Source: a virus. From it: 31,493 bases of DNA. The stretch covers positions 1 through 31,493 of IMG/VR virus record IMGVR_UViG_3300040943_000156; one strand, written 5' to 3'. This document shows, piece after piece, positions 1-31,493 of the stretch. The number at the start of each line of letters is the position of its first letter. The first letter of the stretch is position 1. Under the pieces are notes generated by a model. The model did no database searches, was not told where the DNA came from, and worked only from the letters and a program-made list of their open reading frames with translations. A program made the translations under genes and the position numbers.

Positions 1-312
1 CTTACAGCGAGCGCGCTTGAGGAGTGTCGCAATAATGCCAATCGAAGCCGCCTCTTGGTCGAGCACCAGCGGCAGACAAAGCTCCGAGCCATGGCTCTTA
101 AACTGCTTTCCCTCTACCGCGTCACCCACCACCACCACGGCATCCAAAGGCCGCCGCGTGGCCCAGCGGATCATATCCATCCAGCAGGCCCATAGGTACT
201 TCTGGACGGTGTTCTGAGGAACCTCTTGGCCTGTAGAGGCCCGAAAGCCCGGAGGCAGGAGAGCATAGACGCTCCCAGGGTGTATGTCAGACAATGCGAG
301 TATGCGTCTCAT
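1..312 (-). CDS. Metallophosphoesterase, calcineurin-like (partial, cut by window edge)
   Basis: The first 104 codons are present and the frame is still open at position 1. The N-terminus LALSDIHPGS gives the D-x-H metal-binding motif (D9, H11), and VVVVGDAVEG at about 59-68 gives the second motif (G63-D64), the usual order of calcineurin-like phosphoesterases. Such phage proteins hydrolyse phosphoesters, possibly on nucleotides or DNA; the substrate cannot be told here. The His-containing C-terminal motifs lie outside the window. The start is the ATG at 312, which overlaps the stop of the upstream gene as ATGA, so the two are probably translationally coupled. Confidence 0.75.
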   Translation of the reverse strand, partial: MRRILALSDIHPGSVYALLPPGFRASTGQEVPQNTVQKYLWACWMDMIRWATRRPLDAVVVVGDAVEGKQFKSHGSELCLPLVLDQEAASIGIIATLLKRARCK

Positions 313-854
313 CTTTTGCCTTTCGATTTAGATTTGACGGGAGCTTGCCCGCCGCCATCCATCAGCCCATTTTTCCAGAGCGTAAAGAATGGCTCGCGTT
401 TGGCCGCCCGGCCATGCCGGATACCAGGGAGCAGCCCACAGGCATCAGACTCCCCAATTATAATCATGGCAATAATGGAATAGATGGCGGTATCTCTTAG
501 CTTATCGTGCAGAGACTCAACAGTGCCCGTCTTGCCCTCGCCCACTATCTCATAGATACCATCCACCTGCTTGGCCATATAGCACAGGCAGGCCGCGAGC
601 GTTGGGTTGATGCCGGGCTTGAGCATCTTGCGGATGAGCCGCCCGCCGCGCTCGAAATTGGCAAGCGGATCGCCCACCGTGGCATACTGCTTATTTTTAT
701 CGGAATGGAGCCGCCGCAACTCATCCATTATCTTGTAGAATTTCGGATGCCCGTAATACCTCATACGCTCCATCTCCTCATCCATCAAAAGGGCCGCGAG
801 AAGGCCGCCGTTGGCCCACTTGCGCAAAAACTTGTCATGCCGGAGTGAAGTCAT
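309..854 (-). CDS. Alpha-helical phage protein, possibly nucleotide-metabolism related
   Basis: About 181 residues, mostly helical by composition. The central part reads SDKNKQYATVGDPLANFERG, then LAACLCYMAKQVDGI and ESLHDKLRDTAIYS. A K-N-x-x-Y-A segment followed by a late D-x-L-x-D-x-A-x-Y helix resembles the phage DUF1599/nucleotide-modification-associated group and MazG-like all-alpha NTP pyrophosphatases; this is family-level resemblance only. The C-terminus is basic (KSKSKGKR). I chose the ATG at 854, which has AAAGG five bases upstream; an ATG at 881 would extend the protein by 9 residues but has a weaker site. It overlaps the upstream gene by 20 bases and the downstream phosphoesterase by ATGA. 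Confidence 0.6.
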   Translation of the reverse strand: MTSLRHDKFLRKWANGGLLAALLMDEEMERMRYYGHPKFYKIMDELRRLHSDKNKQYATVGDPLANFERGGRLIRKMLKPGINPTLAACLCYMAKQVDGIYEIVGEGKTGTVESLHDKLRDTAIYSIIAMIIIGESDACGLLPGIRHGRAAKREPFFTLWKNGLMDGGGQAPVKSKSKGKR

Positions 855-1215
855 TGTACCTTTGCGACACCTCGCCATCATTCCACACCCGGCCCGGGCT
901 CAGGTCCGCGTCACCCGCTTTCCAATAGGCCCGCTTGCGGAGTGGCCGTTTGGCCTCAATCATCAGGTAATTGGCCGAGTCAACCAGATACTCGATGTTG
1001 CCGGTCTTGGTGTATGCGGCTACGGAGTTGAGGGCGCATTTAACGGCGTTGACGTTCTTGGGAAAAGCCTCTCGGATTGGCCCGTACTTATGGAAAGACA
1101 TGTGCATGCGCCGTACCATCGAAACCAAGAAAGACTCGCTTATCTCCGAATGCGGGCACGCGCCCAGGGCCTCGCCAATCGGAGCCGTGCGCACCTCGTC
1201 AATCGTCCTAGCCAT
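835..1215 (-). CDS. Small helical phage protein of unknown function
   Basis: 126 residues. I do not recognise a family with certainty. Visible features are a helical N-terminus with a His-Lys-Tyr-Gly stretch (SFHKYGPIREAF), then AYTKTGNIEYLVDSANYLMIEA. The pattern T-G-N-x-E-x-L-x-D-x-A-N-x-x-M is reminiscent of MazG-like and related nucleotide-handling helical proteins, so it could work with the next gene. The ATG at 1215 overlaps the stop of the upstream membrane protein gene by 8 bases (ATGGCTAG) and is preceded by GGAGAGA. No signal peptide or membrane segment is seen. Confidence 0.6.
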   Translation of the reverse strand: MARTIDEVRTAPIGEALGACPHSEISESFLVSMVRRMHMSFHKYGPIREAFPKNVNAVKCALNSVAAYTKTGNIEYLVDSANYLMIEAKRPLRKRAYWKAGDADLSPGRVWNDGEVSQRYNDFTPA

Positions 1216-1441
1216 TCTCTCCGCCTCCGCCCTTGAATTTCGCTATCACGTCTCCCAGCTTGCCCAGGCCGTAAGGTGCCGTAATATACATGGCAAGGCC
1301 GTGCAACTCCGGCACGCTCTTGGTCTTGAGCACCAGATAAGTCACCCAGCCGATGGAGGCCGCGAGCGCCACAGCCGCGAGCGAGCGAGACATTGACGCC
1401 TCGCCACTCTCCGAAAACAGTTTCCTGAGCCAATCCCTCAT
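1208..1441 (-). CDS. Small membrane protein, holin candidate
   Basis: 77 residues starting at the ATG at 1441, which shares ATGA with the stop of the upstream gene. A basic and amphipathic N-terminus (MRDWLRKLF) precedes a hydrophobic segment at about 20-38 (SLAAVALAASIGWVTYLVL) and a weaker apolar stretch at about 47-60; the C-terminus is Lys/Gly-rich (KFKGGGGENG). Small size, one or two membrane spans, a charged tail and position just downstream of the lytic enzyme suit a phage holin or lysis-associated membrane protein. No holin family signature is decisive. A longer reading to 1528 would overlap the upstream gene extensively and is unlikely. Confidence 0.6.
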   Translation of the reverse strand: MRDWLRKLFSESGEASMSRSLAAVALAASIGWVTYLVLKTKSVPELHGLAMYITAPYGLGKLGDVIAKFKGGGGENG

Positions 1442-1671
1442 AACCAGCGCACCCCTTCCGGCCGCCATTTCAGAAAATTGCGGCCCTGTACCACAAAGAG
1501 CACAACCCCAATCAGCACAATCGACCACGTATGATGCTCGAAACCCACCACGGCGGTAAAAGCCTCAGCCACCCAAGCAAGCAACGGGCCAAGCAGCTTT
1601 TTATTGCCCATCAGCCACAGGCCCAGCAAGAGCGGAATAGCCGAAAGCGATTGCAGTGCAAAATCCAGCAT
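1438..1671 (-). CDS. Small two-span membrane protein, holin candidate
   Basis: 77 residues with two hydrophobic segments, at about 5-22 (ALQSLSAIPLLLGLWLMG) and 49-64 (WSIVLIGVVLFVVQG), separated by a stretch holding GFEHHT. The C-terminus is basic (GRNFLKWRPEGVRW). This topology suits a class II holin or a pinholin-like protein, but it could be another lysis accessory protein. GAGAGGTGA lies just before the ATG at 1671 and contains the stop of the preceding gene, so the two genes are nearly contiguous. The gene after it overlaps by ATGA, giving a run of three small membrane proteins. Confidence 0.65.
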   Translation of the reverse strand: MLDFALQSLSAIPLLLGLWLMGNKKLLGPLLAWVAEAFTAVVGFEHHTWSIVLIGVVLFVVQGRNFLKWRPEGVRWL

Positions 1672-1674
1672 GAA

Positions 1675-1878
1675 TCACCTCTCCCCAAAACAAACGTGGC
1701 GCATCAGGTAGGCAATGGCCGCCCGTTGGTTTTGAATCAACAAGCCCTGTGAGTAGTTCTGTACCGTAAGCCACAGGCACACCGCTAAGAGGATGACCAC
1801 CAGCTTGCCGCTCCGCCAATCCTCGATGCGGCCGCCAAAGAAAAACCGCGCCAACCTACCGATGCTTAATAAGCTCAT
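1675..1878 (-). CDS. Small single-span membrane protein of the lysis block
   Basis: 67 residues from the ATG at 1878. A basic N-terminus with RLARFFFGGR precedes one hydrophobic segment at about 26-40 (LVVILLAVCLWLTVQ) and a short Gln/Arg-rich tail. I do not recognise a family. It overlaps the end of the Rz-like gene by 23 bases, and its stop lies 3 bases before the next start. Its place in a row of membrane proteins behind the lytic enzyme suggests a role in lysis or its timing. A reading beginning at 1941 would add 21 residues but overlap the upstream gene much more. Confidence 0.55.
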   Translation of the reverse strand: MSLLSIGRLARFFFGGRIEDWRSGKLVVILLAVCLWLTVQNYSQGLLIQNQRAAIAYLMRHVCFGER

Positions 1879-2515
1879 CCGCAGCCACCCCCAGGGCAAT
1901 GCCCACGCCCGCGCTCTGGGCATCTCGCTTGAGCCGGGCAAAGAACCCTCCGCCCTTGAGAGCTTTAAGCGCCGCGTCTCGCTCTCCCGTCACCACCCGA
2001 AGGTTTTCCTTGAGGGCCGCAATCTGAGCCTCCAGGCTCTCCATGTCTCGCTCACAGCCCGTGAGCTTGGCTTGATCATCCGCACACCCCACGGACGCCT
2101 TGCGCAACTCTTCCGCTTGCGGAGCCGAAAACACCAAGCCGGGCTTTTCTCCTGACTCCTGACTCCTGACTCCCGGCTCCTGCTTTTCCACAGCCGGAGG
2201 ACTCGATAGCGAGAGGTACTTGGCAATCTGGGCCGCCGTCTCGACCGGCGAGGCCGGAGGCTTGGCCTGCACCCGCGTAAGTGCCTCCACAGTCTTGGCC
2301 GTGGCCGCATCACGGTCTTTCATGGCCTGCTGGGAATCCTTAATGACTTGGTCCTCGCGAGCCAGCACGCCCTTTTGAGCGTCAATCGTGGCTTCCACCT
2401 TAATACGTGCCTCGCGCTCAGTCTCATAAGACCGCAAGCAAAACAGGCACAGGCCGCACAGAGCCAGCGATAAAACCGGATGAGCGAAAAGAACGTACTT
2501 TTTAAAAGTCTCCAA
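1856..2515 (-). CDS. Rz/spanin-like membrane-anchored coiled-coil protein
   Basis: About 219 residues if started at the TTG at 2515, which has GGAGG six bases upstream; an ATG at 2530 would add five residues but lies over that ribosome site. One membrane segment at about 8-27 (VLFAHPVLSLALCGLCLFCL) is followed by a long charged region with predicted coiled coil (about 30-90 and 130-190). The end is Gly-rich and basic. A single N-terminal span with a periplasmic coiled coil directly downstream of a lytic enzyme matches inner-membrane spanins (Rz type), which would imply a Gram-negative host. No separate outer-membrane lipoprotein partner was found. The stretch QEPGVRSQESGEK is encoded by a TCAGGAG tandem repeat and looks inserted. 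Confidence 0.6.
   Translation of the reverse strand: METFKKYVLFAHPVLSLALCGLCLFCLRSYETEREARIKVEATIDAQKGVLAREDQVIKDSQQAMKDRDAATAKTVEALTRVQAKPPASPVETAAQIAKYLSLSSPPAVEKQEPGVRSQESGEKPGLVFSAPQAEELRKASVGCADDQAKLTGCERDMESLEAQIAALKENLRVVTGERDAALKALKGGGFFARLKRDAQSAGVGIALGVAADELIKHR
2145..2182. repeat. TCAGGAG tandem repeat, copy inside the Rz-like gene
   Basis: On the minus strand the sequence reads as three or more TCAGGAG units ending in AAAA, in frame within the Rz-like gene, where it encodes the segment GVRSQESGEK. It shares about 24 bases, nearly identical, with the plus-strand element at 13118-13149. Confidence 0.75.
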
Positions 2516-2516
2516 A

Positions 2517-3044
2517 CTACACCTCCGCATAAAGCCGCAGCCGCTGCATGCCCTTGAGCACGTAAAGAGGATCAAAGGTCTTACCGGATGGGCCACCGGT
2601 ATTCCAGCACTTGAGGAGCGCCCCAAAGTCCTTGGAAGGGTCAAGGCGAAACCGTCTCGCATCATCCAGAATGATCTTAACCGTAAGCTCCATGCTCACC
2701 GGAGGAGTGTCAAGAGCGAGATAGTCAACGCCGTGGGCAATGGCGTTATATCCCATAATCTGGGTTGGCCCCCAGGAGGTGGCAAGGCCACGCAGGGCCT
2801 CATCGCTCAGGTTGCGCAAGTCGGCTCGCTTCAGCGAGCCGTAATAAGTCTCCATGCCCACCTGCACCCGAACCAGATGCCCGTACACCTCCGGCTCAAA
2901 CCGCTTGGAGCCGTCCGCACCGCCGCTCTCGTTGGCAACCAACGCCGCAACCAGAGCCTCCGGCACGGGCGTACCGGCAACCGCCCGCAGGATGAACGCG
3001 CCCCACTCGCTCTTAATCTTCTCCATACGCTCGCGCTCAGTCAT
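2517..3044 (-). CDS. Lytic enzyme: transglycosylase/lysozyme-like endolysin
   Basis: 175 residues from the ATG at 3044. LVANESGG places a probable catalytic Glu at position 39, and SWGPTQIMGYNA at about 90-101 is the S-x-G-x-x-Q-I/M motif of goose-lysozyme and SLT-type muramidases. Together they point to cleavage of the glycan strand of peptidoglycan. No signal peptide is visible, so export would need the neighbouring membrane proteins. The gene begins the lysis block together with the Rz-like protein and small membrane proteins. A baseplate muramidase is possible, but the neighbours favour an endolysin. Confidence 0.75.
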   Translation of the reverse strand: MTERERMEKIKSEWGAFILRAVAGTPVPEALVAALVANESGGADGSKRFEPEVYGHLVRVQVGMETYYGSLKRADLRNLSDEALRGLATSWGPTQIMGYNAIAHGVDYLALDTPPVSMELTVKIILDDARRFRLDPSKDFGALLKCWNTGGPSGKTFDPLYVLKGMQRLRLYAEV

Positions 3045-3207
3045 AGAAGCACCCGCTTTCAAGCAGCAAGGCCCCAAGGCGCTTGCTCAAGCGCCCGGCC
3101 ATACGATTGCCTTACCTGTTGTATTTTCAGGCAGTCTGCACTATGCTACTGCCTGTAAGGGTTATAGGATAAGGCAGAACATGCAAGACAAGACGCCGCA
3201 CATCAAC
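3045..3207. other. Intergenic region with two inverted repeats before the lytic enzyme gene
   Basis: 163 bases without a credible gene. It contains a perfect 8-bp inverted repeat GGCGCTTG/CAAGCGCC with a 2-base loop (3078-3095) and a second 8-bp one, CAGGCAGT/ACTGCCTG, with a 12-base loop (3128-3155). Neither is followed by a T-run on either strand, so they are not clear terminators. They could be operators or mRNA structures in front of the lytic gene. A TATAAC-like hexamer lies near 3162 on the minus strand, without a convincing -35 box. Confidence 0.4.
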
Positions 3208-3522
3208 CTACAGCCAATGAAAGAAATGCCGCATAAAGGCAAGGATTAAGGCCGCCGCAACAACCACTCCCGCACCCTTTAAAATCGAAAGGAGAACGAT
3301 CGCCCAGGCCGCCCGCTTGCGCACATCCTCAAGCGCTTGAATGCGTCGCGCTAACTCCTCGCGGGCCTCGCGCTCGATAGCGCACCTTCCGGGCTGCCCG
3401 TTTCCGTCAAAGACCTTTTTCCAACTATCAAAATTACGGCCCAGGTCCTTGAGCCCTTGATTGATCTTGCCCAATTCACAGAATAGGCCGTCTCGCCAAC
3501 GCGCCTCTTGCTCACTTGACAT
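3208..3522 (-). CDS. Tail-anchored membrane protein of the lysis block
   Basis: 104 residues from the ATG at 3522, which has AAGGG seven bases upstream. The soluble N-terminal part is charged and helical (about 1-70, ending in ARRIQALEDVRKRAAW). One C-terminal membrane segment follows at about 74-97 (IVLLSILKGAGVVVAAALIL), then the end FMRHFFHWL. This layout resembles XhlA-like haemolysin/holin accessory proteins, but no diagnostic motif is seen. An in-frame upstream ATG at 3609 would add 29 residues encoded by the repeated element at 3565-3609; the ribosome site favours the shorter form. Confidence 0.6.
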   Translation of the reverse strand: MSSEQEARWRDGLFCELGKINQGLKDLGRNFDSWKKVFDGNGQPGRCAIEREAREELARRIQALEDVRKRAAWAIVLLSILKGAGVVVAAALILAFMRHFFHWL

Positions 3523-3679
3523 ATTCATTCCCTTGCAGTGTTTAAACGTCCATGGCGTGGTCTTCCTATATCTCTCATAAGTGGTTGCAAGGCGCACACC
3601 ATTAGTCATCCGACCGCCCCACCAGAGCGAGTCAGACAGGCTAATTTAGCGCTAAGGATGAAGGTTTTATTTTCAATAG
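3523..3679. other. Intergenic region between fibre gene and lysis block
   Basis: 157 bases. It holds copy 1 of the dispersed repeat, a perfect 10-bp palindrome TTAGCGCTAA near 3647-3656 and an AT-rich stretch just after the fibre stop codon. This is the natural place for a late promoter or regulator site serving the lysis genes, but no textbook -35/-10 pair is convincing. Confidence 0.4.
3565..3609 (-). repeat. Copy 1 of a 45-nt dispersed repeat with an exact 32-nt core
   Basis: The 32 bases at 3574-3605 recur exactly at 26554-26585 in the same orientation. Over 45 bases (3565-3609 versus 26545-26589) 40 match, and all five differences are A/G exchanges on the minus strand. Copy 1 lies between the fibre gene and the membrane protein gene; copy 2 lies inside a coding region. 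Both copies read in frame as a short peptide with the core NGVRLATTYE. Confidence 0.9.
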
Positions 3680-5323
3680 CTAGGTTGTCTCTGAGTAGCA
3701 GCTTCCCAGACTCGAATAAGCATCAGCCCGCACATAGACGCTAACCGTTCCAGCCGTAAGATTAAGGTTTGTGTCGCTGGCGGTTGCACAGTCAAAAACA
3801 GTATTAACATTGCCTTGCAGACTGTTGACGGGCGCGGAGTTGGCCACCACGGTAAACTCCATGCGATACATCGCACCCGCCGTCTGAGTGAACGTTTGCG
3901 AGCAAAGCAAGGTCCATGAACTGCCATTTACATAGTAAATAGCAAAGAGCCCGGAGGGGCTGCCTCCGTAAAACTGACAGAAATAGCCATGTGTGCCATC
4001 TATCGATAGAGCAATCCCGTAACCCGCGCTACCGCTGTTCGTCACCCCTCGCACGTTTAGGATTATGCGAACGGAATGGCCACTGGAAATACTCAGCGTG
4101 CCCGCTGGGTATACCGTAGCCGCCCCAAAACTAGCCGGGGATGAGGAAATAACCTGCTGCACCCAGCCCAGGCCGTTTGAGCCAGCGACTCCGCTTGCCG
4201 CAATGGTCTGGTTGGGCCAAGAGCCCGTAACCGTAACGTTAGAGCCCGCCACTAGGCCGGGCGAGGCCGTACCGGAACCGCCCTGCGCCACAGGCAGAGG
4301 GCTTGAAAGGTGAGTCGAGACAACTTGCGGGCTTGCGGCGGTATTGCCCAAGTCTCCGGCCACTTGCACAGCGCCCGTCACTTGCGCAGCCGTGTAATCC
4401 CCGGAGGCAGCCACCACCGCGCCCGTACGCCCAAAAACGCTTTGCACGGGAGCCGTCGCGGAGAGGCCCAAAGGCACAGCCCATGCGCCATCCGCCCGGA
4501 GAAAATCTCCCGCCGCCGCGCTCCCAGACGGAGGAGCGGGCACCGCGCCCCGCACCCCTCCGCCCCCAGAGTCTCCCACCATCACGGGCAGATCAGCGCC
4601 AATCAGCGCCCGGTACGTAGGCTTAGCACTACCCCCGGAGGTTGGCCCGGCAAGCACGGAGTTAGCAACCGTCGAGGCGAGGGCAAAGATGAGAGAGCCG
4701 CTGGTGGTAACGGGAGAGCCCGAAACCGCAGAAGCCAGCACCACGCCGTCACCTTGCGCCCCCACGCTCGTCACCGAACCTGAGCCCGCGCCCGTTGCGG
4801 GCATATCCGCCGCTACAAGTTTGCGCAGCGAGGCTTGGCCGCTCGAACCGTCTGGAGTGGCCAAGACCTCATTGGCCGCGCCCGATGGGAGCGAGCCCGG
4901 AGGCACCGCCCAGGTGCCATCCGCCTTGAGGTATTCTCCGAGAGCCGCGCTCCCCGCCAGCGGAGCCGGAACATAGCCCACCTTGCCCCCGGAGCCCGTG
5001 TCTCCGGCCATGGTTGGAGGCACCTCGAAAACCCCAGAGGCGTGCAGAAACTTGTTGGCCGCCGCGTCACCCTCAATGGGAGCCGGTACGGCGCCCGCCG
5101 CAGGCATCACCGCCGGAGAGGAAGTCTCCAGGCCGTCGCCTATAAAGGGCGCAATGGAGGCCGACACGTCACGCACGTTTTGAGTGGGGCAGTTGGGATC
5201 GGGATAAGGATTCCCCGACGCCCACAAAACCACCGCATTGGCCTCTGGAGGCAAGGGCAGCTCGGAGTTTAGATTAACCTCCGTGGGAGTCGTGCCGGGC
5301 TTTACGCCTTGGGTTGTGCTCAT
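3680..5323 (-). CDS. Tail fibre or tail-tip-associated structural protein
   Basis: 547 residues, very rich in Gly, Ser, Ala and Val, with little charge. Three copies of a unit of about 27 residues with the pattern VPAP-x-x-G-x-A-A-x-x-x-(F/Y)L-x-A-x-G-x-(W/F)-x-VP occur at about 77-103, 116-142 and 259-285. Short SVTSVG- and QSVFGRTGAV-type segments, common in phage fibre shafts, lie between and after them. The C-terminal 170 residues look like a separate beta-rich domain, possibly receptor-binding (IRIILNVRGV, YFCQFYGG). It follows the tail-tip gene by 3 bases. Fibre function is inferred from composition, repeats and place; the receptor is unknown. Confidence 0.7.
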   Translation of the reverse strand: MSTTQGVKPGTTPTEVNLNSELPLPPEANAVVLWASGNPYPDPNCPTQNVRDVSASIAPFIGDGLETSSPAVMPAAGAVPAPIEGDAAANKFLHASGVFEVPPTMAGDTGSGGKVGYVPAPLAGSAALGEYLKADGTWAVPPGSLPSGAANEVLATPDGSSGQASLRKLVAADMPATGAGSGSVTSVGAQGDGVVLASAVSGSPVTTSGSLIFALASTVANSVLAGPTSGGSAKPTYRALIGADLPVMVGDSGGGGVRGAVPAPPSGSAAAGDFLRADGAWAVPLGLSATAPVQSVFGRTGAVVAASGDYTAAQVTGAVQVAGDLGNTAASPQVVSTHLSSPLPVAQGGSGTASPGLVAGSNVTVTGSWPNQTIAASGVAGSNGLGWVQQVISSSPASFGAATVYPAGTLSISSGHSVRIILNVRGVTNSGSAGYGIALSIDGTHGYFCQFYGGSPSGLFAIYYVNGSSWTLLCSQTFTQTAGAMYRMEFTVVANSAPVNSLQGNVNTVFDCATASDTNLNLTAGTVSVYVRADAYSSLGSCYSETT

Positions 5324-5326
5324 CGC

Positions 5327-8300
5327 TTAGTCACCATTGATATAAAATTGGCCGTTATCCGGCAGATTGGCCGTGGCATCCGTGATTAAGGGCAGGGTTG
5401 CCGTGCCGGAGAATCCGCGCCCCACCACCGCGCTCATCTGATACACATTTACCGTGATCGTTCCCTGCACCACGCCAAAATCGAGTTGCTGGAGCGAGGC
5501 CGGATAAACCGCCGTGGGCTGCTCCACGGTCAAGGTGCGCACCACCCCGCTTGGACTACCGCCCAGAATATCAACTTGGTATTGCTCGATTTTCTCATTG
5601 AGAGGGCCGCCCATGCCGTCCACCAGGGCCTCTCCATCCGTACCGTAAGCTCCGCCGAACCGCGTGCGCCGCAGCCAACAGATCGTCCAATTGCCGGAGG
5701 AGTCTTGCGAGCCGCCGATAGCCACCGGGCTGTAAGGTCTAAGCTCTTGGCCCGTAAAGGTAAAATCCTTGGATGACGTGGCCCCCAGAGTACTCCCGTT
5801 CTGCACGCAGCGGTAATATCGCATCAGGCCCAAAAGGGCATCGGGCTCCGCGTTGTGCATCAGGCCGGGCACTCCCAAAACAATCACGTTTTCACTCGCT
5901 CCGTGAGTTGAGCAGTATCCCTCCGTGCCCCGCCGCCCGCGCAAGAGGTTTGATAGTATCCAGGTGCCGTCCGATTGCTGCGCCGCCGTTTCAAACTGAA
6001 TCACCTCTTGGCCCACCAGCAGAAAATTCTGGCCCTCTTGGGTAAGCTGCGCCTGAGTGGCGTTGGCAAAGCTCCCACTCGATATAAGCTGCACGCGCAA
6101 AGTATTCGCCGTATCGAGCACCCAGGGAGAAAAGGGAGCCGCAGGAGAGCCCACGCCCGCCGCGCTCAGAGCGTTAAGGGCCGTGCCATAGGTGAGCGCT
6201 CCGTTAATGCTTGGCCCCTCCGTCGAAAAATCCGTACCCTCCGCAGAGGTGTAGAGTTGAGCGCCCGCGAAACCGATGGGAGCCGTCACCCCGTAGTAAT
6301 AGCCCGTGCCGGAAGGATTAGCGTCCGAATCCGCGAGCAAGGGAATGTCATAGAGCAAGAGCGTCATGGGCACCTGTACGGGAGCTTGGCCGCCCGCGTT
6401 GGGATTGGATTGCCCGGCTTGCGCTTGCGAGAGATAGAGTTTAGGATTGTCCAGCACGCCCGTGAGGTGCATGGCCCGGCCCGCGCCCTCGCTGGTCTTC
6501 TGAATCCGCATCTGACGAGTAACACCACGTCCCGTAAAGGTAACGATGTCGGTGGGCACCAGCATGGAATAGACTGCCTTCCAGGTGCTGTAATCGAAAG
6601 TGTCACGCTCCAGGTAGGAAAGATAAAGAGACTTCTCCGCAATCTGCAGAGCCGTATCGCCCTCCAGCGCCATGGGCAACTCATAAATCACGTGCGAGCG
6701 GGTCTTGACCACCTTGACGGAGCGCTGCTTGGATTGCTTGCCTTGCTCCCAATTAATGGCCGGGTCAGCATAGTTAATCTGCACGCTGCGCGGCAAGTCC
6801 TGCACCTGAGCAAAAGATTCCTGATACTCCGTCTTGTCCTCGATCAAGCCCAAATCCGCCTCCGGTATGTTGAAGCACGGGTCCTGACCTCGCGGTATGA
6901 AGGTCAACTTGCCGTCCACTTCCACGGCATCGAAAAAATAAGCCGTGGCCAAGGGTTGCAGGCACTGCTGGCCCGATGATGCCCGGCCAATCACGTAACC
7001 GATGACCGGCATGCCCAGGAGCCGCGAGGTGTCCACTTGCGACTCCTCCAGGCCGCATCTTAGACAGATGTCGAGCACGGCATCTCCCAGATCACCCGTG
7101 GGCATGGCATTCACAAACGTAGCTCCGCCCTCAATCACAACCGTGCATGCCTGCGCTTGGCCCGGAGTACTTGTATAATCAACCGTCAGAGGCAGGGCCG
7201 CATTGGCGGAGGCGTAAAAGCCGCTCGAGTGGCCGTTGGGAGTACGGTTTAAAGTCTCAATATTGGTGATTCCCGGCCCAATTTCAGCCGGATAGACCGG
7301 AGGCGCCTGATTGAAGTGATAAAAGTCGGAGCCCGTGCCGTCATGCGCCACGATGCCGCTTACCGTGCAGGAACTCGCGGAGCCCCATGCCACGGAGGTA
7401 AGCTGCAAGGACTGCGAGGGCTGGGCCTGCCCCGTACCCCAAACCCGCAGGGCACCCGCGCCCAACACCTCGAATACCACGAAGTCGAGCCATCCGGCAT
7501 TATTGCTGATATCGAACTTCCATGAGTTGCCGTCTCCGGCCTGAACCGTGCGCCAGCACGCCCCGGCATTATCGACAATCGGGCTGCCGATGTTACCCGA
7601 TGGGCTTGAGGAGTCCACGGAAAATTGAGGCGTAGTGGTCTGATAGTAAGCGCCTCCGGCATAGCCCGAGATCAGAAACACCAGCACGTTGCCCTCTTGC
7701 GGAGTATTGGGCAAAGAGAGCGTGACGGAGGTTGGCACGCCGGAGCCCGAGCCGCCAGTACCCGCCGTGGCGCTAGCCATCTGAATGAGCGTAGGCACCC
7801 CGGAGGTGTAATTCAGTTGGGTCTGAAATTGAATCTCCGCCCGAATATTGGGAATCCGGTTGCCGAAATTCTTGAGCGGAAAGTTTTCCCAGGCCGCATA
7901 ACAGAGCCCGCGAAAGGCCGGAGTATTCTCCACCCCCTCGCTCTCTTGAATGAGGCTCATGGGCTCTTGATCCTCCGTGCCCATGAAAACATCGGGCGAG
8001 GGATAAATGGAGGCCGGAGGCGCAGTTTCCTCGCTTCCGGTTGGATCGTTGGTGTTGCCGTCCGGGCCGTACCACTGGATTTTATTACCCGTAGCATAGC
8101 CCTCCGCCGTGGTGGTCACGTTGGCATCGGAGGTAATCTGGCCCAGATACTCTCCCTCTCCGCCCTGATAGTTGGCTCCGTCACCTCCGGGATTCACAAT
8201 CGCGCTCACCGTCACGGTCTGCCCGGCCTGTAAATTCTGCAACGCAATGACGGGCGAGGTGCCCCCCACGTCTCCAAAGGAGTAAGCGGCATTTTCCGCG

Positions 8301-9010
8301 CCCACGCACTCCCAGGGCAGGGCCGTTGAGGGCACGTACACCTGCAGACTCTGCCCCCCGGAACAAGCCACCTCCACGGGAAACCCGCCTGCGGTCATAC
8401 ACTGATAGTTGTTGTTGATGCCCAACTGGAAAACGGTAGCTCCGCCCGGCACGGTAAAGCTCGCTCCGTGGCCCACCCAGACGGCCTCAATCAAGTTGCC
8501 CTGAGAGTCCACGAAAGCGCCGCATACGCCGCAGTTGTAGCCTATGCATGAGCCCACGGCAAAATACTTGGAAGGAAAAAAGGAAGGCCCTCCACCGTCC
8601 CAGATGACTTGCGTATCGCCCCAGATGCGCACCACGGAGGCCGGACCTTGGCAAAAGCCCGCCGCAAAACTCGCATAGTAGTTATAGACCACCTCATCGC
8701 CCGTGGCCTTATCGCACTGCGCGTTGGCAATCAGGCCCGGAGCCCAGATAATGTTTCCGCTCACCTTGAAGGTGCCGTAGCCGAAAGGTATCACCGTGCC
8801 GTTGGCACTGCTCGATATACTCAGGTCATTCAAGCGTGGCCCTTGCGTGTGCAGAGGATCAATCAGCGAGGCCGCCACCTTCCCCACGCTGGCGCCCGCC
8901 ATGGCTCCGCCAATCAGGGATGACCACGCCGCCACACCTGCCGGAGGAAAGAAAAAACCCACCACCGCGCCCGCCGCCACGCCCGCCGCCGTGATTGCTA
9001 TTCTCGCCAT
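5327..9010 (-). CDS. Tail-tip / host-specificity protein (RcGTA gp15-like)
   Basis: 1227 residues from the ATG at 9010, which has GGAG six bases upstream; a GTG at 9022 would add four residues. A hydrophobic Gly/Ala-rich N-terminus precedes GPRLNDLSISSSANGTVIPF and YGTFKVSGNIIWA, typical of large phage and GTA tail-tip proteins. Near residue 650 DICLRCGLEESQVD and later VDGKLTFIPRG match the phage-tail (tail protein 3) domain. The C-terminal part carries VGQEVIQFE and LLRGRRGTE, also common in this family. The protein should cap the tail below the tape measure and contact the host surface. It follows the peptidase and methyltransferase genes and precedes the fibre gene. Confidence 0.85.
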   Translation of the reverse strand: MARIAITAAGVAAGAVVGFFFPPAGVAAWSSLIGGAMAGASVGKVAASLIDPLHTQGPRLNDLSISSSANGTVIPFGYGTFKVSGNIIWAPGLIANAQCDKATGDEVVYNYYASFAAGFCQGPASVVRIWGDTQVIWDGGGPSFFPSKYFAVGSCIGYNCGVCGAFVDSQGNLIEAVWVGHGASFTVPGGATVFQLGINNNYQCMTAGGFPVEVACSGGQSLQVYVPSTALPWECVGAENAAYSFGDVGGTSPVIALQNLQAGQTVTVSAIVNPGGDGANYQGGEGEYLGQITSDANVTTTAEGYATGNKIQWYGPDGNTNDPTGSEETAPPASIYPSPDVFMGTEDQEPMSLIQESEGVENTPAFRGLCYAAWENFPLKNFGNRIPNIRAEIQFQTQLNYTSGVPTLIQMASATAGTGGSGSGVPTSVTLSLPNTPQEGNVLVFLISGYAGGAYYQTTTPQFSVDSSSPSGNIGSPIVDNAGACWRTVQAGDGNSWKFDISNNAGWLDFVVFEVLGAGALRVWGTGQAQPSQSLQLTSVAWGSASSCTVSGIVAHDGTGSDFYHFNQAPPVYPAEIGPGITNIETLNRTPNGHSSGFYASANAALPLTVDYTSTPGQAQACTVVIEGGATFVNAMPTGDLGDAVLDICLRCGLEESQVDTSRLLGMPVIGYVIGRASSGQQCLQPLATAYFFDAVEVDGKLTFIPRGQDPCFNIPEADLGLIEDKTEYQESFAQVQDLPRSVQINYADPAINWEQGKQSKQRSVKVVKTRSHVIYELPMALEGDTALQIAEKSLYLSYLERDTFDYSTWKAVYSMLVPTDIVTFTGRGVTRQMRIQKTSEGAGRAMHLTGVLDNPKLYLSQAQAGQSNPNAGGQAPVQVPMTLLLYDIPLLADSDANPSGTGYYYGVTAPIGFAGAQLYTSAEGTDFSTEGPSINGALTYGTALNALSAAGVGSPAAPFSPWVLDTANTLRVQLISSGSFANATQAQLTQEGQNFLLVGQEVIQFETAAQQSDGTWILSNLLRGRRGTEGYCSTHGASENVIVLGVPGLMHNAEPDALLGLMRYYRCVQNGSTLGATSSKDFTFTGQELRPYSPVAIGGSQDSSGNWTICWLRRTRFGGAYGTDGEALVDGMGGPLNEKIEQYQVDILGGSPSGVVRTLTVEQPTAVYPASLQQLDFGVVQGTITVNVYQMSAVVGRGFSGTATLPLITDATANLPDNGQFYINGD

Positions 9011-9023
9011 TCCACGCTCCACT

Positions 9024-9060
9024 TAATCTCAAGTCTCAGACTTGAAATTTGAAATCAAAA
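9024..9060. repeat. AT-rich palindromic junction repeat
   Basis: CAAGTCT-C-AGACTTG (9030-9044) is a perfect 7-bp inverted repeat, followed by GAAATTTGAAATC. The stop codon of the methyltransferase gene (TGA, 9057-9055) lies inside the element. It resembles the AAATTTGAGATTTG sequence at 21475-21506 and the shorter form near 27298-27310. Confidence 0.6.
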
Positions 9061-9735
9061 AGTTAAAACCTCTTGCGCCATGCGCTCCGCCGCCGCCTCG
9101 CAATAACGCTCAACCTTCTCGATGCCAATGCACTTGACTCCCGCATCCTTGCACGCCCGGAGCGAGGAGCCGGAGCCCATAAACGGATCAATCACGCTCC
9201 CGGCCTCCGGCACAAACTTGAGGCACCATGCAAAAAGCTCTTTAGGCTTCTGGGTTGGGTGTACCCGCTTGCGGCCTCGCATCTCTCCAGCCCGAATCAT
9301 GCCATTCCAAAGAAAGCGAAAGATGCGCAGGGATTGATCTAAATTACTCCAAGCCAACTCTCCGTCCGCGAAGTCTCCCGAGTTGAGCTTGTCCCACACC
9401 AGCCAAGCCCTGGAGGGAGGCAGGGCAAAATAGTTGCCGCCCCAGATGATGGCCTTGGGAGCCGCCGCGAGCAAGGCCGCTATCTCCTCTTGACTCGCGG
9501 GCCGCTTGTCCCAATCAAAATCCCCGTAATCGGTAGCCGCCCAAACCGCCGAGTTGGTAGAAGCCCGACCGCCGCCGAGTGGTCTATTTCCACGTGAAAG
9601 GTTGCGGGCGTTATTCTCACCCATCCCGTACGGCGGATCAGTCATCACCAAGTCAGCCGAAGGTAGCGAGGGCAGCACCTCCAGGCAATCACCGTGGTAA
9701 ATGGTGATAAGCCCGTCTTGGTAATAGGGTTTCAA
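9055..9735 (-). CDS. DNA methyltransferase, N4/N6 type (beta-class order)
   Basis: 226 residues. Motif IV DPPYG is at 33-37 and the AdoMet-binding motif I DPFMGSGSS at 183-191, the order of beta-class N6-adenine or N4-cytosine methyltransferases. WGGNYFALPPS and HPTQKPKEL are further family blocks. No restriction gene is adjacent, so this is an orphan enzyme that may protect phage DNA from host restriction or mark it. Target base and sequence cannot be told. The start is a TTG immediately after the stop codon of the peptidase gene, with GGGGGTGG upstream; no ATG fits. Its position between two tail genes is unusual. Confidence 0.88.
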   Translation of the reverse strand: MKPYYQDGLITIYHGDCLEVLPSLPSADLVMTDPPYGMGENNARNLSRGNRPLGGGRASTNSAVWAATDYGDFDWDKRPASQEEIAALLAAAPKAIIWGGNYFALPPSRAWLVWDKLNSGDFADGELAWSNLDQSLRIFRFLWNGMIRAGEMRGRKRVHPTQKPKELFAWCLKFVPEAGSVIDPFMGSGSSLRACKDAGVKCIGIEKVERYCEAAAERMAQEVLTF

Positions 9736-10182
9736 CTATCCCACCCCCGGTATCGAAAAGCACGCTTCGATGCGCCGCACCCACTTGCGGTCTAAGCCCA
9801 CCTCAACCACCCTGTGCTGAGCGAGCCGCCCGCCAACCCTCGCGCCAGGGCCGCCCGCCGCGTGCACGATGCCGCGCTCCGTCAGTATCGCCGAGTGCAC
9901 GGGATCAACCGGAGCCCGGAATACCAGCACGTCACCCGGCAAGCGCTGATAGATGGGCTTGGAAACGAGCCGGGCATTACAGGCTTCCACCACCACCCGG
10001 CCCACCGGCCGGGCTGAATAGTTCTTGAATTCCGCGAGGTAATCACCCAAACCCAAGTCGCGCATTACGCACAGAACCAAGCCTACGCAGTCCACGCCCA
10101 TGCCGCACCTGCGGCCCTGATGCGCAAAGGGCGTGCCCAGCCACTTTCGGGCCTCATTCACTACCTGTGTGCGAGTCACCAT
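9736..10182 (-). CDS. NlpC/P60 family phage peptidase (RcGTA gp14-like tail protein)
   Basis: 148 residues. GVDCVGLV gives the catalytic Cys at 32, and VDPVHSAIL the catalytic His at 96; LGTPFAHQGR is the typical N-terminal block. This fits phage cell-wall peptidases of the tail tip, which open peptidoglycan during DNA entry. In GTA-like tail clusters this gene lies between the DUF2163 protein and the large tail-tip protein, as here, apart from inserted genes. The ATG shares one base with the stop of the SSB gene (TAATG), so translation is probably coupled. Confidence 0.88.
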   Translation of the reverse strand: MVTRTQVVNEARKWLGTPFAHQGRRCGMGVDCVGLVLCVMRDLGLGDYLAEFKNYSARPVGRVVVEACNARLVSKPIYQRLPGDVLVFRAPVDPVHSAILTERGIVHAAGGPGARVGGRLAQHRVVEVGLDRKWVRRIEACFSIPGVG

Positions 10183-10637
10183 TAAAAGGGCACGTCCTCA
10201 TCCGTAATTTCTCCAAGCTCTGGGCCTGCAGGCCCAGACTGCGAGGCCGGAGCCGCCGCCCGCTCCGCCGCATCTGAGCCGTAAGCGGAGCCCTCGCCAG
10301 CGGGCCGCGAGTTTGACTTCGAGCCCAACATGCGCATCTCACGGCATACTATGACCGTAGCCCGCCGCTTCTCTCCGTTCTTCTCCCACTCCTCATAGCG
10401 TATCCGGCCCTCCACATAGACCAGAGCGCCCTTGCGCAGGTACTCTTGGCATATCTCCGCGAGCTTGCCCCATACGCGTACAGTGTGCCATTCCGTACGC
10501 TCCTGCCGTGCTCCCGCCCTGTCCTTAAACTTCTCGCTTGTAGCGAGTGAAAACTTACAAACCGCCGCACCCGAAGGCGTGTATTTTGTCTCCGGTTCCT
10601 GCCCCAAGCGGCCCACCAGCGTAACCTTGTTAACCAT
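10182..10637 (-). CDS. ssb: Single-stranded DNA-binding protein
   Basis: 151 residues from the ATG at 10637, with AAAGGGGTGG upstream. The OB-fold core begins MVNKVTLVGRLGQEPE and continues with TEWHTVRVWGKLAEI and GALVYVEGRIRYEEWE, the standard bacterial/phage SSB pattern. A low-complexity linker leads to an acidic tip ending DEDVPF, which in SSBs recruits replication and repair proteins. It binds and protects single-stranded DNA in replication and recombination. It stands between the DUF2163 and NlpC tail genes, far from the DnaB helicase. Confidence 0.95.
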   Translation of the reverse strand: MVNKVTLVGRLGQEPETKYTPSGAAVCKFSLATSEKFKDRAGARQERTEWHTVRVWGKLAEICQEYLRKGALVYVEGRIRYEEWEKNGEKRRATVIVCREMRMLGSKSNSRPAGEGSAYGSDAAERAAAPASQSGPAGPELGEITDEDVPF

Positions 10638-10653
10638 TTTAAAACCACCCCTT

Positions 10654-11562
10654 TTAGAGTGCAGATGTGGCATAGGACAACACCAAGTCCATGCCCGGTA
10701 TAAACGGCTCTGCCCTAAAATTAACGATGTTATTAAACTTCAAACACCCCGTCGCGCCCGCCGTCTTATCACAGCCGGGCCAGATGGTGAAGGTATCGCC
10801 CGGAGCGGGCGGCTGCGGAAAAGGCAGAAACATATCGAGGTTCGTGCCGTCGAAAGCCTTAACCTCAAAACTCTTGCCGCTGAGCACGCCGGAGGTGAAG
10901 GTGATCATGCCGTTATCGAAATAGCCCTCCGCGCCCAGACTCCCCGCAGGGATGAGCGTCATGGGATCGGGCGAGGAGGAGACAGAGCCCGATTGCTGGT
11001 AGGGCGCCGCGCTCAGGTTGCAATACCAGGGCCGCCAGCCGCCATCGTCTCCGCCCGGAGTTGAGAAAAGCTCCGCCCGGCAGGTTGGTCCGTAAGTATC
11101 GCCCAGGGACGTGGCCAGCTTCTGGGTTAGCCCTCGCAACTCCGCCGTGAACATTCCGTTTTTCATGTGCACCGCGCCCAGGTATCCTACGCGCTGGACC
11201 ATATCTCCCATGGTTAAATCCGCCCAATTCACCACGCGCTGAATAATCGCGCAGTTATCGTATACGCCAGCGCTAATATCGCTCTCTGAGATGGCGGAGG
11301 AGTCGAGAAATGCCGTCACCTCCAGGTTGTCAATGGAAAGGTCGGAGCCAGAGTCAATGGCCGTATGAGTCATCCCGGTTGACGCCTCATAGGTCACGGG
11401 ATAGGGATCGGGCAGAGGGCCGGAGCTTTGGTAGCTGATATTTTGGTCGTGGGTGGTAAACCCCATCACCACGCCATCCTGCCGGATCACGGCCCACAGC
11501 GTTGCTAGCGTGGTACAATCAAGCCCGAAATGTTGCTGCAAATTAACCGATGCCGTCTTCAT
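10654..11562 (-). CDS. DUF2163 / BR0599-type tail protein (RcGTA gp13-like)
   Basis: 302 residues from the ATG at 11562. The N-terminus has VIRQDGVVMGFTTHD, the middle SDLSIDNLEVTAFL and AELRGLTQKLA, and the C-terminus the Cys-containing block GCDKTAGATGCLKFNN with NFRAEPFIPGMD. This is the signature of the phage BR0599 C-terminal domain joined to DUF2163. In the Rhodobacter GTA the equivalent is a distal tail (hub) component that can bind an iron-sulphur cluster; the Cys residues near the C-terminus would suit that. It shares ATGA with a small upstream ORF and precedes ssb by 16 bases. Confidence 0.88.
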   Translation of the reverse strand: MKTASVNLQQHFGLDCTTLATLWAVIRQDGVVMGFTTHDQNISYQSSGPLPDPYPVTYEASTGMTHTAIDSGSDLSIDNLEVTAFLDSSAISESDISAGVYDNCAIIQRVVNWADLTMGDMVQRVGYLGAVHMKNGMFTAELRGLTQKLATSLGDTYGPTCRAELFSTPGGDDGGWRPWYCNLSAAPYQQSGSVSSSPDPMTLIPAGSLGAEGYFDNGMITFTSGVLSGKSFEVKAFDGTNLDMFLPFPQPPAPGDTFTIWPGCDKTAGATGCLKFNNIVNFRAEPFIPGMDLVLSYATSAL

Positions 11563-11696
11563 CGAATCCACCCCAGGACACAGGAGAGCACGTCCGAGCA
11601 CGCCCGATATAGCGCCCATGCCTCGCCCAGCGCCGCGAACTCCGCCACGAGCCCGGCAAGCGCCAGCGCCCAAACCAAGTAAGAAAGTTTTTTCAT
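11559..11696 (-). CDS. Small hydrophobic peptide, 45 residues, unknown
   Basis: An ORF from the ATG at 11696 to a TGA overlapping the next start (ATGA). The peptide begins MKKLSYLVWALALAGLVAEF, a basic start with a hydrophobic segment like a signal peptide or membrane anchor. A middle ALGEAWALYRACSD leads to a Cys-containing end. It fills an otherwise empty stretch between the glycosyltransferase and DUF2163 genes, and the stop/start overlap suggests it is translated. The ribosome site is weak. Function unknown; it could accompany the glycosyltransferase. Confidence 0.5.
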   Translation of the reverse strand: MKKLSYLVWALALAGLVAEFAALGEAWALYRACSDVLSCVLGWIR

Positions 11697-11726
11697 AGGA
11701 TCACGGAAAAGGTAAGAGTGGGCCGC

Positions 11727-12425
11727 CTAAGCCAAACTCCCGATATCCCGGAAAAACTCCACCGGAAGCAGGCTCGCTTGCCGCTCTGGAAAGCCACGCC
11801 CGCCGAAGGGCTGCTTCCAGGTATTGGAACTATGCCCGCGAGCCACCATCAAGCTGCCCGCCTCCACGGAATCCTGTACGCCCAGCTTGGCCGCGAGAAA
11901 GGAAAACTCCGAATCCTCCGCCGAATTAAGTGACGGGAACTTGTGATCCTTCCACCAGTCGAGGCGATAACACTGCGTGGAGCCGCTGGCGTAAGAGCCC
12001 GCGCCCGTATAGATATACTCGTAGGCTTTGTGGCTGCTCTCATTCCAATAGAAAAAGCGGTGAAATCCCGTTACCATCTTTTTCTCTGAGAGTAACCGCT
12101 CCACCTGAAACTCAATCCGCGTGGGTGCATACCAGTCGTCATCATCCCAATTCACGGCAATAGAGCCACGGGCCATGCCACAAGCCGCATTGCGCTTGCC
12201 ACCTAAAGTAAAGAGGCCGGGCCGCCTTGGTGCCCAGGTATCACGGCAATAAACAATCCGAGCGTCAACCGGTACCAGATGCTCAATCGGTATTTTGCCG
12301 GTATCAAAAATAATCAGTTCGCGGTGGGCATAGGTCTGGGCCAGAAAGCACTTGATGGCCAAGGGCAGATAGGCCGCCCTATCCGCCGTAGGCATCACGC
12401 AAGACACTAAGGGTTTTTCCATCAT
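11727..12425 (-). CDS. Glycosyltransferase family 2 (GT-A fold)
   Basis: 232 residues from the ATG at 12425, which overlaps the stop of the DUF2460 gene as ATGA. KPLVSCVMPTADR at the N-terminus is the usual first strand and loop. LGGKRNAACGMARGSIAVNW leads to DDDDW at 94-98, the DxD-type metal and nucleotide-sugar site. A later SAEDSEFSF supplies the conserved E-D of the acceptor region. It should transfer a sugar from a nucleotide donor; the acceptor could be a virion protein or a host envelope glycan. No membrane anchor is visible. It is out of place between two tail genes. Confidence 0.85.
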   Translation of the reverse strand: MMEKPLVSCVMPTADRAAYLPLAIKCFLAQTYAHRELIIFDTGKIPIEHLVPVDARIVYCRDTWAPRRPGLFTLGGKRNAACGMARGSIAVNWDDDDWYAPTRIEFQVERLLSEKKMVTGFHRFFYWNESSHKAYEYIYTGAGSYASGSTQCYRLDWWKDHKFPSLNSAEDSEFSFLAAKLGVQDSVEAGSLMVARGHSSNTWKQPFGGRGFPERQASLLPVEFFRDIGSLA

Positions 12426-13108
12426 GCGCCCAGACTCCCGGCTCCCGTGGAAAGCAGCCTTACCTCCACCAGCGTTACATCCGGCCAACTCACCAGGGCG
12501 TTGCCGTCCGCAACGTCCGACTCCTCAATTACCGCGTTGCAATCGTCCGTATCGAAGCGCACAGGGTAGTGGTATTTACCGCTCCAGGTCACAGGAGAGT
12601 ATCCCGCGCCCGCCGCGAGCGTCAGGAGGCCCGTAGTGGAATCTAGCGTCCAGCCCGTCACTACGGAGCCGCCCACCTCGATAACCGGTTCGCTGGTACA
12701 ATACGTGCCGTCAAACTTGACCACTGCCGTGGTGACAGGCTTGACAACGGCCTTGGTATAGCTTCGTATCCCTATCGCCCAAGTCTTCTGCAGTTGATAG
12801 ACGCGCCCGGTATAAGGCGAGTCCGTCACCGGAGCACAGAGTTGATTGACCGCTTGACAGTCCTTAGGATCAAGGAATCTAAAACTGTCCGCCTTGCCTC
12901 CCACGTTCAACCAAAAGTTATACACATCATTAAAATACCATTGCGGTTTATGATCGAGAACGATACGCCAGCGCCCGCGAGAGAAAGCCCAATTGCGGTT
13001 ACGCTGCTCGAAACCGGAGAAGCCCTCGTTGACTTGGGTTGAGAAGCCTTGCCCGCCCGCCGCTTGAAAAGCGATATGCTCTGGAAACTCACACTCGAAG
13101 AAAGGCAT
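12422..13108 (-). CDS. DUF2460 distal tail protein (RcGTA gp12-like)
   Basis: 228 residues. GGQGFSTQVNEGFSGFEQRN near the N-terminus, NFWLNVGGKADSFRFLDPKD, and a C-terminal PVRFDTDD are the pattern of DUF2460 proteins. In GTA-like tails this is a distal tail protein attached below the tube. The order tape measure, DUF2460, DUF2163, NlpC, tail tip is kept here apart from inserted genes. The ATG at 13108 follows about 210 bases of non-coding DNA containing a possible terminator, so a new transcript may start here. It ends with an ATGA overlap to the glycosyltransferase. Confidence 0.88.
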   Translation of the reverse strand: MPFFECEFPEHIAFQAAGGQGFSTQVNEGFSGFEQRNRNWAFSRGRWRIVLDHKPQWYFNDVYNFWLNVGGKADSFRFLDPKDCQAVNQLCAPVTDSPYTGRVYQLQKTWAIGIRSYTKAVVKPVTTAVVKFDGTYCTSEPVIEVGGSVVTGWTLDSTTGLLTLAAGAGYSPVTWSGKYHYPVRFDTDDCNAVIEESDVADGNALVSWPDVTLVEVRLLSTGAGSLGA

Positions 13109-13117
13109 ATGAAACCC

Positions 13118-13149
13118 CAGGATTCAGGAGTCAGGAATCAGGAGAAAAA
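13118..13149. repeat. TCAGGAG tandem repeat, intergenic copy
   Basis: Four tandem units of the type TCAGGAG (some with T or A changes) followed by AAAAA. The same motif in the opposite orientation lies inside the Rz-like gene at 2145-2182. It is just upstream of the DUF2460 start on the minus strand. Confidence 0.75.
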
Positions 13150-13176
13150 GAGGAGAGGGCGGCCCGGATACCGCCC
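13145..13176 (-). terminator. Possible terminator after the tape measure gene
   Basis: On the minus strand a 6-bp GC stem GGGCGG/CCGCCC (13157-13176) is followed after about seven bases by TTTTT (13149-13145). It lies about 140 bases past the tape measure stop codon. The gap to the T-run is long, so it is only a moderate candidate. Confidence 0.35.
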
Positions 13177-13316
13177 GCCCGTTACGCCAGTTGCAACTTA
13201 GCGCCTCTTGCCCACGTACCGGCATTTATTCCGCTGTGGCCTCACGGCTTAGGAGCAGCCCCGCGTGCCAGCCCACCGGATATTCACATTTGACGTTGTA
13301 TGGTTAAATGATCTTG

Positions 13317-15743
13317 TTAGGAGTTGCGTCCGTGCAGCACTTGCATGGTGCGCCATCCGTCCGTCAGGAGTTGCTGCTGAGATCGCTTGAAAGAGTTAGC
13401 ATCAGGAGTGCTAATGTTGTACACGGGAGCGTAATGCAAGGGCCTCAGTGACTGCATGGCCAGCGAGGGCACGACCGTGCCCGAAGCATGCGGCACGAAA
13501 AACTCAGGATGCTTTTCCCCTACCACGTAAGCATGCCCCGGAGTCACGTCTCCACCGCCAGCCAGAAAACCGCCAAACCACGAGCCCAGCGTTGAAAGGG
13601 CCGGGCCAAAAGCCTTGAGCGCTCCGCCAATCGCTCCGCCAATCCCAGAAAGGGCGCCCCGCACTCCGCCGCCGCTTGCATCAGCGCCCAACACGCCTCC
13701 GCTCGCGCCGTCACCCTGAGCACCCGCACCGCCCGCGAGCAGGCCCTTGACCGCATCCGCGAAACGGACATAGAAGGGATTGCCCTGCGAGCCGTCAGCC
13801 TTGGAGAATCCACCACCCACACCCAGCTTGCCCAGCACCCCGGAGACAGCCTTCTGCATGCCGATTTTGAGAAACGATTCCTCCATGCCCTGAGCGAGTT
13901 GCTTAAAGCCGCCCTTGCCGGTCACTACCAGCCGGGCAAAAGCATCCTCGATAGAGTCTAGTGAGCGAGTAAGCACGGATACCAGATGAGCGCCCGCGTC
14001 ATCCCCGGCAATCTTAATCTCTTCCAGTTGAGTTTTGAGCGAGTCACCAAAGCTCATGTTAGCGCCCAGCCGGTCTAACCTGGTGAGCCACGCAATGAGC
14101 TTTTGGCCCTCCGCATTGGCCGCTATTTCCCTGGTCGTCAAGCCAGGAAAGGTATCGGCCAAGCGCTTAAAGGAACTGTCGGAGAGTTGAGTCTCTTGCT
14201 CCAGGGCCTTGAAATAACCCCGAAGCCTGTCCGTCTCCGTGCCCAGGTTGGCCTCTTGCTGGGCTGTCAAGTCAAGCGCTGGCCCTTGCGTGAGGCCGCC
14301 CATGCCGGGCACGGACGGTATCATCTTTTTGGTAAAGTCAATCTCAGGAGCGCCGCCCGCCGCCGCGAAAGACTCACCCCAGAGAGGCAACTTAGGAACC
14401 TTAACCGCCGTGTCTATATACTCTTGGATTTTGCGCTTGTAAATGTCGAGCGCCAAAGTCTGGGCCGTATACGCCTCCGCAAGATTGCCGCCCGCTTGCA
14501 CTTGCTTGTCAATCTCGCGCAGGGTACGGTCATACTCCGCTTGAATCTCGCGGAATTTATTCCCGTGAATACCAAGTTCTGAAACCTCATCACGCTCTCG
14601 CTCGATAAGCGCCGCCAGCGCATCCGAGTGAGCCTTGATGCCATTGACCAGACCATCCTCATGCTCCGTGGCCGCTTGCTGTCCCGTGGTGAGGCTCTGA
14701 AGGTTCACCTCATAGTCCGTCTGGGCCTGCACGGAATCCGCATAGGCTTTCTTGAGGCTCGCCCACTCCTCCATAATCCCCTTTGCGCCCTCAAAAGGAG
14801 AGGTGACAACCGCGCCCAGGAGCGCTACGGTGTGGGCAATCACTCCGCCCATGCCCTGCATGCCAATCATGGTGCGGTTGAGGAGAGGAATCACCTTGCC
14901 GCCCAGCGTGAGCGTGAAAGCGCTCCACTGAGCCGTCATCTCGCGCACGGCCACTTGATACTGCTTGGCCTGCGCAATGCGGCCCGCGTCAAAGTATACG
15001 CCCAGCTTCTTGGCTTGCTCGATAGCCGGAGCGTAGCCCTGCATGGCCAGCAAGCGCAAGGTGATCACGTTTTCAGACCAGCCACGGCCCAGCAATTGAT
15101 TGAGGGCGAGGTTGCGCTGCCCCGCATCGTGGAGGGCAAAGATACTGTGCAGCACACCTTGAATTCTATCGCCCATGGGCTTGAGGCCAAGCTCCGCCGC
15201 TCCCCGCGCTCCGCCCATCAAATCCCAAAGCATCTTGTTGGCATGGCCGCCGCCCTCCGCCGTCTTTTCGAGGTTGGCACCGGCCCGCGAAAGCGAGGTA
15301 GTAAGGGCCTCAAAGCTCCCACCCGTCTCTTTCGTAAGAGCATACAGGCCGCTCATTTGAGTAGCGCTGATACCGGTCTTAGTAGAGGCCGTGCCAATCG
15401 CAGAGCCCACCTCCGCCGCGTGGTTGGCCAGCGCAATCATGCCGCCTCCCACCGCCGTGATACTCCCCAAGACGGAGCCCGCGAGCAGCACGGCCAGGCC
15501 GCGCCCGTTGCGCCCGGCCACGTCGAAAGCCTCTTTCGCCTTGTACCCTATTCCGTCCAGTACGGCGCCCGCCGTCTGGCCAGCAGGCCCCAAGGCTCCC
15601 AGGGCCTCGCTCACCCCGCCCAGCCCGGCCCGGATGTCTTTCCCGGTACGCTTGGCCGCAATACTGGCGGAGTCCATACCAGAAAGAAACTTCCCGGTAT
15701 TGGCCACCAGTTCAACGTAAATCGACCCCAGAGAGAAAGCCAT
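13317..15743 (-). CDS. Tail tape measure protein
   Basis: 808 residues. The N-terminus (MAFSLGSIYVELVANTGKF) and the next 80 residues with a long Ala/Gly-rich helical region match phage tape measure proteins. Apolar segments at about 80-105 and 290-320 could insert in the host membrane. Coiled-coil stretches with KALEQETQLSDSSF fill the middle, and the C-terminus has GGGDVTPGHAYVVGEKHPEF, a common end block. The protein sets tail length and is ejected during infection. By the rule of about 1.5 angstrom per residue the tail would be about 120 nm. It starts 4 bases after the second tail chaperone frame. Confidence 0.9.
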   Translation of the reverse strand: MAFSLGSIYVELVANTGKFLSGMDSASIAAKRTGKDIRAGLGGVSEALGALGPAGQTAGAVLDGIGYKAKEAFDVAGRNGRGLAVLLAGSVLGSITAVGGGMIALANHAAEVGSAIGTASTKTGISATQMSGLYALTKETGGSFEALTTSLSRAGANLEKTAEGGGHANKMLWDLMGGARGAAELGLKPMGDRIQGVLHSIFALHDAGQRNLALNQLLGRGWSENVITLRLLAMQGYAPAIEQAKKLGVYFDAGRIAQAKQYQVAVREMTAQWSAFTLTLGGKVIPLLNRTMIGMQGMGGVIAHTVALLGAVVTSPFEGAKGIMEEWASLKKAYADSVQAQTDYEVNLQSLTTGQQAATEHEDGLVNGIKAHSDALAALIERERDEVSELGIHGNKFREIQAEYDRTLREIDKQVQAGGNLAEAYTAQTLALDIYKRKIQEYIDTAVKVPKLPLWGESFAAAGGAPEIDFTKKMIPSVPGMGGLTQGPALDLTAQQEANLGTETDRLRGYFKALEQETQLSDSSFKRLADTFPGLTTREIAANAEGQKLIAWLTRLDRLGANMSFGDSLKTQLEEIKIAGDDAGAHLVSVLTRSLDSIEDAFARLVVTGKGGFKQLAQGMEESFLKIGMQKAVSGVLGKLGVGGGFSKADGSQGNPFYVRFADAVKGLLAGGAGAQGDGASGGVLGADASGGGVRGALSGIGGAIGGALKAFGPALSTLGSWFGGFLAGGGDVTPGHAYVVGEKHPEFFVPHASGTVVPSLAMQSLRPLHYAPVYNISTPDANSFKRSQQQLLTDGWRTMQVLHGRNS

Positions 15744-15747
15744 CCGC

Positions 15748-16068
15748 CTACCTGCCTATCTGTCTGCCTGCCGTTTTTTTCTTGCCCTTAACGCCCGGCC
15801 CGCACTTGAGGGCCGCCGCGACCACTCTAATTTGCTCCGCGAGGCTCATACTCTTGCGGCCCTCGCTGGGCATAAAATCAACCGGGCTCACCGGCTCCGC
15901 GTTTTTCGAGCGGTAAGGGTTGGCGTTATAGACCGCCGCCGCCACGATGCCGGAATAGAAGCAAGCCCGCTTGTGCGCCGCTTGCTTGCGCGTCAGCATT
16001 TCGTGAAAGGTGCCCGGAGTCGTTGCCCCAAACTCGCTCAGGCTCAAGCCCAGATCAATCCTTGCCAT
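15748..16068 (-). CDS. Tail assembly chaperone, second frame (TAC C-terminal part)
   Basis: 106 residues from the ATG at 16068, but the frame is open further upstream to a TGA at 16146. The upstream part reads GQPLTWAELWA and continues into MARIDLGLSLSEFGATTPGT. The L-x-L-S-x-x-E-F-x-x-x-T-P block is typical of the small tail chaperone (rcc01693-like, phage TAC) domain. It begins before the ATG, so the natural product is probably a fusion made by -1 frameshifting from the gene at 16089-16547, as in lambda G/T. The fusion would have about 266 residues. Independent initiation at 16068 is possible. The end is basic (KGKKKTAGRQIGR). Confidence 0.75.
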   Translation of the reverse strand: MARIDLGLSLSEFGATTPGTFHEMLTRKQAAHKRACFYSGIVAAAVYNANPYRSKNAEPVSPVDFMPSEGRKSMSLAEQIRVVAAALKCGPGVKGKKKTAGRQIGR

Positions 16069-16088
16069 GGCCCACAGCTCGGCCCAGG

Positions 16089-16547
16089 TTAGAGGTTGGC
16101 CGCCTCCGCGCCCGTCTTCGGCGGAGTCGGCCGGATAGGGTTTTCACCGCGCAGGGCTTTCTCTTTCGCCTCCATCACGGCCTTGCGCTCATCCTCCGGC
16201 AAGGCCAGGGCGTGAGCCTCGTATAGCGCCTCAAAAACCTTGTCTTGGTTGCCACGATCCATGTAAGAGCGGATGCAAGCCAAGCCCTCCTCCGAGTCGT
16301 ATTCCGGGTGGCAAGCCAGGATAGAGGCCCAGAAAATCAGCGAAAGGCTGGAGGCATTCAAGCCCAGCCAGAGCTTTTGCCCCGTTGAATCTTGGCCCGT
16401 GCGCTCATGGATCAATGCCAGAGCGTTGTAATCGAAAGTGAGCCGGAAAACTTTCTGCATCTCGGAGCCGTCATCATCTCGCAAATCGAGAGCGAGCGAG
16501 ACTCCGGGCGCAATGCGCCGCTTCAGTGCCTGCGTCTTGTTGCTCAT
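16089..16547 (-). CDS. Tail assembly chaperone, first frame (lambda gpG/RcGTA gp10-like)
   Basis: 152 residues. It lies between the tail tube and tape measure genes, the standard place of the tail chaperone that coats the tape measure before tube assembly. VFRLTFDYNALALIHERTGQ is a typical family block. The protein is otherwise helical and acidic in the middle. AAAGGGGGA stands just before the ATG at 16547. The slippery heptamer A AAC CCT occurs at codons 135-137, 16 codons before the stop, directing a fraction of ribosomes into the second frame. Confidence 0.82.
   Translation of the reverse strand: MSNKTQALKRRIAPGVSLALDLRDDDGSEMQKVFRLTFDYNALALIHERTGQDSTGQKLWLGLNASSLSLIFWASILACHPEYDSEEGLACIRSYMDRGNQDKVFEALYEAHALALPEDERKAVMEAKEKALRGENPIRPTPPKTGAEAANL
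16137..16143 (-). promoter_or_regulatory. Candidate -1 ribosomal frameshift heptamer A AAC CCT
   Basis: In the zero frame the codons are GAA AAC CCT, so AAACCCT has the X-XXY-YYZ pattern. In the -1 frame a TGA ends right before it (16146-16144), and from there that frame is open through the second chaperone ORF. Y=C is less common in bacteria than Y=A, so efficiency is uncertain. Confidence 0.6.
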
Positions 16548-16566
16548 ATTCCCCCTTTAGGAATAA

Positions 16567-16595
16567 GGGCCGGAGGAGTGCCGCCCGCCCGGCCC
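16567..16595 (-). terminator. Hairpin between tail tube and tail chaperone genes
   Basis: Stem GGGCCGG/CCGGCCC (7 bp, 15-base loop), followed on the minus strand by TTATTCC. The U-run is poor, so it may be a weak terminator or attenuator lowering expression of the chaperone relative to the abundant tube protein. Confidence 0.4.
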
Positions 16596-16617
16596 GGATG
16601 CTCAGAGGCGTACAGAT

Positions 16618-17079
16618 CTACGCCGTTGTATAGATAGGTAGACCGCTCACCTTAATGGTGATAGTAACAACCGCTTCCTTGTCCAGGGGAATGTCAACCC
16701 CGTACTCCGTCACCAAGCCTTTGAAATTCCATTGCCCGGGAGTGCTTTCCCCCGTCTCCTCTGAGGCCGGAGGCAGGACAAGCTGGAAAGGCAGCCGGGT
16801 CTTAGTGATGGCCGCCGCATAGACCGCTTGTTGACCGGCATCATCGGGCACGTAATTGACGGAGAATTTGACTTCGCCCGGATCGGTCAAAGTCGAGATA
16901 AACTCTTTCACCCCGCCCGGAGACTGCACGTTGGTTACGTCCGCCGTCTCGTTTTTCAGTTGCGGGCCGGATACGCTCTTAACCTCGCCAATCTGAGTGA
17001 AAACCGCAGGGCTGGCATTCGTGCCAATCGAGAGCACCAATCCCAACCCCGAAAAAGCGTTACTGCTTACATAGCTCAT
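16618..17079 (-). CDS. Major tail tube protein
   Basis: 153 residues. The pattern FTQIGEVKSVSGPQLKNETA with DVTNVQSPGGVKEFI, then DPGEVKFSVNYVPDD and GLVTEYGVDIP, is that of lambda gpV/TP901-type tail tube subunits. They polymerise as stacked rings around the tape measure. The tube size and lack of a sheath gene support a long, flexible, non-contractile tail. TGAGGTG precedes the ATG at 17079. A hairpin-rich repeat lies upstream and another hairpin downstream, so its transcript could be bounded on both sides. Confidence 0.85.
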   Translation of the reverse strand: MSYVSSNAFSGLGLVLSIGTNASPAVFTQIGEVKSVSGPQLKNETADVTNVQSPGGVKEFISTLTDPGEVKFSVNYVPDDAGQQAVYAAAITKTRLPFQLVLPPASEETGESTPGQWNFKGLVTEYGVDIPLDKEAVVTITIKVSGLPIYTTA

Positions 17080-17103
17080 AGGTGTGTCACCTCACAAAAA
17101 TAT

Positions 17104-17168
17104 AGTTTTCAGTTATCAGTGTTCAGCCATCAGATAAGACCATCACTGATAACTGACAACTGATAACC
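17104..17168. repeat. CAGTTATCAG-type palindromic repeat
   Basis: CAGTTATCAGTG (17110-17121) pairs perfectly with CACTGATAACTG (17144-17155), and further ATCAG/CTGAT units fill the loop and flanks. It occupies the junction between the DUF3168 and tail tube genes. The arms can form a 12-bp hairpin in mRNA; on the minus strand a TTTTT follows about 17 bases later, so termination is possible. A TATATT hexamer in the same stretch could be a -10 box. Confidence 0.8.
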
Positions 17169-17173
17169 GGCCA

Positions 17174-17602
17174 CTACTCAACCGGGTTGATAATGTGCAG
17201 AGAGAAGTCCACTACGGCACGGTAGAGGAATGGGCCATCCTCGAAAGCGTCAACCTCCGACACCTTGAGGCCGCCCTGCATGTACGTGCCATCCGACAGC
17301 GGGCCGCGATAGGAGAGCAGGCACGCCTCCGCCGCCCGTTTCAAAATCTTGGCCGCGCCGTAGTTCTTACCGTAACAATCGAGTTGCACCCGCTTAAACT
17401 CCAAACGGTTGGTGCCCTGAGTGGAGGTTACGGACGTGCCCGTCACCACCGTATAGACCACCGCAGGCAGGGTGCTCTCCTCCGGCAATTGCACGGGAAA
17501 CACTCCGGGCGTACCGTCTTGCCGCAAGAAAGGGCTGCCGCCCACCTGAGCCATGACTCCAGGATCATTCGCGAGGAGCGAAAACAGGCCAGCTTCAAAC
17601 AT
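17174..17602 (-). CDS. DUF3168 tail terminator/completion protein
   Basis: 142 residues. MFEAGLFSLLANDPGV, then LPEESTLPAVVYTVV and RVQLDCYGKNYGAAKILKRA are typical of DUF3168 proteins (RcGTA gp8-like), which cap the tail tube at the neck end. The short beta-strand-rich middle and C-terminal DFSLHIINP complete the family pattern. It overlaps the gp10-like gene by 8 bases. Confidence 0.85.
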   Translation of the reverse strand: MFEAGLFSLLANDPGVMAQVGGSPFLRQDGTPGVFPVQLPEESTLPAVVYTVVTGTSVTSTQGTNRLEFKRVQLDCYGKNYGAAKILKRAAEACLLSYRGPLSDGTYMQGGLKVSEVDAFEDGPFLYRAVVDFSLHIINPVE

Positions 17603-18113
17603 TTTTCTTGATCTCCTCCGCGAGAATCAGCGTCAAGCCATCCGCAAAGCGGTTGATAACCTCATCACCCTTGCTCTCGAAAGTGGGCCGTACAAAGGAC
17701 TGGTCTTTCATAAAAGAGGAGCCGCCGCTCCGCCGCTTGCGCCCGCCCATACCCAGCATGGAGGAGAGGGATTCTCCGGCCCGGCTTGCCTTTCGCCCTA
17801 TCTCTTGAAAGAGGCCCCAATACGTTCTCTTGCTTGGCCCCACCCGCACCGCGCCCTGCAAGTCGGAGTTAATGATGCGCTGCATGCCGATGTGCGAGGC
17901 AAGATCACCGGGCCAGCGTACCTCTTTAGGGTTTTCGGAGAGCTTAACCTTATCGAGCTTGGGAGCCCGGAGGCGCATCTCATCAACCCAAGCCTTGCAC
18001 GCATAAGTCATGGCCTCGCGGAGCGCCCGCCGCGCCACGTCGAGAGGCATGCGCTCTAGCGTGCGCTGCAGTTTTTCGAGGCCGACTACCTTGACATCCA
18101 GTTCGCCGCTCAT
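17595..18113 (-). CDS. HK97 gp10-like neck/tail protein
   Basis: 172 residues. GLEKLQRTLERMPLDVARRA is followed by ACKAWVDEMRLRAPK, then GPSKRTYWGLFQEIGRKASR and SFVRPTFESKGDEVINRF. The last two blocks are the usual W/Y-x-x-x-x-E-x-G and P-F/A-x-R-P-x-F/A signatures of the HK97 gp10 family. These proteins act at the head-tail interface. The ATG shares ATGA with the adaptor gene and the end overlaps the DUF3168 gene. Confidence 0.85.
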   Translation of the reverse strand: MSGELDVKVVGLEKLQRTLERMPLDVARRALREAMTYACKAWVDEMRLRAPKLDKVKLSENPKEVRWPGDLASHIGMQRIINSDLQGAVRVGPSKRTYWGLFQEIGRKASRAGESLSSMLGMGGRKRRSGGSSFMKDQSFVRPTFESKGDEVINRFADGLTLILAEEIKKNV

Positions 18114-18505
18114 TGCCCAGGCCCTTGGTACGCGGAGTCGTCACGCTCGATGCAGTACAAAAGCAGAACATGGTGCTGCTCATCCGGGTTATCCACGTGC
18201 ATAATCTGAAATTGGCGAGTAGTAATCACAGCCGGGCTGCCGATACCCTCCGCAAACCACACGTCCATTTTGGCCTTGACTCCGGCCATCCAGCGTATGG
18301 TTACAAGGTGAGTCACCTCCGCAACCACCTGCTGGGCTTGATAAAGCTCGCGCCCTGAAAGCGCCTCAATGCTGGCACGCACAGTAGCGAACACCGTAGC
18401 GTCTGCCGTTACAGGGCCGCCGAATTGATCCACTTGCGTGGAGAGGTTTATTATCTGGATTGCGTGGCGGAGCTTGCCCGCCCGAATTGTGTCGCGTCTT
18501 GGCAT
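18110..18505 (-). CDS. Head-tail adaptor (SPP1 gp16/HK97 head-closure type)
   Basis: 131 residues. The N-terminal RAGKLRHAIQIINLSTQVDQ and then FATVRASIEALSGRELYQAQ, followed by HLVTIRWMAGVKAKM, is the well-known pattern of phage head-closure proteins (phage H-T join family). It joins the connector ring to the tail. The ATG at 18505 has GAGGGAAC upstream. It overlaps the next gene by ATGA, and a 59-base spacer separates it from the connector gene. Confidence 0.88.
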   Translation of the reverse strand: MPRRDTIRAGKLRHAIQIINLSTQVDQFGGPVTADATVFATVRASIEALSGRELYQAQQVVAEVTHLVTIRWMAGVKAKMDVWFAEGIGSPAVITTRQFQIMHVDNPDEQHHVLLLYCIERDDSAYQGPGQ

Positions 18506-18564
18506 GTTCCCTCAACTCCGCCACGGCCCTCAAATCAAGGGCCCCCGTCTCGTATCGGCTAACC

Positions 18565-19248
18565 TTAATTTTCCTCATAGCCCATTACCGTAACCTTGTA
18601 AGGCGTAAGCAGCCGCGTCACCCCGATAGGCAACTCCACGAGCTTAAGGTCCGTGGTTGCCTCGCGGTTTTCATAGAGGTGAGCCGCGAGCAGGAGCACA
18701 GCCGCCTTGACCAGCTTGGGGCAAGTATCCACCGTGGCTCCGTCTCCGTAGCTTCCAGCCGTGTAAGTGATCTTGACGGAATCTGGCAGGTACATATCCG
18801 TGTAAGGCCAGTATTGGCCGTAGCGGGGCACTACGGAGCCCGGAGTGCCGTCCGTATCCACGTAGTAGGTTGCCGGGTCAGCCGTCTGAAGGTTGGCCGC
18901 CATATCGAGGTAAGTAATGCTCGCAACCGACACCAGGGACGGGCGAGGCAACTTAATGCGAAAGGCTTTCCAGAATGTGGAATAGTACCAAGCCTCGTGC
19001 AGGGAAGTGCTCCGCTGGGTGCCGTTCCACCAGGGAAAGAGCGGGAAGTGGTCAAGCGTGAGTTGCCATGTCTGATTATAGATGGCCCGCTTCATCTCGT
19101 TTTCGCAAAGCTCGCGGGCCGCTGGCATATAGATGCCGGTAAACAAGTCGTCGTCATCCGCAATCGTCACCCGGCAATGCTGCTTCACTTGCTCCAGCGT
19201 CACAGGCTCAACAACCGGAGCGGTAAGCATCTTGAGATTCAGAATCAT
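18565..19248 (-). CDS. Head-tail connector protein (gp6-like)
   Basis: 227 residues from the ATG at 19248. PVTLEQVKQHCRVTIADDDD and then YMPAARELCENEMKRAI are the helical N-terminal block of phage gp6-type head-tail connectors (adaptor ring on the portal). LPRPSLVSVASITYLD and DSVKITYTAGSYGDG match the middle beta region. The C-terminal helices (AAVLLLAAHLYENREAT) are typical too. A TTG at 19260 would add four residues. It is preceded on the minus strand by a terminator after the capsid gene, so it may be expressed at a lower level. Confidence 0.87.
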   Translation of the reverse strand: MILNLKMLTAPVVEPVTLEQVKQHCRVTIADDDDLFTGIYMPAARELCENEMKRAIYNQTWQLTLDHFPLFPWWNGTQRSTSLHEAWYYSTFWKAFRIKLPRPSLVSVASITYLDMAANLQTADPATYYVDTDGTPGSVVPRYGQYWPYTDMYLPDSVKITYTAGSYGDGATVDTCPKLVKAAVLLLAAHLYENREATTDLKLVELPIGVTRLLTPYKVTVMGYEEN

Positions 19249-19268
19249 AGTATTAACCAAAACGGTAG

Positions 19269-19301
19269 CGCAGAGTTGCGCCGCTTTTGCGCTACTCTGC
19301 G
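19269..19301. other. Second hairpin in the capsid-connector gap
   Basis: CGCAGAGT (19269-19276) pairs with ACTCTGCG (19294-19301), with inner GC repeats in the loop. It lies between the terminator and the connector start. No T-run follows, so it may be an mRNA processing or stabilising structure rather than a terminator. Confidence 0.4.
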
Positions 19302-19311
19302 GCTCTTACGG

Positions 19312-19352
19312 AAAAAACGGAGCGGGCCGGATAAGGAGGAAAACCGGCCCGC
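19312..19352 (-). terminator. Rho-independent terminator after the major capsid gene
   Basis: A 9-bp stem GCGGGCCGG/CCGGCCCGC (19322-19352, loop 13) is followed on the minus strand after four bases by TTTTTT (19317-19312). It lies 27 bases after the capsid stop codon. This is the clearest intrinsic terminator in the window and would keep capsid message above downstream genes. Confidence 0.75.
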
Positions 19353-19378
19353 CCCAAGTCGTCGACCAACCGAAGGGT

Positions 19379-19950
19379 TTATTTCTGGGTGAGGGCGATT
19401 ATCGGGTGAGTTCCAGCGTCCGTAGAAATTCCACCCGCACGGCAATACCCCAAGAAGCCAACCTCCAGGGTGTCCATGAAGCGCTCATTCAAGCGCACAA
19501 TCGCCAACCCCGGCTTGACTTCGCGGAGCAGATACCCCTGCTTAAAGTCGCCATAGAGCACGGAGACAGCCCCGGAATTGGAGCTTGTCCCACTGGCCGC
19601 ATTCTCCATGTACTGATTGAGCACCACGCGCTTACCCAGCAGAGTATCAAAGGTGCCCACCGTTGGAGCCGGAATGTACAAAGGACGGCCCAGGGTGTCA
19701 GTAACGCCCAGCAGAGTGGCACGAGTCTTGGAATTGAAACTCCAGATGGCATCGATCCCATAGGCCGGGTCAAGAGCGCCGTATATGGCCACAAGGTCTG
19801 CCCACTGGATGGGCTTGGTAGTATCGAGTGTCGTCACCGCATCGTAGGCCGCCGTCAATAGCGACTCGATATTCTGGGCAACCGAAGGAGAGCCCGCGAA
19901 GGTGCCGTTGGTGACAAGGCTCGTCAGGCCGCGATAGTAGCGCTTGGAAA
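19379..19950 (-). CDS. Major capsid protein, C-terminal part in shifted frame
   Basis: About 190 codons beginning SKRYYRGLTSLVTNGTF and continuing with PIQWADLVAIYGALDP, then SFNSKTRATLLGVTDTLGRP and later ALIVRL-like AIVRLNERFMDTLEVGF. This is the usual second half of HK97 coats (P-domain, A-domain, GRP...P loop). It has no start codon of its own with a ribosome site; a TTG at 19978 is the only initiation candidate in the open stretch. Joined to the N-terminal part it gives about 417 residues, a normal coat length, so the two belong to one gene separated by a +1 or equivalent frame change near 19948-19951. Confidence 0.85.
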
Positions 19951-20633
19951 ATGTCACGGATAAAGGCGTCAAGGTCAAAGGCCGAATCCTGCAACTCCGC
20001 CAGCGTCACCTTGATAATGTTGGTCTTGAGGGCGTCAGTAGAGAGCAAGAGGCTGGAGAGGCCCGGCTCAACCTCAGACATCGAGGAAGGCTCAGAATCC
20101 AGCATCAAGAGATTGCCGGTATCGTTTGAGAAGGCTATCTTCATGGGCGCGCCGTTGTCCGTCTTTTTGGTATTCAACTCCGGCAAAATCGAGCCCCAGG
20201 CTTTCTCCGCTTGCGTCAGCACGGGATAAAATTCCTGCGGAACAAAGTAGCCGCCCGTGGAGGTGGTCAAGTCGCGCTGCTCGCGCCCAGGCCGCTGGGT
20301 GCGAGTCTCTTTCTGTGCATCCGTGGGTGTGTAGGAACGCAAAACCGGAGACTTGTCTCCGTACCGAATAAAGTCAGCAAAGGCCGCCCGCGATTCATCC
20401 GCGCTCGCACCCGTACCACTCCCAGGATCACCACGCGGAATCTTGGGCAGGGCCCCATCCGCCGCCAGTTTCGAGGCCACGGACTCCATAACTCCAACGC
20501 GCTCTTCAATAGCATCCGCTTCCGAAATCATCCGCTTGGACGATGCTATTTCTTCAGCCGTCACGCCGTCTTTAATCAAGAGCGCTTGGGCATCTTTCAG
20601 TAACTTGTTGCGTTTGTCGCGCAATTCTTTCAT
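19951..20633 (-). CDS. Major capsid protein, HK97 fold, N-terminal part (frame interrupted)
   Basis: The first 228 codons hold the N-terminal delta-like helical region (about 1-60, KELRDKRNKLL and on) with a Pro/Gly linker, then DLTTSTGGYFVPQEF at about 120 and AEKAWGSILPELNTKKT. These are the start of the HK97 capsid core after the part normally removed by the protease. Homology ends at AFIRDIF; the same frame runs on to 19770 with a sequence unlike a capsid. The coat continues in another frame (19379-19978). The ATG at 20633 has GAGGTG upstream. The prohead protease gene precedes it. Confidence 0.85.
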
Positions 20634-20791
20634 AGGTTTTCACCTCACTGAGATTGGGATTAACTTGCAATGCCCGGCAATGACGGCCCTAGCCGACACC
20701 ACAAAGCGCACCGGCACGCGCCCGCCATTCAAGGCAACCCCTCCGGGCACGCGGGCCAGCGATACAGCCGAAATTGAAAAAAGGAAACCGG
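20634..20791. other. Spacer between prohead protease and capsid genes
   Basis: 158 bases. One minus-strand frame is open for about 47 codons (near 20783-20640), ending at a TGA inside the capsid ribosome site. It reads SLARVPGGVALNGGRVPV in its middle and has only TTG or GTG starts. It may be a tiny gene or chance. No terminator or palindrome is evident. Confidence 0.3.
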
Positions 20792-21463
20792 TTAGACGTT
20801 TTCGGGCGTTTGCATGCGCCGCAAAACCTCTGCGGTAAGGGCACGGGCCTCCGCCGCGAGGCGCTTAATCTCATCCGCCCGGCTCTCAGCCGGAGCCGCT
20901 ACGGGCTCAGCCGCTGGAGGCTTAAGGTGCACCTCCAGGCTCTCCGGTTGACCATCCGGCCACAGTGAGCGAGCGCTTACGGAGGTGCCCGTATAGGCTG
21001 GGTATGTAACCGGGCTCACGTCGAATAGGTCAACATCCAAAAGCTCGCGCAAAACCGTGCGGTTGCCGGAGCCGTCGACTCCCTCGCTCCAAGCGTCTTG
21101 ATTGACCACAAAGCCAAAAGAGCATTGGTCAATGTCTCCGCGCTGTACAGAGGCCATCAAATCACGGGCCGCTTGCGTCTCCGGCATGTCGCAATCAAAG
21201 CTCAAGCCTTGGTCATCCGTCGAGAGCCGCAAGGTGTTAGCCTTGGTGCGGCCCAGCACCACGCTTGAATCGTGGTTGAATAGGCAGCGCACGTCAGGCC
21301 CGGAGCCGAGGCAGCGTTTAAACGCTCCAGGACGCACCATCTCTCGAAAGCCGCCCAAGTCCTCACTCAGTTGATTGAATACCGCCGCGTAACCGGCAAG
21401 GCCGCTTGCGCCCTCGCGCGCCCGGAATTGCGCTCCGCTAGTGACTCTGTACTCTCGTTTCAT
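20792..21463 (-). CDS. Prohead protease, HK97 gp4-like (S78/U35-type)
   Basis: 223 residues from the ATG at 21463. GYAAVFNQLSEDLGGFREMV, then LFNHDSSVVLGRT (His64) and QCSFGFVV (Ser115) are the classic catalytic blocks of phage prohead proteases. The enzyme cleaves the N-terminal delta region of the coat during maturation. The C-terminal tail is Ala/Glu-rich and helical. It lies between portal and coat genes, as in HK97 and GTA clusters. A longer start at 21487 would overlap the repeat upstream. Confidence 0.92.
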   Translation of the reverse strand: MKREYRVTSGAQFRAREGASGLAGYAAVFNQLSEDLGGFREMVRPGAFKRCLGSGPDVRCLFNHDSSVVLGRTKANTLRLSTDDQGLSFDCDMPETQAARDLMASVQRGDIDQCSFGFVVNQDAWSEGVDGSGNRTVLRELLDVDLFDVSPVTYPAYTGTSVSARSLWPDGQPESLEVHLKPPAAEPVAAPAESRADEIKRLAAEARALTAEVLRRMQTPENV

Positions 21464-21474
21464 GGTGCCCGCCC

Positions 21475-21506
21475 TCTCAAATCTCAAATTTCAAATCTCA
21501 AATTCC
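21475..21506. repeat. AAATTTGAGATTTG junction repeat
   Basis: On the minus strand the sequence is built of GAGATTTGA and AAATTTGA units. It spans the portal-protease junction and contains the portal stop codon (TGA, 21500-21498). Similar elements lie at 9024-9060 and, shorter, at 27298-27310. Confidence 0.7.
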
Positions 21507-23279
21507 GCTTGCGGCCTCGCGCCCGGCCCGCTGTGCAACCTCCGCCGATATCACGCAGAGAGCCCGTTTTAGCTCTTCCATGGCGATATAATGCACCCGC
21601 TCCGCCGCCCAGCCCGGAGCCCGCCGCGCCATGCCCTTTAAGCAATCAGCCGCCACGCCGGAGACATCCATCCAGCCCTCCGCGAGCCCAAACTTGAGCC
21701 CGTAAACATCCCGTATCTGCGCTGAAAGGCTGTCCAATACCGGCTCAAAGGCAAGCCGAAGAGTCTCCAAATCTCGCTCTTTACGGTTGCACGCCCGGCC
21801 CACAGCGTCACGAAACATCGAAATATAGGCCAGCGCAAAACGCAGCGAGTCTTTCTGCTTGGCCACGTCCTCGCCGCCTCCCCCGCCCTCATCCGTGGCC
21901 TTAACATCAACCACGCCGTCTCCGCTCGCGCCCTTGGGTTGCGGAGCGCCGCCGCCATTGGCCATCAAGAGGTTTTCGAGATTCTGCATATTGACGGGAG
22001 CCAGCCGGATATCTCCCTCCTTGCCTATCGGGTTGTCTCCCATATCCGTGAGAATGTCATTGATCGAAAGCCAACCCCATTGACGCCCCAGGGCGTAACC
22101 CGCAGAGCTTGTGGCAAAGTCTCCGCGCAACCTCTCTCGCACGTCAAACTGAGCAAAATACTTGCCCGTAGTACGCCCGGCATGCGGCATGAGCTTGCGC
22201 TCCGCCTCTTGCTCAAATCGGCACATGTAAGGCCGGAGCGTGTCTGTCACAAATTGGAGAGACTGCTGCTCGTGGTTGGAATTAGAGAGCCGCGTGGTGT
22301 CTCCCACCATGTGCGGAGCAACCCGAAAGAGCCCACAGATGTCCGTGCGGTTGTACTTGCGCGTCTCAAGGAATTGAGAGTCCTCTGGGCTCAGGCCAAT
22401 CTGTTGGTACGTCCAGTCCCCAGGGAGCACAGCCACCTTGCCCTGATTAATGCCCGCTTGCATAGCCTGCCAGGATTCGCGCACTTGGCTAATCGTGGTT
22501 TCGTCGATTACCGCACCCGTGGTTGGGTGCAGGATACCTCCGGGTTTCGAGCCATTACCAAAAAACCTTGCTCCGAATTTCTCCGCCGCCCGCGCTCCGC
22601 CGATGAGTTGCCTTTGCAGGGCCACAGGACTCAAGCCCTTGAGCCCGTCAAAACTGAATAAGGGGACGTGAAAAATTTTTTCTGGAGGGATATACCTCCA
22701 GTTTCCCATCTTTTCGCCGTCCGTGGTGCGATAGGCGATATTGCCGTCCGCAAGACGCACGGGCTCTGTCTTGTTAGGATGCAACGGGAATATCGCCGCA
22801 ACCTTGCCCGCCTTGTTCTCCACGATCTGGGCATAGCAGTTGCCGGTCAAAGCACAGCACCCGGCCATAGTCTCCCAGAAAGTAAAGGCCGTCATCTCCG
22901 GGTTGGGCGCGTATTGGAGCAGATAATAAAGCTCATGCTCGATAGCCTCTTTGCGCCCGGCTGGGTCTAAGCGCTCATAGATCTTGAGCGGCAGCGAGGC
23001 CACGCTCTCCGAAATCACCCGCACGCAGGCATAGACCGTGGCTTGCTGGAGGGCCGTATAATCATTGACCGTCTCACCGGCCTCTGTCGTCTCTCCGGCA
23101 AACAACCACGCCCAGAAACCAGGGCCGCCCAGAGGCGTGGCCGGATTTTCCAGCGGGTTGCCGTCTCGTTGCTCCAGGCCGTCATTCAAGCCCAGGCGTA
23201 TCATGTCGGTTTGCTGCGCCTGCCTCACGGCAAGAGCCGCCGCCCGCGTCACCATACCCAGCCGCGCTAAGATGCTCAT
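21498..23279 (-). CDS. Portal protein, HK97 family
   Basis: 593 residues. VYACVRVISESVASLPLKIY near 80-100 is the portal family's most conserved block. KIFHVPLFSFDGLKGLSPVAL and GARFFGNGSKPGGIL follow, then RVAPHMVGDTTRLSNSNHEQ and later GWLSINDI with DMGDNPI. It forms the dodecameric ring through which DNA is packed. The C-terminal 130 residues, after a Gly/Ala-rich linker (GGGGGEDVAKQKD), are an extra helical extension found in only some family members. The ATG at 23279 follows a 138-base spacer. Confidence 0.92.
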   Translation of the reverse strand: MSILARLGMVTRAAALAVRQAQQTDMIRLGLNDGLEQRDGNPLENPATPLGGPGFWAWLFAGETTEAGETVNDYTALQQATVYACVRVISESVASLPLKIYERLDPAGRKEAIEHELYYLLQYAPNPEMTAFTFWETMAGCCALTGNCYAQIVENKAGKVAAIFPLHPNKTEPVRLADGNIAYRTTDGEKMGNWRYIPPEKIFHVPLFSFDGLKGLSPVALQRQLIGGARAAEKFGARFFGNGSKPGGILHPTTGAVIDETTISQVRESWQAMQAGINQGKVAVLPGDWTYQQIGLSPEDSQFLETRKYNRTDICGLFRVAPHMVGDTTRLSNSNHEQQSLQFVTDTLRPYMCRFEQEAERKLMPHAGRTTGKYFAQFDVRERLRGDFATSSAGYALGRQWGWLSINDILTDMGDNPIGKEGDIRLAPVNMQNLENLLMANGGGAPQPKGASGDGVVDVKATDEGGGGGEDVAKQKDSLRFALAYISMFRDAVGRACNRKERDLETLRLAFEPVLDSLSAQIRDVYGLKFGLAEGWMDVSGVAADCLKGMARRAPGWAAERVHYIAMEELKRALCVISAEVAQRAGREAASGI

Positions 23280-23392
23280 AATTGTTTCTCTGAGGTGTGG
23301 CCGAAACGGCTACCTTTACGGCTCCGGCCTGCGTCCAGTGTTCTTTGACGCTGGAAACAACAGCATTCTGCAAGCTGCCCTTTCGGGTGCAT
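23276..23392 (-). CDS. Possible 38-residue ORF between terminase and portal genes
   Basis: An ORF from the ATG at 23392 whose TGA overlaps the portal start as ATGA. The peptide is basic with three consecutive Cys (ECCCFQRQRTLD) and ends GHTSEKQL. GAGAGG lies about 10 bases upstream. It could be a coupled leader peptide or chance; other frames in this spacer are open as well. Confidence 0.25.
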   Translation of the reverse strand: MHPKGQLAECCCFQRQRTLDAGRSRKGSRFGHTSEKQL

Positions 23393-23417
23393 GGGCTTGT
23401 TGCCTCTCCCACACTCG
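23280..23417. other. Spacer between large terminase and portal genes
   Basis: 138 bases, no clear terminator. It contains the possible 38-codon ORF that overlaps the portal start. No repeats of the types found elsewhere are seen. Confidence 0.3.
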
Positions 23418-25124
23418 CTAAGCGATAAAAGGCTTGAAAGGCTTTGGAGGATCAGGCTCCACCATGGCCCTACTCAGCGCCATGATGGCCGCTACCGGGC
23501 CGTCGATTTTGTTTTCAGGCTTTTGCTTATTGGGAAAGATGTTGTCTTTATGATCGTAATGAGCGAGCACATTGGAAAACATCCATTCCATTACCGGGTT
23601 GCCGTCATGGTGCCAGCGCCCGGCCCTCACCATGGCATCCAACTGCTTCATTGGATCACTCAGGTTTTTTACGGTCTGGCCAACCTCCAGCATGGGAAAG
23701 CCCTCAGCGGAGAGGTGAGTGCTCATCTGGGTTGCTTGGAAAGGATCATAAGCCACGGACGCGAGCTTGACTTGGCCGGACCACGTCTCTAGCTCCGCCT
23801 CGATAGCGTCAAAGTCAATAATGTCTCCGCTGGTGACTCTGATATACCTTTGCTTGACCCAGCCCTCATACTGTGAATTGTCACTCTCGCGCACCCGCTT
23901 CTCCGGGAGCCAAAAGACTGGAAAGCAGTAATAGTGCCGGACCTTGCCCACTATCCGGCAAAAGAGCCGGAGCGCTACCGCTACGTCGATTTTCGAGGCA
24001 AGGTCAAGCGCGCCCCAGCACCTCTCACCCTTGAAAGACTCAATCTTGAGCCCAGGATCACCCGCCGCCCGATACCTCTGAATGTCCAGCCAAGCCACAT
24101 CCGCGTTGCACCACAAATTAAGGTGCTTGGTTTTGATGTTGTTCTGCTTGGAGGGCGTCTCGACAGCCTCTTTGATGAGCGAGGCCACCACCTCCGGCAT
24201 CACGCTCACGCCCCAATTGGGATTCGCCTTGGCCCAACTCGCAGGCTCCGTCCAATCGTCACCCTCTATCGGAGGCGTGCGTTTTTTGTCGCCTTGATCC
24301 AGGGTATAGACAACCCCAAAGACCTTATCATCGCGCACAGTGCCCGCCAGAATCTTGAGCACATAGCCGCGCACCTCATAACACACGCCCGCTTGGTCAG
24401 TGCCCGCCGTGGTAATGCACCACATTAGGCTTTGGTCACGCTTGCCCGTGCCCGTCTCCATCACATCGTATACGCCACGGTCTGGATGAGCATGCAACTC
24501 GTCAATGATGGCAAGGTGTACGTTGAGGCCATCCAACTTATCACTATCCGACGCGAGCGCCTTGAACACGCTCATGGAAGCCGCTTGAGAGATAGCGTGG
24601 GCCGGTACGGTCACACCAAAGCGCTTGCGAAAGCCCGCGCTTTTCTTGGCCATCTGCTGGGCAATCTCAAACGTGATCTTGGCTTGATCCTTGGTGGTCG
24701 CAACGGAGAAAACCTCCGCGCCCGCCTCGCCATCCGCCGCTGTACAGTAAAGGCCCACACCCGCACTCAAAGTGCTTTTGGCGTTGCCACGTGGCACCTC
24801 AATGTAAACCTTTCGAAAGCGCCGCTTGCCCGTGGCCTTAATCACCCAGCCGAAAACGGAGACAAGGATAAAGACTTCCCAGGGCTCAAGAAAAATCAGC
24901 GTGTTGGCCTTGGGCCCCTTGACGTGTGGCAGCAACTCGATAAAGCCACAGATGGCCGCCGCCCGCCTCGCATCCATACGGTAGGGAAACTCCGGGCCGA
25001 TCATGGCCTCCATATCCGCGAGGTGCCGCTCGCACGCCTGCTTGACATAGAGGCATGCAGGGATGTGACCACCCGTCACCCCGAGAGCGTACTCATTGGC
25101 AACTGCGAGATAGTCATGTCTCAT
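23418..25124 (-). CDS. terL: Terminase large subunit
   Basis: 568 residues. Walker A variant PRGNAKST at 111-118, Walker B LAIIDELHAH at 204-213, and a coupling Thr block (CITTAG) define the ATPase. The nuclease half has GALDLASKIDVAVAL with Asp374 and AYDPFQA with Asp460. This is the HK97-type terminase (Terminase_1) that cuts and translocates phage DNA into proheads. The ATG shares ATGA with the small terminase gene. It is followed by portal, protease and coat genes in the usual order. HK97-like terminases generally make cohesive ends, but some package by headful. Confidence 0.95.
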   Translation of the reverse strand: MRHDYLAVANEYALGVTGGHIPACLYVKQACERHLADMEAMIGPEFPYRMDARRAAAICGFIELLPHVKGPKANTLIFLEPWEVFILVSVFGWVIKATGKRRFRKVYIEVPRGNAKSTLSAGVGLYCTAADGEAGAEVFSVATTKDQAKITFEIAQQMAKKSAGFRKRFGVTVPAHAISQAASMSVFKALASDSDKLDGLNVHLAIIDELHAHPDRGVYDVMETGTGKRDQSLMWCITTAGTDQAGVCYEVRGYVLKILAGTVRDDKVFGVVYTLDQGDKKRTPPIEGDDWTEPASWAKANPNWGVSVMPEVVASLIKEAVETPSKQNNIKTKHLNLWCNADVAWLDIQRYRAAGDPGLKIESFKGERCWGALDLASKIDVAVALRLFCRIVGKVRHYYCFPVFWLPEKRVRESDNSQYEGWVKQRYIRVTSGDIIDFDAIEAELETWSGQVKLASVAYDPFQATQMSTHLSAEGFPMLEVGQTVKNLSDPMKQLDAMVRAGRWHHDGNPVMEWMFSNVLAHYDHKDNIFPNKQKPENKIDGPVAAIMALSRAMVEPDPPKPFKPFIA

Positions 25125-25633
25125 TGTGTTGGTGTTTCTCCCGGCAATTCCAGGGTTGCCCAGGGATCGTCAAAGGGCAATTCCTTTTGAGTGGCCGCCC
25201 GAATGCGCTCGCGGTCAACCGGAGTTAGCCCTAACTTCGCCTCCGCTTGCGCGAGAGCCTTAGCGTGGGATTCAATCACCCCCAGGATGGGATGACGGCC
25301 CAACACGCCATTTTCAGCAAGCCGCAGAGAGTCTGTCTCGCCCGGCTTTTTCTTCTCCAGGCACCAAGCCCTATGCTCAAGCAGGGCCGCCCGGCGCCGC
25401 ACGTAATCCCAGCAGTAGCGCTCCAAGAGCCCGCTATCGAGAGGGCGAATCATGCCAGCCGGAGCGTTGGCAATTACCGCGCCCCAGATGGCCCGCTCAG
25501 CATCCGTAAAATAGTCAGGAGGCGTCATCTCACCCAACGGAGGAGTAGGAGCCTCACGATTGAGCCTGTCATTGCGCACCCGCGAGCCCTCCGCGAGCTT
25601 CTGGGCTAGTGGCTTTGGCGGCCTACCCCTCAT
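25121..25633 (-). CDS. terS: Terminase small subunit, P27 family
   Basis: 170 residues. The N-terminus GRPPKPLAQKLAEGSRVRND is typical of P27-type small terminases, followed by APTPPLGEMTPPDYFTDAER and then helical regions with LDSGLLERYCWDYVRRR. The C-terminal LGLTPVDRERIR is also conserved. It recognises the packaging site and recruits the large subunit. It is coupled with terL by an ATGA overlap and lies about 80 bases after the HNH nuclease gene. Confidence 0.9.
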   Translation of the reverse strand: MRGRPPKPLAQKLAEGSRVRNDRLNREAPTPPLGEMTPPDYFTDAERAIWGAVIANAPAGMIRPLDSGLLERYCWDYVRRRAALLEHRAWCLEKKKPGETDSLRLAENGVLGRHPILGVIESHAKALAQAEAKLGLTPVDRERIRAATQKELPFDDPWATLELPGETPTQ

Positions 25634-25714
25634 TGTCTAGCCCATACCCCTTCTCTAATTTCGTCCACGTGTGTGTGGAGCTGGGGCCACGGTCAACCAA
25701 AGGCCCTCCTAAAA
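25634..25714. other. Spacer between HNH nuclease and small terminase genes
   Basis: 81 bases with no ORF. It includes a short alternating ACACAC/GTGTGT stretch and a TTGACC hexamer on the minus strand without a matching -10 box. A packaging (cos) site could lie here in HK97-like phages, but nothing in the sequence proves it. Confidence 0.3.
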
Positions 25715-26089
25715 CTACGAAGACCCCCCTACCCCCCTTGGCCGTCCGAAGCCGCCATCCTCGCTCGCGGTCTTGCGGGCGTGGCACGAGTGGCACAACC
25801 CTTGCAAGTTGCTTGGGTGGTCCGCACCCTCCGGCTTGGGTATGACGTGGTCAACGTCCGTACTAAGTGCTACGTGTCCCGGTATGTTGTAGGGATTCTT
25901 ACAGAGAGGATCACGGCGGAGGATGTACTCACGGAGCCGCCGCCACCAGTAACCGTATCCGCGCTTTGCCGATGAATCGCGCTCGCCCCTCAGCGCCTGA
26001 CGGGCCACAGCGTGAGCCTCACAGTAGCGCTCACGCGTAACCCCAGGGCACCCAGGCACGGGGCATGGGTGCGGAGCCGACAGAGGCAT
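25715..26089 (-). CDS. HNH endonuclease next to the terminase
   Basis: 124 residues. TDVDHVIPKPEGADHPSNLQ holds the first His (81) and the Asn (94), and GLCHSCHARKT the last His (103), the H-N-H layout with flanking Cys (63, 99, 102). The N-terminal CPVPGCPG and CEAH form another Cys cluster. HK97-type phages often encode an HNH protein beside the terminase that supports specific cleavage during packaging, which fits here; a homing nuclease is less likely. The start codon shares TAATG with a small upstream membrane peptide. Confidence 0.88.
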   Translation of the reverse strand: MPLSAPHPCPVPGCPGVTRERYCEAHAVARQALRGERDSSAKRGYGYWWRRLREYILRRDPLCKNPYNIPGHVALSTDVDHVIPKPEGADHPSNLQGLCHSCHARKTASEDGGFGRPRGVGGSS

Positions 26090-26238
26090 TATTTCTTCTC
26101 GCTATTGTACAACTCAGCAGCCGCCGCTTTCCGAGCCGCAAAAAGCGCCGCCGCATCCGCCTTTACCTTGGTCCTGTTGTTCTTGTAAAACAGGTACCCG
26201 ACTAACAGAACAAAACCCAGAGCCAGCAACTTAATCAT
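26089..26238 (-). CDS. Small membrane-anchored peptide, 49 residues
   Basis: An ORF from the ATG at 26238 with GGGGTGA just upstream, ending in a TAA that overlaps the HNH start (TAATG). The peptide begins MIKLLALGFVLLVGYLFY, a single hydrophobic segment, followed by a basic and Ala-rich helix (KVKADAAALFAARKAAAAEL) and the end YNSEKK. It fills the space between two genes exactly. Function unknown; it may anchor something at the inner membrane. Confidence 0.65.
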   Translation of the reverse strand: MIKLLALGFVLLVGYLFYKNNRTKVKADAAALFAARKAAAAELYNSEKK

Positions 26239-26241
26239 GCG

Positions 26242-26949
26242 TCACCCCGCAAAAGAATTAGTAGGATACGATGCCAGATTCTTGCCGATTAGAGCGCGGT
26301 ACATGGACGCGTTCAGCCTTCCAAATTCCTCAATGCGCGTCCGCTGATACTGACTGTCTTCAACGTAGGCAGACTCAATATCCTGCTCGTCAATCATCTG
26401 ACACCAGTCAATGTCAGTGACTGACTTGCCCGGCTTGCAGGCACTTGGCGCGTGCGGTGCGGCACCCTCAACGTTGGCCGCGCGGGTTCCCCTAGGTGTC
26501 TTGGCCCGCTCGCGCAGGAAAGAAGTAACCGAAATCTTCAGTTGCTCATACCCCTCATAAGTGGTTGCAAGGCGCACACCATTAGCCATTTGCCTCATCC
26601 GCCGCACCATCTCTTGAACCGCATGTTCATTAATAGCAAGGTACTTAGCAACCCTATCAGCCGTCATATGAAGCCGAAAATATAGGTACGCCACGGACGC
26701 ACGCCGAGCGTGATTGATCTCATTCCCGTTTCGCGCCTTAAATCCGCTTCCAGCCATGAGAGCAACCGCAGCCAACCCCTCATAGGTCATAGCCCACTCG
26801 GGAATTTCCTTTTCAACAAGGCGAGTTTTCTGTAGCTGAAAGCCGGACCCAATCTCATCTCCATCTATCTTCCCGCGCAACTCATCCCGAAAGCTACCGT
26901 GCATATCAGGATCAAACTGGTAAAGATCGAAGCGTGGATTACTCGCCAT
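26242..26949 (-). CDS. HTH-containing protein of unknown function
   Basis: 235 residues from the ATG at 26949, which overlaps the upstream gene by 11 bases. The N-terminal part is acidic with FDLYQFDPDMHGSFRDEL and then DEIGSGFQLQKTRLVEKEI. Around 90-120 it reads FRLHMTADRVAKYLAINEHA followed by VQEMVRRMRQ, a likely helix-turn-helix with a recognition helix, so DNA binding is plausible. The segment right after it (121-135) is the peptide encoded by copy 2 of the dispersed repeat. The C-terminal third has no clear fold. A regulator or packaging-initiation protein are both possible. Confidence 0.6.
   Translation of the reverse strand: MASNPRFDLYQFDPDMHGSFRDELRGKIDGDEIGSGFQLQKTRLVEKEIPEWAMTYEGLAAVALMAGSGFKARNGNEINHARRASVAYLYFRLHMTADRVAKYLAINEHAVQEMVRRMRQMANGVRLATTYEGYEQLKISVTSFLRERAKTPRGTRAANVEGAAPHAPSACKPGKSVTDIDWCQMIDEQDIESAYVEDSQYQRTRIEEFGRLNASMYRALIGKNLASYPTNSFAG
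26545..26589 (-). repeat. Copy 2 of the 45-nt dispersed repeat (inside the HTH gene)
   Basis: Identical to 3574-3605 over 32 bases at 26554-26585 and 40/45 overall. Here the element is read as internal codons 121-135 of the HTH protein, directly after the putative recognition helix. Confidence 0.9.
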
Positions 26950-27277
26950 TCTCAGCGCCCTCCGGGTCAACGCCCTCAACGGCAGCAGCCTTATGCGCAT
27001 TTTCCTTGTACACGCAGCCACAGTCCGCGCATTCCCAATCCCCATTCTTCTGAAGGTAGTGCACCCGGCTATTGCAGCTCGGGCACGACCCAGAGGCAAG
27101 AGCATCATCGGACGCTGGAGACATCCCCAGACCCAGGCCCGCTAACGTCTTGTCCCAATAAACCTCCAAGCAAGACTGGCAACCGATGCCGCTATGCACT
27201 CCAAACCCCCCGTGCGGACACTTGGTTTTACGCTCCGCTTTTACGCTTTCAACTTCCGTCACCGCTAGGTTTTCCAT
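26939..27277 (-). CDS. Zinc-ribbon protein with two Cys clusters
   Basis: 112 residues from the ATG at 27277 (AAAGGAGAG upstream; a TTG at 27283 is also possible). The first cluster is KCPHGGFGVHSGIGCQSCLE; the second, CPSCNSRVHYLQKNGDWECA followed by DCGC, is a classic four-Cys zinc ribbon at about 65-88. The C-terminus is acidic (EGVDPEGAENGE). Such proteins bind DNA, RNA or proteins; the partner is unknown. It lies between the HTH gene and a small unknown gene downstream of dnaB. Confidence 0.65.
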   Translation of the reverse strand: MENLAVTEVESVKAERKTKCPHGGFGVHSGIGCQSCLEVYWDKTLAGLGLGMSPASDDALASGSCPSCNSRVHYLQKNGDWECADCGCVYKENAHKAAAVEGVDPEGAENGE

Positions 27278-27295
27278 GGTCAAAACTCTCCTTTT

Positions 27296-27493
27296 TCACA
27301 TTTCAAATTTTCCAAGCTCGCTTGTTGCGTATCTCACCGCCCTGTGCTGCATCTTGCATCCGGGCTTGAGTTGCCCGGCCATCTTTGCCGCCCGGTCTTT
27401 GGCGTCTTGCTCCCTAAAATCCACTTGATTGCTTGCCGGTTGCCACTTGTCTGCATCTTGGAGCCGCCAGCACACAAGCCAAATCTCTCTCAC
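27296..27493 (-). CDS. Small protein downstream of dnaB, unknown
   Basis: 65 residues from a GTG at 27493 that overlaps the dnaB stop as GTGA, with GAGG seven bases upstream. It begins MREIWLVCWRLQDADKWQPA, then DAKDRAAKMAGQLKPG and HRAVRYATSELGKF. A short beta strand plus a helix typical of small phage orphan proteins is likely. Its stop lies in an AT-rich junction sequence (AATTTGAAATGTGA). A TTG at 27520 would overlap dnaB more and is less likely. Confidence 0.55.
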   Translation of the reverse strand: MREIWLVCWRLQDADKWQPASNQVDFREQDAKDRAAKMAGQLKPGCKMQHRAVRYATSELGKFEM

Positions 27494-28860
27494 CTCGCGC
27501 CTCGCTCTCTGCGCTCGCAAGCGCTATCGGTTGGTGTCCAATCCGTCTCCTCAAATCCCACGCGGGCCGGAATCCACACCAGAGGATCAAGCCCGGTTGG
27601 GCCGTTTCGCTGCTTCCCCACTTTCAACATGATCTGTTTTGCGCCCGTCTGAGCATCCGGCTCCTCGCCCGCCTTATCCCACAAAAAGAGCACGGTATCC
27701 GCGTCTTGCTCGATACTCCCAGACTCCCTCAAGTGGTGGAGTTGCGGCTCCTCATGCGGGCCAATGCGCGAGAGTTGCGAGAGCGCCAGGAAGGTGCCCT
27801 TGCAAATTCGCCCCACCTCGCGGGCCGTCTGCTGGATGCCGCCCGATACCCGCGTAACCTCTTGGGTACGGTTTTCAGCCTTGGCATGCACTAGCTGAAT
27901 ATGATCCACCACTACAAGCCTTGGGTTGACTCGCTGCGCGAGCGCTCGCGCCCGCCACTGAATCTGCTCAATCGAGAGGCCCGGAGTGTCATCAATCCAG
28001 ATAGGCCAGCCTTGCAACTCGCCCATAGCCTTAACCAAAAAGTCAAACTCCGTTTTATTGAGGCGTCCAAGGCGCAGCCGGTTGGAGTCGAGTTGACTGA
28101 TACGGCAAGCGAGGCGGAGGGCCAAGCTCTTCTTATTCATTTCGAGTGAGAACATGCCCACGGGCACGTTGCGCTGCGCGAGTTTGCGCACAAAATCCAG
28201 GGCGAGGGCCGATTTGCCCATCGAGGGCCGGGCCGCCAGCACAACCAACTCGCCCTCTTGCCAGCCCGCCGTAAGCGCATCCAGGGTGCTAAAACCTGTG
28301 GGCTGGCCAATCACCATGCCTTGCCCGGCTGTGCGCTCAAGCTCTGGAATGAGCCCGGCCACAATCTCCGCCATGCTTTGCGGGCCGCCCGTGCCTCCCA
28401 GCGTGCGCTCCGAAACGTCAAAGAGTTGGGTGTGGGCCGTCTCCAGCAACTCCGCCACGCTCTCCCGATTCTCCATACAGCGGGCCGCGATATTCCGCGA
28501 GGCGTTGAGCAGGCCGCGCACTATCGAGCAATCCTTAACCATCCGGGCGTACTCACACACGCCAGCGGAGGCAAGCGGCACGTTGCCCAGGGCCGCGATA
28601 TACTCACGGCCTCCGGCCTTGGCCAGATTCCCGGCCCTGTCAAGCTCTCCGCACAAGGTCACTAGGTCAACCCTGCGATTAGAGCCCGCCAGCGAGCACA
28701 TAACGGCAAAAACCAGTTTGTGCCCACCTCCAAAGAAGTCCGCCTCCGTCACCGCATCCAGGGCTTGATATAGCGCCGCGTTGTCCAAGAGAATCGAGCC
28801 CAGCAGCGCACGCTCCGCGTTAAGATCGTATGGCCCTGATTGGTTGTTGCTCTCCGTCAT
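27490..28860 (-). CDS. dnaB: Replicative DNA helicase (DnaB family)
   Basis: 456 residues from the ATG at 28860, which shares TAATG with the DUF1376 gene; a GTG at 28869 would add three. The N-terminal domain starts PYDLNAERALLGSILLDN. The RecA-like ATPase has Walker A RPSMGKS at 211-217, FSLEM near 237-241, and Walker B VVVDHIQL at 317-324. LSQLSR and GSIEQDADTV further on complete the pattern. This hexameric helicase unwinds phage DNA at the fork. It is probably loaded with the help of the upstream gene product. No primase is seen in the window. Confidence 0.95.
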   Translation of the reverse strand: MTESNNQSGPYDLNAERALLGSILLDNAALYQALDAVTEADFFGGGHKLVFAVMCSLAGSNRRVDLVTLCGELDRAGNLAKAGGREYIAALGNVPLASAGVCEYARMVKDCSIVRGLLNASRNIAARCMENRESVAELLETAHTQLFDVSERTLGGTGGPQSMAEIVAGLIPELERTAGQGMVIGQPTGFSTLDALTAGWQEGELVVLAARPSMGKSALALDFVRKLAQRNVPVGMFSLEMNKKSLALRLACRISQLDSNRLRLGRLNKTEFDFLVKAMGELQGWPIWIDDTPGLSIEQIQWRARALAQRVNPRLVVVDHIQLVHAKAENRTQEVTRVSGGIQQTAREVGRICKGTFLALSQLSRIGPHEEPQLHHLRESGSIEQDADTVLFLWDKAGEEPDAQTGAKQIMLKVGKQRNGPTGLDPLVWIPARVGFEETDWTPTDSACERRERGAR

Positions 28861-29315
28861 TATTTCCACCTCTCCGCGAGCGCCGCGCCCGCCTCAGTCT
28901 CCTCTAACTGTTTAAACACCCGTTCAGCGTTTTGCCGCTCCGCATCCTTGCTGAGTGGCGGTAAATCTTGGCTTGCGCTCTTTCTTTCTATTCTTTCTAT
29001 TCTTTCTTTCTTATGTGCGGGTTGGTTTTGCACATCCGCCAATTCATTGAACTTGGGAATGATGTAACTGTCTCGTAACTGACTCAGCACTGCCAACTCA
29101 CTGTATTTTTGCAGCCACCTGACAGTGCTGCGGTAGTCCAGAGACAGTAACTTGGCAAGTCTCCACTTGTCGGCTGGGAGCGGGCCAAAGGTGTGGTATC
29201 CCACAATCAGGCTGATGTAAATTCCACGCTCCGTTGCCGACATCCCCAGCACATCTTGTGAGCCCAGCCACTTGGCCGAGTAGAATTTGAACCAAAGATT
29301 GTTGCCAACTACCAA
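28860..29315 (-). CDS. DUF1376-like replication protein (helicase-loader candidate)
   Basis: 151 residues from a TTG at 29315 with GGAGGTG seven bases upstream. NNLWFKFYSAKWLGSQDVLG followed by MSATERGIYISLIVGYHTFG is the DUF1376 pattern, a winged-helix domain common in phage replication proteins. WRLAKLLSLDYRSTVRWLQK is a likely helix-turn-helix. The C-terminal 50 residues are charged and helical. Its place directly before dnaB suggests a role like DnaD/DnaC-type loaders or O-like origin binders. It overlaps dnaB by one base. Confidence 0.75.
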   Translation of the reverse strand: MVVGNNLWFKFYSAKWLGSQDVLGMSATERGIYISLIVGYHTFGPLPADKWRLAKLLSLDYRSTVRWLQKYSELAVLSQLRDSYIIPKFNELADVQNQPAHKKERIERIERKSASQDLPPLSKDAERQNAERVFKQLEETEAGAALAERWK

Positions 29316-29377
29316 ACCGACACCTCCGGCATTGCGAGTAAAAGACTCACCCTTTCACCTGTTACGTGGTGGGCCGA

Positions 29378-29629
29378 TTAGCCAGGGCAGGCCCGTCCAT
29401 CCAACTCCGCATGATCGAGCTTGCACAGTAAGGCGTGTCTGGTAGGGTTGCGCTTAACGTCAAGCAGTCTACGCCGCTTTCCGCGTCCCTCTCCCTTGAG
29501 GCCGGTTGGCTCAAGATGCGCCCATTCGAGCCAGTCTTTGGAGCCGCACTTCTGACACTCGTTGCCACGCTGCGCGAGGAGCCGCCGCTCCAGCCGGTCA
29601 AGGTATCTCTTAAAGCGAGGATCACTCAC
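29378..29629 (-). CDS. HNH-like small zinc protein
   Basis: 83 residues from a GTG at 29629 with GGAGAGG six bases upstream; an ATG at 29647 is possible but lacks a ribosome site. After a basic helical start (RFKRYLDRLERRLL), NECQKCGSKDWLEWAHLEPT and then RNPTRHALLCKLDHAELDG give C-x-x-C, the H of EWAHLE, N, and C-x-x-x-H. This matches an HNH/zinc-finger nuclease fold. It could cut DNA in packaging, recombination or as a mobile nuclease. It overlaps the upstream gene end. Confidence 0.6.
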   Translation of the reverse strand: MSDPRFKRYLDRLERRLLAQRGNECQKCGSKDWLEWAHLEPTGLKGEGRGKRRRLLDVKRNPTRHALLCKLDHAELDGRACPG

Positions 29630-29906
29630 CGTGTGCCTCTCCGTCATCCGTGAGATAGGCCGCAGCCAACCCCTCAAGCTCTGGCCTTGGTAGGGCCTCG
29701 CCCGCAAGAGGCTCAGGCACTCGCTCCGCGCCATACCGGAGCGTGATCCTCACCGTCTCCACCCGTGCCCGGCCCTTGTGCGCCTCCGCCCGCTTGCCGA
29801 CCTCACGGAGCGCCGTATGCAGGCTGGAGGCGTACACCGTGCAACCAAACTCCGCCCGGCTCGCGGGCAACTCAGGAAAGAGTATATTGGCGTGGTAGGC
29901 TCTCAT
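29622..29906 (-). CDS. Unknown phage protein in the early block
   Basis: 94 residues from the ATG at 29906 with GGGGGTG four bases upstream. It begins MRAYHANILFPELPASRAEF, followed by a helix (ALREVGKRAEAHKGR), then a strand (VETVRITLRYG) and an acidic tail. I do not recognise it. Its size and fold suggest a small alpha/beta phage orphan protein. The frame is open up to a GTG at 29984, which would add 26 residues. Confidence 0.5.
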   Translation of the reverse strand: MRAYHANILFPELPASRAEFGCTVYASSLHTALREVGKRAEAHKGRARVETVRITLRYGAERVPEPLAGEALPRPELEGLAAAYLTDDGEAHGE

Positions 29907-30014
29907 AGCACCCCCACATTCATCCGCAAGCCGACATCTTTTTCCAAAAAAAATCCGTTCCCCACTAGTCCGCGAGCTATCCACGCGAGGCCCAGCCCAT
30001 CCGCTTTTCCATTC

Positions 30015-30605
30015 TCAAACGGTCTTAGGTTCATCCTTTACACCCTCCATTTCATACGGTTTTTGACAATCGCCACAGGTGATTTTTAGAGAGTCCGTGG
30101 CCGCTCTCACAATCTGTTGACACTCCGGGCACGTCCACTTACGCATGCGCGTGGTTTGCACCTTGATAGCTTTGGGCGTAAGCTCTCCGCGCCCGGCTGG
30201 AATTGGCCCCAGGGAATCTCCAATCAGCGTGAGTCTCTCAGCACACTCCGCGCCAGCGTGCGTAGCCGTGGACTTGCCCTCCAAACCCACCGCCAGCATA
30301 GCCTCGCGGAATTTTCCCTTGTGGCCGCAATCGAGCCCTACGGTTGCGTGGATCATTTCATGCAGCAGCGTCTCCAGCACCTTGAGCCTGTCCGGGAAAA
30401 TCATCGGATGCATGCTGATGAAAAAACCCTCTCCGTCTTTCCACCCGCTCCAGCAGGAGCCAATCGAGATATGCTTGCCCTGTGCGTGGCGAGGAGGAAA
30501 ACCGCAAGTCAGAGCCGCGCGCTCAGGAGCGTCGGTCAAAAATTTCTCGCGAAGTTCCCCATAAGCCCGCTCCAGCCACGCCACCCTCGCACTGTTGGTT
30601 TCCAT
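30015..30605 (-). CDS. SprT-like zinc metalloprotein
   Basis: 196 residues from the ATG at 30605 (GTG codons up to 30620 are alternatives). LETLLHEMIHATVGLDCGHK gives HExxH at 82-86 and a third His at about 95; FREAM follows, as in SprT/Spartan-type metallopeptidases. The C-terminus carries a zinc ribbon, CPEC and then CGDC, as in SprT proteins. In cells such enzymes degrade DNA-protein crosslinks or help transcription; phage versions are common but unstudied. It follows the Cys-rich protein gene with a slight gap. Confidence 0.82.
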   Translation of the reverse strand: METNSARVAWLERAYGELREKFLTDAPERAALTCGFPPRHAQGKHISIGSCWSGWKDGEGFFISMHPMIFPDRLKVLETLLHEMIHATVGLDCGHKGKFREAMLAVGLEGKSTATHAGAECAERLTLIGDSLGPIPAGRGELTPKAIKVQTTRMRKWTCPECQQIVRAATDSLKITCGDCQKPYEMEGVKDEPKTV

Positions 30606-30613
30606 GCCCACGC

Positions 30614-30937
30614 TCACCACTCCATTATTCTCTTGCGTCTCGCCAACTCCGCTTGACGATCACTCTCTACACCCTGCCAATACTTGCTGCGCCCCACAAC
30701 CTGAAAGACAATCTCGCACACGTAGCAACGCCCGCTATCGGGCCTGCTCCAGCGCTCAAGCTCATCAATCCTGTCAATCATCCGCTGGGCAAGCCACACG
30801 GAGGGGGCGTCTCCCACCAAGCCCTCAAGCCGCGCCATCTCATCCGCCCGGCCCATCAGCGGAGCGCCGCAACCACTGCACGAGGGCACTGGCACGTCAA
30901 CCGCAGTCACTCTTGATTTACTAATTTCTGAAACCAT
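30614..30937 (-). CDS. Cys-rich putative zinc-binding protein
   Basis: 107 residues from the ATG at 30937. One cluster CSGCGAPLMGR occurs near 20, and a second, CYVC, near 70; four Cys could bind one zinc. LAQRMIDRIDELERW is a helix between them, and the end is basic (RQAELARRKRIMEW). The family is not known to me. It overlaps the upstream gene by 31 bases, and GGAGGCGGA precedes the start. Confidence 0.55.
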   Translation of the reverse strand: MVSEISKSRVTAVDVPVPSCSGCGAPLMGRADEMARLEGLVGDAPSVWLAQRMIDRIDELERWSRPDSGRCYVCEIVFQVVGRSKYWQGVESDRQAELARRKRIMEW

Positions 30938-31221
30938 TCCGCCTCCCGCAGAGCCACCGTCAACTCTCGCATAGCCTCCGCCGCCGCGAGCGAGCCACAC
31001 CGCCGCACGAAATCCAAAAGCGGAGGGATGCCCAGCAACTCATCACGACACCCCTCCGGGCATCCCTTGAGGCAATACGCGCAGCTTGGATGGCCCAGAG
31101 GCAGGCCGTCTGAGCCTCGCGCCCAATCACGCCGCTTTTGATGGATTGTTGCTCGCTCGAATTTCGGAGACTCTTTTTTCGAGGAAATCACTGAAAGGTC
31201 AAACTCACGCAAAGACATCAT
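30907..31221 (-). CDS. Cys-rich small protein of unknown function
   Basis: 104 residues. HPSCAYCLKGCPEGCRDELL holds C-x-x-C and C-x-x-x-C spacings that would bind zinc or a metal cluster. The rest is helical and charged, with a basic N-terminal region (TIHQKRRDWARG). It starts at the ATG at 31221, overlapping the preceding stop (a second ATG follows at once). Unknown role, in a row with similar Cys-rich proteins. Confidence 0.55.
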   Translation of the reverse strand: MMSLREFDLSVISSKKESPKFERATIHQKRRDWARGSDGLPLGHPSCAYCLKGCPEGCRDELLGIPPLLDFVRRCGSLAAAEAMRELTVALREAEWFQKLVNQE

Positions 31222-31493
31222 TCCGCCACTTTCCCCATGGTCCGCACGATCTGCTTGGACTCCGGCCCGTACAACGTCTCAAGCTCCGCCATCTGTCTAT
31301 TGAAACACTCAGAGCAGAACCCATGCGACACAGCATCCGTGCCCACTCGCCACTGCGCCCCGCAATTTACGGAGTCAGAGCAAAAGGCCAAGGGCTTGCC
31401 CGCCACGCTCTTGCGATTCAGCGTCGCCGGAGCGCCGCACTTGCCGCATTTCTCGCCCACCACTTTTCCGCACTCGCAACATTGAACCGTCAT
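31218..31493 (-). CDS. Multi-Cys zinc-ribbon protein at the window edge
   Basis: 91 residues from an ATG that coincides with the last base of the window, so an upstream start cannot be excluded. CCECGKVVGEKCGKCG is followed by a middle FCSDSVNCGAQW and then GFCSECFNRQ, giving several C-x-x-C pairs and at least two possible zinc sites. Nothing more specific is seen. It is followed by an ATG/TGA overlap with the next Cys-rich gene. Confidence 0.55.
   Translation of the reverse strand: MTVQCCECGKVVGEKCGKCGAPATLNRKSVAGKPLAFCSDSVNCGAQWRVGTDAVSHGFCSECFNRQMAELETLYGPESKQIVRTMGKVAE

Follow-up and report, generated by a model that had tools for sequence, protein, structure and literature searches.

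The window analyzed here comprises all 31,493 bases of the IMG/VR record IMGVR_UViG_3300040943_000156, a linear sequence that may be a fragment. Its minus strand encodes a standard head module, including small and large terminase, portal, prohead protease, capsid, connector and head closure genes, and further genes of the same module encode neck, tail terminator, major tail and tape measure proteins. The portal gene (21498-23279, minus strand; PF04860) and the prohead protease gene (20792-21487, minus strand; PF04586) are intact, as is the head-tail connector gene downstream of the capsid gene (18565-19260, minus strand; PF05135), which aligns end to end with a relative. When proteins of related viruses were searched against the window, the capsid gene was the only matched gene found to be split between frames.

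The HK97-type major capsid gene begins at 20633 on the minus strand, and its second half, which runs to 19379, lies in a different frame. The first frame corresponds to a 287 amino acid ORF (20633-19770, minus strand) that starts at ATG 20633 and contributes the N-terminal half (19952-20633; positions 3-231 of a capsid profile built from relatives). The C-terminal half (19379-19948, minus strand; profile positions 227-409) is encoded in a second frame, +1 (equivalently -2) relative to the first, which is open from 20005 to 19379 and matches PF05065 (Phage_capsid; E = 1.8e-19). Both halves also match phrog_10 (the PHROG "major head protein") in order, at profile positions 266-464 and then 480-623, which places them in the HK97-fold major capsid family. 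Because the halves together cover a single capsid profile from one end to the other, the overlap of the two ORFs is not a coincidence. The frame switch maps to 19951-19945 on the minus strand, within the break sequence GACATTTTCCAAGCG (19941-19955, minus strand), which reads GAC-ATT-TTC/C-AAG-CGC in codons, the slash marking the break, and is, in DNA alignments, 2 bases shorter than in the five nearest intact relatives. Beyond the break, the first frame continues as a nonsense tail of unrelated sequence (19770-19945, minus strand) that ends 58 codons on, at a stop at 19772-19770. Each capsid half is itself free of stops. Thus, the split between two frames proposed in the preliminary description is confirmed, and both its coordinates and its +1 direction agree with our frame and profile mapping.

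To locate the difference, as that description had called for, the window was aligned with homologous capsid genes. The closest intact relative (L004, also retrieved as L021; both are contig IMGVR_UViG_3300028800_000455) has 80% DNA identity over the capsid gene and the same neighbours as the window (terminase, portal, protease and connector), but it encodes the capsid protein in an uninterrupted frame of 430 residues. Near the break, the two sequences align without gaps except for two extra bases in the relative, directly after the TTC codon. All five nearest intact relatives (L004, L005, L006, L007 and L046) encode Phe-Gly-Lys-Arg at this site, and compared with them the window lacks two bases between the Phe and Lys codons. 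This two-base gap, not being a multiple of three, is what marks a frameshift-mutated gene relative to its intact homologues. The T run next to the break, to which a one-base change or length variation had been provisionally attributed, is equally long in L004 and in the window, so slippage on this run is not the cause; instead, two bases were lost beside it. Among all loci fetched, a single capsid ORF spans the site in 95 (about 91 distinct contigs), and the gene is split in three only, namely the window and two near-identical contigs (L002 and L003), none of which has one continuous coding frame for the HK97 fold. The dN/dS ratio against the closest intact relative is 0.15 in the first half and 0.19 in the second, compared with 0.08-0.26 in neighbouring head genes; the values are similar, so the deletion is too recent to be visible in these ratios. 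One of the fetched contigs (L124; IMGVR_UViG_3300020045_001687) has two genes for complete HK97-type capsid proteins, oriented in opposite directions (13602-15044 on the plus strand, and 5626-6885 in reverse-complement coordinates).

The two contigs that carry the same break are IMG/VR records from metagenome datasets 3300017946 and 3300018040, which differ from that of the window. The window differs from L002 at one of 4635 bases (a SNP at 17781) and from L003 at none of 4763, and all three share the same 1255-base capsid gene sequence, break included. An identical break in three contigs from different datasets makes a mistake in a single assembly very unlikely. Exact patterns around the break, searched to find an undeleted near-identical copy, returned just the two broken copies and L004, and a literature search for papers naming the source datasets of the contigs found none. 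Beyond these IMG/VR relatives, neither the capsid gene nor the head half of the window had a DNA-level match among annotated phages, in which terminase relatives have less than 60% identity. A host search in 84,980 genomes detected no close capsid relative, just proteins with 22-31% identity.

To place the break on the protein, we used a structural model of the intact L004 capsid protein (mean pLDDT 70.7), in which it falls at residues 230-232, within a 23-residue helix (222-244) that we take to be the long central ("spine") helix of the HK97 fold. On this model, neither fragment should fold or assemble as a capsid. The best PDB sequence match to the profile of the relatives is the HK97-fold capsid of the Rhodobacter capsulatus gene transfer agent (6tba, 6tb9), which has the same fold and aligns over nearly the full profile length but, unlike that of the window, is the product of a continuous gene.

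Programmed recoding, which the preliminary description had raised as one option, did not withstand the comparison it proposed, since relatives have uninterrupted frames and no slip motif is conserved. The frame change itself is not a conserved feature, with about 91 contigs having a single frame and three near-identical ones having two, and a search for a conserved slip signal among the capsid relatives found none. Nor does the break carry a recognised slip motif with stimulators: an X-XXY-YYZ heptamer is absent from the 233-nt overlap of the two capsid frames, RNA downstream is no more stably folded than shuffled sequences (z = -0.42), and no Shine-Dalgarno-like stretch was seen just upstream. 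AUU, UUC and CAA, the codons flanking the break, are all common in this phage, none being rare. The high local DNA conservation with L004 around the break was considered as a possible signal and rejected, as conservation is equal or higher elsewhere.

A site of the programmed kind can be seen elsewhere in the window. The tail assembly chaperone gene (16547-16089, minus strand) and the ORF after it overlap in a lambda G/GT-like arrangement (16190-16080 and 15748-16068, minus strand), and a canonical -1 slip heptamer, A-AAC-CCT, is present in the correct phase at 16143. Of three relatives examined, L127 and L128 retain this motif and L126 lacks it, and the second-frame proteins of relatives align upstream of the annotated start. 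This heptamer shows what a programmed site looks like in this phage, whereas the capsid break has none.

Programmed frameshifting in coat genes is known from T7/T3, Lactobacillus phage A2, and Listeria phages PSA, A118 and A500, where a fraction of the coat protein, complete in other respects, gains a C-terminal extension through defined slip signals (PMC5009743). The window resembles these cases in having a frame change in the major head protein gene but differs from them in that the shift is located mid-fold, no complete product is made otherwise, and conserved signals are absent. Another known class is "corrective" frameshifting at problem indels (PMC5009743); there too an essential gene carries an indel for which decoding could make up, although in the window such compensation is a candidate only. 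In addition, -2 shifts that present as +1 have been described, for example at GUU_UUU (PMC10885494; PMC5009743).

Because the break is common to three contigs and absent from the other relatives, we interpret it as most likely a disabling mutation of an ordinary kind rather than a case of special decoding. We consider it probable that a single clonal population of the phage lost a working coat gene through a recent two-nucleotide deletion. According to this explanation, one lineage would recently have lost two nucleotides from the part of the gene that encodes the long central helix, between its Phe and Lys codons. The resulting 287-residue product would end in ~60 residues of nonsense, so that ordinary translation would not yield the full coat protein. 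A virus carrying the deletion presumably could not make capsids alone, and may persist either in its host, as a defective provirus, or as an inactivated clone abundant at the time of sampling. Of these, we favour passive copying in the host, but only tentatively, as no integrase or repressor was recognised within the 31.5 kb window and the host search yielded no host genome. General prophage decay was considered and rejected: with only the capsid gene split among the compared genes, the lesion appears to be a young one in an otherwise intact virus. Among the options of the preliminary description, then, the broken gene stands as the most likely, whereas an error in one contig and programmed recoding are disfavoured. 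One argument against inactivation by deletion is that loss of the coat protein should keep a virus from becoming common, yet three datasets yielded the broken form as the assembled one.

The same recurrence could have a technical origin if the three contigs, nearly identical over 9.4 kb, had a sample, a library or an assembly pipeline in common, and with it a consensus error. We regard such an artefact as improbable, and leave it a small share because the samples may not be independent; the dataset numbers differ, L002 carries its own SNP (17781), there is no notable homopolymer at the deletion, and the lack of any other frame-broken gene among those compared indicates a low density of errors. 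A biological alternative, to which we assign a slightly smaller chance still, is that the deletion is real and that ribosomes slip (-2 or +1) often enough to yield coat protein. In geometric terms, the Phe tRNA could slip by -2 from UUC (19949-19947) to UUU (19951-19949) and continue with UCC-AAG, which would preserve the length of the protein and place Ser where the relatives have Gly; it is this length-preserving geometry that keeps the idea under consideration. It would also fit with the broken allele being the one assembled in three datasets, with the stop-free halves, and with the precedents for corrective and -2-as-+1 shifts cited above. However, no relative needs or has a frame change, the break shows none of the signals or rare codons described above and has an ordinary downstream fold, and slippage in the most abundant virion protein would need very high efficiency. 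An obligatory, highly efficient mid-fold -2 (or +1) shift at AUU-UUC-C that lets the phage live with its broken gene is thus unlikely; if true, it would make this a rare coat gene in which a frame change in the middle of the protein is obligatory. Least probable by far is that the halves are made separately, the second from a TTG at 19978, and then co-assemble. The second frame does contain this start, but a well-placed ribosome-binding site before it was not seen by eye, no relative is organised in two halves, and the cut inside the modelled 23-residue helix in the middle of the HK97-fold protein means that neither half should assemble, which makes separately made halves unlikely. Understood as a disabling deletion, the break documents a loss-of-function capsid indel, with little significance by itself, and cautions that records of uncultured viruses can carry real inactivating mutations.

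Two further features of the window were observed. The tail module includes genes for a glycosyltransferase, a single-strand binding protein and a DNA methylase (9055-12488, minus strand), the last of which matches just the end of its Pfam profile. Finally, a 42-base direct repeat (3568-3609 and 26548-26589) has copies that are 93% identical, 23 kb apart, and located within two small genes that are otherwise different.
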